DNA from: Saitoella complicata NRRL Y-17804
Lineage: Eukaryota; Ascomycota; Saitoellomycetes; Saitoellales; Saitoellaceae
Direction: 5' to 3'
NCBI RefSeq assembly: GCF_001661265.1
Contig: NW_017566996.1
Location: forward strand, 124,001 to 188,000
Length of the DNA: 64,000 nt
Part shown: piece after piece, positions 1-64,000 of the stretch
How positions within the stretch are numbered: the first letter of the stretch is position 1
Layout of the letters: every line of letters begins with the position of its first letter
Made by a program: the position numbers and the translations under genes
The notes under the pieces: model-generated
Database searches by the model: none
Told to the model about the DNA's origin: nothing
What the model saw: the letters and a program-made list of their open reading frames with translations, nothing else

Positions 1-27
1 AAAAGCTTGGTTCGTTGATCCCGGGGA

Positions 28-57
28 CGTCCAGGGAACTTCCAGGGAACTTCCGGG
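28..57. repeat. Short GGGAACTTCC tandem repeat upstream of PSMD5
   Basis: The motif ccagggaactt occurs twice head to tail and is followed by a third diverged unit (ccggggacgt). It lies about 110 bases before the probable start of the PSMD5-like gene. It may be a promoter element or a chance microrepeat; nothing else in the first 98 bases is recognisable. Confidence 0.4.
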
Positions 58-167
58 GACGTGCGATCTGTTGGCGCTCTGGTTGATTCCCACGGTGGAT
101 GCGGGTCACGTGTACACCAGCCAGCCTAGCTGCACCTCCCACACCGTACACCTTCCTCCCAAGGACG

Positions 168-1601
168 ATGCCAACACCAACAGGCCCCGAAACACTCGCT
201 TCCCTCCTCCAAACAACCCTCCGCACCCAACAACACCCCGACTCCCTCGCCAACGCTCTAACAGCCTACACCCTCGCCGGATCAGCGACCGAAGCCGCCA
301 CTGTTGCTCCCCTGTTATTGAGATGCTTGTATATTTTGGATGGAGAGTGGACACAGCATTTGTGTGATGCGATTGAGGCGTCGTTGAAGAGGGTTGGTGG
401 GGTCAGGGTTGCGGGGTTGGGCTACGATATTCTTAAAGCGGGGTTGGAGGAGGAGAATCCAGTGCCGGTACGCATTCTATGTCTGCGTGTGCTCAGGGAG
501 GAAAAGGGTGGGGAGTGGAGTGAGGATAGGGGTGTGGTGAGCGGGTTAGTCGGGAGTCTGGGGGCGAGGGAGGAGGGTGTGGGTGGGTTCGCTGTCGAGG
601 TTCTTACACAGAAACTCAAAGAGGTGGAAGGGTTGGGTGAGGTGTTGGTGGCGAGGGATGTATTGGATCAATTACTCGAGTTGCCGAGGGGGAGGGGGTT
701 GACGAGTGCGCAGGCGAGTACGGTACAAGCGCGGATTCTGGCGGTGTTGACTGCGTTACCGCCGACGACGCTCTATTGCACACCAGAGTTGAGGGCGTTG
801 TTGGATCCAGCGGTGGTGGAGGAGGATCCGTTGTTTGCGCTCGTTCTCATCGATACGTACGCTTCCCTTCTTCTCACTTCGCCAGCCGAAACCTTCACCT
901 TTCTAAAGGAAAACGGAGCAACGGACAAAATGATCGCCCTGGTGAAGGACGACGACCCACTACTCAGTCCATACATCTACAAATCAATCTTACCGGCACT
1001 ACCAGAGGTCCCGGACGAAATGATATCGTCCGTCGCGAGGGCTTTAGACGACAAAGCACTACGCAATGGAGCCTTGGTCGCAGTCGGCCTCACCCCCGCC
1101 CTAGCAAAAAACAAAGACGTACTCGAAGCATCTTTCGTCACCGGATTCACCAAGCGAGCCGATATCCCCGCCCTAGAATCTCTCGCCGCAATCCTCACCC
1201 GCGAGCCTTCGGCCTCCGCGCAATCCATCTGGAACTCTCTCCCAGATGCCCGAAAACTGCTCGGAGGCCTCATTGATGCCACGACGGATTTCGCACTCGT
1301 CGAGCCCGCTGCTGCGATTGCGGCGTATAGTGTCTTGAAGGGGTTGGTGAGGCATAGGTTTGGGGTTGAGATTGTTGTGGGGAGTGCGGCTGCAATGGAG
1401 AGGTTGTTGGGGGTTGGGGAGAGAAGTTGGGGGAAGGAGGTTATGTGGGCGAGGTTTGAGTTGGTTCAGGGTATGGCTAAGTGGAAAGAGGAGGAGGGAG
1501 GTTCGGGGTCGGTGTTGGGGCCTTGGGAGGAAAGTGTGAGGGTGAGGATTGGGAAGGGACCGTTTTGGGTTGAGAATAATCTGGAGATTGATGTTATGTA
1601 G
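168..1601 (+). CDS. PSMD5: PSMD5/Hsm3-like 26S proteasome assembly chaperone
   Basis: Likely the S5b/Hsm3-type chaperone that binds Rpt ATPases while the 19S base of the proteasome is assembled in cytosol and nucleus. The 477-residue single-exon product is almost entirely helical-repeat-like (ARM/HEAT character) with no catalytic motif, about the size of PSMD5. Its middle (LIDTYASLL, then FLKENGATDKMI) and its end (IGKGPFWVENNLE) resemble the PSMD5 C-terminal region, which has a similar GP-aromatic-V motif. I chose the ATG at 168 because the protein then opens directly into helical sequence; an in-frame ATG at 99 would add 23 Pro/Thr-rich residues. A CACGTG box lies at 107-112. The next gene downstream, same strand, is the 20S subunit PRE4, which supports a proteasome role. 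Hsm3/PSMD5 proteins diverge fast, so the family call rests on weak similarity plus context. Confidence 0.65.
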   Translation: MPTPTGPETLASLLQTTLRTQQHPDSLANALTAYTLAGSATEAATVAPLLLRCLYILDGEWTQHLCDAIEASLKRVGGVRVAGLGYDILKAGLEEENPVPVRILCLRVLREEKGGEWSEDRGVVSGLVGSLGAREEGVGGFAVEVLTQKLKEVEGLGEVLVARDVLDQLLELPRGRGLTSAQASTVQARILAVLTALPPTTLYCTPELRALLDPAVVEEDPLFALVLIDTYASLLLTSPAETFTFLKENGATDKMIALVKDDDPLLSPYIYKSILPALPEVPDEMISSVARALDDKALRNGALVAVGLTPALAKNKDVLEASFVTGFTKRADIPALESLAAILTREPSASAQSIWNSLPDARKLLGGLIDATTDFALVEPAAAIAAYSVLKGLVRHRFGVEIVVGSAAAMERLLGVGERSWGKEVMWARFELVQGMAKWKEEEGGSGSVLGPWEESVRVRIGKGPFWVENNLEIDVM

Positions 1602-1659
1602 GAGAAATCTTAAAAGATAAGTGAAGGGGTTTGGATGTACCGAGGTATTTTGCGGAATT

Positions 1660-1665
1660 CACGTG
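1660..1665. promoter_or_regulatory. CACGTG box in the PRE4 promoter
   Basis: A perfect CACGTG palindrome within TTCACGTGAG lies about 107 bases before the PRE4 start. The same ATTCACGTGAG word recurs upstream of THO2 near 2935-2946. It fits a bHLH (Cbf1-like) site; binding is inferred. An 8-bp inverted repeat, GACGTTCC (1682-1689) and GGAACGTC (1706-1713), also lies in this promoter. Confidence 0.45.
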
Positions 1666-1771
1666 AGGGGGGGGGGAGCATGACGTTCCACGCATACGCG
1701 GCCGCGGAACGTCGAGTCTCGAGCACGACGAACGTAAAGGGAGCAAGAAGCTTGAAGACCAATTCCTCAAA

Positions 1772-2708
1772 ATGGATCACATGCCAGAAACCTGGGGCCG
1801 TCCCCGTAACGACGTCTACCCCTCCTTCTCCGAACTCTCCCTCTTCCCTCAGCACACAAACCCAACCCACCACTCACACGCCGCCCCCTCCGGCCCCACG
1901 ACTCATACCCAACAACCAATCGTCACCGGAACCTCCGTGATTGGGTTGAAATTCAAGGATGGCGTCATGATCGCCACGGACAAGTTGGCGAGTTACGGTA
2001 GTTTGGCACGGTTTAAGGATGTGGAGAGGGTGTTGAAGGTTGGGGAGTATACCGCTGTTGGCGCTGGTGGGGATGTCAGTGATTATCAGCATATTCAGAC
2101 TGTGCTGGATAACTTGCTGTATGCGAATCTTCCTCACGTATGAGTGTGCTGCATGCTGACAAAAGATTTCCCATAGTATCCACGAAGAGGAACAAGAAGA
2201 TGGTCACCACCTCACCCCCACACACATCCACACCTACCTCTCACGTCTCATGTACGCCCGCCGCACAAAGATGAACCCATTGTGGAACGCGCTCTTGGTG
2301 GGCGGGTACAACACCTCCACAACCGCAATCTCCCACTCCCCAACCCTCCTCCGCAACCTTTCCTCCCCCGACACCCACGACCCCCGCTTCCTCGCTTACG
2401 TCGACCTCCTCGGCACCACCTACTCCGCTCCCTCCCTCGCGACCGGTTTTGGCGCACATTTAGCGATCCCACTCCTCCGTAACGCGGTCGACGGAAAAGA
2501 AGATACCTTGACGGAGGAAGAAGCGAGGAAGGTTGTGGCGGAGTGTATGAAGGTGTTGTATTATCGTGATGCGAGGAGTATTGATGTTTATGATTTGGCG
2601 GTGTGTACGGAGAGTGGGGTTAAGGTTGAGAAGGAGATTAGGGTGGAGAGTGAGTGGAAGGTGTTGGCGGGGGAGGTTAAGGGGTATGGGGCGAAGCCTA
2701 CTGTGTAG
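1772..2708 (+). CDS. PRE4: 20S proteasome subunit beta-7 (PRE4/PSMB4 type)
   Basis: Structural, non-catalytic beta subunit of the 20S core. I propose exons 1772-2118 and 2177-2708 with a 58-nt intron (GTATGC donor, TGCTGAC branch, CATAG acceptor), giving 292 residues. Splicing at the later GTATGA (2138) would break the frame with the obvious CATAG acceptor. Recognisable family segments are WGRP near the N-terminus, TQQPIVTGTSVIGLKF, ASYGSLARFKDVER, GGDVSDYQHIQ, RRTKMNPLWNALLVGGYN, ATGFGAHLAIPLLR and VLYYRDARS, all in the order seen in yeast Pre4. The propeptide region contains a His/Pro-rich insert. The gene follows the PSMD5-like gene in the same direction with a 170-bp gap that holds a CACGTG box. 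Very sure of identity; the intron position is inferred from frame and conservation. Confidence 0.95.
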
Positions 2709-3062
2709 GTGATAGATGTGCTGGGTGGAAGGGAGACGATACGAGTGATTGCACGCATATACCAAATCGATTACGCTTTTCATCTGACCGACTCAGCGCG
2801 TTGGATCATGTAAAGGCCTGCGAATTCACACCGCAACAAGACGAACCGACCTGGCAGAACTAGACGTCCTTAGATGCCATAATAACGAGAATCCTTTCGT
2901 GATCTCATGCACCCTGTCTCGAGAGCTTCTCGTTATTCACGTGAGCCGCAAGTCCACGCACAACCACGCAACCGGCTGCAGGTGCCCGGCCTCCAAAGTC
3001 TCCAAAATCCCGACATTCGGCAACCTCATCGATCTCCTACTGATCTCCACACCTCGAAGACA
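2709..3062. other. Intergenic region, THO2 promoter
   Basis: No coding signal is visible. It holds the PRE4 3' end and the THO2 promoter, including a CACGTG palindrome inside ATTCACGTGAG at about 2939-2944, the same word as before PRE4. Confidence 0.5.
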
Positions 3063-6000
3063 ATGGAGGATGATGCGCCAATTACGGCGGTCGCGTCGTG
3101 GGAGTGGATCACTGATGAACGCGTTGCGCAATGGGATGTCACTGGCAGGGATGAGGTGTAAGTTGAGACCTGCGGTAATTTCGTGGCATTGGGACTGATA
3201 TTGAGAGATGTAGGATCACAGGTGGAGCTGAAATGGAAGCGGGCTCGTTACGGCTTACGGGCGCCGTGAGAGAGATCATCGAATCCGGCGTCATTCACAC
3301 TCGACTATCGGCACAAGCAGCAGCAACGACTCTCTCCGCCCTCGGCTCCTCAAAAGTCAGGGAGTTAATACTGGATATTGCATGGCTCCTCGACACAGAC
3401 GAACTACCAGACTCCAACATTGAGGCACGAGAAAGGTTGCTGTCGCTACTTCGAGCATGCGCAGAAACCGGGATATGGGCATCGACGCCGACGCTGCCAC
3501 ATGAATATCTCAGCGTCCCACTCTTGTCGAAACTCGGATGGCTGAACACTCCAGCCCCCATCTTTGAGAAGAAGGTCGTAAGGGCGAACACGTCCGCACT
3601 CTACAAACAACAAAAATACAACCTCCTACGTGAAGAGAACGAGGGCTTCTCCAAGCTTTTGACCATCCTCCTGGACTCCTCCAAAGATAAACGCGATGCA
3701 GGAAGCGGAAGTGCAAAGGAGAAAATGAATGAGGTTAAGGCGGTGATCGGATACTTCAACCTCGACCCAAATAGGGTATTGGACGTCATTGTAGATGTGG
3801 GTGTCGAGGCCTGCGCGGATCGATATCAGTATTTCCTTGATTTGCTACGGGAGTCGCCGTGGTGGCCCTCCTCCTCTCGCAGAGATTCTCCACTGCTGTG
3901 GGAGGAGAAGAGCGCAGAGGAGAAGAAGGCGTTCTTGGCGGAACTGGCTGCTGATCCAGGAGTGTTGGCGAGGGATGCACTGCATTCACACGACGGAAAC
4001 TCACTCGCAGCCCAACTCCTCGGCTTCAAATTCCGCTACTACCAACCCTCCACCATCTCCCCTCAGCCAGAACCAACACCCGAATCCCTCTACATGTTCA
4101 CCGCGCTTCTAATCAAGGAAGGGTTTGTGTCGTTGACAGCGTTGTGGCCGTATTTGAGTACGACGGATGAGGAACTACAGAAGGAGGAGGGGAAGTGGAA
4201 GGCGGAGATGGGGGATAAGGCACTGGCTGCTAAGGGGAATGCGTTGGCGATGGCTGGTGGACTAGGCGAGGAGCCTGCCGGAGGCTCAGCTCCAACACGT
4301 ACGACTAAAGATGGGGATGATGTGGAGATGGAGGATGAGCAGGTTGGGAGTGCGGAGGAGGTGGTACCGATGGCCGAGCCTCCGCAACAGAAAATTGCGT
4401 TGTTGAAGGCGTTGTTGGCTGTCGGTGCGTTAAGCCAAGCAATGTACGTGTTGGGCCGGTTCCCATTCTTGACTGCGACACATCCCGAGATTGCGGATGG
4501 TGTGATGAGGTTGGTGGATTGGATGATTGAACCCTTATATTCTCCCCTTTCCGTCAAATCTCAACTTGGGTTCGACGTAACGGCTGGAGAAGCCGACGAA
4601 AGGGAGGTGAAGAGGGTGTTTGAATCAACGCCGGGACGAGGGACGCCGAGGCAGAAGCTAGTGTTCTTTTATGAAGAGTGGAGGCGGGGGGTGTTTCAAA
4701 TTGAGACGGGTGAGGAGTTCCTCAGCGTTGTTATCCCACTCCTCCGAGTCGTCGGCATCAGAATCTACCGTGATGTTAAGCTCATCGTCAAGATTTGCCG
4801 AATTGGATGCCATATGTTGGCTGAGTCAAGTAAGCCGACTGAGGTGGTGAGGAAGAAGTGGCTGGATATCGCGCGGCAGTTCTTGATTCCGTCAGTGAGT
4901 TTGATGGAACTGAATCCGGGGGCTGTGGATGCGATTTGGGATGTAATTAAAGTATACAGATACGAGGAGAGGTTCGCGTTGTATGGGGAGTGGCAGACCT
5001 TGATGTACAAGCGGCACCCCGAGTTAAAGCTGCAGCTGGTTCTGTCGGAGAAGGAGACGAAGGGGATTATGCGCCGTATCGGTAAGGGACGCGAGAAGCT
5101 TTTCGGAAGGGTACTCGCGAAGGCGGCGCAGTCCAATCCGTGTGTTGTGTTCTCGGTTGCTCTGACCCAGGTCGAGGCGTATTCGAATATCGGTGAAGTT
5201 GTTGTCGAGTGTGCACGCTACATCACCCTCTTCGGATTCGACGTCCTCACCTACGTCATGCTCACAAATCTCTCAAACGACAAACGCTCTCGTCTCAAGA
5301 ACGACGGTACATCTCTCGGAGCATGGCTCCAATCCCTCTCAGCATTCTGTGCGAGTATGTTTAAGAAGTATCCGTATATGGACACTACCCCGCTCCTGAC
5401 GTATGTCGCGATGCAGTTGAAGCAGCAGCAAGGGTTTGATTTGGTCATTATCAGTGAGTTGGTTAGTCAGATGGGCGGAATTGAGAGGATTTTGGATTTT
5501 AACAGGGAGCAGTTGGAGAGTTTGTCTGGTGGAGCAATTTTACGACAAGACGCATCAGGTTTAACGAACGAGAAGAAGAAGGCCACGTTCAGGGATGCGT
5601 CACGCTTGCTTCGGCATCTCGAGAATTCTGGGCTGGTGGGACCGTTGACTGTGTTGATTGCGCAGCAGCGTGCGGTATCGGTGTATTCCATGCGAGAACA
5701 GGATTCGATCGTGAAGCTGTTAGCGACGTTGTTTGATGAGAGTCATGCGATCTTTTTGCAATATACGGAATTTTTGATTGCGTATGCGGAGAAGGATCTG
5801 AAGAGGTATGCGACGAGTACGCATTCGTTGGAGGAGTATGTGGTGAAATTGGGGTTGGAGCCTGTTGTTGCGTTTCATGTTTGTCGGCCGTTGATTCGGG
5901 CTGCGATCAGGCACTATGATTCGGATGAGGAGACGATGAAGAAGCAGGGCGCCAAGATGGAAGGCGATAATGATGTCGAGATGTCTGATGCACCTGCCGA

Positions 6001-9000
6001 TGGCGGGAAGAAATCAGTTGAGGAAACTGCTGCCGCTGCCGAGCAGCAAGTTTGGCATCCGGCATTGACGACGATTCACAAGACAGTGAAGGAGTTCCTT
6101 CCGGTTGAGACGTGGGAGTACATGACGGAACAGTTCTATGCCACGTTCTGGCAACTTGAGCTTTACGACATCCATGTTCCCGTGGCTCGATACCAGGACC
6201 GCAAGTTCAAGCTTGCGAATCGCATTCGGGAGATTGATTCGGATCGCTCAGATATGTCCGCGGCGGCTGTTCGTGCTCGCAAGCAGCGCAAGCAGGTTCT
6301 CATGGATGAGGATTCTCAGTTATCAGCTGAAGTCACTGCTCAGCTTACAGCTTACGAACGTACGATGAACCGCCTGAAGAAGGAAAAGGATCATTGGTTT
6401 GCGCAAAAAATCCACCAGAAGGTCCGGAAGGGTATCATCACCAACTTTTTGCAGCACTGTATTCATCCACGTGTGAAATTCAGTGCGGCAGATGCAGTGT
6501 TCAGTGCAAGGATGATCAGGCAGATGCATACCATCGGTACGCCGAACTTCTCGACTCTTACGATGTACGATACGATCTTCAGTGATGAGTTGGCGCCGAC
6601 CATTTTCATCTGTACACCAACAGAGGCAGAGAACTATGGTCGTTTCTTGGCCGAGATCTTAAAGGATCTTACGGCTTGGCACCGTGACGCAGCGTTGTAT
6701 AACCGCGAAGGGCGCGGCAGGAACCTTCCCGGCTTCCAGAAGAGGTGGCAGCCTAAGCCCATCGAAGAGGACTTCATCGACTGGGAGGACTTCCGAAAAT
6801 GTCTGTACAAGTGGCACCAGGCCATTCAGAGAGCGGTCAAGATCTGTCTCGATTCCAAGGATCACATGCACATCAGTAACTGTCTTATGATCTTGGAGAA
6901 GATTCAAGACTTCTTCCCGACTGTCACCTGGATGGGTAAGGCACTCAAAGAGAGGATCAAGGGCTTGATGGACAAAGAAACCCGTAGCGACCTCCAGATT
7001 CGTTCGATGGCTTACAATGGTATTCTTACGAAGCTTGAGCCGAAGCTAATGACGCTCGACAATTTCGTGCAGAGGAACAACCAGGCTGCATCTCAGACTC
7101 CGGCCCAAACCCCGGCTAACGGAGAGAAGAAGGACACCGAACAGAAGACTGGCACGCCCTTAAACCCGTCTGCGCCTTCGTTTCAGCCTGGCAGCGCACC
7201 GACCGGCCCAGCCAGCACTGCTTCAAAGCCCCGAGCGCCGTTGGCACCACAATCTGCTGCCGCTGAATCTGCACTGGCACCTCCTCGCCAGGACACAAGG
7301 CCGCCCCGGCGCGATCCTGATCGTCGGCCGGATAACAGAGCCCAAGTACCACCAGCAGGGCCTGAGCTCGGAACTGTTCAACGACAGGAGAGGGCAGGAA
7401 ATGTTCCTGACAACAGGTCGCAGGTGCGGGAGTCAAGAGGGGACCGCGACCCGAGGCAGGAGAGGGAGCGAGAGCGTGCCGCTGATCGCCGCATACCACG
7501 AGTGCGCGACATTGCTTCAGGCACTTCAACGCCCCGTTCAAGCCAGCAAGAGGCTCGCGATGACGCAAGCCGCCCCTCAAGTCGCACGGGGACCCGCAGT
7601 GAGCGTGGTCAGCATACAACTGCTTCGGGACCATCCGAAAACCGTCGTCCTAACGATGCCCGACATGCCAGACCTGCGGAAGACGAGCCTCTCAGAAGAG
7701 ATGGCTCAGATCGCTCGAAGCGAGAGGATACCGGAGTCCGAACTGCGGATGCCCGTCCTCGCCGTGATGAACAAACGCGTCGTCATCCAGCGGAAGCTTT
7801 ACGCGATGCCGCAGGTGAAGGGAGGAACTCACCGCGCAACGCAAATGCCCAACAACGGCCTGATGCCCCCATCAACCGAGGAGGCCAGCGCGGTGGTCAA
7901 AATGACGGTCGTCTTGAGCGCATGCCTGCATCTGGTCCACCTGCTCGCAATCGACCTGAGCTAACATCCGCACCTGGTGCCCCGCCGGCTGCTGATCCAC
8001 CGGTGCATCCTAGTCGTGCTGTAGCTCTGGATCTGCCAGCCGCGGGTCCGAACCAAGCTGCCGCGGCGCCTTCCGGTCCTCAACCTGGTGTTGTTGGTGG
8101 TCGACGCGCACCACTACCACCTCAGACCTTCCCAGCCAATCAAAACCAGAACCAGCGCAATCCTGGCCCACGTGGAGGCAATGCTTCGCCGTCTCAGGAA
8201 GGACCGATCTTCCCCAACCGCGGTGGTCCTCGAGGAAATCAGGGTCAGAGTGGTGCGATGCCTGCGCCGGAACTGGTTGTTCACCCCAGTCGTCGTCAAA
8301 GTCTTGGTGAGCGCAGCGGATTCCAGGGTGGGATGCAGCAGATGCAGCCCTCGCCTACGGGAGGACATGCCGTGCACCCGGACAGGCTACAGGGACCAAG
8401 CCCTAACGGTCCTATGCAATCACCTGGAGGTAATCCACCCTTCAACGCTGAGCGCAGAGGAGGCCACATGATAGGTACTGGGCCCGGCGTGCAACAGCAA
8501 GGCCGTGGTGGTCCTATGAACGGTGGTGGACCAATGGGACCCGGTGGTAATCAGGGTCTTAACCAGAGACCATCACGGGAAGACCTCAGGCATGGACGGT
8601 TGAATCAGCCGATGCACGAAGCTCCTGCTCAAGGATTCCCCCGTGGAGGAGGCGGACCCGGCGGTAGGATGAACCAAGGGATGAACATGAACTCAGGTCC
8701 ACCGCCTCCGCCGCCCGGTGGTCCAGATGAGCCTGGACATGGTAGAGGACGCGGTGGTCATGGTGGAAGGGGAGGCGGTATGGGTGGACGGAGGGACGAC
8801 ATGAGACGAAACGATGGTCCTGGAGCTGGTGCTGGTGCTGGTCCTGGAGGTATGAGCGGTGGTCCTGGTGGTCCCCCCGGCGATGGTGGACGCCGTGGAG
8901 GCCGCGGTGGTGGTGATGATAGGCGTGACGGACCTGGACCCGGACCTGGACCCGGACCCGGACACGAACGGGGTGAGAAGCGTGACAGAGAAGGCGGTAA

Positions 9001-9130
9001 CAACGATAGCCGGAATTTGCGCGGGAATGGAAATGGAAGCAGTGGACCTGGTCCTCAAGCACCGAGCACTGATAGTCAAGGTTCCAACGGTGGCGGACGG
9101 GATTCGAAGAGGCGGCGGACGCGGAATTAG
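3063..9130 (+). CDS. THO2: THO complex subunit 2 (THOC2/Tho2)
   Basis: Largest scaffold subunit of the nuclear THO/TREX complex, which couples RNA polymerase II elongation to mRNP packaging and export and limits R-loops. Exon 1 (3063-3157) starts MEDDAPITAVASW; a 56-nt intron (GTAAGT ... TGTAG) joins it in phase 2 to 3214-9130, giving 2003 residues. Family segments include the stretch ADAVFSARMIRQMHTIGTPN (about residue 1120) and the following MYDTIFSDELAPTIFICTPTE, then ILKDLTAWHRDAALYNREG. Roughly the last 680 residues (from about nucleotide 7080) are disordered, rich in Pro, Arg, Gly and Gln, with RGG-like clusters and a GPGPGPGPG microrepeat (8932-8965), and end in a basic KRRRTRN tail. 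The tail is longer than usual and probably binds RNA. Two acidic, Glu/Met-rich insertions (about nt 4310-4380 and 5950-6050) look like disordered loops. Confidence 0.95.
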
Positions 9131-9341
9131 GGAAGGGTGGGGAAAATACGTTGACACCAGAGGTGATTAAGCATAATATAGCATTAGGTATTCGCCAAAG
9201 AGACGATTTCGTATATCGTCTAATTCTCGTGCTTTGCGGGTATCTCAAGCAAACATAACGCCGACGCCTATGCCCTTGTAGCCCTGTCCATATATAACCC
9301 CCGACAGGTTCGTTGTCCCTTCCATAAGCACATCCCCCGGG

Positions 9342-10484
9342 TTACTGCCCCCTCCACTCCTCCCAAACGCCAACCTCACCCTCTGGCTCCGTGTAGCCCC
9401 ACAACCTCTCACCGACAGAGACCTTCCCGCCAACCTTCACTTCACCGTTTCCGATTTTCTCTAGTAACATCATCTTCCTCACCTCTCTTCTCCTTCCCCC
9501 CACACTCCCAGTCTCGGCCACAACACTCAACATACCCCGTCCCTCCTCCATCGCCACCACAGTAACTTCCTCGTCTTGCGTAGCCGTCTTGAGATGTGCA
9601 GGAATCGGCGCGCTTGCATCCGCGAGTATCCGCGCTACGGCGTTCGCTATCCCACCCTCCACAAATCGGGCGTTTTTCCTCCGGGTGGGAGACCAATCTG
9701 CTGGTAAGTTTGGAGCAGCTGTGGAGGTGGAAGGGGAGTTGGTGGTGGGAAGGAAACGGGTGAAGTGTCGGGTTGCTGGGAGCATCTTTCCATCCTCTTG
9801 GGGAGCGGCGTGGTGGAGGGGGGTAAAGGATGAGGTGGCTGAGTGAAGTCGGAAACGGGAGGTGGGGAGGGTGGAGGGTGTCGATGGCCGTGTGAGGTCG
9901 GAGGAGGTATGCGGTGCGTGTAACGACGTCGTCACCGGAACCGAATCAAGTCCTTGCGCAGCATTCAAGATAGGTGGTAAGTCCTCCTCGACGTCTTCGA
10001 TGTCCCACCCACCCTCCTCTTTCACCCTCCGTGGTGCCAAATCGTCGAGTTCCCCATGGTCGTCAATTTCGATTTCTTCGTCGAGTTCTTGGCCCCTCCG
10101 CGCACGCTTTCGGGGCGTCTCGGTTCCGAACTCCAACTCGGGCAGATATCGGTCCTCGATTACTTCTTTTTTGGGGGAGTCATCCTCTTTCTTGACTCTA
10201 TCCAGAAACCGCGACCCGCCGCCACTCTCGCTGCCGTCTGTAGCGGCAACGGATGGTGGGAAGATAAATCGCGGCAGGGACCGGCGTGACGGCGTTTCCT
10301 GACTCGGAGCAGGACTCGATGAAGGTGGTACAGGTATCACAAATGACGGTCTTGCTCTCGTCGCTGGTGCTGGAGTGGCCATCTGCCCCCGCTGTTGTGA
10401 CGGCGTCTGACTTGGACTCGCAGCCGCATCTTTCTTGTCTTGGGATTTCGGGACGATGAAACGGAATGGACTCGGCACTGGCAT
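9342..10484 (-). CDS. Disordered protein with repeated F-x-P motifs, function unknown
   Basis: I do not recognise this 380-residue protein. It is largely disordered, rich in Pro, Ser, Arg and acidic clusters. Three similar short motifs lie near the N-terminus: FRFIVP (7-12), SFVIP (47-51) and RFIFPP (72-77), suggesting docking peptides. A basic KRARR stretch near residue 130 followed by an acidic ELDEEIEIDDHGE run could be a nuclear signal and acidic patch. The last ~100 residues are more ordered, with alternating hydrophobic residues (KMMLLEKIGNGEVKVGGKV, then VGERLWGY), possibly a small beta domain. It is divergent from the methyltransferase gene across a 165-bp AT-rich promoter. Coding potential is supported by the long open frame and by the same block-wise base skew seen in known genes here. 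A nuclear role is only an inference. Confidence 0.7.
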   Translation of the reverse strand: MPVPSPFRFIVPKSQDKKDAAASPSQTPSQQRGQMATPAPATRARPSFVIPVPPSSSPAPSQETPSRRSLPRFIFPPSVAATDGSESGGGSRFLDRVKKEDDSPKKEVIEDRYLPELEFGTETPRKRARRGQELDEEIEIDDHGELDDLAPRRVKEEGGWDIEDVEEDLPPILNAAQGLDSVPVTTSLHAPHTSSDLTRPSTPSTLPTSRFRLHSATSSFTPLHHAAPQEDGKMLPATRHFTRFLPTTNSPSTSTAAPNLPADWSPTRRKNARFVEGGIANAVARILADASAPIPAHLKTATQDEEVTVVAMEEGRGMLSVVAETGSVGGRRREVRKMMLLEKIGNGEVKVGGKVSVGERLWGYTEPEGEVGVWEEWRGQ

Positions 10485-10534
10485 CCTCTATCGTCCTTTT
10501 GCCTTCACGTCGGTGTACAGTTTACGTTATCGCT

Positions 10535-10561
10535 AATATATATGAATATATATATATATAA
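10535..10561. promoter_or_regulatory. TATA-rich divergent promoter
   Basis: The intergenic stretch between the disordered protein (minus) and the methyltransferase (plus) contains a run of alternating AT (atatatatgaatatatatat). It is the only strong TATA-like tract between the two starts and may serve either direction. Confidence 0.45.
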
Positions 10562-10649
10562 GGTTGGCCGCATGCATCAACCCACATCATCGATCTCCCC
10601 GCGCACGGACGCCCGGATCCTCGAACAAACCTCACCACCAACCCGAAAA

Positions 10650-11837
10650 ATGAACAAAACGCAAGCAATCCACGGCCTACTAGAGTATCTGGAGGGCAAG
10701 GAGTACTTCTTCTTGACCCCGACGCCGGAGACGCACGCATTGGTGGATCAGAAGTTACGGAAGAACGATGACGTCACAGCAAAGTGCTTGACGGATGTCT
10801 TTGGATGGTCGATGGAGTTCGAAATGTGTCCTCTCTCATGTTCTCTTCGTCGTGTGTGGCTGCTAACAGTTGCAATTAACCATAGGCCACTCGAAGATTT
10901 TCCTGAATCGTTGCTACTCAAACTCCGTGACGAGAACCTAATCCAAAAGAAAGCCGAGAACCGATACTGGTCAACCATCCGGGTCTCAACCCTCTACCCT
11001 CCCGGTCCCTACCTTCCCTCCTCCTCCGCCCTACCAAGGAATTTGTACACTCACTCAGCCTTCCCAACCCACGACCAATCAGCCGTTTTCTTCGGTCCGG
11101 ACACATATCGTTTTTTACGGTTCATGACACAAGCCTACAAGCACTTCGGACACCTCCTGCCCAAGGATCCCATCCCACAGGCGGCGGATGTAGGGACTGG
11201 AGGCGGCGCAGGCGCAATCCACCTCCGGCACCTCCTCGGCCGATACGCCCGCGTCTACGGCCTTGATTTAAGCCCGAAGGCAATAGAGCTGGCGGGGATC
11301 AACGCTCGATACATCTTCCCACTCAACACAACGGGTCCCGCGCCCCCTGATTTCGCCGAGAGCGATATCCTCTCCGGCCTCCCCCGCCCATATCCCCCTT
11401 CCCACCCCAACTTCGTCCCAGGCGTCGACCGCGAACACGATCCAGGATTGGATTTACTCGTGTGTAACCCACCGTATATCGCATCCGCTACCCAAACATA
11501 TGCAGCGGGCGGTACCGCAAAATCCGGGTTGGATTTGCCGTTGAGGATTTTGGCGGAGGCGTTGGGGGAGAAGGGGGTTAGGGTTGGTGGGATGGTGTGG
11601 TTTTATACGGGGGTTCCGGTGCCGATTCGGGGTAGGAGGAAGGATATGTTTTATGAGGAGGTTGAAATTATGACAGCAGACGGTGAGGGGGGCAAAGGGT
11701 ATAAGTGGGAGGTGTTGGAGTATGATGTGATGGATGTCGATATCTTTGGGTGTGAGATGGAGACTCATGAGGGGCCGTATAAGGGGATTGGGAGGATTCA
11801 GGCTATCGGGTGTGTGCTGCAGAAGGTTGAGGTATAG
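10650..11837 (+). CDS. Class I SAM-dependent methyltransferase with NPPY motif
   Basis: Predicted S-adenosylmethionine-dependent methyltransferase. I place an intron at 10826-10885 (GTGTCC donor, GCTAAC branch, CATAG acceptor) and get 375 residues starting MNKTQAIHGLLEYLEG. Motif I is DVGTGGGAGAIHL (after a leading QAA), motif II is VYGLDLSPKAIELAGIN, and motif IV is LDLLVCNPPYIASA. The NPPY signature is typical of HemK-like N5-glutamine and related N-methyltransferases, but the substrate cannot be read from sequence. A helical N-terminal region (LTDVFGWSM, then PLEDFPESLLLKLRDENL) precedes the catalytic core, as in fungal proteins of this type. The intron is a multiple of three and has no in-frame stop, so unspliced mRNA would encode a protein 20 residues longer. 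An upstream in-frame ATG exists at 10440 but lies inside the divergent gene and is unlikely. Confidence 0.85.
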   Translation: MNKTQAIHGLLEYLEGKEYFFLTPTPETHALVDQKLRKNDDVTAKCLTDVFGWSMEFEMCPLSCSLRRVWLLTVAINHRPLEDFPESLLLKLRDENLIQKKAENRYWSTIRVSTLYPPGPYLPSSSALPRNLYTHSAFPTHDQSAVFFGPDTYRFLRFMTQAYKHFGHLLPKDPIPQAADVGTGGGAGAIHLRHLLGRYARVYGLDLSPKAIELAGINARYIFPLNTTGPAPPDFAESDILSGLPRPYPPSHPNFVPGVDREHDPGLDLLVCNPPYIASATQTYAAGGTAKSGLDLPLRILAEALGEKGVRVGGMVWFYTGVPVPIRGRRKDMFYEEVEIMTADGEGGKGYKWEVLEYDVMDVDIFGCEMETHEGPYKGIGRIQAIGCVLQKVEV

Positions 11838-12062
11838 GGTTGGGAAGACGGGCTACCCGGGTTATACCTGTTATCATGCCTACATGGCAGTGTATAGAGA
11901 GAGAAGATGAAGGACGATGTACATGTGGAATAATACGAAATACTATTACACTCGCACGCTGGTTATCTAAGGTTATCCCCGTCATGCGCCTTGCATCACT
12001 AGCCCCACGGCGTATACGTCCACACACCTCCTCTCTCCTCCCCGAATCAAGTCGTTACCATC

Positions 12063-13279
12063 ATGGATACCTCACCTCTAACAGCCGTACGATTCCCCCA
12101 ATGGCATGGAGCCCGGTGTCGGCTGACATTGAGATCTAGGCCCACGATCTCGTCGCCGCCGCAGATCGGTTAACATTGAAGAACGACTACATCAAAGCCG
12201 CCGAAAAACACACCGAAGCAGCAGGTCAATGATTCGTGACCTTGAGCTTCGAGAACCGGCTGACGACATTGACAGATAAGTTCGCGGTCGCGAGCAAGAG
12301 TTTCACGGATCCAGAAGCGCTGAGGACGTTGGGGTTGTTGAGTGAGTCACATCGGCGGCTCGCAGCGGATGTTGTGGTACGGAGCAAGGCTCCGAAGGGT
12401 CCGCCCCTTGTGCCGAGGGGTTCGCAATCTCAAGGACAAGCACAACCGTCGTCAACAGCATCGGCTCCGTCACCGGCTCCGCCAGCGGGGCCTTCGAATT
12501 CGATTGCCAGGACGTTAGCTGCAGCACGAGGAGCACCAGTCTCTCCGCTCCATCCACCCCCCCGTGCCGCCCAACCCGCCATCGATCCTTCAGCCTCGAA
12601 TCTCACACCCGCAGCCACCTTCGATGGCAGCTTCGTCGACCCCACTGATCTCACCACCCCCACCGAGGCAACAAGTGGACAAGACGCCTTCGAGAGATTC
12701 TGGACAGTAGTAGAATCCATGTCCCAAACGCTCGGCAATGGGCCTTTAGCATTCACCACCGCACCCCTCGACGGTATCCCCACCGGCGGCGTCGATGTGA
12801 GCGCTGAATCATTCTACGTAGTCCCCGGCACCAACACCCCACGAGTCGAAAAAGGGAAAAGGACGGTGGAAGAGTATGCGGAAGAGAATGTGCAACTCAA
12901 ACACGTGCTAGATACCTTAGCCAAGAAGTTGGGGGCGTATGAGAGGGGAGCGGGTGAACAACAACAAGTATTGAAGAGCTCTATTCTCGCACTCAAAGCC
13001 GCGATGCCCATGCCGTCTGCTTCGACGATGGGCAGCACGGCTTCGCTCGTGTCTCATGTGTCGATATCGCAGCCAGGGAGGCGACATACCACAGACACAG
13101 TCGATGGAGGACAGGGGAGGACTGCGAGTGCGAGGGAGGCGGCGTTGGAGGAGGAAGTGAAGAAGTTGAAGGAGGAATTGGAGAGGCAGAGGGTGTTGAG
13201 GGAGAAGTATGAGAGGAGGTGGGATCGATTGAAGGAGGGGGCGAGGAAGAAGGTTAAGGAGAGGGGAGGGGAGAAGTGA
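12063..13279 (+). CDS. ATG38: Atg38/NRBF2-like MIT-domain autophagy protein
   Basis: Proposed subunit of the autophagy-specific Vps34 PI3-kinase complex I. Three exons fit: 12063-12086 (MDTSPLTA), 12140-12224 and 12276-13279, with 53- and 51-nt introns whose phases match, giving 370 residues. The joined N-terminus forms a MIT-like three-helix unit: AHDLVAAADRLTLKNDYIKA, then AEKHTEAADKFAVASKSF, then DPEALRTLGLLSESHRRLA. This parallels NRBF2 (LA..ADRLL..GKYEEAI..HKKAA.......SHMKQ). The middle is Pro/Ser-rich and disordered. The end is a basic coiled coil (EEEVKKLKEELERQR, YERRWDRLKEGARKKVKE), matching the dimerising coil of Atg38. Without the two small 5' exons the MIT half is lost, so simple ORF calling would miss the family. 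Another MIT-containing trafficking protein remains possible. Confidence 0.7.
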
Positions 13280-13604
13280 GGTCAAGATCTGCTCGGTGTA
13301 GGGATTGTGGGTAAGGGAGTGCCAGTGGAGTCTTTGGGCGTTTTCTGCTTTTTGGTGGGTTTCTTGGATAGTAGTCGGTGGACCAGGCTCAACTACGGTT
13401 CGGCGTGCTCGTCGCTTGATTGGCATATCAAGACAGACCCAGTGGTTATTTGTACCAACCCGCGGTACCATCATTGTCATGATCCGCTTCAACTGCTGCG
13501 CCTCTCGTGGGGGTGAGAAGAATACAACCAGTATCCGATCAATTGACGTCAAAGATATCTATGATATATTATGCTTCAAAGTCCTGAACGTCCTTACATG
13601 AAAA
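13280..13604. other. Convergent intergenic region
   Basis: 3' ends of the Atg38-like gene (plus) and the GH128 gene (minus) face each other. I see no gene, only short chance ORFs. Confidence 0.5.
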
Positions 13605-14597
13605 TTATGCCAACATAACAACAAAAACCCCAAGCGCAAGTCCCATCGCAACATGTCCAACCTCAACACCAACCTTCCACCCCGCACTCACGCAACTACT
13701 CCCCGTCGAACACGTACTCGAACTGCTCCCACCACTACTCGTCGCTCCAGTACCCGACGAAACCTGATCCGCCCCCTCAACAGCCGTAATATTCCCCAAA
13801 TACAACCGCCCCAACGCTGTAACCTCCCCCTCCCCATCCAAAAACGCCGCATTCCCCCCAACATTACTAACGTCACTCCTAAAACTCCCAAACCACGCAT
13901 ACCTCTCAACCCACTCCAACCCATCCAACCACTCCAAACTCGTTTGCATCATCCCCAGGGTATCCTCCTCACTCGCATTATCCAGAGCAAACTCGGTGAT
14001 CCAGAGGGTACGGTTGGAGAAAGAGTAGTATATATCGCCGCAGTGGGATGCGAGACCTTCGAAGGTGCCGTAGTAGTGGAGGGGGATGAAGTCGATTGTG
14101 CACGAGGTACAATTGCCGAAGAATTGTTGGAGCCAGACCTTTCCGACTGGGGAGCCCGTTACGGCTGGTGCGCCGAGTTTGATGCCTTTCGCTGCCAAGG
14201 GCTCGATGTATTCTTTCCACACCTCGGCTGCATAAGCGGGCTCCATCCCGCTTTGCCCATTCCCCGACGCATCAGGCTCGTTGAACCCGAGTACGTGTGT
14301 AATATTCGTGTCACCCTCAACGGTGTTCGCGAGTTGTGAGGCAGAGTCTGCGTTCCATTGTTGTGGAACGAAATTGAGGGAACCGTATTCGGAGGATGGG
14401 GAGGGGGGTTCGTTGGTGTAGTCGTAGACCCAGGTTAGGGAGGGGGATTTGAGGAAGGTTTGGAGGTCGATGGTGCCGGTTGTTACGTTGCCGGGGTTGA
14501 TTAGGCCGCGTTTTGGGGTTGGGGAGGTGGTGTTGGCGGCGAGGGTGGTGGTGAGGAGGGAGAAGGCGGTGAGGAGGAGGAGGGGTGATCCCTTCAT
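13605..14597 (-). CDS. Secreted GPI-type GH128 endo-beta-1,3-glucanase (Asl1-like)
   Basis: Probable cell-wall beta-1,3-glucan hydrolase of the glycosyl hydrolase catalytic core (GH128, Asl1-like) family; 330 residues, no intron. Signal peptide is residues 1-20 (MKGSPLLLLTAFSLLTTTLA). The TIM-barrel domain runs from KRGLINPGN through LTWVYDYTNEP and FVPQQWN; the likely acid/base Glu is in HVLGFNEPDASG and the nucleophile Glu in LWITEFALDNAS; DFIPLHYYG lies between. Several NxS/T sites suggest N-glycosylation. A Ser/Thr/Gly/Cys-rich linker (TGATSSGGSSSST) precedes a C-terminal hydrophobic tail (HVAMGLALGVFVVMLA), which fits a GPI-anchor signal. I chose the ATG at 14597 because it begins the signal peptide; an in-frame upstream ATG at 14687 would bury it. 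It is convergent with the Atg38-like gene. Confidence 0.9.
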   Translation of the reverse strand: MKGSPLLLLTAFSLLTTTLAANTTSPTPKRGLINPGNVTTGTIDLQTFLKSPSLTWVYDYTNEPPSPSSEYGSLNFVPQQWNADSASQLANTVEGDTNITHVLGFNEPDASGNGQSGMEPAYAAEVWKEYIEPLAAKGIKLGAPAVTGSPVGKVWLQQFFGNCTSCTIDFIPLHYYGTFEGLASHCGDIYYSFSNRTLWITEFALDNASEEDTLGMMQTSLEWLDGLEWVERYAWFGSFRSDVSNVGGNAAFLDGEGEVTALGRLYLGNITAVEGADQVSSGTGATSSGGSSSSTCSTGSSCVSAGWKVGVEVGHVAMGLALGVFVVMLA

Positions 14598-15256
14598 CTT
14601 ATGGTTGTTGATCCTGTAGGTATACCAGAGACTGTCACACGGGCAGATCAAAGCCCTCCGGGTGTTCGAGTTGAACAAACAGCTCAAATGCTCTTACCCC
14701 ATTGCAACAGCGAACACCTCGATCTATAAAGCATCAGAGCAAACAATCTACCCCATCGATCCAGTCGATATTAAAGTCTCGTCCTCTCAAGCTCTTTGTT
14801 CGACGCCGGATCTGACTTGGGCGCGGGAGGCCGCCCAATCTGAGACAAAGTGCTTCGATTCGATTCACTCCCCGAAGTACACGTCCATCGAATTGGCACG
14901 GCTCGGGTGTCGGTCATTTATTTGGAAGATGTTGATATTCCGCGATGCACTTTACGAGATTGCGGCCGGGTGAGGAGGCTGTGTGGACGTTCACGACGTT
15001 TTCGGGACCCGCTGAGTGATGACCCAGGAGACAAAGCTATGTACATGGAAGGGATGGAGGATCACTTGATAGATAGATGAACTTCAAAACGAGTTCTCGA
15101 CGGATCAACGGCGGCGACGGCATCTACGGCCCAATAAGGGATCTCGCCCTGCGCTCCCTCAAAAAGTTCGCACTAACCAAAAGTCACCGCCGCCGTACGA
15201 GAACTCATCAACCCTCCAAAAACACAACCTCCATCCTCTCTTACGCCCCTAATACA
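14598..15256. other. Divergent intergenic region between GH128 and mL58 genes
   Basis: About 660 bp holding two promoters. No gene is visible. It contains the first copy of a 51-bp direct repeat (14886-14936) whose partner lies downstream of mL58. Confidence 0.5.
14886..14936 (+). repeat. 51-bp direct repeat, copy 1 (upstream of mL58)
   Basis: Matches 15970-16020 at about 46 of 51 positions, including 32 identical bases in a row (14892-14923) that begin attggcacggctcgg and end tcatttattt. Both copies have the same orientation and lie 1084 bp apart, one on each side of MRPL20. I cannot assign it to an element family. Confidence 0.75.
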
Positions 15257-15802
15257 ATGTTCTCTACATCAAGAACACTCATCCAAACCTGCCGCGTCGC
15301 AAGATCCGTCCGCAACCTCTCCAAGCACGCCCGCGCCGCCCTCCCATCCGGTCAAATCATCACCGTCGACGAGCGCTTCGGTACCCTCATCTACAACCCT
15401 CCCTCCGCAGCTCCATCACCCCTCATCACACCCTCCGCATTCATTCCTGCCCATGCCCGCGTGGAAGCACCAGTACCCAACACCTCGTCACCAGAAACCT
15501 CCACCCTCCCCCCAGCATTGAGGAACAAGGACAAAAACGAGAAGAAGTACCATCTCACCGAGAAAGAATTCGAGCAGATCCGACAGCTGAGAGCGGAGGG
15601 TGTCAGCAGACTGGAGATTGCAAGGCGGTTTGACTGTAGTCCCTTCGTTGTTGGGATGGTTGCGCCGCAGAAGAAGGAGGTTATTGAGGAGCAGGAGAAG
15701 GAGTTGAAGGAGCGTCAGAAGCATTGGTCCAAGAGGAAGCTGAATGACAGACATGATCGTGTGCGCAGGAGGGCGCTTTGGGGTTTGGATGAAGTTATGT
15801 AA
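15257..15802 (+). CDS. MRPL20: Mitochondrial large ribosomal subunit protein mL58 (MRPL20)
   Basis: Fungus-specific protein of the mitochondrial 54S/LSU ribosome. The 181-residue product starts with a basic, Ser/Arg-rich presequence (MFSTSRTLIQTCRVARSVRN) for matrix import. The family core is KKYHLTEKEFEQIRQLRAEG, then SRLEIARRFDCSPFVVGMVAP, followed by a basic helical tail (KERQKHWSKRKLNDRHDRVR, then RRALWGLDEVM) typical of Mrpl20. I chose ATG 15257 because it gives a standard mitochondrial presequence; the frame is open upstream to 15077 but that stretch is non-homologous and passes through the promoter. The gene is flanked by the 51-bp direct repeats. Confidence 0.88.
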   Translation: MFSTSRTLIQTCRVARSVRNLSKHARAALPSGQIITVDERFGTLIYNPPSAAPSPLITPSAFIPAHARVEAPVPNTSSPETSTLPPALRNKDKNEKKYHLTEKEFEQIRQLRAEGVSRLEIARRFDCSPFVVGMVAPQKKEVIEEQEKELKERQKHWSKRKLNDRHDRVRRRALWGLDEVM

Positions 15803-16278
15803 GGAGTTGTTGCGTGAAGGACGTGGATAGGAGATGATACGAGGTGACAAGGAAGAATGTATTGAAAGCAAAAGGCCTGGTTTCTATCCGGTTTGGGTTG
15901 CATCACGGGGTTGGGCGTCCAAAAGCATGAACATGAAGCTCGAGCAAATTCAAAGTGCGGGAACGTTGGCATCGGATTGGCACGGCTCGGGTGTCGGTCA
16001 TTTATTTTAGAGGTGTTGATGCATTTTGAGAGATGTCGAGGAGTCTCATTGCGGCGACGGTTGGGGGCGGCTGTGATGATGTTCATGAACGTCGATTTCG
16101 GTGGAAGTATTGCGGTATGAGCCAGTCATATTGCTCCTAGGCCTCGTCATAATAAATAAATGGTATCCTATCCACCTTATCCGATCCCTATCCCAAAACG
16201 ACAGTATTGCCTCATCTCCCAAGCATCGATATTCGAATTCGTCGTGTCAAATCACCCGTCGCTTCGCTCCGGCGCCCA
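15803..16278. other. Convergent intergenic region downstream of mL58
   Basis: No gene is visible. It contains the second 51-bp repeat copy and the 3' ends of MRPL20 and the MAPKK gene. Confidence 0.5.
15970..16020 (+). repeat. 51-bp direct repeat, copy 2 (downstream of mL58)
   Basis: Partner of 14886-14936. It is identical over 32 bases (15976-16007) and diverges at the 3' side. It begins 167 bp after the mL58 stop codon. Confidence 0.75.
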
Positions 16279-17725
16279 CTACTGCTTCATCGTACTCCTA
16301 GCCCACGGCCCCAAATCAACCTCCTCCCCCTCCCCGTCCATCATAAACGCACTTTTCAACACCACCTCAGGCCCCCACCTCGCCTCTGGGTCCTTATCCA
16401 AACACCCCGCAACAACCTCCTTCAGACTACGGTCGACCCTCCACTCGACCTCATCATCCCCACTCCTCTTTCCTTCCCCCTCTTTCACGTAGGGGCCGAC
16501 ATACTCCACCTTTCCGCGGACGAGTTCGGGAAGGGTGGGAGCGGGTTCGTGGACGATTTGTTGTAGGAGATCGAGGATTCCGAGAGGGGTGCCGGCGGAG
16601 GAGGGGAAGGGGAAGGAACCGGCGGCGAGTTCGATGAGGGTTATGCCGAAGGACCAGACGTCGGATTTAACGGAGTATTGGGCGCCTTGGATGCGTTCGG
16701 GCTAGACAACTCAAAACGTCAGCTCATGACAAAAAAAAAGAAGGGGGGGGGTCGGGTAGGGACATACACTCATGTAGGTCGACGTCCCGACGAATGTGTC
16801 GGCGATAGAGTTAATCAACTCCCCCGAAACCCCAAAATCACACAACTTGACCTCGCCCCTCCGATTCACGAGAACATTACTCGGCTTAATATCCCGATGA
16901 ATGATTCTATGCACATTATACAAATAGCCCAACCCCTCCATCACACTCCTCGTCACCGCTCTCAATATCCGTGGTGGGAGCGGGGAGAGTTTGGAGATTC
17001 GATCAAGGGAACCGGCGTCCATGTGTTCCATGAAGATTGCGACGTCGGCGGATTGTGGGCCTGTTAGGATTGCGCCGTAGAAGGAGACGATGTGGGGAGA
17101 GGAACAGTCGTACATGATTTGGAGTTCGCGGAGGATTTGTTTCCGGGTTGCGGGTTTGGCTTCGATGTGGATGATCTGTGTGAGTCATTCGTCAGTATAC
17201 ACTCCTGTGGATTCATACAGAATGATCACACACCTTTCGGGCCATGATGGTCCGTGTGGGTTTGTGTAATACCCGGCTCACGGTCCCTCCATTCCCCGCT
17301 CCCAACTCCCTCTGAACCTCGATATCCTCCTCTTTCAAATCCAGCTTGAACTCGACTCCCAACTCCAGCGTAGCCAGCTGTTCAGACAACTTGTTATGAT
17401 ACTGACTCTGCCGATTCAGATAAACCTGTTCCGCCCTCGAGCCAGGAATCACCGCATCCTCAACCGCCGGCTGTGCTACCGCGGGCGGCGCGGGCGTAGC
17501 CGGGCTCGCGGGTAGGTTCAATTTCTTAAAGTTCTTTCGTTTTGACATGCTCTTGATCTTTAGGCCTCCTGCTGCGGGCACGCCGGGCGGCGGAGGTGGT
17601 AATGGGGAGGTGGGAGCTGCTGTTGGTGGGGGTGGCAGGGGCATTGTTGGAGCGGCACCGGGAGGGGGAGGGAGAGGAGCGGAAGGAGGTGGGCGGGGAG
17701 GAAGGGATTTGTTCAGGGAGGACAT
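16279..17725 (-). CDS. STE7: Ste7-like MAP kinase kinase
   Basis: Dual-specificity MAPKK of the pheromone/filamentation module (Ste7, Fuz7, MST7 group), acting on a Fus3/Kss1-type MAPK. Exons on the minus strand are 17725-17234, 17175-16768 and 16701-16279 (introns 58 and 66 nt, all phase 0), giving 440 residues. The glycine loop is ELGAGNGGTVSRV, catalytic Lys164 ends exon 1 (TIMARK), HRDIKPSN is about 257-264, DFG about 277-279, and activation-loop Ser287 and Thr291 lie in INSIADTFVGTSTYMSPER. A MAPK docking D-site candidate is SKRKNFKKLNL (61-71). The first 50 residues contain four polyproline runs, which could bind SH3 or profilin-type partners. The AGNGGTV loop and MARK lysine favour Ste7 over Pbs2 or Mkk1/2 groups. 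Confidence 0.93.
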
Positions 17726-17993
17726 TGTGATGGTAAATTGGCGGGTTGGGAAGGATGTGGTGGGCGGTTGACTTGTGCCGGGGTACCAGGGCATGTGATG
17801 TAGCAGAGGAGTACAAAGAAGGCACATCAAAATTGGATTCGAGTAATGTCGAGTAGGATGATGATACGTTTGCCCTGTATGTTCCTTCTGATAACCATGC
17901 TACCCCTGGTTGCCCGCACCGACGAGCATCACGCACGGTCAACTGGCGACCAGGCAAGGGAGCTTCAACCCCACCACCAGCTCGCAATCCACA

Positions 17994-20900
17994 ATGGCCG
18001 ATTTCGTAGATCGAGCAGCACGAGAAGACAATGACGACGTTTCGGACGCCGGATCTATTCGCGGTGAAGACGTCCCGCGAGCTGTAGGCTCCGACAACGA
18101 AGACGACAACAACGACGGCAATGACAATGAGAACGGTAACGGTTCGGGCGACGACTCTTCAGAAGAGGAGGATGAAGACGACGATGAGGAAGCCGCCCGG
18201 AAAGTTCGGGAGGGCTTCATCGTCGACGACGAAGAAGAGGAAGAAGTCGAGGACGACGAAGGAAACCTGAGACGTCGCAAGAAGAAGAAGAGAAAGCTCG
18301 TCGACGAAGAACGCGATGAACTCGATGAAGACGACCTCGACCTCGTCGCTGAAGCGACCGGCCGCGAACGACCACGCGATTCCGGGGGAAATAAGTTGAA
18401 ACGACTCAAGCGTCGCAAGGAAGATCGTGAAGAACGTGCTGATGCTGTCCGTGCGGCCGGGTTGGACAACATGTTCGATGACGACGAAGATGATACAGCC
18501 GCTGTCGGAGCTGAACTCGATGATCTGGACGACGTACGCGAAAACCGTGTTTCGCGCCTCGAAGACGAGTTCGCGGATTTCATCGAGGAAGACGACCTCG
18601 ATGAGGAACTTCTCGCCGAAGAACGTGAGACGCGGCCTCCACAACCTCAAGTCAAGGCTCCGCGTCCAAGACCCGGGTTCGCGGGTTCCATGGCCGGGAT
18701 CGACGAAGAGGGTATGCAAGAAGTCTTCGAGCTCTTCGGTGATGGGCAGGAGTACGAGTGGGCTCTCGACGGTGCACAGGATGATGAGGGGCCTGGTGAT
18801 ATGGATATTGACCCACAAGACCCCGGAGCATCTCAGGGCGGCAAGAAGGAATTAGGATTGAAAGATGTCTTTGAGCCTGAGGAGCTAAAGGCGAGGATGT
18901 TGACGCGTGAGGATGATATTATCCGCATGCAAGACGAGCCTGAACGCTTCCAAGAACTTCGTGCCGGATTCACGCAACCCCTCATCTCCGATTCCGCACT
19001 CGATGAGGAGACAGACTGGATCTTCCCCCAATTCCCAATCTTCTTTGAACAGATCGACCCGGATTGGCTCACCCCACACGTTCGGAAAGCGATACGTAAG
19101 GTCCTGGAGTTCTTGAATGTGGATTTGTTGGAGGTACCATTTATCTGGGCGCATCGGAGGGATTATTTGTTGTTTGTTGAGAAGGATTCGGTTACGGGAC
19201 GCTTTTTGAAGGAGCATCGGCTGTTGAAGAAGTATCATTTGTGGTGGGTGCTTGCGATGGATACGCAGTACCGTGCTATTCTGGAGAAGAAGGCTGCTGT
19301 GCAGTCCTTGTTCCAAGGGTTGGGCGTCGAGGATGAGATGGTGGAGGAATCGACGAGAGGCGCGGAGACGATGGATGACTGGAATGATCTCTCGGATTAC
19401 ATCCACTTCCGCTACGCAGAGCAAATCCGCGACTCGAACATCACTGCAGGCTCCACCGTCCGCAGACCACGCAGCACAGTCAGTCTCTTCGACAAAATCC
19501 GCAACGGCGAAATCTACTACCTCGTCCGCGCTTTCGGTTTGTCAGCCGAGAACTTTGCCGTCAATGTTGCGGAGAATGAGAAGAGGTTCTTCACGGATGA
19601 CATTGAGGCTTTGCCGGAGGTGTCCGCGGAACAATACGTTAAGGCGCCTGAGTTCCCGACCGCCGAGGCTGCATTGAAGGCGTGCAGGGATATGCTGAGT
19701 GAGGAGATTTGGACGAATCCTGCTGTGAGGAAGAATATGCAAAAGTTCTTTGTGGCAAGTGTGAGAGTCCGCGTGGTACCCACTGAGAAGGGTATTAGGC
19801 AGATTGATGAGGAGCATTTGTACTACAAATTCAAGTATCTTAGGGATCAGACTGTCGGAGATCTCGTGCGTGCGCCCGAGCAGTATTTGCAGATGTTGCA
19901 GGCCGAGACGGAGGGGTTGGTGAACGTGTTGCTCGAGGTCGGTACCAGGCAAAAGGCGATGCATTTCGAGAGTTTGTTGAGGTTGTTCGTGAGTGATGGT
20001 TCATCCGAAGTCGCCGACAAGTGGAACGAGCAGCGCCGGAAGGTTCTGGAGGAGGTTTTTGATAAGACCATCCCGCATATGGTGAAGAACATGAAGGAGA
20101 GGGTAAAAACGATGTGTGAGGATAAACTCGCGATGGATGTTCAGGATGCTTTTACCAAGAAGCTAGATCAGCCGCCGTTTTTGCCGAGGGATAGTACGGA
20201 GGAGAAGGGTGTTATTCCGCGTGTTATTGCGGTTAGCAGTGGTGCTGGTGATTTTGGGAAGGAAGCGACGTTGGTGGTTTATGTTGATGAACATGGGCAG
20301 ACAAAAGCAAACCTCAAACTCAGAGATATCCGCGATCCTGATGCAAGAGCCGAGTTTGTACAAATGGTTAGGAGATACAAGCCTGATGTCATCGGTGTTG
20401 CGGGATGGGGTGTCCCAACTTCCAGACTATTCCTCGATGTTAGGAGGATTTCGGAGGAGGAGAGGTTCGAGAGGTGTGAGGTGCAGTTTGTTGATGATCA
20501 CACGGCAAGGCTTTATAAGGAATCCCAACGTGCGAAGGAAGATCATGCCGATTTGCCGCCGCTTGCGAGGTATTGTGTAGGGTTGGCCAAGTACTTGCAG
20601 AGTCCTTTGATGGAGTATGCGGCTATGGAGATTGATGGATCCCTATTCAGTGTCAAATTCCACGAGTACCAGGATTTGTTGCCGATTGAAAAGAGGAAGA
20701 GGGCGTATGAGTGTGGTTTCGTGGATATTGTCAACATGGTCGGTGTGATGATCAACGATGCTGCAAGGGAGACTTATCGTGCGAATTTGTTGCCTTTTGT
20801 CGCGGGGTTGGGGAAGAGGAAGGCGCAGGGTCTGTTGAAGAAGATTGCCCTCAATGGCGGGTATCTTACCAACAGGCGTGACCTTGTGGAACAGAGGATG

Positions 20901-22295
20901 GCGGCTCAGCATGTTTTCTTGAATTGCGCAAGTTTCTTGAGAATTCCTTATGAGTCGAAGGCTTACCGCAACGATGGTGCTGAGGCTCTCGATGCTACCC
21001 GCATTCACCCAGAAGATTACGAGTTGGCTAGGAAGATGGCTGCTGATGCGCTTGAGTTGGACGAGGAGGATCTTGATGAGTTTGAGGCCACTGGCGGTGT
21101 CGTTGCTCACCTCTTCACCAACAAGGATGATGCCAAGAAGCTCGATGAGCTTATTCTGGAGGATTACGCGGAAGAGCTCGAGAAGGCTATTGGTGTTCCT
21201 AAGCGTGATACCCTCGATATCATCAAGGACGAGCTCATGAACCCATACGCTGAGAGGCGTTTCGAGTTCTTGGTCCCCACTGCTAAGGCTGTGTTCAACA
21301 TGCTTACCGGTGAGACTGAAAAGACCTTCCACGAGGGCGTTGTCGTCGCTGCCAGCATTAAGCGGTTGGGCGATAGGTATGCTGTCGCTACGCTTGACAA
21401 CGGCGTGGAGGGTAATATCTCAGTTGCGGAAATGAAGGATGAAGTCCGGAATAGGTACGGTGAACCCGTTGAAGTTGTTCCTTCTCAGGTGTTTACCATC
21501 GAGCAGACTGTCCGTGCTGTCGTGATCAGCATTGACTACGAGTTCTTCCGTTGTGAGCTTTCTACTAAAGAGAGTCGCGTCAAGCAAGCTATGAGGGACA
21601 GAGTCGAGAGGGCACGACCTCGCGGAGAAGATTGGGATGAGGATGCAGAAGCCGCTGATCGCCGACGGATCACGGCGAAGCGGGATGCGAACCAGAGAAC
21701 GGCTAGAGTCATCAAGCATGTTCTGTTCCATCCTTTCAACACGAAGCAGGCCGAGGATTACCTCGCTCCCTTGGGTAAAGGAGACGCAGTCATCCGTCCT
21801 TCGTCTATGGGTTCGGATCACCTTGTCATCACTTGGAAGATCGATGAGAATGTGTACCAACACATAGACGTGCTCGAGCTCGAGAAGGACAATGAGTTCT
21901 CTTTGGGTAAGATCCTTAGGATCGGTAACCAGAACTATTCCGACCTGGATGAGATCATCGTCGCTCATGTGAGGGCTATGGCCCGTAAAGCTGAAGAGTT
22001 GATGGCACATGAGAAGTACAGGGGTACGCCATCTCAAGCAGAGCAGTGGCTGAACACCTACTCTGAAGCCAATCCGAAGAGGTCCGCATATTGTTTTTCA
22101 ATCGATTCTCAGCATCCTGGTTGGTTCATCCTCATGTTCAAGGTTAACCCTGCGACGAGGATCCAGAAGTGGTCCGTCAGGCTGGCTCCGAATGCCTATA
22201 TGATGCAGAAGGTGCCTTATCCGGATGTCCTGAGTCTTTCTAATGGATTCAAGAGAATGTATGCCTCGCAAAAGGGGAGAGGCAGCAGGATGTGA
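17994..22295 (+). CDS. SPT6: Transcription elongation factor and histone chaperone Spt6
   Basis: Nuclear histone H3-H4 chaperone travelling with RNA polymerase II. Single exon, 1433 residues, from the ATG giving MADFVDRAAREDNDDVS; the frame is open upstream to 17910 but has no ATG. Order: very acidic disordered N-terminus (about 1-210) that in other species binds Spn1/Iws1 and histones; helix-turn-helix and core region; YqgF-like domain (about 755-845, TLVVYVDEHGQTKANLK to KPDVIGVAGWGVP); helix-hairpin-helix (about 925-990, FVAGLGKRKAQGLLKKI); S1 domain (about 1105-1185); tandem SH2 domains (about 1240-1433, HPFNTKQAEDYLAPLGKG, then GDAVIRPSS, and WSVRLAPNAYMMQKVPYPDV) that bind phosphorylated Rpb1 linker. 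All expected parts are present and the length is normal. It converges on MRC1. Confidence 0.97.
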   Translation: MADFVDRAAREDNDDVSDAGSIRGEDVPRAVGSDNEDDNNDGNDNENGNGSGDDSSEEEDEDDDEEAARKVREGFIVDDEEEEEVEDDEGNLRRRKKKKRKLVDEERDELDEDDLDLVAEATGRERPRDSGGNKLKRLKRRKEDREERADAVRAAGLDNMFDDDEDDTAAVGAELDDLDDVRENRVSRLEDEFADFIEEDDLDEELLAEERETRPPQPQVKAPRPRPGFAGSMAGIDEEGMQEVFELFGDGQEYEWALDGAQDDEGPGDMDIDPQDPGASQGGKKELGLKDVFEPEELKARMLTREDDIIRMQDEPERFQELRAGFTQPLISDSALDEETDWIFPQFPIFFEQIDPDWLTPHVRKAIRKVLEFLNVDLLEVPFIWAHRRDYLLFVEKDSVTGRFLKEHRLLKKYHLWWVLAMDTQYRAILEKKAAVQSLFQGLGVEDEMVEESTRGAETMDDWNDLSDYIHFRYAEQIRDSNITAGSTVRRPRSTVSLFDKIRNGEIYYLVRAFGLSAENFAVNVAENEKRFFTDDIEALPEVSAEQYVKAPEFPTAEAALKACRDMLSEEIWTNPAVRKNMQKFFVASVRVRVVPTEKGIRQIDEEHLYYKFKYLRDQTVGDLVRAPEQYLQMLQAETEGLVNVLLEVGTRQKAMHFESLLRLFVSDGSSEVADKWNEQRRKVLEEVFDKTIPHMVKNMKERVKTMCEDKLAMDVQDAFTKKLDQPPFLPRDSTEEKGVIPRVIAVSSGAGDFGKEATLVVYVDEHGQTKANLKLRDIRDPDARAEFVQMVRRYKPDVIGVAGWGVPTSRLFLDVRRISEEERFERCEVQFVDDHTARLYKESQRAKEDHADLPPLARYCVGLAKYLQSPLMEYAAMEIDGSLFSVKFHEYQDLLPIEKRKRAYECGFVDIVNMVGVMINDAARETYRANLLPFVAGLGKRKAQGLLKKIALNGGYLTNRRDLVEQRMAAQHVFLNCASFLRIPYESKAYRNDGAEALDATRIHPEDYELARKMAADALELDEEDLDEFEATGGVVAHLFTNKDDAKKLDELILEDYAEELEKAIGVPKRDTLDIIKDELMNPYAERRFEFLVPTAKAVFNMLTGETEKTFHEGVVVAASIKRLGDRYAVATLDNGVEGNISVAEMKDEVRNRYGEPVEVVPSQVFTIEQTVRAVVISIDYEFFRCELSTKESRVKQAMRDRVERARPRGEDWDEDAEAADRRRITAKRDANQRTARVIKHVLFHPFNTKQAEDYLAPLGKGDAVIRPSSMGSDHLVITWKIDENVYQHIDVLELEKDNEFSLGKILRIGNQNYSDLDEIIVAHVRAMARKAEELMAHEKYRGTPSQAEQWLNTYSEANPKRSAYCFSIDSQHPGWFILMFKVNPATRIQKWSVRLAPNAYMMQKVPYPDVLSLSNGFKRMYASQKGRGSRM

Positions 22296-22576
22296 GGAAG
22301 CCGAGTCCATGAATGGGTGTAAAATAGTGGTAGCATCTTGGCAATTGCGGGTAAAAGAACGTTGAAAAGGCAGGCATTAGGTAGTTTGTTACGATTATCA
22401 AATAATCATGGTTCATTTTCGTTACAAACAACATGCATCCTCGTGCTGTTGTACAACCATTCATTCACCTGCCCCTTATTGAACAAGTAAAATCGACGTC
22501 TCCATTTCACTATAGTCCTGTCCAACATCATCCCATCTCATCCCGAATCCTAATCCGAAAACTCCATAAACTCATG

Positions 22577-25500
22577 CTAAGCAAAAGACCCCTTGCCAGA
22601 AAACAATCCCATCACTGTCTTTCTCCTCTCATCCTTCTTCACCCTTTCTGCCTTCAGCTTCTCCTCATCTACTTCTTTAGCAGACAGACCACCCTTGGTA
22701 ACACGCTGCTTGGCCATGAAAGTCACTGCGCGACTGCTGCTCCGGGCACCAGCCTTGGCGATCCTCCGCAGACCTTCCGACGAAGTCGTCCTCTGCGAGT
22801 CCGAAGTGTCTGAATAGAACGAAGACGTCTGATGTGGCAGGGAAGGAACGCGGAAAACTGGTTGGGTTGCATGCGCACCACCAAAAGCCATCTTTACGGA
22901 ACTGGATGCCGTGACTGATGCTCGCTTCTGAGAAGCACGGTCGACAACCGCGACAGATGACGAAATCGAAGATTCGATAGTAACGTCTTCTTCGTCATCA
23001 GACTCGATGATCTGCGTTGTTTGCGAATCCTCATACAAAAACGCCAACGTCTCTCTCACATCGATCTCTCTTACCGACTTCTTCTTCAGTAAAGGAGCAG
23101 GCATCATGCGGGAACCCTGTGGATCCGCAATTGTGACTGGCAAACTGTCCTCCTGCGTGGCATTGACTTGGACTTGAGCCTGACTTTCCTCGTCATCTGC
23201 CATTTCCACATCTTCGTCATACTCCTCATCCAGGAAACTCTTCTCCTTCTGCATGCCGCGATCTTCAATTGCAGCCAAGAAAGCAGACATCTTGGGATTA
23301 TTCGCAAGGTTACTGAGCTTCTCGTCCTCAAGTAACTTCTTGCGCATAGCTTGTAGCCTTCGGTTGTAGCGCTCTCGAGCAATCTCCTCGTCTTCCTCAT
23401 CCTCGTCGTCGGAATCGAGATCCATCATCCGCCCACCGCGTTTCCGACGCAATCCACCGTTCGTGATGTCGTTCAGCAGATCCGAAATGGCTTTCGTGTC
23501 GCTGTCGAGTTCCTTTTGCGCGTAGAAGGCGGCCAGTCCTGTATCGTCGACATCCTGTGTTTCGTGATCAATCAGGTCTTCCAGATCACTGCCGGTACCG
23601 AGATCGACTTCATCATCACCTCCATCAAGACCAGCATACTCGTCCTCAGATTCTTCGGCCTGCTCTTCAACAAAGCCCCGAATCCGCTCCTGCTCTTTTT
23701 CTGACATATCCTTGACTTCCTTCGCCTTGTGCTTTTTCGCGGCGCGTCTCATCACATTGAATGCGGAAGACTCATCATCATCCTCAGCTGTAGCCTGACG
23801 CTGCATCAACCTTCCTTTCCTCGGTAGCGATACCTCATCAATTTGCGTAGGATCAGCCTGTGTCGACTCCATGTTGTTCGCAAACCTCCGTGGAGCCGCT
23901 GCCTCGGGCTGCGAGGACTGCACGCCCGGGCTGGGAGGAGCAAAGACGGACACCTGCGTAGCGTCCACCTCAGCGAGAACCTGTGTTGCCTGGTTCTGGG
24001 TGGCAAGAACAACATCCTCGTACTCGAGGGACCAAGCATTCTGCGGTGTATCCGAAAGGGTAGCTGCCCTTCTCGGCGTAACTGAATTAACTGTCGTCCC
24101 AGTCGCGAAGAACTGCGTTAAACCATCACCTGTAGGTTCCACGCCTTCCGCTTCGTCTTCATCATCCAGGGCTCGAATACGGCGGAGAGCCCGGGGCTTA
24201 ACTACAGCGATTGAATCGTCCTCGTCATCCGATTCCATGGCAGCTGGAAGAAGACCCACGCCTGGCCGAGTTGATGTCAACGCTGATGGAGATGGAGGCA
24301 CGTTCTCATCATTTTCCTCCTCTTCACCACTCTCGCTCCCTTCCTCATCAGAGAAATCTCTATTCTCACCTTCATCTGCATCGCTGTCTCCATCCTCGCT
24401 ATTGCTTTCCTCAGCGCTCGCCTCTTCCTCCTCCTCTTCCATGTCCCAATCACCGTCGTCATCCTCGCCGCCCTCCTCTTTTTTCTCCTTCTTCTTCGCA
24501 TCCTCCATCTTTTTAATTTTTTCTGCCTGCTCACGCGCCTTCTCCACCAAATCCATAACAGCCTCTTCCTCTTTCACATGCTCTTCAACACTCTTATAGA
24601 TACCCTTCGCCCTCAACTCGGCCTCCTTTTCCTCTCGTTCTAGCTTAGCTTGCATACCCGCAGCCATCAATAGCTGTTTGTTCAGATCGGCTTTCGACAT
24701 AGCAGGTGCTGCATTTGGTGCTGTCTTGCCTTTGCGAGAAACTCCAGCAAGACGCTTGAGAAGTTGTTGGTCCTTGGTGATGGCGGAGTTAGTTGCTCGA
24801 GAGGCCTTTGCGCGTGCGAGTACCTGTGAGTGAATAGAGACAGACTTCTCTTCATCCTCCCCTTCTTCGTCGGAATCATCAAGTACGATTTCGGTGAATT
24901 TGGTCTTCGCGATACGAGCGGCCTTGGTGAGCACGGAAGTCGCGGCACTGGGTGCAGGAGCAGGAGGTTTTGCTGGTGACGACTTCGGTGCTGCTTGCGA
25001 TGAGAGGGCCTCAACAGCAGATGGTAGGTCCAACTCCATATCGGAATCATCTTCCATCTCGAACGCAGCCTGTCGAATCTGATTCTTCGGCTGCTCTGGC
25101 TCTTCGGTCTCTAGTACTGGTGCTGCCCGTTCCAGTGCTTTCTTTGTTTCTTCGGAAACTACAGTCTGCTCGTCCTGTACTGGTAGTGCAGGTGTAGCTG
25201 CCTCCTCTGCCACAGGCTCATCTTTCTTCCCACCCTTATACCCGAACTTCTTGAAGAAATCACCCATGCTCACCTTCTTCTTCACATACACCTCCGGCGC
25301 AAGCGCCATACTGCGTTCCATCCGCAGCGTCTCCTTGTGCATCTCTTCCATGGCTTTCTTGCTTGCTGCACGGGGTTTGCGCTCCTTCACCACCTTGCCT
25401 TTCTCCTCCTCGTCGCTACCGTCGTCGGAGAAAAGCTGTGGTTCGGCAGCGGCATTTGCCTCGCGTTTGGCACGTTCAGCTTCTTCGGCAGCTTCTCGCT

Positions 25501-26278
25501 CGGCACGTTTCTTAGCAATCAATGCTTGTAGACGGGATCGTTCGACACCCTCTGTGGCGGTAGGGAGTTCGTCCTCATCATCGTCATCGCTTGCACCACC
25601 GATCCGCATCTCACCCTCAGAGTCCGACTCTGAGACGGCACGGATGGCGTCCGTTTCGGGTGCTTTGAAGGCATTCATCCTCTTGGTAATCGAAGAATCG
25701 GAATCCGAGTCGTTGGAGATGACGGATTTAGGAGCGCGCTTCTTAAGGGCGCGGCGAGGTGGTGATGGTGCTTGCTCCGTGTTCATTCCACCGTCTGGAA
25801 CGGGATGGTCCTCCTTTGCGGTGGCTTTGGTTTTCGGTGCAAGTAGAGATCTTTTGACGCGTTCATATGCCGTCAACCCATCTTCCTTGTCTTGAACACC
25901 ATTCTCTGTGACGGGTGCCGTAGGCGGCGATTGAGGGCCGGGTTTTGCTGTGGAGATATTCTTTCCCTTCATCCTCGCAGCCATCTTCCCTCTCGGTCTC
26001 ACTTCATCCTCGTCATCTTCCTCCTCCTCTTCCTCATCACTCGAAGACTTCTGATAGGCTTGCGTTTGTGTCGGTTGCGTATCATATTTCGCCAGCATCG
26101 CCCTAATCTTGCTTCTTGGCGTCAAATCTCCTCCTGAAACACCAACCTCCATCTCCTCCTCATCCTCATCCGAGCTCGAGTTATTGGAGACGCGTTCAGG
26201 TTGAGTTTGCGGGGGTGTACTCGGTTCAGCAGGCCTGGGACGACCGTAGGTGTGCCTTGGAGCTGGTGTCGCTGACAT
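22577..26278 (-). CDS. MRC1: DNA replication checkpoint mediator Mrc1 (claspin)
   Basis: Fork-associated adaptor that passes the Mec1/ATR signal to Rad53/Cds1-type kinase and helps fork speed with Tof1-Csm3. Single exon, 1233 residues, highly charged and disordered. A conserved segment is KKAMEEMHKETLRMERSMAL (about 312-331), then VSMGDFFKKFGYKGG. The Mrc1-like domain is around 870-1010: RGFVEEQAEESEDEYAGL, DDTGLAAFYAQKELD, DLLNDITNGGLRRKRGG and FLAAIED. More than ten SQ/TQ sites (for example TQTQ, DATQVS, ESTQAD, DPTQID, NATQED, TTQII) form the expected ATR-target clusters. Lys/Glu-rich coiled coils (about 535-620) separate them. The upstream region has MluI-box-like motifs, consistent with G1/S expression known for the family. 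Confidence 0.92.
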   Translation of the reverse strand: MSATPAPRHTYGRPRPAEPSTPPQTQPERVSNNSSSDEDEEEMEVGVSGGDLTPRSKIRAMLAKYDTQPTQTQAYQKSSSDEEEEEEDDEDEVRPRGKMAARMKGKNISTAKPGPQSPPTAPVTENGVQDKEDGLTAYERVKRSLLAPKTKATAKEDHPVPDGGMNTEQAPSPPRRALKKRAPKSVISNDSDSDSSITKRMNAFKAPETDAIRAVSESDSEGEMRIGGASDDDDEDELPTATEGVERSRLQALIAKKRAEREAAEEAERAKREANAAAEPQLFSDDGSDEEEKGKVVKERKPRAASKKAMEEMHKETLRMERSMALAPEVYVKKKVSMGDFFKKFGYKGGKKDEPVAEEAATPALPVQDEQTVVSEETKKALERAAPVLETEEPEQPKNQIRQAAFEMEDDSDMELDLPSAVEALSSQAAPKSSPAKPPAPAPSAATSVLTKAARIAKTKFTEIVLDDSDEEGEDEEKSVSIHSQVLARAKASRATNSAITKDQQLLKRLAGVSRKGKTAPNAAPAMSKADLNKQLLMAAGMQAKLEREEKEAELRAKGIYKSVEEHVKEEEAVMDLVEKAREQAEKIKKMEDAKKKEKKEEGGEDDDGDWDMEEEEEEASAEESNSEDGDSDADEGENRDFSDEEGSESGEEEENDENVPPSPSALTSTRPGVGLLPAAMESDDEDDSIAVVKPRALRRIRALDDEDEAEGVEPTGDGLTQFFATGTTVNSVTPRRAATLSDTPQNAWSLEYEDVVLATQNQATQVLAEVDATQVSVFAPPSPGVQSSQPEAAAPRRFANNMESTQADPTQIDEVSLPRKGRLMQRQATAEDDDESSAFNVMRRAAKKHKAKEVKDMSEKEQERIRGFVEEQAEESEDEYAGLDGGDDEVDLGTGSDLEDLIDHETQDVDDTGLAAFYAQKELDSDTKAISDLLNDITNGGLRRKRGGRMMDLDSDDEDEEDEEIARERYNRRLQAMRKKLLEDEKLSNLANNPKMSAFLAAIEDRGMQKEKSFLDEEYDEDVEMADDEESQAQVQVNATQEDSLPVTIADPQGSRMMPAPLLKKKSVREIDVRETLAFLYEDSQTTQIIESDDEEDVTIESSISSSVAVVDRASQKRASVTASSSVKMAFGGAHATQPVFRVPSLPHQTSSFYSDTSDSQRTTSSEGLRRIAKAGARSSSRAVTFMAKQRVTKGGLSAKEVDEEKLKAERVKKDERRKTVMGLFSGKGSFA

Positions 26279-26635
26279 TATAGATATTGATACAGAAACT
26301 CAAACAATCTGAGCCTGATAGGAGGTGGATGAATATAGTGTACGGTTTTGAAGGTGTTATTGAGCAAACGCGGACGCAACGCGCCAATCAACGCCCAATT
26401 TGGAAAAATCATTACAAAACCGCAGCTGAACTCGATTACAGGAGATGTCAAATGTTTGTTCACATTGTCCTCTCTATAAAAAACCTAGCTAATCCTAGAA
26501 ACCTCTCAAGTCCGCAATGACCCTCTCAAAAAAGAACGACTCGGGTCAAGAAATCCGCAGTCACACGTGTACGCGTAGATATCGAACAAGAAACATAACA
26601 AAACTCCAAAAGACACAATCGAAGCCGCTCACTCA
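26279..26635. other. MRC1 promoter and FLC-type gene 3' region
   Basis: No gene is visible in this 357-bp spacer between two minus-strand genes. It carries the MluI-box-like and CACGTG motifs described separately. Confidence 0.5.
26365..26389. promoter_or_regulatory. ACGCG-rich cluster and CCAAT box upstream of MRC1
   Basis: About 90-110 bp before the MRC1 start, the DNA reads aaacgcggacgcaacgcgcc followed by aatca, with two ACGCG cores and a CCAAT. ACGCG is the core of the fungal MBF (MluI cell-cycle box) site. A perfect ACGCGT lies farther upstream at 26571-26576 next to a CACGTG (26564-26569). Function is inferred from motif and from the gene being an S-phase checkpoint factor. Confidence 0.5.
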
Positions 26636-29158
26636 TCAAAACCTCCCACCATACCCAGCTCCCCGATGCCACTGACCCTGCATCTGCTGATACTGCGGTG
26701 GCGGCGTTTCGTTGTGACTCGGATCTCTCAGCATAGGAACCGAGCTCTGACTCGGATTCGCACCACCATACAAGCTCCTCCCACCACTCACGAAACTCTC
26801 GTTACTGTACTGTTGTCGTGGTGCACGGTCGTCGTAGCTTGGACGTTGGAGACCGATGTCGGATCCTCTGGGCGCAACGAGGGGACTCGTTGGACGAGAT
26901 CCCGTGCTCGGACTTTGCATCCCCGCTGCGTGGGGAGGAAGGTTGATCGGGCTCGGGTCCCTGGATCCATGACCAACACCACGGTAGGAGGTATCTCTAT
27001 GCATGAACTCATCCTCATCGATCAACTCCATCCGCTTCAACCTGTTCTCCTCACCCTGAGGAAGGGTAGGCGAAGCAAGTGCGTCCAACTCAGTAGCGGC
27101 CGGAGCACCGAAACCACCCTTCATGAAGGAGGTACGGTCGTCGCGCATAGGTTGATACCGCACATCAGGGTTCTTCGAGAACAGGGCGTAGAAAGCTGCG
27201 ACAATGACGAGGATAAGAAGAACAAGCGCAAACGCAGCGTTGAGAATGAAAAACACAACACCGAGTACACCACTCGCGATTCCCTAATAGACCACCAGTT
27301 AGCATACTCTCAAAAAAAACAACGAAGAAGGTCCACGAACCGAAACATAAAACAAATCCGAGAAAATGATCAAAAAGATCGAGTTAATCAAATTGACCAC
27401 CGCAATCGAAATATTGAAAATATTCGTCGCACGGTCCATATAAGGCCTCATCACACACACCCCAACCAAAAACATAAGCTCAAGCACCAAAAGTGCCACG
27501 GCCTCCGCATTCCCATTATTCTGCCCAAAAGCAATGATACAAGCTTTCGCAAGCGAGTAACCGAGAACAGGCACGATAAACCAATACGCCGTAGCCCGGT
27601 ACTGTACATACAGAAATCCCCACCGCGCGAGCTGACTCGGATCCGAATACAGGATATACGCCGGGGAGTTATGCATCACAATCGACCTCTTCGCGATCCG
27701 AATGACATGCCACGCGGCATACGCCAACAACGCAAACATCACCAAAAAGGTAATAACAGCCAATACCACCACCGCAGCGGAATCGCGTACCGTCAACTCC
27801 CACAGACAGAGCAGCGCCATCTGCGGCCATCCAATCAGAACGAGACGATACACAGTTCCCTTCAAAACCTGTTTCCACCCACGCCTAAACTCGAGGAATC
27901 GGTCTTGTCGCATCCAGCGGCGTCTGGCACATAACTCCGTGATCCCCCTGAAGAGGAGTACACCGATAACCGCCACCGCGAGCGCGACCAAGAAGAAGAT
28001 AAACCCAGTCAAGAAGAGTGAGGTGGACTCGATCCCTGCACGCCACGCAACACGATCGATACCCCTCAAGACGGCAGTCGTGGAGGTAGATGCTGAATCA
28101 TCCGTCGTATCCGCACGCAAGAACAATTTCTTGGTCCCGTGGATTGCGCCTTTGAGGATATTACTCGTTGAGCGCATACCGAGTCCGAGCATCTGATCCA
28201 TCCCCTCAAACTCCGGCGCAATCTGCATTCCCCACTCCCTCTTCGATCCAAGTCCAAAGTCATCAACACCCCTCCTCAGCAAACCCCCAACCGCCTCCAA
28301 ACTCCTCTTCGTAACAACACTAACCGCACCCTGACTCGAATCCTCAACAAGCGTCGACGGCGTCCCCCCCGTCGCCCTCACGTACCACTTCGTACAGACA
28401 TTGATGAAACCAAGCTTAATCACACCCATCGTCCACGCAAAATTCTGCGTCCACGAGTCCACGATGGGCGGCATACCAACGGCCATCATCCCCACAATCG
28501 CCTGCGCCTGGAAATACCCAAACAGCGCAATTGAATTAGCGGCAACATGTGCCGCCGTATTCGAATGTCCCAACGTCGAGGCCACAGCTGAAGCCATGAG
28601 CGCAGCCGACGCAATCACCCCCGTAACCCACGACACAGAGGTATAATATACCGTTTTGCCGTTGTACAGTTCCGACTCGACACACGCCAACATCGTATTA
28701 TCCTCCGTTGAATTAATCATAATCCGCACACTCCCATCAATATCCGGAACGTCATACGCAATCCCCGGAATCTTACTGACAACATCCGCATCGACCGCAA
28801 ACGTCCCGACCATATTCAAATCCCCCGGACTCATCGGACATAGGACCCCACTCGCCCAATCGTAGTCACACGGATTGATGGTCTTCTCGAATATTTGGAA
28901 TCCGTACGCTTGGATGAGGAGTGTAACGTTCACGACCCCGGAAACGTTCGTGGACCCTTCGATGTCGAAAGCGAACGAGGCGTTGTTTGGGGTGAAGGTT
29001 ACGTCGAAGACTGTTGCGGATATTTGGGAGTTTTGCATGCATGTTGAGAGGGATCGCGTGCCGATGGATTTTACGGCGTCGACGGTTGTTGTTGTGAGGA
29101 GGAGGTAGAGGAGGGTGAGGGTTTGGAGGAATCGCGAGATGGGGGGTATTGAGGCCAT
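26636..29158 (-). CDS. FLC/TRP-like membrane protein
   Basis: Member of the fungal flavin-carrier (Flc)/Pkd2-like TRP family, implicated in ER and plasma-membrane FAD or calcium transport and wall integrity. Exons are 29158-27341 and 27283-26636 with a 57-nt phase-0 intron, giving 821 residues. A signal peptide (LTLLYLLLTTTTVDA) is followed by a lumenal ML-like lipid-binding domain (about 28-165) with paired cysteines (ACVES, NPCDYDW, GVLCPMS) and NxS/T sites. Then comes the TRP-like region with about nine hydrophobic spans, the last split by the intron (FSDLFYVS joined to GIASGVLGVVFFILNAAF). The C-terminal ~180 residues are cytosolic, Pro/Ser/Arg-rich and disordered. The donor is GTTCGT, slightly unusual. 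Which FLC paralogue it represents is not resolved. Confidence 0.9.
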
Positions 29159-29820
29159 GTAGACAAACTGTCCGTGTGTCGGTTCAGTTCTTTTTCGCGC
29201 GGTGTATGCGCCGCCGTTTCAGTACTGTTGTTGACGTTTGTCGTCGTCTGCAGAAAAGACAGTCGTTCGTTCGTCTCCCTAATCTCACACTTCTCACTTC
29301 AATATACAACGACAAAGAATGCCCACAAATACAGATGGTCAGCTGGTTGATGTATGCACTTGCCGAGCCGCTCCCACTCTTACGGTTGTTGTCTCGTCTC
29401 GTCTCGTCTTGGCGTTCAAAACACCGAGAATGCAATCAAGGGTCCAGTTACTACTGTACAAGCAGGGGCAGCTGGAATGGCGCGCGGGAGCGGCTGGGGC
29501 CCGGGGCCGGGGGCCGGGAAGTCCGTGCGCGTGGATGGATGCTATTTAATAGATACACGCAAACGAAGGGTGCTCAAGCTGATGAAAAATTCTCCTCTTC
29601 GAGAAGTCGTATACAGTTTCATCCATCATTCGCTCGCAAGGGGGTTTTCCCACTCCCGCTCATATCGGCCGCAGCTACCGCACACTCGCGGCCGCTTGCG
29701 AGATGGACCATAACGGATGCGTGCATGCCGCGATGAGGCTCGGCGAGGCGTCGAGCGCAGCACCTGCCATACCGTATCACCCCCCCCAGCTTTCAAAAAA
29801 GACGAAAGGGCTCAGCATCC
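29159..29820. other. Intergenic region between FLC-type and TMEM234 genes
   Basis: About 660 bp containing the FLC-type promoter and TMEM234 3' flank. It has a short CTCGT microrepeat near 29391-29410 and GC-rich patches but no credible gene. Confidence 0.45.
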
Positions 29821-30320
29821 CTAATCTACTCCCTCCGTTCGTCCCAAGCCCAAACTCGCCCTCGTCATAACCGTAACCCCACCCGCGACCAACCCCATCC
29901 CGACAACCACATTCCACCTCGGAATTTTTGACTCGGCGAGGAAGTCTCCGAGAACGGTGAAGATGAATGCGAGGGAGTTTGTTACGGGGACGGCGTATGA
30001 TAAATCTGCAACAACCCATGATTAAGATACATGTAAACAAGACCGAAGGAGGACTGGTGGAGTGGGAGAGACGACGTACCAGCTTCACCGAGTAACACGT
30101 AATACCAAAAACTCCCACTCATATTGATCACTAATGGGACAAAATATCTTGGGCGCTTGATGACTGCCCACGCTCTCTTCACTACTCGATCATCCGGTGT
30201 GGCAGCGGAAGTGGATGAGTTCTGTGCGGTCCGGATGAAAGAGTTTGTTAGGCCCCAGCATGCACCGACGAGGAGGAAACCGATGATTTGGCGGAAGAGG
30301 GAGGGATCGTCCAAGGGCAT
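29821..30320 (-). CDS. TMEM234: TMEM234-family small membrane protein
   Basis: Small four-helix membrane protein of the TMEM234 (DUF, EamA-like mini-transporter) family; biochemical function is not known. Exons on the minus strand are 30320-30080 and 30005-29821, joined in phase 1 across a 74-nt intron (GTACGT ... TGCAG), giving 141 residues. Helix 1 is IIGFLLVGACWGLTNSFIR with the WGxTNxF motif of the family; helix 2 is RYFVPLVINMSGSFWYYVLL; helices 3 and 4 are LSYAVPVTNSLAFIFTVLG and NVVVGMGLVAGGVTVM. The motif N-x-x-G-S-x-x-Y and the PVTNSLAFIFT segment are characteristic. An in-frame upstream ATG at 30473 would add a Pro/Thr-rich stretch encoded by a tandem repeat and is unlikely. A CACGTG box is 184 bp upstream. 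Confidence 0.85.
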
Positions 30321-30349
30321 TGCAATTGTCGCAGGTGGAGGTGTGGAGG

Positions 30350-30385
30350 GTGTGTGGGTGTTGGAGGGTGTGTGGGTGTTGGAGG
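30350..30385 (+). repeat. Two-copy 18-bp tandem repeat
   Basis: The unit gtgtgtgggtgttggagg is repeated exactly twice (30350-30367, 30368-30385) just upstream of the TMEM234 start. Nearby (30442-30475) is a second small repeat built on cctcgaaact. Confidence 0.8.
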
Positions 30386-30503
30386 GCACGGCTGTCTCGC
30401 CCCCTGCATCCCTGGCGCGGTATACGAAGCCACAAACAGAGTGCCCTCGAAACTCGAAACCTCGAAACTCCAACTCTCCAATCCGATATGATCACGGAAA
30501 ACT

Positions 30504-30509
30504 CACGTG
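30504..30509. promoter_or_regulatory. CACGTG box upstream of TMEM234
   Basis: A perfect CACGTG palindrome sits 184 bp before the TMEM234 start, in the spacer shared with the plus-strand orphan that starts at 30863. Same motif as before PSMD5, PRE4 and THO2. Confidence 0.4.
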
Positions 30510-30862
30510 CACCCACTCTCCTCGAAACAACAGCTGCCTCGCCCCCTGCATCTCCCGGCTCACGGTTTGATTGATGGCTTGATAAACTTCAGCTACTATC
30601 GGAGAATAGATTACCTAACCAACGCAGTTTCTGTGACGACGGGCTGATCTCTCCTTGCACAAGTCGATCTTGACGGTTGGACGTTTTGGGTCCGAGGACC
30701 GTGGAGACCCGTCAATTTGCACGTTTCAGATGCGAAATATTTGCAATTGTGCGTGTGTCCACCGCCCGGACGCTGTATTTCGCCTTGGTGTTGGGATGCG
30801 TATATAACATCGCGGTTGATCCACCCTACAATTGAGAGGGAGTCGACGAAGAAGAATCAACG

Positions 30863-32869
30863 ATGTCAATCCTCGAAGCCCGACGACACCTAAACACATG
30901 TACACCTCCTCTTCCGCCTCACTCGCCTCCCAAACCCCCATCTCCAAAAGGCAGAGGAAGAGAACACGAGTTGGTACTGGGAAGACGGGAGAGTATCCCA
31001 CTCCTCCCATTCCAGGTACAGCAGTTTGCGTACGTGTATTCGCCGCACAAAAGGCAATCAACTACCATCAAATCTGCTCACCCAATTGCAACCTCGCGCA
31101 CCGACCCAACGCCGATGCTCACCTCTGAGACTGATCTGGCAATCATCGATCCCGTCCTCTCTTCTTTTTCATGTCGACAAGAGCAGAGGTCGTCGTATCC
31201 GATGATACGCAGCCCGGCCCCGAGGCCCGATTCCGAGATCTTCCCTGCCGGCGCCGCCTGTGCACCCATCGCCCACTCAAACCATAAGGAGGATGGGAGA
31301 GCTGATACTGCGCAGGAAGTGTTGATTGAACGGATTGTAGCGGCGGCTTTCTCACGTCTCCTCGCCGCCGAGGGACTCAAGGTGACCCCCATACCGTCCA
31401 CCACAACCACCACCACCACCACCACCTCTTCCTCCGCCTTTACCACGCCGTCGGATAGGAGAGAAAGGGGAGATAGTGCAAGACTATACGAGTTATTCCA
31501 AAAATTGAATCAAGATTCTGCGGAACGGACAGAGCGGATATTGTGTGAGATAGGGATCTTGAGGAGCGAGGTTGTGGAGTTGAGGCGGCACGTGTCTACT
31601 CACTCTCAGACCCACGCGCAGACGCCTGCTGCGGGTGTCGCCGGGGATGAAAGTTCGGGTTCGAAGGGTGGGTTGTTCGGTTCGATTTTTCGGAAGAGTG
31701 TTGGTCGCCCCCGCGCCAGTAGTGGGGCGAGTACCACTTCCTATACGACGACGCCGGTGTATTCCTCGCCGGCTGTGCCAGCGTCATTCCTACCGCTCCC
31801 TACGATGTCAAACTCAGAAGAGCGCTTCGACAAACTCGATGCCTCACTCGCTCAACTCACCCGAAAAGTCGATCTCCTCGAATCCCACTCCCAGTCCCGG
31901 CCGTGTACCGCGTCGACGGTCATGTCCCCACCCCGTCCCGACACGGCTTCGACGATCATGTCACCACCTACTGGAGTTTTGGATACGAGGGTAAATAGAC
32001 TCCTGTGGCCACGACCACGCTTGGATTCGAGGCCGGCGTTGGTCGAGGTTTGGAGGGATGTCAGTCCTGAGCGTGGTCGTGGTCGTGGTCGTACTACCGC
32101 TACCTATCAAGAGGCAACGGAGAATGAGGACGTGCAGGTGGGCACCACGGGGGTGTTGGGGCATAGGGTACAGAGGAGTAGCCTTGATTTCGGGGTTAAC
32201 TCTGTGCAGGGAAGCGCAAGCGCAAGCTCGAGGCCAGAGCACGGACTCCGTATCCCTGGTCTTGATCGGGACCCTAGTGTCACTGGTACTGCTGTTGGGA
32301 AGGAGAAGAGAGTTACTGCTGGTCTCGCAGGCGGAACTGGTACCGCCAAGGTGAGGGAAGAGGGTGCGAAGATTGTGATGGAAGCGAAAGGGAAGGTTAG
32401 GGAGGGAACCCCGGTCGCGTATCGATTTATGCGGGAGTTACCGGTGAACCCCAACACTACGATCACCACGTCCACGTCCACGTCGCCGGCTAAGTTGAGG
32501 TTATCGCCGAGGTCGGGGAAGAGGAAGGGTGATGCGGTTGTGTATGGACCACAAGGCTCGCCGCTCAAGAAGATGATCTCGAAGCCTTTTCTCGTGCACA
32601 ACGATGTGGAGATGAGTCCATGGACACAACACATCCTCGCCGGCACCCGCGCACCCACCGTGGGAGAATCCCAACACGCAAGATCTAAGTCTACGGGATT
32701 GAGCTGTACCAGTCCGGCACGACGACGTATGACCTTTGGTTTCGGACCACAGGAGGAGGGTGGTGGAGCGGGGGTGAGGAGGGGAATGACGCTTCTTGAG
32801 AGAAGGAGGAATAAGAGTTTGGGGGGGCCGGCGGTGAGGAAGTTGGCTTTGGTCGAGAGGCACGCGTAG
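30863..32869 (+). CDS. Orphan Ser/Thr/Arg-rich coiled-coil protein
   Basis: I do not recognise this 668-residue single-ORF protein. A likely helical unit is QEVLIERIVAAAFSRLLAAE (about 148-167), then a poly-Thr run, then a coiled coil ARLYELFQKLNQDSAERTER, then ILCEIGILRSEVVELRRHV (about 207-243) and a second coil FDKLDASLAQLTRKVDLLES (about 319-338). Two near-identical peptides (TASTVMSPPRPD, TASTIMSPPTG) sit at about 350-372. The C-terminal third is basic and disordered with many SP/TP sites and ends with ERRRNKSLGGPAVRKLALVE. This composition suggests a scaffold or cytoskeletal regulator, but that is a guess. The start is uncertain: the first ~85 residues look weakly coding and a later Met, for example 31115 (MLTSETDLAIID), may be used. 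Confidence 0.6.
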   Translation: MSILEARRHLNTCTPPLPPHSPPKPPSPKGRGREHELVLGRRESIPLLPFQVQQFAYVYSPHKRQSTTIKSAHPIATSRTDPTPMLTSETDLAIIDPVLSSFSCRQEQRSSYPMIRSPAPRPDSEIFPAGAACAPIAHSNHKEDGRADTAQEVLIERIVAAAFSRLLAAEGLKVTPIPSTTTTTTTTTSSSAFTTPSDRRERGDSARLYELFQKLNQDSAERTERILCEIGILRSEVVELRRHVSTHSQTHAQTPAAGVAGDESSGSKGGLFGSIFRKSVGRPRASSGASTTSYTTTPVYSSPAVPASFLPLPTMSNSEERFDKLDASLAQLTRKVDLLESHSQSRPCTASTVMSPPRPDTASTIMSPPTGVLDTRVNRLLWPRPRLDSRPALVEVWRDVSPERGRGRGRTTATYQEATENEDVQVGTTGVLGHRVQRSSLDFGVNSVQGSASASSRPEHGLRIPGLDRDPSVTGTAVGKEKRVTAGLAGGTGTAKVREEGAKIVMEAKGKVREGTPVAYRFMRELPVNPNTTITTSTSTSPAKLRLSPRSGKRKGDAVVYGPQGSPLKKMISKPFLVHNDVEMSPWTQHILAGTRAPTVGESQHARSKSTGLSCTSPARRRMTFGFGPQEEGGGAGVRRGMTLLERRRNKSLGGPAVRKLALVERHA

Positions 32870-33167
32870 CCTGTCTAGATCGCGTTTAAGGATTTTATTG
32901 GATTTGGGTGTATTTAATTAGAACTACAAGTCAACTCCCTCTGTTACTTAATTTACCGACTGCTGCGACTGCGCCTCGCGATCTGCGGGAGTACCCCTGG
33001 CAACGCATCCTAACAACCGCAGGAGCTCCTCGGCGCGCGCAAACAGAACACCAAGTCTCCCCGTCTATCCCAGGAGTCGCGGGTCGAGTCGCAGCAGTTG
33101 CATACACCACGTATACCCAAGTCAAAGCTTGGCAAGTCCCAAGGCCCCAGTACGAGCATTCCCTACA

Positions 33168-36100
33168 ATGGCGAACCGCAGGCCGGTGAACCAACAACAA
33201 CAGCATTCACAGCAAGCATACATGTCGGATGACCCCTATGCCCAGCCTTCGCAGCAGAGAAGTTACGACCAATACCATGCTCAGGTAAACGATCAGTACC
33301 AGTCATATTCCGCACACTCTGCGTATCCGCAACAGGAGAGTGCGACATACGCGTCACATCCACAGGACGGGTCGTATCATTCGGGATACGCATCGCCACA
33401 CCAAGACAACTACTACCCCTCCTCGAACCCAGCGAGTGCGGGTATGGCTTCTCAAGGCGCGTATCCCGTCGAAGCGATGCAACCCGCTTACCACTCCAAC
33501 CAACAACTCCATGCTCAGGGCGCATACCAGCTCAACGACGGCGCGAGCTTCGATGACGACTATCCTGTCGAAACACACATCCCAGTTCGAGACGAGTACT
33601 ACGGCGCCACCACGCCGAATGAGGAGGTGTACCCACTTACCACCTACCCTGCTGGCCATGGGTCGAGCGCGTATCTGCCGCCCCAGCATACACCGAGTCC
33701 GGGACCGGGGTTGAATGCTGGTCCGGGTGTGGGCGCGTTCGAGGGGTATACGGCTGGTGGGGTGAGTCGGGAGCCGAGTCCGGCGCCGTTTAGGCCTGCT
33801 GGGTTGGAGGATGACCCGCATTCACCCTTGTTGAATGCGCCATATCCCTATAACGCCGATAATCTCGATCCGGAAGGAAACGTCCGCTTCGGCGAGCCGC
33901 CACCGACGCGACAGCCGAGACGTTTCAAGACGATTAAGAGGGTCGAGTTGTACCAGGGAAACTTGGTGCTCGATTGTCCCGTCCCGTCGAAGTTGTTGCA
34001 GAAGGTTCCGAGGAGGGATGAGAGGGAGTTTACGCATATGCGATACACAGCCGCGACCTGTGATCCCGCCGACTTCAAGTCCGAGCGGTTCACATTGCGA
34101 CAGGTGTTGTACGAACAACCCCGCCACACAGAACTCTTCATCGTCATCACGATGTACAATGAAGACGAGGTATTGTTCGCGCGTACCATGCACGGTGTGA
34201 TGAAGAACATCCGACACCTCTGTTCCCGAGATCGTAGTCGGGTCTGGGGTAAAGACGGGTGGAAGAAGGTCGTGGTTTGTATCGTCTCCGATGGTCGTAC
34301 GAAGATCAACCCCCGTACACTTGCGCTATTGGCATCATTGGGAGTCTACCAAGACGGTGTCGCGAAAAACATCGTCAACGGTAAACCAGTAACCGCACAC
34401 ATCTACGAGTACACAACCCAAATCACCATCGACCCCGAACTCAACACCAAGGGAGCCGAGAAAGGCTATGTACCCGTCCAAATGCTATTCTGTCTCAAAG
34501 AGAAGAACCAGAAGAAGATTAATTCGCATCGATGGTTTTTCCAGGCTTTTGGGCCGGTGTTGAATCCGAATGTGTGTGTGCTTTTGGATGGAGGTACGAT
34601 GCCGGGACCGACAAGTATATATCATTTGTGGAAGGCATTCGATATCAATAGTAATGTCGCGGGTGCTTGTGGAGAGATCGTTGCATTGAAGGGAAAAGGA
34701 GGTGTCAATCTGTTGAACCCCCTCGTCGCCGCACAAAACTTCGAGTACAAGATGTCCAACATCCTCGACAAACCACTCGAATCCGTCTTCGGCTTCATCT
34801 CCGTCCTCCCAGGTGCATTCTCCGCATACCGCTACATCGCTCTTCAAAACGACGCAAAAGGTCAAGGACCCCTCGCGTCTTATTTCAAGGGTGAGACACT
34901 TCATGGAAGTGATGCGGGGATTTTCGAGGCGAATATGTATTTGGCTGAAGATAGGATCTTGTGCTTTGAGTTGGTTGCGAAGAGGAAGTGTGCGTGGGTT
35001 TTGCATTATGTGAAATCTGCGTATGCTGTCACTGATGTTCCGGATAAACTCCCTGAACTGATTTCGCAACGACGAAGATGGCTTAACGGATCCTTCTTTG
35101 CGGCTGTGTATGCCTTGGTCCACGCCTTTAGCATTTGGAGAAGTGATCACAGTATCTTCCGGAAACTCATGTTTCACGTGGAATTTTTGTATCAGTTCAT
35201 TTCGATGGTGTTTAGTTGGTTCGCATTGGGGAACTTCTTCCTCACGTTCGTGATCTTGACGAGTAGTTTGGCGGATTCGAGTGTGAACTTTAGTCCTGGA
35301 AAGGTGTTGTTCATTATATTTGAGTGGCTTTATGCGGCGTTGATTGTCATGTGTTTCGTGTTGTCGATGGGAAACCGTCCGCAGGGTTCGAAGTGGGCGT
35401 ATACGGGAACGGCGGTGTTCTTTGCTATTATCATGGCTTACATGATTTTTGCGTCGGGGTGGTTGTCGTATCAGGGTGTTTCTGCGACGATCGCGACTCT
35501 CAAAGCGGAGAATGCGGAGTTTGGACAGAATGCCTCTGTCACGCTCAAGGCCATCTCGGAGAACACGATCTTCCGTGATTTGGTGGTGTCGTTGCTTGCC
35601 ACCTACGGTTTGTACTTGATCTCCTCGATCATTTACTTTGAGCCTTGGCATATGATCACGAGTTTCATTCAGTATTTGTTGTTGTCGCCGTCGTACACCA
35701 ATATCCTGAACGTTTACGCGTTTTGCAATACGCATGATGTGTCCTGGGGTACGAAGGGTGATAACGGTGTCAAGACTGATCTCGGAGTCGTTAATACGCA
35801 GAAAGATGGACAAGTCGACGTTGAGATCCCGACGAAGGATGCGGATATCGATGCGGCGTACTCTGAGGCGATGGTGGTGTTGCAGCAACCCGCTCCGGAA
35901 GTCAAGCAGAAACGTGATGCGACGACAAAGCAGGAGGATTATTACAAAGCCTTCCGTACCCGCGTCGTGTTGGCGTGGATTATCTCAAACGCCGCGTTGG
36001 TGGCTGTCATTCTCAATCTTGGTAGCTCAGTCAACAGTGTCAGTATCTCGAATAGTTCGAGTGCGACGAGTGTGTACATGGCGATTTTGTTGTGGTTTGT

Positions 36101-36173
36101 TGCTGGGTTGAGTTTGTTTAGGTTTTTGGGAAGTGTGCTTTATTTGATCATTCGGATGTTCAGTGGAGAGTGA
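33168..36173 (+). CDS. Chitin synthase, division 1 (class I-III, nearest I/II)
   Basis: Plasma-membrane GT2 glycosyltransferase making chitin from UDP-GlcNAc. Single exon, 1001 residues, start [20 protein letters not shown]. Residues 1-240 are Gln/Tyr/Ser/Pro-rich and cytosolic. The catalytic core (about 245-660) shows [68 protein letters not shown], the EDR acceptor motif (about 593) and [13 protein letters not shown] (about 634). About seven transmembrane helices follow, with [14 protein letters not shown] between them and the last two at the C-terminus after a Lys/Asp/Glu-rich loop. The [20 protein letters not shown] segment is closest to classes I/II. Length and motif set are normal, so it looks active. 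Confidence 0.97.
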
Positions 36174-36379
36174 GGGAGGGAATGGATTCACAACGGCTAA
36201 CGGTACAAGGAAGCGTTTGGTAGTTGGAAGGGACATTTAGCTAGGTGGGTAAATCTATCGTTTTGATTCATCGTTAAGCTATATGCGATGAGCTATTGTG
36301 GTTCTTCATTAAAAGCCCCGAAAGTAATGCTCGATTGCTTCCTTGGGTATAACAGGGTATATCGTTTTCACTCACACGA

Positions 36380-37882
36380 TCATTTTTCGACGGTCGCACA
36401 GTCGTCGATTATTCTCATCTGCATCTCCGTCATGTTTATCAACCGCCAACATTCCTCCTCAATTTCTTCCGTTGGCGTACCACCTCTAGACTTTGGCTGT
36501 GACTTTGCCTTCAACTTAGCCTTCCGGTTCTCAGTCCCTTTCTCCACTACATCTCTCAGCTCTTCCCGTCCGGTCTTGAGTGGAGAATTCAAAACAAGCC
36601 ACGTACGAAAGAAAGACTCCACTAAAAACGAGATTCGGGCAACATCTACCAGGGATGTCGTCCGCCTTGCGGTGCAAGGAAGGACACGCGAGACAAGGAA
36701 GTCCTCGTTCAAAACAAGTGCACCACGTCCAGCGCCACTGAAAGAAGCGAGTGACTGTAGAAGTGCGAGGTGTATATGCAGCTTCCGTGCTGTGTTTCCT
36801 GGTGCGAGTGTTATCCGGCGTACCCAGAGGCAGAACTGCGAAGGTGGCAGCGGAGTGATGTATGATGATAGAGAGGTGATGAGAGTATCGACGGTGTTTG
36901 TGGCTGAGGCGACGGTGAAAAGAATTGATATGAGCCGGGTTCGGATGTTAAGGGAGTCAAGACCGCCCCAGATCTCCAAGGCTTCGTCGTCGACAGTCAT
37001 TGAAGAGGATCGCTCCTTAGCACTACGCTGTGAGGTACTGATTTGAGACGATATCAGTTGTGACGATGTCATTTGTGATGCTTCGTCGGTCTGCGAAGAA
37101 GAGGGCTGTTTTCGCAGCTTATGATCCGGATACGGGTCTCTCCAATTGTTGTATGCTTCGTCCTCCTCCTTGTCGTTCGCGAAGATCGTGCGTAACGCCG
37201 CATTGAAATTAGGTCGTGTTGGGTCTGCCTGTCGGAGATATTGCATCACTAGAGATCCTTGAACTTCCCGACCATCTCCGAGATCGTGTTCCAAGACTTG
37301 TATAACATGTAGTACTAATCTTCGCCATAACTGCCATTGTTGGGAGCTAGGACCAGAAGCACATGACGTCCAGAGCCCGAATCCCAAGAGGTTCCAGATA
37401 GAATCAACACGGGCAAACACGCTTTCACCTCCACCCAGGGGTCCTAGTCTCTCATGATCGTCGTCTTCGGCATCTGAGCCTTCGAGAATAACGGCGTCAC
37501 GTCTAGCCCGTGAACCTCGCGAACCTGCCGCTGCACGTCCTTTTGACATTGATGACCATGCCTCAAACCACTTGTCCTGCCCTCTGTTGACCAGATCCGC
37601 CAATAATTGTTCTGCAGCCAAGCGCACACTCAGTTCTGCCTCGTTTGTCTCGGCATCCGCTCGAGGATGTACGAGAAGTGTGGCAATTAAACCGAGAGGT
37701 ACAGGCGGGAGGATGAAAGAACCATAAGACGTTGTATTGAGTAAGAATGAAATGCCTTTGGAGTATTGTTCTTCCTCGAAACAGACTTCCGCTAGGTGAG
37801 CGAGCTTGGGTGGAAGAAGAGTTGCTGGTTTCGACTGTGCACTGACCTGGGGAAGAGTCGCGGGCGTGACTTCTCGCGGCAT
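36380..37882 (-). CDS. Helical protein of unknown function
   Basis: A 500-residue single-exon protein that I do not recognise. The N-terminal 120 residues resemble helical repeats (LAHLAEVCFEEEQYSKGISF, then LLNTTSYGSF, LAAEQLLADLVNRGQ). A charged linker (RAAAGSRGSRARRDAVILEG, then SDAEDDDHERLG) precedes a helical region with conserved-looking tryptophans (SIWNLLGFGLWTSCASG, WQLWRRLVLHVIQVLEHDLG). A Ser/Gln-rich stretch has several SQ sites (TSSQLISSQISTSQRS), which could be ATR/ATM kinase targets. The C-terminal half is again helical (IRTRLISILFTVASATNTVD, LHIHLALLQSLASF, ISFLVESFFRTWLVL) before a Lys-rich loop. Architecture suggests a nuclear scaffold, but that is inference. It is convergent with chitin synthase and divergent from HAS1. 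Confidence 0.78.
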   Translation of the reverse strand: MPREVTPATLPQVSAQSKPATLLPPKLAHLAEVCFEEEQYSKGISFLLNTTSYGSFILPPVPLGLIATLLVHPRADAETNEAELSVRLAAEQLLADLVNRGQDKWFEAWSSMSKGRAAAGSRGSRARRDAVILEGSDAEDDDHERLGPLGGGESVFARVDSIWNLLGFGLWTSCASGPSSQQWQLWRRLVLHVIQVLEHDLGDGREVQGSLVMQYLRQADPTRPNFNAALRTIFANDKEEDEAYNNWRDPYPDHKLRKQPSSSQTDEASQMTSSQLISSQISTSQRSAKERSSSMTVDDEALEIWGGLDSLNIRTRLISILFTVASATNTVDTLITSLSSYITPLPPSQFCLWVRRITLAPGNTARKLHIHLALLQSLASFSGAGRGALVLNEDFLVSRVLPCTARRTTSLVDVARISFLVESFFRTWLVLNSPLKTGREELRDVVEKGTENRKAKLKAKSQPKSRGGTPTEEIEEECWRLINMTEMQMRIIDDCATVEK

Positions 37883-38227
37883 AACGAGATACAGTGGTGA
37901 TCAATGAACGGGGCCGGCTGTAGCAATGCTGATTTACTGGCTCGTGCAGTGGTTGTTGGCCGAGGGTCCAATTGCCGTATCCAGTCTGTTGCGTGCCTGT
38001 AATGTCGACAAGGGTGTTTTCGAAACGTCGATAATGCTCAAAGTTAGCAATGTTTTCCATTCAGCTATACAATATATTTTGACAGAATGACGAGCTTCTT
38101 CTCGGTATATTTTTCTTATCGATAATCGCCACGACAAGCTCGTAGAAAAAGTCTAAAGTCTTGCAGCAAGCGGCGGGAAGCATTAAGGAAAACCTCAAGG
38201 ATTCCTATAACAATCCGATCCACCATA
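37883..38227. other. Divergent promoter between orphan gene and HAS1
   Basis: No gene is visible. It is locally AT-rich around 38065-38130, with ttatcgataa near 38117. Confidence 0.45.
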
Positions 38228-40665
38228 ATGGCACGGACACCAGCAGATCAATCCAAGAAGTCCTCAAAGAGGAAGAGGTCCTCCATTGCGCCCTCAGCCG
38301 AGGCGCCTGCCGCTGCGCCTGTGGTCGAGGAGAAGGTTGTCGCAGAGGTTGAGACTGAGCCTAAAGTCACCAAGAAGGCCAGGAAGGAGGTTGATGCGTC
38401 TGCTGATGAGGGGGATGTGGATGACGCCAACTCTGTCGAGCCCGCTGATCCTGAGACTATTACCGAGGAGACCTCTGACTTGCCCGAAGCCGGTGCCCTC
38501 CTCCCTCCTCCCCAGAACGACAATCCTACCCTCTTCTCCGAGCTCAACCTTTCCCAGAATACCCTCAAGGCACTCACGGAAGACATGAAATTCGAGAAGA
38601 TGACCGATGTCCAGGCTCGTACCATTCCACCTCTCATGGCTGGTCGCGACGTCTTGGGTGCCGCGAAGACTGGTTCCGGAAAGACCTTGGCGTTCTTGAT
38701 CCCTGCTATCGAGATGCTCTACGCACTCAAGTTCAAGCCAAGAAACGGTACTGGTGTTATTGTCGTTACCCCCACCCGTGAGCTCGCTCTCCAGATTTTC
38801 GGAGTCGCAAAGGACCTCCTTGCGCACCACCACCAGACATTCGGTATCTGTATCGGAGGAGCCAACCGTCGTGCCGAGGCTGAGAAGTTGCAGAAGGGTG
38901 TCAACCTCCTCATCGCTACCCCCGGTCGTCTCCTCGATCACCTTCAGAACACCAAGGGTTTCGTTTACCGTAACTTGAAGGCCCTCGTTATCGATGAGGC
39001 TGACCGTATCTTGGAGATCGGTTTCGAGGACGAAATGAAGCAGATCATCAANNNNNNNNNNNNNNNNNNNNNNNNNNNNNNNNNNNNNNNNNNNNNNNNN
39101 NNNNNNNNNNNNNNNNNNNNNNNNNNNNNNNNNNNNNNNNNNNNNNNNNNNNNNNNNNNNNNNNNNNNNNNNNNNNNNNNNNNNCGATGTCAAAGAGATG
39201 GTTGGGACGGCGTTTGTATTTGGCGAGTAAGGCTGGGTTGTACACGAATGGTGTTATTATTCCGGTTGATGGTGGGTTTTTGTTGAGTGGACCTTCCGCT
39301 TACTAAACCAAAACGTCACGGATGTGGTAGGATACGATAGTGGATGACTAGGAATATACCAACTGGCCTTGATGGTCCACCTTTTTATGAAGTTATTTTT
39401 GCTACGGCAGCTGTGCTGCCCTTGTCCACTGTTCAACGGTACCCGTTCTTCCCACGCTCATTGAGAAAACTTCAACGAACCAACCTTGAACGTCCGTGAG
39501 TTTAACATAATCATTCGTTGATGTCTAGAAGTGTCAAGACATTTCACGGCTCATGATACATTTTCTGGACGTCTGACTCTCATTACTCTCCGGCATGCTT
39601 GGTAATTAAACCTTGTTTCGTAGCATGCATATCCGCGTTTCAAACAGACTCCCTTGCTCGAAAAAGCTTAAGATTCTTCCCAACGAGAACCGTCAGTCTA
39701 TGCTCTTCTCCGCTACCCAAACTACCAAGGTCGAGGACTTGGCAAGAATCTCGCTGCGTCCTGGTCCTCTCTACATTAACGTCGACTCTGGATCCGAAAC
39801 CTCAACCGCCAACGGTCTCGAACAGGGTTACGTCGTCTGCCCCTCCGAATCCCGTTTCCTCCTCCTCTTCTCCTTCCTCAAGCGCAACCTCAAGAAGAAA
39901 ATCATCGTCTTCTTCTCCTCCTGCAACTCCGTCAAATACCACGCCGAACTTTTAAACTACATCGACCTCCCCGTCCTCGACTTGCACGGAAAACAGAAGC
40001 AGCAGAAACGTACGAACACTTTCTTTGAGTTCTCGAATGCGGAGAGGGGTGTGTTGATTTGTACTGATGTTGCGGCTCGTGGATTGGATATCCCGGCTGT
40101 TGACTGGATTGTGCAGTACGACCCTCCGGATGATCCTCGTGATTACATTCACCGCGTCGGACGTACCGCTCGTGGTGTCGGCGCTGGCGCAAAGGGCCGT
40201 TCCCTCCTCTTCCTCCTTCCCTCCGAACTCGGATTCTTAAGATATCTCAAGGCTGCCAAGGTCCCCCTCAACGAATTCGCATTCGAGAAGACCAAGATTG
40301 CAAACGTCCAATCGCAACTCGAGAAACTCGTCTCCAAGAACTACTACCTCAACAAATCCGCCAAGGATGGATACCGTTCTTACCTCCAAGCCTACGCCTC
40401 ATACTCCCTCAAATCCATCTTCGATATCAACAAGCTCGATCTCGTTGCTGTTGGTAAGAGTTTCGGTTTCGGAGACGTACCGCCAAAGGTGAACATCACG
40501 ATTGGAGCGAGTGGTAAGACAGAATCGAAGAGGAGTGTTTCTGGGCGTCCGAGGACTGCGAGGAGAATTGAGGGTGTTGATAGGGATTCGAAGAAGGAGG
40601 TTTATGAGAAGCAGAGAAACGACGTCAGGAGGAGGGATGGGGAGGGAAAGAGCTGGTCTAAGTAG
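38228..40665 (+). CDS. HAS1: DEAD-box RNA helicase Has1 (DDX18), interrupted in this assembly
   Basis: Nucleolar ATP-dependent RNA helicase needed for 40S and 60S ribosome biogenesis. The first part, 38228-39051, has a Lys/Ser/Glu-rich tail, the Q-motif region [20 protein letters not shown], motif [10 protein letters not shown], Ia PTRELA, Ib TPGR and II DEAD, and stops at EDEMKQII plus two bases of a Lys codon. The second part, about 39673-40665, resumes exactly at [20 protein letters not shown], with motifs III SAT, V RGLDIP and [10 protein letters not shown] and the DUF4217 C-terminal region ([20 protein letters not shown]). Family alignment needs IIKILP, so no codons are missing. Between the halves are 133 N and ~490 bp containing the tail of an unrelated dehydrogenase. 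If the joint is a real intron, the acceptor is gcttaag before ATT at 39673. Product, ignoring the insert, is about 606 residues, normal for Has1. Confidence 0.9.
39052..39184. other. Assembly gap (133 N)
   Basis: Run of unknown bases inside the HAS1 locus. The exact size may be an estimate; a complete short-chain dehydrogenase (about 750 bp) would not fit. Confidence 0.99.
39185..39306 (+). pseudogene. C-terminal fragment of a short-chain dehydrogenase (SDR), frameshifted
   Basis: Directly after the gap the plus strand encodes DVKEMVGTA in one frame (from 39186) and [20 protein letters not shown], then [10 protein letters not shown] and a TAA stop, in the next frame. Together this is the classical SDR C-terminus, with the ASKAG helix, [11 protein letters not shown] strand and a short tail. 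One extra T in the ttt run at about 39210-39212 accounts for the frame change. The catalytic YxxxK half is absent (in or before the gap). It could be a contig-edge sequencing error in a functional gene from elsewhere, or a true relic. It has nothing to do with HAS1. Confidence 0.7.
39307..39672. other. Non-coding segment between SDR tail and second HAS1 part
   Basis: No gene is recognised. It is either the SDR 3' flank joined to the end of a HAS1 intron, or part of one large intron. It has an ordinary base composition. Confidence 0.4.
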
Positions 40666-42998
40666 ACGTGAGAGTATATGGGGTAGGTATCTTTGAGTAA
40701 TCCAAAAGATCTTTATGAATCACGCATGCAAGTCTTGTTCACGAAACTTCAAATGTCATTGCAAATGGCCATTGCTACATGTGGATATGTACCGAGCAAA
40801 ACCTTGATAATACCTAATGTATAAACCTGTTTACCATTGCACCTCAAACCTGGCTGTGGGCGTGTGTACTCCCCAGCTGGTGAAGGCGTGGGAATTTTCA
40901 AAGACCGTCCAAAGAAGATGCTAAGCATAATTGAAACCCCAGATAAGCCAGCTAGGATACACTCGAGGTGTGATATTCCCTGTGCCGCTACCCATAAAGG
41001 ACACGGGAGTGCCTCGGATGGTGCAACCCACATCCACTGCCAAGTACCTGCTTAGAGTTAACGACCTCGATCGCGATTGAAAGTCAAAATTGGCGTGGGC
41101 GAGGACGTGACAACAACCTTCACGAAACGACACAGATATAGAGTCATATGAAGTGAGAAATATCGTGAGTAAAGGGACCTGGTCATTGCGCCCCAGCGAA
41201 ATCATGATCGCCTGGTTCAGACAAGGAGTGCAAAATTTGGCGTACGTATTGGATACATATAGAACCATATTGCTCCAGCACAGTCCCAAACCATCGAGAT
41301 AGCTAACTCTACTCTGATCAGTTTTTTGTATAGCACCCGTACGATCCAAAGTCCGAGACGCCTACACTCAACTACTCCACATCACGAGTATCCAGCCATA
41401 TGCCTTGACGCGGTACCATAATAAAACCAACCACCGCCAACGACCGGATCCACCCCGAGGCGAAGACCGAACATAGATGCTATAGGTGGTGGCAGTGTTC
41501 CTCTGATCAGGTCAGCCCGGAGTTCGTCGAGGTGCATATTTTCCCGGGTTGATGTGAAAGTAACACAGACGATGACGGCAAAGCTAAAGTCGAGCTCGGG
41601 AGGAAGAACGAGCAATAAGGCAGCTGGTTTGCTGCAGTTCGTTTGGTCGCGTCGTTGGTGGAGTTCCGAATCAGCAGCTAGGACAGTTGTAATCTGTGTG
41701 AGCGGAAGTTCGAGGACGAACTCTGGATGGTGGACAAACCTCTGAGATATACTCCTTTCGGCCACTGAAATCGGAAGGCCTCAAGTTGTCCAGTATGCGT
41801 GCCCTAAGACTCCCCTTCTCTGGTTGGTTCAAGCTTGAGATGGACATATCGCTCAACAATACATAGGTGGACCGCAGGAGAAGGGCGATCGAGGGAGCTC
41901 GGCTGGAGATAAGGAATTCCTGCTGCGATTGCGGTTCTAATGCTCATGATGGCGGTCTGCTGTAAGTGCTGCTGGTGTCCCTTCGCAATCGTTGCGGGCA
42001 ACTGGACATGTGCACAACAGGTTCGCGCTGCGCCCTCGCCGTCGCCCAGGGTTGAGATGAGGTTAATTTCAGCTGCGAAACGACATAAATTAAGAACTGA
42101 CTTGGACATTATCAATGACATACCACGGAGTTTGGAGACACAATACTCTTGAGCCCAGGTCTGATCCTCCCGGGCCCGCGTACCCAGCACCCCGTCGCGA
42201 CGTTGCCTTGACACCGCTGCCATGTCCCCGAGGGTAAAAAGTCTACCAAGATCCCTTCCATCTATGTAGATCACTTTGTGATATCGATATTGCCGAAGAA
42301 TGCGAAAAGTTTCCAAATTCCGTACCAGTGAGACGGATCACTCAAAGGCGCACTGCCCGTTCCGCGCTAGTGCAACTTAGTCCGCTGGGACCCCCATCGA
42401 CCGTCCAGGAAACATTTCTTAAAAACTGTCAAACTCTGAGAGAAGAGACATGTTGATGCTCCTCTCAATGATCGGATTTTGAAACTGTGCTCAGATCAGC
42501 AATCAGACGAGTATCGCAGAAGTCATGGGTATGGTGTCAAGGATCACTCAAAGCTAATTTCTTACGTGCACGCGCTAACGAGTGCACCCCCAGACACCCG
42601 GCCGAGGGCCCTCCGCCCAATTTCCGCATAGTTTAATAGTGATGTAATCCTGACCAGTGTTTGCATTGCTCGGACATCAGGCGAGCGGTCCAGGCAGCGG
42701 GATCAGGAGGCGGGGATTTTGCTCATTGTGGGCAAGTGTTGGCGTCCCCTGAAAACACGAGACGAGCCTTCCGTGGGTTGCCCCTCATCCAGCGTGACAA
42801 TTGCCCCGCCCCCTTTGATCACGAATGCGACCCATGATACATTACAAATCAAATCTAGCCTCAACACGGCCTAGTGCCAAGAAACTCCGCCAAGAAAACC
42901 ACATGCCTGCCGTGCCAAGTTTTCCCTATAAGAACGCCGCCCTCCACCGTCCCTCCCTTCTCTTTCTTCACATCTACCCAACTTCTTCAACAGCTACA
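40666..42998. other. Gene-poor 2.3-kb region
   Basis: The longest stretch without a recognisable gene in the window. Several minus-strand ORFs of 94-170 codons occur but match no family I know. A minus-strand intron-like unit (42073-42123) lies within one of them. The base composition is ordinary with no AT-rich RIP-like signature and no repeats or terminal inverted repeats that I can see. Confidence 0.5.
41804..42316 (-). CDS. Doubtful small hypothetical gene
   Basis: An open frame of 170 codons starting METFRILRQYRYHKVIYIDG. It contains a convincing 51-nt intron signal (42123 down to 42073: GTATGT donor, TTTCGCAG acceptor) whose removal keeps the frame, giving 153 residues. No domain, membrane span or family is visible, and codon usage does not show the strong skew blocks of known genes nearby. 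It could be a lineage-specific gene, a non-coding transcript or chance. Confidence 0.22.
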   Translation of the reverse strand: METFRILRQYRYHKVIYIDGRDLGRLFTLGDMAAVSRQRRDGVLGTRAREDQTWAQEYCVSKLRGMSLIMSKSVLNLCRFAAEINLISTLGDGEGAARTCCAHVQLPATIAKGHQQHLQQTAIMSIRTAIAAGIPYLQPSSLDRPSPAVHLCIVERYVHLKLEPTREGES

Positions 42999-45571
42999 AT
43001 GGCGGCTCCCTTCCCAGCTCCCACCCAGGAGACCACACTCGAACTAATCATCAACCACCAAACGGTAAGTGCACCCACCACAGCTAACCCTCCATCTTTC
43101 CCGGTACGCCTCGATCAACCCACCAACTACCCCACGTTCCATACCACACACACACAAATCCCTACCAACCCAAAATCACCAAATAAGAGTCACGTCTCAA
43201 CACGTGCACACACTGGCAATCACACCCTCGGGTTTTCACACGTCGCGGGTGTGAATTTCTCCGCACGTTTCAACAACTATGTTCTTTATGTTGTTGATGA
43301 CTGGCACTAAACACGAGCGTAGCACTTCGGGCTCTCCGATAAGCCCATCATCCTCACGATCTCAACCGGGTTATGGGTGCGACAGTCGTGCCACGATGGA
43401 GTCCGTCTTTTTTAGGGCTTTCACGCGGGACGCAGCACCCATCACCCCCGAGATTCTTGTGAGTCGGACCTTATGGCTTACCTTGTTTACGGACTTGGAT
43501 TTGGTCACGGCCCGGATCACCCATTGACAAGGACAGTCTCCCACAATTCCCGGTTTGTGCCGGCTGTTCCGGCAAACTCTGACACATTCCACCTTTTGGG
43601 TCGTGCCGACGTGTCCGTTCGAGAGGGCGGGCGCCGCGGTCTACACGAACCCGTCCTGGCAACAGTTCGGCAGCGTGCAGACTAGGTTATTTTCTCTCCC
43701 GAGGTGATTTATCAAGGGAGGTGGGAAATGATAGCCCTAGTTGCGATGTTTAAGGGTGTCAGAGTTTGTGTGTCTGGTACAAATTGGCTTTGGGATGAAA
43801 CTGGTGGGTGGTGCATGTTCCACGAGAGTGGAGTTGTGATGCGCTGCGTGAGGTGTTGGGGATATTTTGTTTTACTGGGAACTTCTGTGTATGTGAATGG
43901 GACACATGTGGGGAGAGTTGAGTGGATTTGTGAGAGGAGTGCTGGGGGGTGGGGGCGCGGCTGGCACTTACACCTTTTGCTTTGAAGTCATTTTGCTAAC
44001 TTCTTTGATTTGCAGGTTGATCTCGATTACGAGATCCTTCACTACGCGTACATCCATTGGCAACTCCGCCGCCCTGACCCTCCTATGTCTGTCGACGATG
44101 TGATTTGGAGGTTGAGACAGTTCGTGCTGAAGGCAAAGTGGGAGAGGGGTGTTGTATTTGCTGTGAAGCTTTGGGCGGCGTTTGTACACATGGCTTTGCG
44201 CGAGGCATCGGAGGGATCACCGGGTTGGAGACACTTGTCGGGACAGGAGAGGCTAGTCAAGTCCGGGGTATGTTATCCTTGCCTTCCTCCTCTTTCTCTT
44301 GTTCGTGTTGTTAAACTATGATGTTTGTATAGCGTATCGAGCAAGTTATCGTGCGAAATGTGCCGGAATTCATCACTCAACATAACCTCCCCGACTCTCC
44401 GGCGGATGCCCCTTGGTTGCACGACTTCCATCTCCTGGGTACTGCTACTCCTATCCCCATTTTGGCCGCGGCAGAGATTTCTGCTCCCGCTTCAGCGGGC
44501 GCTGACTCTGAATCGAACCTGGATCTTCCTGTCGATCTCAATGAATTGGCAACCCAAGCTATTCCGGCCTTATCGCTTGCACCCTTGGCTTCTCCGGTTT
44601 CGTTGAGTGAGCAGGTTGGTTCTGGTTCTGGTTCTGGAGTTGGTGTTGGTGGGGATGATGCTGTCGGGGGTGTGGAGATGGGTGGGCAAGAATCTCAGCA
44701 GCAAACTCAGCAACAGCAACAGCAATTGCCGGCGGGTAATCAGACGCCTACTCCTACCCCGCCGAGCAACCATCCTCTTAGTATGGACGCCCTCCCTCTT
44801 CCCAGCAATGGCATTTGCAATGTCTGTTTTCAGTCTCACACCCATGACGACTTCGCCTTCGCGAAGTTTACTGAGGGTGGTGATTTTCAGCCACGTCCAT
44901 TCCATTTTGAAGATTACGCTGGTCGTGTCTACATCCTCAAGGAATGGGACGTCGATTATCTCATTAAGAAAATGATCACTGCTGGCAATGTCATGATCAC
45001 GAAGTTCTTGATGCAAGACGAGGATGGAGCTGGGTTGACTCGATATCTGAACGCGGCGAGGAGGGCGGATCAGACGACTCAATTGTACGCCTGTGGAACG
45101 CAGTGGGGTCTTGCAAACTTTTGGACGGCGTTCCATGAAGTGTGGGCGAAAGCGTACAAGCCGAACGGAGCTCCTGCGCCTGAGTCCGTCATATATCAAA
45201 TCGGCACCGCCATCTCCTCACTCAAACGCCTCGAGGATGACCGTCCGATCCGCAACTCCAGCAATGCGGCGCGCAACCCGCACGGATATATCGACGCAGA
45301 GGATCTCTGGAGTGCCATGTTGTTTTTGAGGATGATTCACAGGCATTTGAGGGATTCGGTGAGGGTGAGGATGTGGGGCAAGGAGTTGAATCGCCTCAGT
45401 AATACTTTGAGGCGGTACGAGCAAGCCTCTATCAATGAAGCTGATAGGCAAAGGGATGCCATCATCGACAATGCGAGGAGGAAGAGGGAGAGAGATGCGA
45501 TAGAGGTTGATGTCAATGAGGAGGAGCAACCGACGAGGGGGTTGTTCAACTGGGGTATTCTTGGGTTGTGA
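42999..45571 (+). CDS. Orphan protein with poly-Gln middle and long first intron
   Basis: I do not recognise this protein. The proposed exons are 42999-43064, 44016-44267 and 44333-45571, all joined in phase 0, giving 518 residues. The start MAAPFPAPTQETTLELIINH (then QT) joins VDLDYEILHYAYIHWQLRRP, a helical opening reminiscent of small alpha bundles. The centre has Ala/Pro/Ser, a GSGSGVGVGG run and QQQTQQQQQQ. The C-terminal half is well ordered: FHFEDYAGRVYILKEWDVDY, YLNAARRADQTTQLYACGTQ, GLANFWTAFHEVWAKAY, LWSAMLFLRMIHRHLRDS, then a basic helix ending RGLFNWGILGL. Intron 1 would be 951 nt against 51-79 nt for most others here (intron 2 is 65 nt), so a missed small exon is possible. The strong GTAAGT donor and CTAAC-TTTGCAG acceptor support it. 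Confidence 0.7.
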
Positions 45572-46404
45572 AACGTTGCATCTTGCATGTGATGGATCAT
45601 GAGGAGCCCGAGGAACGAGGACGAGGAGGGACACCACAAAAAAAAACGAGGATACGAACAGTTGAATTTGGTCGGCATATTATGAGAAGAAGAGGCGCAC
45701 ACATCATTAATTCCCACACCAGTATCATTGGCTTCACCAGTCGTTGATCCATCTCACTTAATACATATTGCTTTTTGCTTCTGCTTCGCTGTGTCGTTCT
45801 TCATGGTCATGTCCGGGTTCGGCTTAGGCTCCACGTTTATTTCACTTCTCTCAACTATCGTCGAGGTTGTCTCGTCACTGATGTTAAATGGCTCGGCCTT
45901 TCTTATCTCCTGCGATTCTGTTCTTACGATAGACTTGAGAAAGAGACGGGACGACAGTGGTCATGGAGGACTGGTGGAGCTCGAGACGAAGACCTCGAGA
46001 AGGAGTTTAATCACGACAAAATTTCGAATGGCCAGTAGTATCCTATCAGTTGGAGTGCACAAAAGTCATATTGGAGTACTGGTATGGATGAGTTATCCCC
46101 AAGGAGTTCGAAGGGGCAGGATACTGTGGGAAATAACGTGATACGGTAATAAAAGTGATATTCGTCTATATCTCGACAACAGCGTCTGTGATGACAAGTC
46201 CCCCATACGATGCAAGTGCAGCAGAAAGGAAACACAAAACCAAAACCAAAAGAACGATAACTCGAGCGCTGTTGAATCGCCCATATCAAACCCAAAGAAC
46301 ACCGGCACCATTTGTTGAAAGGATGCAAAACAAGTCAAAAAAACCCAAAGAAATCGCTAGAATACAAATGTAACGAACTTTTTGTAGTTCTAAAACGTCA
46401 ACGT
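45572..46404. other. Convergent intergenic region, 833 bp
   Basis: It lies between the 3' ends of the poly-Gln orphan and the C1-THF synthase gene. Open frames of about 100-137 codons exist on both strands (for example plus 45803-46141) but have no ATG context, domain or codon signal that convinces me. Confidence 0.45.
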
Positions 46405-49380
46405 CTAGAACATACCCTCGATCTCGCCGTCCTCGTTGATGTCGATGTTCAAGTAGGCCGGGGCAGTGGGCAATCCAGGGATAGTCTGAATCTCAGCAGC
46501 CAAGGGGTACAAGAATCCAGCACCGACGGAAGCGCGGATATCACGGATAGGAACCTTGCCGTAGTTGGCGGGGTATCCCTTGAGGGTGGGGTCGTGGGAG
46601 ATAGAGTACTGGGTCTTGGCCATACAGATGGGCAGATTAGCGAAACCCTGCTTAGTGTAGGTCTCGATCTTCTTCTTAGCGAGGTCAGAGAGCTCGATAC
46701 CATCGGCGTTGTAAATCTCCTTGCAGATAGTCTCGATCTTCTGCTCGATGGGGATGTCGAGCTCGTACAAGAACTTGAAGTTCTTGTCAGGAGACTCACA
46801 AGCCTCCATGACAGCCTCGGCGAGGTCAATGGCACCCGCACCACCCTTAGCCCAGTGGTAAGTAGGAACAGCAGCCTTGGCACCAGCAGCCAAAGCCTCC
46901 TCACGGACAGCGTCGAGCTCAGCCTGAGTATCAGTGTGGAACTGGTTAATGGCAACAACGACGGGCATACCGAACTTGCCGGCGTTCTCGATGTGCTTGC
47001 GCAAGTTGGCGCAACCCTTGCGGACCATCTCGACGTTCTCGGTGGAGTACTCGGCGGGAAGGGCACGTCCGGGGGTGACGTCCGGGGCACCACCGTGGGA
47101 CTTAAGCGCACGGACGGTAGCGACGAGGACGACGGCGTCGGGAGTCAAACCAGAGCGACGGACCTTGATGTCAAAGAACTTCTCCATACCCATATCAGCA
47201 CCGAAGCCAGCCTCGGTAACGACGTATCCAGGAGCCTCCTCGGCGTTAGGGGTAGTACCAGCCAACTTAAGGGCGATCTTGTCAGCGATGACGGAGGAGT
47301 TTCCGTGAGCGATGTTAGCGAAGGGACCAGCGTGGACGAAGACGGGGGTACCCTCAATGGTCTGCATGAGGTTAGGCTTGATAGCGTCCTTCATCAAGAC
47401 GGTCAAAGCACCTCCGATACCGATGTCATCGGCAGTGATGGGCTCGCCGGAACGAGAAGAGGCGACGACCATCTGGCCCAAACGCTCACGCATGTCCTTC
47501 AAGTCGTTAGCGAGAGCAAGGACGGCCATACACTCCGAAGCGACAGAGATATCGAATCCAGCCTGGCGGGTGAAGCCCTTCTCGGTAGATCCCTGACCAA
47601 CAGTGATCTTCCTCAAGAAACGGTCGTTAACATCGAGGACGCGCTGCCAAGTGATGGTCTCAGGGTCGATATCGAGACGAGCGAACTTCGTGATCTCCTC
47701 CTCGGTCAAGTCATCAGGGTTGGTCTTGTCAATACCCAACTTCTTGAGACGCCTGAACATGACAGGTGCGAACTTACGGACACCGCCCTTAGCAGGCACG
47801 AGACGAGAGTACAAAGCCTTGTCCTTCTGAGTGTTCTCGTGGAACATACGGGTGTCAATGGCAGCAGCCAACAAGTTGTTAGCAGCAGTGACAGCGTGGA
47901 TATCACCAGTCAAGTGCAAGTTGAACTCATCCATGGGAATGACCTGAGAGTAACCTCCACCTGCGGCACCACCCTTGATACCGAAAGTAGGACCCTGGGA
48001 GGGCTGACGGACGGTAGCGAAAGCGGTCTTACCGAGGTGAGCACCGAGGGCCTGAACGAGACCCATGACGGTGGTGGACTTACCCTCACCGAGAGGAGTG
48101 GGGGTGATACCAGTGACGACGACGTAACGACCATCCTTCTTGTGCTCCAAACGCTTCAAGATGGAAAGGTCGACCTTGGCCTTGTAGCGACCGTACATCT
48201 CCAACTCAGTATCGGCGATACCGAGCTCCTCAGCGACCTCAGAGATGAGCTTAGGAGTCTGGGAACGGGCGATGGTGATGTCATTGGGAACGGGGTCCTG
48301 GAGGTCGAGGGGGAGGGGACGAATGGCCTTCTTGGCAGAGGCGGTCTGGTGGGTCTTGGCGGAGTTGACGACGTTCTGCAAGAGCATGGCGACGGTCATG
48401 GGTCCGACACCTCCGGGGACGGGGGTGATGGCACCGGCGACCTCGGCGGCAGCGGAAAACTCAACGTCACCGACGAGACGGGACCCAGACTTCTTGGTAG
48501 AGTCGGGGATAAAGTTGGTACCAACGTCGATAACGGTACATCCGGGCTTCAACCACGATCCCTTTACGAACTCGGCCTTACCAATGGCAGCGACGACGAT
48601 GTCGGCCTCGCGGACGATCTCCTCGATGTTCTGGGTGCGGGAGTGGCAGACGGTGACGGTAGCGTCGGCCTCCTTCAACAAGTAAGAAACGGGAGATCCG
48701 ACAATGTCGGAACGACCCAAAACGACGGCACGCTTACCGCTGGGGTCAACGCCGGATTCGCGGAGGAGGTGCATGATACCCGCCGGGGTACAGGGAACGT
48801 GGGTAGGCTGTCCACCCCTCTTCGCCAACTCTCCAATGTTCACAGTAGAGAAACCATCAACGTCCTTCGCCAGCGACACAGCCTCGGTAACGGCCTGCTC
48901 GTTGATGTGCTTGGGGACGGGAAGCTGGACGAGAATACCGTGCACAGCGGGGTCGTTGTCGAGCTTGCCGATCTCCTTGAGGAGTTCGGGCTCGGTGATG
49001 GTCTCGGGTAATTTGTAGATGTTGCAAGTGATGCCGGCCTCGGTCGCAGCCTTTTGCTTCATGCGAACATATTGGGAGGAGTCGGGACGCTCTCCGACCT
49101 GGATGATTGCGAGGGAAGGGTGGAAAGCAGGAATGGTCTTTTGCGTCTCGGTGATCTCAGCGGACAAGCGCTCACGGATTGACCTACCGACATGTTAGCA
49201 ATTGTAAGATCATGAATATGACTCCATGACGCACCGTGCGATCGCATTCCCGTCAATCCTACGTGCGGCCATTGCTTGTGAGGTCGCGTTAAACAGTCTT
49301 CTGGCTGCCGGTGATGGTCTGCTGAGCTGATTCCGTAGAATAGAGTTTGCGCTGGCTCTTAGGACAGCAGGAAAAAGCAT
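46405..49380 (-). CDS. MIS1: Trifunctional C1-tetrahydrofolate synthase, mitochondrial with internal cytosolic start
   Basis: Methylene-THF dehydrogenase, methenyl-THF cyclohydrolase and formate-THF ligase in one chain, interconverting one-carbon units for purines, thymidylate and fMet-tRNA. Exons are 49380-49235 and 49183-46405 with a 51-nt phase-2 intron, giving 974 residues. Residues 1-36 are a mitochondrial presequence ([20 protein letters not shown], then [10 protein letters not shown]). Met37 (49272) begins [13 protein letters not shown], matching the start of cytosolic Ade3-type enzymes. The dehydrogenase/cyclohydrolase domain (about 40-345) has Tyr87 and Lys91 in [16 protein letters not shown], and the NADP site [10 protein letters not shown]. 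The synthetase domain (about 360-974) has P-loop TPLGEGKST (411-419) and [20 protein letters not shown]. Uniformly C-ending optimal codons suggest high expression. Yeast has separate MIS1 and ADE3 genes. Confidence 0.96.
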
Positions 49381-49899
49381 AATCGACCGTTTGTACTTGC
49401 TCGAAGTCTATCAGTTATAATACAGTTTGGCTTCCACTGAGTCAACCGAAGTCACCTGTAGGCCGTACGAGCGCCTGTATACCGCGACCAAATTATTTTT
49501 ACACATATGGCCCGGGTAAAGGGTGAGTCAGCTGGTCGAGATGTGATCTGATCTGATTCCCTTGCGACAAGTTTTATTTAGTACCAATGGAATACAAACC
49601 TCGAGGAAAAGTTTTTCCAGTTTGATTCGAGGAAGACGGGAGTTGAGGTGCCGAGGATCGGTAGATGGATCCATGGAATTTCGAAGAACAGGGATATCCG
49701 TGGCAGTTCAAGCGAAACGATACAGTATGCAAATGTGCGCAGGTGGTCCTCCAACGTCCTCCCTGATGGATCACGACCCTCATGTCAGTGTGTGCAAAGA
49801 AGAATGTGGATGCCCTCCTCGTAACCTTGGTGGCCGGCCCGAAAGGTGAAAAGAGGAGGGCGGAGGAGGAATAAGTACGAGGGGTTATGTCCATCAAGT

Positions 49900-50960
49900 A
49901 TGCGACGGGAACTTCATAGATATAAGCCGATGGGGCATAGACAGAGTTTACGAAACCTCTATGATGAAATCCAACATCGAAGGTCAGTATTTACTGTTGT
50001 CGCGGTGCGCTGGCTGGGTGCGCTCTGTCACGCATGGGAACTCCGTTTCTGGCGCCGGCTGTGATAGAGCATTGCACATGTTCACCTCAGTTCTGCCCTT
50101 TACTGTGATATATTCTGCCTCATTTTCGAATGTTACAACTGCGAAACCTCAAGGCATTGTGTCTTTCAGGTTGGTTACCCCGCGTCGCGACATCAACCTC
50201 AGAGACTTCCTCGAAGGCAACCCTTCCACCTCGACCATAGAGATTGTACAGGGATTCAAAAACTTACAGGATGCAGAAACCGACCGTCCTGCTCTTGTAC
50301 TCCGAAGCTGTTGCGTGTCCTAAGGCTCCATGTGAAGTACTCAGATGTCCGGTTGTATCGAGACTATTCTGCAAACTTGTTCATGCTGATCAAGACTCCG
50401 CATTTGAAACATTTGACTCTCTTTCTTGCCTTGCATGCTGTGAGAGGAAAGAGGAGGGCAAAACGGTGTCTGCATCTATCATTCCAGGTCCAATGATGAT
50501 TGCAAATCAACCGTTTGGGATAATAATGTGGAACGCCTCGACATACATGAGTTGCGTATTGAAGAGGGATCCTTGGAGGTAAGACATATGTACAATACCA
50601 GCCGAAATATGCTCACGCTGTTGAACCAGGACGCAAGAGCGTTTGGGCAATCCCTTCGCAAGTTCACCAGGCTGCGGGAACATGTTTGTGCGATCCCGAT
50701 ACACCAAGAGCGCCTCGGTTATACCCTTGATTCGAGATAGCCTATCTCGGCAACAATGCGCTGGAAACGATGCAGCTAGTGAACGATGGATTTGAGGCAG
50801 CAGATGTTCGCTTCAATCGCGACAGTGAATACCGTGCGCTGGAGAGCATAGAGGTGTATCGCTTGGGGGATCTGGCTGCCACAATGAATGTCTCACTTTT
50901 TGATTTCCTAGATTCAACATCGTTTCTTGTGCCAATGTCATTTTGGGCGGCTCCATGACC
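49900..50960 (+). pseudogene. Degenerate LRR-like relic, possibly F-box family
   Basis: Plus-strand frames carry scattered leucine-rich segments in different frames: INLRDFLEGNPSTSTIEIVQ, then LRLHVKYSDVRLYRDYSANL, then HLKHLTLFLALHAV, then VERLDIHELRIEEGSLEV, LRKFTRLREHVCAI and YRALESIEVYRLGDL. The spacing resembles LRR solenoids of fungal F-box proteins. No single frame is open through the region and no intron set rescues it, so it looks like a decayed gene with several breaks. The F-box part itself is not visible here; the link rests on the neighbouring relic. Confidence 0.4.
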
Positions 50961-51482
50961 ATTATCCCAGAAAAACGCGGGTAATAGGTATCCAGGCTGC
51001 AGGCGATCGTGGGAAGTCTTGATCTACGTGTTGTTATGGAACGATATTCGTATTTTTATGAAGGGCTCGCAGCTGCAATAGTTCGAACATAGCCTTTGTG
51101 ATTTCAAAGAGGAATCTCTGCATCTCTTGGAGAATGACAGCGGAGGAAGGCGGAGGAGTAATGAGGAACACGGAGGAGAAGCGGTGGAGGTAATGCATAG
51201 GTGTCACGACTCACTCCAGAGTATAAGCAGCGTTCACCCAATCTGCCTTTTAAGGTCATTCAAGTCCTTGCCTGTCTTATATTGACCTTTGCCTCGCCGT
51301 TATAGCAACTTGTTGCTAGCTCCGTATCAGCTGCTGTCCGCTCGCACGGGCCGGGCCCTTCCCGACTCTCCTCAACATTGCCGACGCAGCTGTGCTGTCC
51401 ACCGCGCCAACAACCTCAGACTTTAATTTGACCTTGGCCCTTATGAAAACATTACACCTGCGGCTTTGCGAGTTTCAATACC

Positions 51483-52333
51483 ATGAGCCTCACCAATCGT
51501 CCTCAATCATGAAGCTTCACCGACCTCCCGGTGGAGATCCTCACCTCGGTCGTGGCACTCCTTAATCCTGCCCACCTGCGACAGATCCGACAAGCTTGCA
51601 AGAACCTTTGTTGCATCACGAACCGCGAAATTTTCGCTGTCATTGGTGAAAACCCTTCGCCTTTGTTGTATGGAAGCTTCTTACCGATGTTTGAGAAAAG
51701 TTGTTTTATGCATTGACGACCCTGGAGCCTTGTTGGAATGGATTGAAGGGGCAGAACTTTCACAGATTCGAACATGTTCAGCACATAACGGACCTCAGTA
51801 TCCATGCCTGTACGACGAGGCGGGGAAACGGGACCCCCCGATTCAATTTGGCTGATAATCTAGGAGACTTTCTGTTTGATTAACTTGCAGTCCAATTGCA
51901 TGATACACTCGAAGGCCTTGACATACGAGCTTTGATTCTTAGCTGTGACCTCAGCGAACGTATGAATATTGTTTCCCTGCTGTCTAGTGTCCATTGGCCC
52001 ATGTTCTGTAATTAGGACGATGAACTCAGGGAACTTGCGGCGACCCTTGCTAACTTCACCAAACTTCGTGAATTCTCTTGTTCTCTCCCAGCAAACCTTG
52101 CGCGCACATCTTCGTCCGTTGTTGATGTTGCCAGCTTCTTCGCCCTCAAAGATGACCGCGTGGTAAATTCGTTGCAGATAGGTTTGCATGATTCGGACGC
52201 CTTCATTCCAGCAACCGTGCAGTTCGTCCGCGGGGACGCAATTGGCAGGTTAACGAGGATAGACGTCATGCACAGGTCTGGAAAGGTGGCAGCATCACTG
52301 CACGCTCCATTCCTTAGCAGCAATCTTCATTGA
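51483..52333 (+). pseudogene. Degenerate F-box/LRR-type gene
   Basis: A clear F-box-like motif, FTDLPVEILTSVVALLNPAH followed by LRQIRQACKNLCCITNREIF, begins at about 51513. An ATG at 51483 is in frame but separated from it by a TGA (51510-51512). Downstream, recognisable continuation is spread over three frames (RCLRKVVLCIDDPGALLEWI, then HITDLSIHACTT, then LHDTLEGLDIRALILSCDLS and LRELAATLANFTKLREFSC). At least three disruptions are needed to explain this, so the locus is probably non-functional. F-box proteins are SCF ubiquitin-ligase adaptors and a fast-turnover family in fungi. Confidence 0.55.
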
Positions 52334-52639
52334 GCTGCAAAGACGGTGGTACACTGTACACGGACGGAGCGTGGGAGGGTTTGAATTTGTACATTCAGGC
52401 GGGGTTCAGAGACGGGATTTCCGCTTGGATCAATATCAGTACAAGTTTCGAAAATTGAATTTAAAGACTTGAACGTTCTGTATATGCCTTGTATATGTCA
52501 ACCGTATTCGGGAATCGTCGTTACTGCAGATCGCTGCAGCTTCTGTACGTACGGTATTGATATCGCCATCTCGACGTGCAACGCGACTAGCCAGCTTAAA
52601 GACGGGGGAAAGTTTCCTATCTCCTCATTCATTTCCGTC

Positions 52640-53184
52640 ATGCCTCAAAACGATCAAATCTCCGTTCTCTTTGTTTGCTTGGGCAACATTTGCCGGTATC
52701 ATTCTCGCACCGCCGCCTTCCTCCTCGAGCTTCAACTGACAACGAGTATAGTTCACCGATGTCCGAGGCTGTCTTCAAACATACTGTGAAGGAATTGGGT
52801 CTTGAGGATCGCTTTTCCAGGATTGACTCTTGTGGTACTGCCGCTTACCACGTTGGCGAAGCACCTGATCCTCGCTCAGTCTCTACGTGTGAATCGCACG
52901 GTGTCCCAGTAAACCACTACGCTCGCCAAATCCGTCAGAAGGACTTCACAGAATTTGACTATGTCTTGTGCATGGATCGATCGAACCTGAGTGATCTTCA
53001 GCGGGTAAAGCCGAGAGATGGGACTGCGGTCGTCAAGCTCTTTGGCGAGTACGGAGAGAAGGGGGAAAAGCGCATTGTTGATGATCCATACTATGGTGGT
53101 ATCGATGGCTTCGAGGTGAACTTCCAGCAGGCTGTGGGGTTCTCGAAGGGCTTTTTGAAGGAGGTCTTGAAGGTGAACGTGTAG
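52640..53184 (+). CDS. LTP1: Low molecular weight protein-tyrosine phosphatase
   Basis: Cytosolic phosphotyrosine phosphatase of the Stp1/Ltp1 family. Exons 52640-52695 and 52752-53184 join in phase 2 across a 56-nt intron, giving 162 residues, the usual length. The intron cuts the active-site signature: VLFVCLGNICR is in exon 1 with the codon of Arg19 split and SPMSEA in exon 2, giving C13-x5-R19-S. The general-acid motif DDPYYGG is at 129-135. ARQIRQKDFTEFDYVLCMDR is the conserved central segment with the substrate-contacting MDRSN. Without the splice the first frame ends early, so the gene can be miscalled. All catalytic residues are present. Confidence 0.95.
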
Positions 53185-53383
53185 AGACGACGTTCATCTG
53201 CCGCACGACCGAAAGACGCATAAAATTAGATACCCAGATATAACCGAAAATCATAATGTTTTCCTCAAAGTAAGCCGTCTCGTATAAGCATTGGAAAGGC
53301 ACTGTCGTACCCCGGTGCAGGTTCGGCAGTGTTGCGCATGACAACGGTAATGTCGACCATCGATAACCGCCAACGCGATCAAC

Positions 53384-56300
53384 ATGGCGGATCAGGAGAT
53401 GTCAGAGGTGCCAATGGCTCTTCCGGAGCTCACAGAAGCTGACATCGAAAGCATTGCGTCTTTAACCGCTCACCTCGCTTCTTCACCCTACGACTATCAA
53501 TCACATTTGACCCACATTTCCCTCCTCCGTCGCGGTGGACCAGCACTCGCCGACGAGCTCAAAAGCGCACGGGAGAGCCTGCATGCGTACTTTCCTTTGA
53601 CGGAACAGCAATGGTTGGAATGGTTAAGTGATGCGAAGGCTACAATGACAGTTGAAGAGGAGAATGTGCATGTGTTGGAGTTGTATGAGAGGGCTGTGCA
53701 GGACTTTTTGTCGGTGCAGCTGTGGGAGGAGTATATGGACTTCGTGCAGGAGCGACATTGGAATTATGTCAACGCGCCGGAGAACCAACTGGCGGAGCTG
53801 TTCTCTGATGCTCTTGTTGCGAAGGTCTATGAGGATGCTGTTAGAGCTACGCAATACCATGTCGCTGCATCATCGCAAATATGGAAGCGTTATATTGAAT
53901 GGAAACAAGGGCAACTGGAGAGTAGCTTGATGTCTGTCGCTGACGTGAGGAAGCTCTACCTTGACCGCCTCGCTATCCCCCACCTCGACCTCGAAGGGAC
54001 CTTCAGCAATTACTCCTCCTTCGTCAGCAAATACCTCGAAGCTGATTACGAGGTCGAACTCGTGGCAGCTAATACAATCGTCGCTAATACCCGGAGGCTG
54101 CTACATGCACGAGAACCGTTCGAGACGAGTCTGAAGCAGTCCGGGAACTCGGCTGAGGCATTCGCGGAATATATCCACTTCGAGTTTACGAGGAGGGAGC
54201 ATGAGATCCCGGAATTGAGGAAGGCATTGTATGAGCGTACAATGGCAGCACATCCATTCTCAGCGGGGATCTGGGATGAGTACGTTCTTTACCTGATTGA
54301 AGTGGAAGGTTCGGTACAGGAGCTCGTGCCACTGCTGGAGAGATCCGTCCGTACATGCCCATGGAGCGGAGACCTATGGGGTCACTATATTCGGACACTC
54401 GAGCGTCTACATGCTCCCGAAGAGGAAATCGAGAAAATCAAGGACAGAGCGTTCAGCACCGGATTGCTAAAGTCTAGCTTGACGGAGACTATCAAAGTTC
54501 ACCAAGCCTGGATCGGGTTCATAAAGCGCGACTGCGAAGACTGGGCAAGCGACGAAGGCCTCGAAGTCTACAAAGAGATCAAAGCCGCCTCAAAAGACAC
54601 ACTCCGCTCCTTCAAAGAAAAAGACCCCGCCCACACTCTCGACTACCTCGAAATCTCCATCATAACCCTCCTCAACAAACCCGAAAAAGCCCGTGACCTA
54701 TTCTCCCTCATCGCGCGTCGTGGATCATCTAAGCTCGCCTCCTTCTGGCTCCGATATGCTGACTGGGAACGCCGGCACGGCTCCTTACAACACGCAAGAG
54801 AGGTTTACAAAGGAGCGTGTCTGAGGCCGTTGGATGACGTTGAGAGGGTGTTGGAGGCGTGGATGACGCTTGAAGAGGAGGCTGGAGGGGTGGAAGATTT
54901 GGAGAGGTGTCTGGTTATGGCGAGGAAGGCACGGAAGGTCGACGCGGCGAGGAAGGCAAAGGAGTATGCGCAGTTTCAGGCTCAGGTGAGTGCTGGTGCA
55001 CCTGTTGCTGTGGAAGCTGTCGGTACGCTCGTGGAGGAGGCTCCCGTGCTCCCGGCCGGCGCAGCGCAGGCTGCTGTTCCAATCGACAACAAGCGTAAAC
55101 TGGAGCAAGAGTCGTCAAAAGCGTCAGCTCCCGAACCAGCCCCCAAAAAGGCCAAGACCGACGAAACGCAACCGCAACGCGACCGCGAGCACCTCACTAT
55201 TCTCGTCCAAAACCTCCCCTCCGCCATCACCGACACTCGCGTCCGCCAGTTCTTCCGCGAGTGCGGGACAGTGAAATCCATCCAACTTACCTCCACCTCC
55301 GACTCCAGCACCGCATTCGTCGAGTTCGAAGCAAAGGAGGACGTACTCATGGCCCTAACCCGTAATGGAAGAGAATTGGAGGGTAAGAGTATCGAGATCA
55401 AAGAAGCGTGTGGTACAACGTTATGGATAACCAACTTCCCTCCCCTCGCAGACGAGAAATGGATGCGGCAGACGTTTGGACAGTTCGGTGAGGTTGTCGA
55501 TGTTAGGTTTCCGAGTTTGACGGTGAATCAGCATCGGAGGTTTTGTTATTTGCAGATGAGTGGGCCTGGGGAGGCGCATGCTGCGGTCGAGGCGTTGGAT
55601 GGGAAGGAGTTGGCTGAACTGGGTGAGGAGGGGAAGGGGAGGTTGGTTGTGAAGATCTCGGATCCGGGGAAGAAGGTGGGGAGGAGTGGGGCGATGTACG
55701 AAGGACGGGAGATCTACGTCACGAACGTCGATTTCGCCGCCGATGAGTCCACGCTCAAGGAATTCTTTGGCAAATATGGGACAGTGGAGCAGGTGCGGTT
55801 AATGCCGACGAAGGTTCCGGGACGGCATAGGGGTGCTGCATTCGTGATTTTTGGGGGGAGGGAGGAGGCGGAGAAGGCACTTGGGGCGGATGGGGAGAAG
55901 TTGTTGACGAGAGTATTGAAGGTTGAGAAGAGTGAGGCGGATCCCCGCAAACGGGTCGCCAACGCGGCGCCTAATCGGTCGGAGAGGCGGGCTGCGCAAA
56001 GGGGTGAGGGTGAGGGTGATGGCGAGGGCGGCCAAAGAATCACGGTGGAGAAGAAGGCGGCGATGGTTGCGCATGCGGATATGCCACCCCCACCGTCAAA
56101 GAGTGAGATTAGGGGAAAGACGCTGGGTGTGATGAACGTCGCACAAACCGTCAACGACGCCAAACTCCGCGCACTCTTCGAGCCATTCGGATCCCTCCGC
56201 CGAGTCAACCTCATCCCCGAACATGGTGGTGCGGTGGTGGAATTCGACGCTGTCGCTGATGCGGGGAAAGCTACGATGGCACTCGAAGGTGCGGAATTGA

Positions 56301-56710
56301 GTGGGAGACATATCAGGATTGGGACGTATGAGGAGTTGATGAGGGAGCCGATGTTGGAGAAGCCGGCTGAGGCGGGGATGGCGGCATCGACGAAGACGAT
56401 GCCTAGGGTGATGTTACCGCCGCAGAGTGTGATGAGGCCGATGGCGGCAAGGGGAAGGGGGAGAGGGAGGGTTGGGTTGGGCTTTGTGGGTGGACGGTCG
56501 GGCATTCCGGTGGCGGTTGCGAATAAGGCGAGGGCGGCGGGTACGCAGGGAGGGGAGCAAAAGACGGAGGTGAAGAAGCCGTTGGGCAATGCGGCGTTTC
56601 GGGAGATGTTTACGAAGTCGTCTGGGCCGGCGGCCAAGAAGGACCCCCAGGACGAAGCGAAGCAGGGAGAAGATGGAGATGTTACAATGGCAAACAACGA
56701 AGGAAAATAA
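53384..56710 (+). CDS. PRP24: U4/U6 snRNP recycling factor Prp24/SART3
   Basis: Nuclear splicing factor that anneals U4 and U6 snRNAs during tri-snRNP recycling. Single exon, 1108 residues. Residues ~30-560 form HAT repeats (WLEWLSDAKATM, QLWEEYMDFVQERHWNYV, IWDEYVLYLIEVEG, SFWLRYADWERRHGSLQHAR). A Lys-rich linker (KRKLEQESS, PAPKKAKTDE) follows. Four RRMs: LTILVQNLPSAITDTRVRQF (about 604), TTLWITNFPPLADEKWMRQT (about 676), REIYVTNVDFAADESTLKEF (about 773) and KTLGVMNVAQTVNDAKLRAL (about 912). Near the end, GNAAFREMFTKSS (about 1067) resembles the Prp24/SART3 C-terminal Lsm2-8-binding motif. The HAT plus RRM plan matches the SART3 form, not the HAT-less S. cerevisiae Prp24. Confidence 0.93.
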   Translation: MADQEMSEVPMALPELTEADIESIASLTAHLASSPYDYQSHLTHISLLRRGGPALADELKSARESLHAYFPLTEQQWLEWLSDAKATMTVEEENVHVLELYERAVQDFLSVQLWEEYMDFVQERHWNYVNAPENQLAELFSDALVAKVYEDAVRATQYHVAASSQIWKRYIEWKQGQLESSLMSVADVRKLYLDRLAIPHLDLEGTFSNYSSFVSKYLEADYEVELVAANTIVANTRRLLHAREPFETSLKQSGNSAEAFAEYIHFEFTRREHEIPELRKALYERTMAAHPFSAGIWDEYVLYLIEVEGSVQELVPLLERSVRTCPWSGDLWGHYIRTLERLHAPEEEIEKIKDRAFSTGLLKSSLTETIKVHQAWIGFIKRDCEDWASDEGLEVYKEIKAASKDTLRSFKEKDPAHTLDYLEISIITLLNKPEKARDLFSLIARRGSSKLASFWLRYADWERRHGSLQHAREVYKGACLRPLDDVERVLEAWMTLEEEAGGVEDLERCLVMARKARKVDAARKAKEYAQFQAQVSAGAPVAVEAVGTLVEEAPVLPAGAAQAAVPIDNKRKLEQESSKASAPEPAPKKAKTDETQPQRDREHLTILVQNLPSAITDTRVRQFFRECGTVKSIQLTSTSDSSTAFVEFEAKEDVLMALTRNGRELEGKSIEIKEACGTTLWITNFPPLADEKWMRQTFGQFGEVVDVRFPSLTVNQHRRFCYLQMSGPGEAHAAVEALDGKELAELGEEGKGRLVVKISDPGKKVGRSGAMYEGREIYVTNVDFAADESTLKEFFGKYGTVEQVRLMPTKVPGRHRGAAFVIFGGREEAEKALGADGEKLLTRVLKVEKSEADPRKRVANAAPNRSERRAAQRGEGEGDGEGGQRITVEKKAAMVAHADMPPPPSKSEIRGKTLGVMNVAQTVNDAKLRALFEPFGSLRRVNLIPEHGGAVVEFDAVADAGKATMALEGAELSGRHIRIGTYEELMREPMLEKPAEAGMAASTKTMPRVMLPPQSVMRPMAARGRGRGRVGLGFVGGRSGIPVAVANKARAAGTQGGEQKTEVKKPLGNAAFREMFTKSSGPAAKKDPQDEAKQGEDGDVTMANNEGK

Positions 56711-56839
56711 GAATAGGATATCGTAGCAATTCGATAATAATCTACGAAGACGAACGGATTCCGAAGAATAAGCAATCTCGGGTCATGCAAGCCAAGGTCC
56801 AATTGCGTATACAGTCTAAAGTGCTGAGGGGAGGGGCGT

Positions 56840-57876
56840 TTAGATGGTCTTCTTCGCCTGAGCCTCAGAGAGGTATTGGCGATCATCCGCATCCCCCTCA
56901 ACCTCCTTCTGCACCTTCTCCATCTCCTTAACCTCCTTCTTCCACATCTCCACACTCATCTTCTTCTCCTTCTCAAACAACTCCTGTTCAGGCTTGCGAT
57001 AACTTGCGCCCAACCGATCCCACAACGTCGTGAACTGTCCGTAATTGTGGTTGAAGTAGAGGTGGTGGATGGTGTGGCAGGCGGCACCGTTGATGAGGGG
57101 GTTGTTGGCGATGAATTCGCCGTCGTGGATTAGAATTGTCCAGATGTTGATAAAGGTGAAGAGGGCGATGTATGAGATTTTGTGGAGGGGGAAGATGAAT
57201 GGGAAGATGTGGTACGGCAAAGACTGTCACAACCAACTGTTAGCTCCCACCCACACGAAAGTCTTTCAATTTGATGATCACAAACCTGAGCATACCCATC
57301 TAACGGGTGGAAAGCATGCGAGGCATACGGCGTAGGCACAATCCACTTGTGATGAGGTTTATGCAACCTCTTGTACACAAGCGGATGATGCAACCCCCGA
57401 TGAATCAGATAAATGAAACAATCCGTAAACATAATGAACAGCGGAAACTGCGCAAACATATACCACAACCCATACTCCTTCGGGTCCATGTACAACTTGC
57501 TGTACCCCCTCACCTCTGCCAAAAACCAGGGCGCGGTAAGGATCGCCATTTGCGGGAGTGATTCGAGGGTGAGCTTGATCTCGAGCCAGACTTGGTTTTT
57601 GAGGTATTTGGGGTGTTTGAGCGTGTCGTGGTCGAAGATGAAGACGTAGGAGAGGGAAGCGAACATGAAGTATGTCAAGATCCCAAAGATCCAGGTAATC
57701 ATGAACAGAGAGAAATACTGTCTGTGTGCATTATCCCGCGCCAATGACGACAAGGTCGAAAAGTGGTCCCGTGTCGCGGCATCGAGCGTCACATTGCTCG
57801 GCAAGTGGACGGGGAAGGCCTTGGCGTAGGCATAGTCGAACGCATAGGTATCGCAGATATCAAGAATGATATCCAT
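56840..57876 (-). CDS. ERG3: Delta7-sterol C5(6)-desaturase Erg3
   Basis: ER-membrane diiron desaturase that introduces the C5-6 double bond in ergosterol synthesis, using O2 and cytochrome b5. Exons 57876-57286 and 57223-56840 join in phase 0 over a 62-nt intron, giving 324 residues. Histidine boxes are H159RGLH163H164, H172KPHH176 and H247xxHH251xxxxH256 (HTIHHLYFNHNYGQF). Membrane spans are near 55-80, 110-122 and 140-158, with a further hydrophobic stretch at the start of exon 2. SHAFHPLDGYAQ supplies additional conserved histidine. The C-terminus is a Lys/Glu-rich cytosolic tail ending KKTI, a dilysine-type ER retrieval signal. Complete and apparently functional. Loss of Erg3 in other fungi changes azole and polyene response (established for the family). 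Confidence 0.96.
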
Positions 57877-57924
57877 GTCGAAGGAGTGACTACTTGCTGG
57901 TTAACAAGTGAAGCGAGCGACGAT

Positions 57925-57939
57925 GGGGGGGGGGGGGGG
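57925..57939 (+). repeat. Homopolymeric G15 tract
   Basis: Fifteen consecutive G between the ERG3 start and the dysferlin-domain gene. Such tracts are length-unstable and are also hard to sequence. Confidence 0.95.
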
Positions 57940-58154
57940 TATAAGTTTGAGTGTTGGACAGGTGGACTCCTGGAGTATTGTTATGGGGCGCGAGTTTGCG
58001 AGTTCGGAGTGGCGCATCGCGGCAGTACTGCCACCGACGCTGATAGCAGACAACACTACGCCAAGGGTCCAACCACTGAGCAAACAGCGCATACATCCAC
58101 GACAACGGGGCAGTTGGACGACGTATTCACTGCCTGGACAGGGCGCATACATCC

Positions 58155-59960
58155 GTGAAAGAGCGTGCCAAGCTGAACGACTTCGGACATCATCCAACTG
58201 AGCGCTCGCCTCTCCTCCCGGCAACGCCGGCGTTACGAGCCCTGGCGACTCACGACGATATCCACTCGCGACGGACGTCGCTCGCTTCGGCTGCTGCGTC
58301 TCACAAGACCAATGACCGTGTCCACATCCATCGCCGCGTTTCGAAGGTGCCGAAGTTGATGAGGAGGAAGAAGAAGCGGGAACCGTATATTCGGGAACCG
58401 CATCGTGTGCGGGTCGAGGATCATGTTACGGGACGGCATGGGTGGTTGGGTGGGGTCGAGGATGATACGGCGGATGAGGATGAGATTATGTCTGCGCAGG
58501 AGGAGGAGATCGCGGATGATGCTTCTACGCGGATGAGGACGATTCTATCACCGCGATCACGGGCTACAACAGCTACCTTTGATGGTACGGACATTGGAGG
58601 GGAGGAACAGGAAGAGGTGGATGTTCTGTACGAAAACCAACGCGGATGTTTCTTCTGCGGTATTCCGTTGTTCTCATCAGCGGGTTTGTTGAATTTCGAT
58701 CCCTCACCGTGGACCCGTCTCGCACCCGTCCAACGCCGCATCATCCGCTCCGCAAAGACCTACAACCCCTTCTGCAACCCCTTCAAAAAACGACAACCAC
58801 CGGCCGACGAAACAGCCTCAATCGCATCCGGCCGCTGGCGCGGGGTCCAGACCCGACATGTCCATTCCCCGGTGACGGTAGCTGACGCACAACCACCCGA
58901 TCCGACGTGGACGTGGGCTTGGCCGAGGTGGTTCGTGGATATGAGTCAGGATGTGGACGATAACGGGTGGTCGTACTCATTCCAGTTTCATGGTACGAGA
59001 TGGCATGGGACGCACATCTGGTTCCAATCATTCGTGCGCCGGAGACGATGGGTACGCAAACGAACACGACAACTCCCCATTTCAACCCAAAATCCCCTTC
59101 AACAATCCGACGGCAGCCGCATCAGCGCCCCAGTCGAGGATTACTGGACCGTCTACTCCGCCGCCGAACGCGAATCCCGGTTTCAGAGTATGTTTGCCGG
59201 CCCAGACGACGGAGGTCCCGCCGATGACGACGACGAAGATATCCGAGACGTGAATGCCCTCGAACGCGCACTCAAACGCGCACGGCTTGACCGCGAGAAG
59301 ATTACCGCGTTACGGAATTTCTTGCATGACGCTCCGACCGAAATCAGTGTCCTCGCCCCCCGCATACCTACTCTCCTCTCTACCTTCGTCTTTCAATCCT
59401 CCCGCACTGAGGTCCTGAAACTTCTCGTTGCAGAGCACGATAGGCTCCACGCTCATATGAGAAGGAACAGTTGTGTCAATCCAGATGCGGGTGGGTGGAC
59501 GGGACATAGTGAGCTTGAGGGAGAGAGGGAGAGGGGGTTGGGCGAGGCGGTTAGGGCTGCGGAGGAGTTTGTTGGGAGAGGGGGATTGGAGTATTGGAGT
59601 GATGTCCGGAATGTTGTTGAAGGTCCCATGGTGCCCCGCCATGACTGGGATTGCGTGGTGTGTGGGGATGAACTCAACGACATCGCTGAAGCTGACGTGG
59701 AGGATGTCGACGAGGAGACTGAACATGAGAAGGAGAAGTCCACGGAGGCAGATACGAGTCCTGAAATGGATTACTTCACGGCCGGCGACAGTCTCGATTC
59801 CGGTTTATTCGTTTCGGGCGAGGAAGGTGATGGGCCGATGGGAGAGAAGCGACATGAGGTAGGGAGCGGGAGTGAGGTCGAGACGGATGGGTATAGGATA
59901 CCGGAGTTTTTGAGGAGTGGGGGTGGGAACGGGAAGGAAAGCGACAGGGAGAACGTCTGA
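58155..59960 (+). CDS. Dysferlin-domain protein, Spo73/Mug65-like (5' end unresolved)
   Basis: Fungal protein with DysFN and DysFC peroxin/dysferlin motifs; relatives are peroxisomal Pex23/Pex30-type proteins and the sporulation proteins Spo73 (yeast) and Mug65 (fission yeast). DysFN: VLYENQRGCFFCGIPLFSSA, then GLLNFDPSPWTR (about nt 58625-58720). DysFC: TWAWPRWFVDMSQDVDDNGW, then SYSFQFHGTRWHGTHIWFQS, then FVRRRRWVRKR (about 58915-59070). A helical region (ALERALKRARLDREKITALR) and an acidic tail follow. I see no transmembrane span, which favours Spo73/Mug65 over Pex30. The frame has no ATG before 58359, yet ERSPLLPATPALRALA upstream looks coding, so a 5' exon is likely missing. Given as an open frame from 58155 (about 601 residues). 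Confidence 0.75.
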   Translation: MKERAKLNDFGHHPTERSPLLPATPALRALATHDDIHSRRTSLASAAASHKTNDRVHIHRRVSKVPKLMRRKKKREPYIREPHRVRVEDHVTGRHGWLGGVEDDTADEDEIMSAQEEEIADDASTRMRTILSPRSRATTATFDGTDIGGEEQEEVDVLYENQRGCFFCGIPLFSSAGLLNFDPSPWTRLAPVQRRIIRSAKTYNPFCNPFKKRQPPADETASIASGRWRGVQTRHVHSPVTVADAQPPDPTWTWAWPRWFVDMSQDVDDNGWSYSFQFHGTRWHGTHIWFQSFVRRRRWVRKRTRQLPISTQNPLQQSDGSRISAPVEDYWTVYSAAERESRFQSMFAGPDDGGPADDDDEDIRDVNALERALKRARLDREKITALRNFLHDAPTEISVLAPRIPTLLSTFVFQSSRTEVLKLLVAEHDRLHAHMRRNSCVNPDAGGWTGHSELEGERERGLGEAVRAAEEFVGRGGLEYWSDVRNVVEGPMVPRHDWDCVVCGDELNDIAEADVEDVDEETEHEKEKSTEADTSPEMDYFTAGDSLDSGLFVSGEEGDGPMGEKRHEVGSGSEVETDGYRIPEFLRSGGGNGKESDRENV

Positions 59961-60455
59961 GAAGGTCCGAGATCATCTCTTGGCGTAAACAGCGCAATGT
60001 TAAGTTGGGAGGATGGAGTCTGGCAAGGTTATTATTATGGCGAATGGATGCAGACAAAGCATGGCGTTCTGGGCTTTCTTCTTGTGTTTTTGATGTTATT
60101 CTTCTTTATTAGCAGCCTCGGGTAGGCTTTGTCTCTTTCCGCAGTTGAGGCGGGTTCTTGTTTTCTAATTACCAGGCATATCATGGATGCACCTTCGTTG
60201 CATATATATAAACGATGCCTTGGTAAGTTCAGCAGCTATGATATTACCAAGCTTTCCCTAGATATACCCTTCTACAACTTGAGACTCCACAGCGGCGTCC
60301 CTTCCCTGCACGTTTGCTCAATCTATCTTTCGTTCTGTCTTTGCAACCCTACTGGAGATCTAGCATGCCTCGTCCTGACATCGTCTTCATATCGTACACC
60401 CTCTTGATCTTCATGCATTTTCATTCCTCCAGCCCTCCCCCTTCTCAGCCTAAAC
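59961..60455. other. Convergent intergenic region
   Basis: 3' regions of the dysferlin-domain gene and COQ10. A TATA-like atatatataaacg occurs near 60203-60213 but no gene is visible after it. Confidence 0.45.
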
Positions 60456-61172
60456 TCACTTCTTACTACGACCCAAAACCTCCTCCGCTCTTTTCTGAAA
60501 CGCATCAATCATCAACGGCGCAACCTTCGGTGCCGCAGCCCCCCCAACAGCAGCATACAACGGATTCGTGAACGCGAACTCGATCGCGACAGATACGTTG
60601 CATGCAGAGTCTGGTGTAAACTTGTCGGGGGTTATCGTCCATTCGCAGTTTAAGGTTTTGAAGAGGGGGTGGCGGGATGCACTTGCCTGTGACAATCACC
60701 ATGTTAGCCAGCCGCCGCTATGGATGGGCGCGTAGGATCGAGGGGTGAGAAGGAGAGTAACGTACGTGGATGTGCGATCCTCCGCTACACTTGACGTTGG
60801 AAGTGAATTTCTCTTCCATGCCTTTGAAACCGACTCGTAGATCCGCCGTTTTCGGATAGTTTGAGGCGTCTCGGGATGTCACGGTTGATTCTAAACAGTA
60901 AGGGAGGAAGGAGGAGTAGGAGTCGATGTCGGAGACGATTTTGTAGATGTCTTGATGAGGATAGCTTTGGATGTTGTTAGATTTACGTGAGAAGAGGGTT
61001 GGCGATGGGGAGGAGCAGCTTACTAGAGAACTCTTGATGCGGTGAATTTTTGGGGTTTGCCGTCGGGCCCGGGGAGGTCCTTCAGTGCATTCATGAAGAA
61101 GGATCGTCGAGGCTGAGTGAGCCCCGGGGCTCTATAGGCCCCCCATACGGGTCGAAGAGACGCAACGGACAT
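60456..61172 (-). CDS. COQ10: Coenzyme Q-binding protein Coq10
   Basis: Mitochondrial inner-membrane START-like protein that binds ubiquinone and supports its synthesis and use in respiration. Three exons on the minus strand, 61172-61024, 60964-60766 and 60686-60456 (introns 59 and 79 nt), phases match, giving 192 residues. N-terminal presequence MSVASLRPVWGAYRAPG, then LTQPRRSFF; then YPHQDIYKIVSDIDSYSSFL, PYCLESTV, ADLRVGFKGMEEKFTSNVKC and NCEWTITPDK. The end, FAFTNPLYAAVGGAA, APKVAPLMIDAFQKRAEEV, is the conserved hydrophobic START helix. The exon 1-2 joint shortens the usual loop before YPHQD by about one residue, so the first splice may shift slightly. Divergent from APT1 across 179 bp. 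Confidence 0.93.
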
Positions 61173-61351
61173 TGTATGGCGATTCCTCACTTCTGATCTT
61201 TTCTTTTCGCAAACTCTGACGTACGGTCAGAAGCTGTCGGTCTGTGTTCGGTGCGTCTGGATGTACGTCCGGCCGAGGCACCCGAAGTGAATTTCTACGC
61301 GAAGATAAACCTCACCACCAAAAACTTTATCCCCATCAACCGATTGCAACC

Positions 61352-62041
61352 ATGTCTGCTGAACACTCCCAGAACGTCGAGTACCTCCGCTCCAAGCTGC
61401 GTCAGGTATGTCCTTTCCTTCTCCCTTCTCGCGGATCAATTCCGTTATCTGCGGCTTTTTCTGCTTGATCGGCTATTTCGGTGTCGAGCACTCGTAAACT
61501 CATGAGCATTCGCTAACGCTTTATGTAGTTCAACGACTTCCCCTCCCCCGGCATTATCTTCGAAGACATCCTCCCCATCTTCCAGGACCCAAAGGCCTTC
61601 AAAACCCTCATCTCCACCCTCGCCGCACACCTCCGTTCCGCGCACCCCAACCTCACCACCCTCATCGGCCTCGACGCTCGTGGATTCCTCTTCGGCCCCT
61701 CCCTCGCGCTCGAGCTCGGTGTCGGCTTCGTTCCTGTTCGTAAGCAGGGCAAGTTGCCTGGACCTACGATCTCGGCGACCTATGAGAAGGAGTACGGACA
61801 GGACGTCTTTGAGATTCAGGAGGGTAGCGTGAAGGAGGGTGATGTTGTCGTTGTCGTTGATGATATCATCGCGACTGGTGGATCTGCTGCTGCGGCAGGA
61901 GAGTTGGTGAAGAAGAGTGGTGCGAAGACGGTTGAGTATATCTTCATCTTGGAGTTGGACTTCTTGAAGGGGAGGGAGAAGTTGGATGCGCCGGCTTGGA
62001 CATTGTTGAGTGGACAGAAGGAGGGAGAGAGGGATATCTAA
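61352..62041 (+). CDS. APT1: Adenine phosphoribosyltransferase
   Basis: Cytosolic purine salvage enzyme converting adenine and PRPP to AMP. Exons 61352-61405 and 61529-62041 join in phase 0 over a 123-nt intron, giving 188 residues. Segments are FPSPGIIFEDILPIFQDPKA (adenine-binding loop), LIGLDARGFLFGPSLALELG, VPVRKQGKLPG with the flexible loop after it, and the PRPP-binding motif VVVVDDIIATGGSAAAA (about 124-140). The end FILELDFLKGREKL matches eukaryotic APRT. All catalytic residues are present. It shares a short divergent promoter with COQ10. Confidence 0.96.
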
Positions 62042-62620
62042 GCGTGCGAACGAAGGAGCTGCGAAGATGCGTGGCACAAATTATTTGAAGGATGAGAAAG
62101 AGAGAGACAGGAGGACGAGGCAGGACGTCAACGCGAACCAGCATTAGAGAAGACCGCCTCAACTGCGGAAGCAAGAAACCCACCGGGACTATAATAAAGA
62201 ATAATAAACACCAAAACCCGATCTAAACGCCTTGCCTATTTCGTTCTTGGGAAGTATGTCGAGTACCGTCGAAACCTATGTAATAACTTTACCCTTTCGG
62301 GAATGGATCGCCCTTCACCATAAACCGCTCCCAGGCCTTGTCGCGGTCCGTCGATATTAAGGTGTGCAATATGGACCCGGAGTACAGTTAACCGACGTCG
62401 ACGTGCGTTGCACCGAGCTTATGATCATGTGCACTCGACGTCACATGGGCATCATTGACATATGACCATGGGTTCCTGCCAGGCCGGGTGTTGGGGATCG
62501 GGTCGATATCGTGACATGGATGAGGGGCATATAAGGTGGGTCATGGATTCAATTGGTTTTCCCCACTGCAATTGAACCGAGATACCCATTATACCGGCGA
62601 ACGGTTGCAATTGCTCAAAG
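62042..62620. other. Intergenic region, NmrA-like gene promoter
   Basis: No gene is visible in 579 bp. Two GACGTC-type palindromes lie near 62395-62445 (ccgacgtcgacgtgcg and ctcgacgtcacatg), reminiscent of bZIP/CRE sites. Confidence 0.4.
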
Positions 62621-64000
62621 ATGCCCAACGAAGACGACTACAAATCATCTCCCCGCAACCTCCTCATCACCTCCGCCGACGGCCAAACCGGCCACCTCCT
62701 CGCCGAACTCCTCCTAGACCCCGACTCCGCCGACGACTTCCACGCCCAATTCACGAGTCTGACATGTCTCACCCTCGATCCATCTAAATGTTCTGATCTC
62801 GAGGAGGCTGGGGCTAAGATTGTCGAACACGTCCCTGGTGATAAAGAGGGGTTGGTGCAAGCGATGAAGGAGGGGAATATTGATACTGTCGTGATTATCC
62901 CTCCCGCGAAGGAGAACAAGATGGAGTTGTTCACGGAGACCGTCGAAGCAGCTGTTGAAGCTGGGACGGTTGTTAACACGATCTTACTTTCTTCGGCGGG
63001 TATCGATTATGCGGATCCGAAGAAACATCCACGACTCACGGAGTTCAAGGAGATGGAACACATGCTCATGCGCCGTGGGAAGATGAACCCTGACTCTGAG
63101 ACGGGTAATTCGCCATGTATCGTCCGTGCCGGGTTCTACGCCGAGAATCTCCTTCTCTATACGAAAACGAGTCCGGAGCTTCCTTTGCCGGTGAGCGAAA
63201 ATAGAGCTTTCGCACCGCTCGCACTTGGGGATTTGAGTCTGTTGTTGGCCCATATCGCTGTCGGACGTGGACCGAATGGGTTATCCGACCAACACCGCGG
63301 GCAACTCATCATCATGACCGGTCCCGCAATGCAAACCCCCACCGAACTCGCCAAAACCGCCTCCGAACACGCGGGTAAACGAATCACCTACACCCAATCC
63401 ACCCCCGCCGAAGCCAAAAAACTATTGGAGAATGATACGAGTCTCGATGAGGCCGAGATCGAGTATTTGTTGGAGTATTGGGATTTGGTGGAGGGGTGTT
63501 TTACGGGGTATATTAGTACGCATGCGTTTCATGATATTACGGGGGAGAGCCCGCAGGAGATGGGTGAGTGGTGGGAGATTTATGGTGGGGAGTTTGGGGA
63601 GGGTGGGAAGGGCCAACCGGAGCGTAAACGTCGTCGTACGACGAAGGGAAAGGGACAAGCTGCGAAGCCGAAGGAGGAGCCGAAGAAGAAGGAAGAGGAG
63701 GTGGATTTGACTGAGGATGTAGATGATGAGGATGATGAGGATGATGAGGCGGAGTTTGAGCCGGATGCGGCGGTTATGCAGGGGGCGGCTGACGATGATG
63801 TCGAGGGGGATGTGGAGGAAGAAGACGAAATCGTCGCTGACGCCGACGACGATGACGAAGAAGAAGAGGAAGAGGAAGAACCGAAGCCCAAGGGAACGAA
63901 GAGGAAGTCGAACAACCCCACGGGGAAGAACGCCAAGTCTGCACCCGCCAAGGAGGCCCAGCGTGAGGCCGGGAGGAAGGGAGGTAAGGCTAGCGCTTCT
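62621..64000 (+). CDS. NmrA-like NAD(P)-binding protein with long charged C-terminal tail (3' partial)
   Basis: Rossmann-fold protein of the NmrA-like atypical SDR family, whose members sense NAD(P) redox state and some of which are transcriptional regulators. The frame is open for 460 codons and leaves the window. Start MPNEDDYKSSPRNLLITSAD; the dinucleotide motif is ITSADGQTGHLLAELL, followed by VVIIPPAKENKMELFTETVE, TILLSSAGIDYADP, CIVRAGFYAENLLLY, LGDLSLLLAHIAVG and MTGPAMQTPTELAKTAS. After about residue 320, the sequence turns into a basic run (KGQPERKRRRTTKGKG), poly-acidic segments (VDLTEDVDDEDDEDDEAE) and Lys-rich repeats (GTKRKSNNPTGKNAKS), giving the look of a nuclear protein. NmrA itself lacks such a tail. 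No intron is needed so far. Confidence 0.88.
   Translation, partial: MPNEDDYKSSPRNLLITSADGQTGHLLAELLLDPDSADDFHAQFTSLTCLTLDPSKCSDLEEAGAKIVEHVPGDKEGLVQAMKEGNIDTVVIIPPAKENKMELFTETVEAAVEAGTVVNTILLSSAGIDYADPKKHPRLTEFKEMEHMLMRRGKMNPDSETGNSPCIVRAGFYAENLLLYTKTSPELPLPVSENRAFAPLALGDLSLLLAHIAVGRGPNGLSDQHRGQLIIMTGPAMQTPTELAKTASEHAGKRITYTQSTPAEAKKLLENDTSLDEAEIEYLLEYWDLVEGCFTGYISTHAFHDITGESPQEMGEWWEIYGGEFGEGGKGQPERKRRRTTKGKGQAAKPKEEPKKKEEEVDLTEDVDDEDDEDDEAEFEPDAAVMQGAADDDVEGDVEEEDEIVADADDDDEEEEEEEEPKPKGTKRKSNNPTGKNAKSAPAKEAQREAGRKGGKASAS

What the first reader, a model, noticed from the sequence alone, without database searches (positions are those of the whole stretch)
39052..39672. HAS1 is split by a gap plus foreign dehydrogenase tail
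Essential helicase HAS1 breaks between EDEMKQII and KILPNENR, with no residues lost, and the break contains 133 N followed by the 3' end of a same-strand short-chain dehydrogenase and about 370 bp of non-coding DNA. Explanations: scaffold misjoin, a gene nested in a HAS1 intron, or a recent insertion. The clean codon joint and a plausible acceptor (gcttaag at 39672) fit an intron; the SDR tail fits a chimera or nested gene.
Basis: partly seen in the sequence, partly recalled or inferred. Interest (0 to 1): 0.7.

Follow-up and report, generated by a model that had tools for sequence, protein, structure and literature searches.

The report
Helicase gene split by assembly chimera
An essential yeast helicase gene looks interrupted by a gap and a piece of another gene, but that piece is a virtually exact copy of DNA lying elsewhere on the same scaffold, so the break is most likely an error in the genome assembly and not biology.

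Summary
HAS1 (38228-40665, +) stops at 39051, is followed by 133 N, then by the tail of a short-chain dehydrogenase (SDR) and 364 nt of non-coding DNA, and resumes at 39670/39671. Leaving out exactly 620 nt gives an unbroken conserved HAS1 (QIIKILPNEN); no second HAS1 was found in the genome.

New result: 39185-39670 matches C5:450758-451242 of the same genome in 485 of 486 alignment columns. That place holds a complete, gap-free SDR frame. The copy carries only its last 39 codons, split between frames by a one-base length difference 29-31 nt from the gap, and ends 364 nt past the stop. So the segment is neither a nested gene nor native intron sequence; its 'acceptor' AAG arises where SDR-downstream DNA meets HAS1 coding DNA. 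It touches the only N run in the 267 kb of this scaffold examined. Control stretches showed no comparable near-identical repeat.

Best explanation: a scaffold or contig-end chimera (about 0.86). Not excluded: a real, very recent insertion, which would have to be spliced out to leave HAS1 working. Raw reads, or the independent assembly of what is probably the same species (Saitoella complicata, inferred, not tested), would decide.

The parts
38228..39051 (+). HAS1 5' part (274 complete codons plus AA of the Lys codon), DEAD domain
   Evidence: Pfam DEAD PF00270, 138.7 bits; aligned with HAS1 chains
39052..39184 (.). run of 133 N, the only one in the window
   Evidence: the only N run in the 40 records (332,882 bases, overlaps included) scanned, where L009 and L012 show the same place
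39185..39306 (+). copy of the last 39 codons and stop of an SDR gene, with a one-base length difference in a T run at 39213-39215 that splits it between two frames
   Evidence: donor C5:450758 onward
39307..39670 (+). copy of the 364 nt downstream of the SDR stop, ending one base after the palindrome AAGCTT
39671..40665 (+). HAS1 3' part: Helicase_C and CTE_SPB4 domains, to the stop
   Evidence: Pfam PF00271 93.4 bits and PF13959 58.8 bits

Best explanation
An assembly chimera at a gap. The contig that begins HAS1's 3' part carries at its left end about 486 nt that belong to the SDR locus at C5:450758-451242. It was set against the contig that ends HAS1's 5' part, with 133 N between. In the living genome HAS1 is presumably uninterrupted here or carries an ordinary short intron, and the SDR is single. 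Shown: the duplication in the assembly, its right end point, the intact donor, no second HAS1 found. Inferred: that the copy is not present in the cell. Not known: how the wrong join arose (chimeric molecule, wrong gap patch or other).
For: (1) 485 of 486 columns identical to a gap-free intact locus on the same scaffold. (2) The copy directly touches the only N run seen in 267,001 distinct bases of C5. (3) Its only difference is one base in a T run, 29-31 nt from the gap edge, where contig-end errors are expected. (4) No second HAS1 was found: the next best protein match is 43% identical, and flanking DNA finds itself only, apart from a 70% match at C16 for the left flank. HAS1 is essential in S. 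cerevisiae (established knowledge, not from a call), so an unspliced insertion would be lethal in a haploid. (5) Near-identical copies are absent in the controls: in 258 kb of C5 compared with itself (the donor is not in that stretch) the three pairs listed were 176 nt at 90.9%, 347 nt at 74.6% and 56 nt at 92.9%; 8,000 bases searched in the whole genome gave only themselves; another 8,000 gave themselves plus two diverged pieces at 89 and 82% in C17.
Against: No reads were available. Both HAS1 edges meet to the base, as in a clean insertion too. Donor and copy lie on the same scaffold and strand; a random chimera would hit the same scaffold only about 4% of the time (590,873 of 14,122,262 bases). 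The AAGCTT palindrome at the right edge is unexplained. A published table gives 35 contigs and 35 scaffolds for Saitoella complicata (PMC4392786, passages), i.e. apparently no gaps; if this is that assembly, the N run has another origin (for instance later masking). Only about 2% of the genome was looked at for N runs.
Confidence: 0.86

Rival explanations
1. A real, very recent insertion: a DNA fragment of at least 486 nt copied from the SDR locus was captured at a break in HAS1, and is either spliced out or present in only part of the cells or one allele.
For: Clean edges with AA on both sides and no HAS1 base lost; donor on the same scaffold and strand; no poly(A) at the right edge, so a DNA copy rather than a retrocopy.
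Against: It breaks the only HAS1 found. The right edge is a poor splice acceptor without a near branch site. No other near-identical copy in the control stretches. It happens to border the only N run seen.
Confidence: 0.09
2. HAS1 has a native intron at this codon whose sequence lies in the gap and was lost or displaced by the wrong SDR piece (a mixture of the reader's ideas).
For: The break falls exactly at one codon, and AAG|ATT fits an exon joint if one G lies in the N run; a neighbouring gene of the donor shows that this genome has short introns, 54 nt at L019:5274-5327.
Against: The last 486 nt before HAS1 resumes are SDR-locus DNA up to 39670, so no native intron end is visible.
Confidence: 0.04
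3. An SDR gene nested in a HAS1 intron.
For: Same strand, SDR tail with stop.
Against: Only 39 of 347 SDR codons are present, split between two frames; 133 N cannot hold the rest; the full frame is elsewhere.
Confidence: 0.01

Closest known systems
Contig-end chimera / misjoin at a scaffold gap in draft genomes (general knowledge)
   Same: Near-identical second copy of a unique locus, cut off at an N run, breaking a conserved gene for which no other copy was found
   Different: The wrong piece is long (486 nt) and its other edge meets HAS1 to the base
Capture of genomic fragments at double-strand breaks (general knowledge)
   Same: Fragment of a gene plus flanking DNA set into another gene without loss of target bases
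   Different: Left edge not visible; essential target gene; no read support
HAS1/DDX18 DEAD-box rRNA helicases
   Same: Both halves align along their length with HAS1 chains of solved structures
   Different: Interrupted in this assembly at one Lys codon

Membership tests
HAS1/DDX18 helicase | DEAD, Helicase_C and CTE domains, best match to HAS1 chains | tested here: met
   Pfam; phmmer best hits has1 824.5 bits and HAS1 817.1 bits
Assembly chimera | Near-identical copy of an intact locus elsewhere | tested here: met
Assembly chimera | Adjacent assembly gap | tested here: inconclusive
   An N run is adjacent; whether it is a scaffold gap or a later mask could not be told
Assembly chimera | No reads crossing the joint | not testable with these tools
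   no reads held
Nested gene | Complete gene inside an intron of the host | tested here: not met
   only the last 39 SDR codons present
Spliceosomal intron | 5' splice site | not testable with these tools
   would lie in the N run
Spliceosomal intron | Branch site close to an AG acceptor | tested here: inconclusive
   nearest CTRAY has its A 96 nt before 39672 (nearest CTNAY 90 nt) and the acceptor is AAG; compared with one intron of this genome only

The most novel reading that the evidence does not exclude
A newborn intron: a just-captured fragment of the SDR gene and its downstream DNA sits inside the essential HAS1 and is spliced out, with the acceptor created by the insertion joint itself.
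Probability: 0.03. Interest if true: 0.65.

Novelty: not a real feature. Interest (0 to 1): 0.1.

Why it matters
As an artefact it matters only for annotation: HAS1 would be called as two genes or with a false intron, and the SDR tail as a false gene. If real, it would be a rare case of an essential gene tolerating a fresh insertion by splicing it out, which bears on how introns arise.

Tried and rejected
Nested SDR gene: rejected, see above. Retrocopy of SDR mRNA: no poly(A) at the right edge. A microhomology at the hidden left edge: the best match within 300 nt upstream in the donor is 5 nt, and the one nearest the place expected from 133 N is 4 nt; random 300-nt windows of the donor locus give 4 nt or more in 1,648 of 2,000 draws and 5 nt or more in 579, so no signal. 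Restriction-site ligation: AAGCTT at 39664-39669 and CTTAAG at 39667-39672 are palindromes at the edge, but 6-base palindromes occur at 0.0138 per base and the idea came after seeing them; left as unexplained. A translation of the donor in the wrong frame was of no use. Literature: searches for Saitoella complicata with 'genome' and 'scaffolds' (8 papers), 'draft genome' (14 papers) and 'AllPathsLG' (none). Of these I read PMC4447899 whole and passages of PMC4392786, PMC7882544, PMC7036362 and PMC5639578; what I saw does not mention this locus; the rest I saw as listings. A search on misassembly terms was seen as a listing only.

Full report
What is there. The window lies at C5:124001-188000 of a genome of 14,122,262 bases in 34 contigs. 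HAS1 starts at 38228 and its first 274 codons run to 39049; AA follows at 39050-39051, then 133 N to 39184. From 39185 comes the tail of a short-chain dehydrogenase with a stop at 39304-39306, then 364 nt, and HAS1 goes on from 39670/39671 to its stop at 40663-40665. The two halves carry DEAD, and Helicase_C plus CTE_SPB4. Joined, they align along their length with HAS1 chains of solved structures, best with the one named has1 in 8esq (824.5 bits) and with HAS1 in 11aa (817.1 bits), with no residue gained or lost at the joint in any of the four alignments printed (the DDX18 chain lacks one residue a few positions further on). Leaving out exactly 620 nt keeps the frame, in three equivalent placements, because AA stands at both edges; 619 or 621 does not.

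Where the extra DNA comes from. A whole-genome search with 39185-39672 gives two places: itself, and C5:450758-451242 (E 1.8e-252). Aligned, 485 of 486 columns agree; the one difference is an extra T in a run at 39213-39215. At the second place, read over 9,001 bases without N, there is an intact SDR frame of 347 codons from its first ATG (L019:3336-4376; adh_short 154 bits). The tail in the window matches no Pfam family by itself; the tail found eight places: the donor at 100%, the window at 86% (because of the change of frame), and six others at 47-54%. The copy starts, where the gap ends, 39 codons before the stop, and leaves off 364 nt past it, between the SDR and the next gene. That next gene has a cupredoxin-like protein (name from recall) and an intron of 54 nt with CTAAC before CAG.

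What this excludes. The SDR is not a gene nested in HAS1: most of it is missing and the full frame is elsewhere. The 486 nt are not a native intron: they are the same as ordinary SDR-downstream DNA, and the acceptor-like AAG forms only where HAS1 coding sequence follows. The nearest CTRAY has its A 96 nt before 39672, the nearest CTNAY 90 nt (motifs from recall); this is compared with a single intron of this genome, so it is a weak point by itself.

Artefact or insertion. No second HAS1 was found: the next protein match is 43% identical, and the flanking DNA finds itself, with one further 70% match (C16) for the left flank. An unspliced insertion in an essential gene of a haploid yeast is not expected to live (essential role: established for S. 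cerevisiae, not from a call; ploidy here unknown). The extra DNA touches the only N run among 40 records and 332,882 bases scanned, overlaps included; 267,001 of these are distinct bases of this scaffold. Its one difference from the donor lies 29-31 nt from that gap. Control stretches show how unusual such a copy is: in 258 kb of C5 against itself, without the donor region, three pairs appear (90.9% over 176 nt, 74.6% over 347 nt, 92.9% over 56 nt); 8,000 bases of the window give only themselves; another 8,000 give two pieces at 89 and 82% in C17, which largely overlap reading frames like a sterol desaturase (name from recall); 7,501 bases round the donor give only themselves and the HAS1 place. 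All this fits a contig-end chimera. Against it stand the same scaffold and strand for donor and copy, and the exact HAS1 edges, which fit a clean insertion as well. Without reads the point stays inferred.

Which organism. By size and contig number the genome resembles Saitoella complicata: 14.14 Mb with 35 contigs, 35 scaffolds and 7,034 gene models in a table of PMC4392786 (passages). HAS1's best match among solved chains is the has1 of entry 8esq, which I take from recall to be fission yeast, also Taphrinomycotina. The species was not tested. PMC4447899 (whole text) describes an independent assembly, BACD03, with mate pairs of 3-15 kb, against which the locus should be checked.

Verdict. Observation confirmed; explanation an assembly chimera, 0.86; interest low.

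Noticed in passing
window 56830-57196 and 57577-57998: Two pieces match C17:212036-212391 and C17:212389-212779 at 89 and 82%; they largely overlap minus-strand frames (56840-57226, 57130-57900) that look like a C-5 sterol desaturase or fatty acid hydroxylase (name from recall), so probably a diverged paralogue pair.
   Followed up: partly
window 39664-39672: Two overlapping six-base palindromes, AAGCTT and CTTAAG, sit exactly at the right edge of the foreign segment; AAGCTT is also present at the donor, CTTAAG is made by the joint.
   Followed up: partly
window 34491-34831 (C5:158491-158831) and C5:96755-97096: A 347-nt pair at 74.6% within the scaffold; the window copy lies in the long frame 32952-36173, which looks like a chitin synthase (name from recall), so probably two paralogues.
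   Followed up: no
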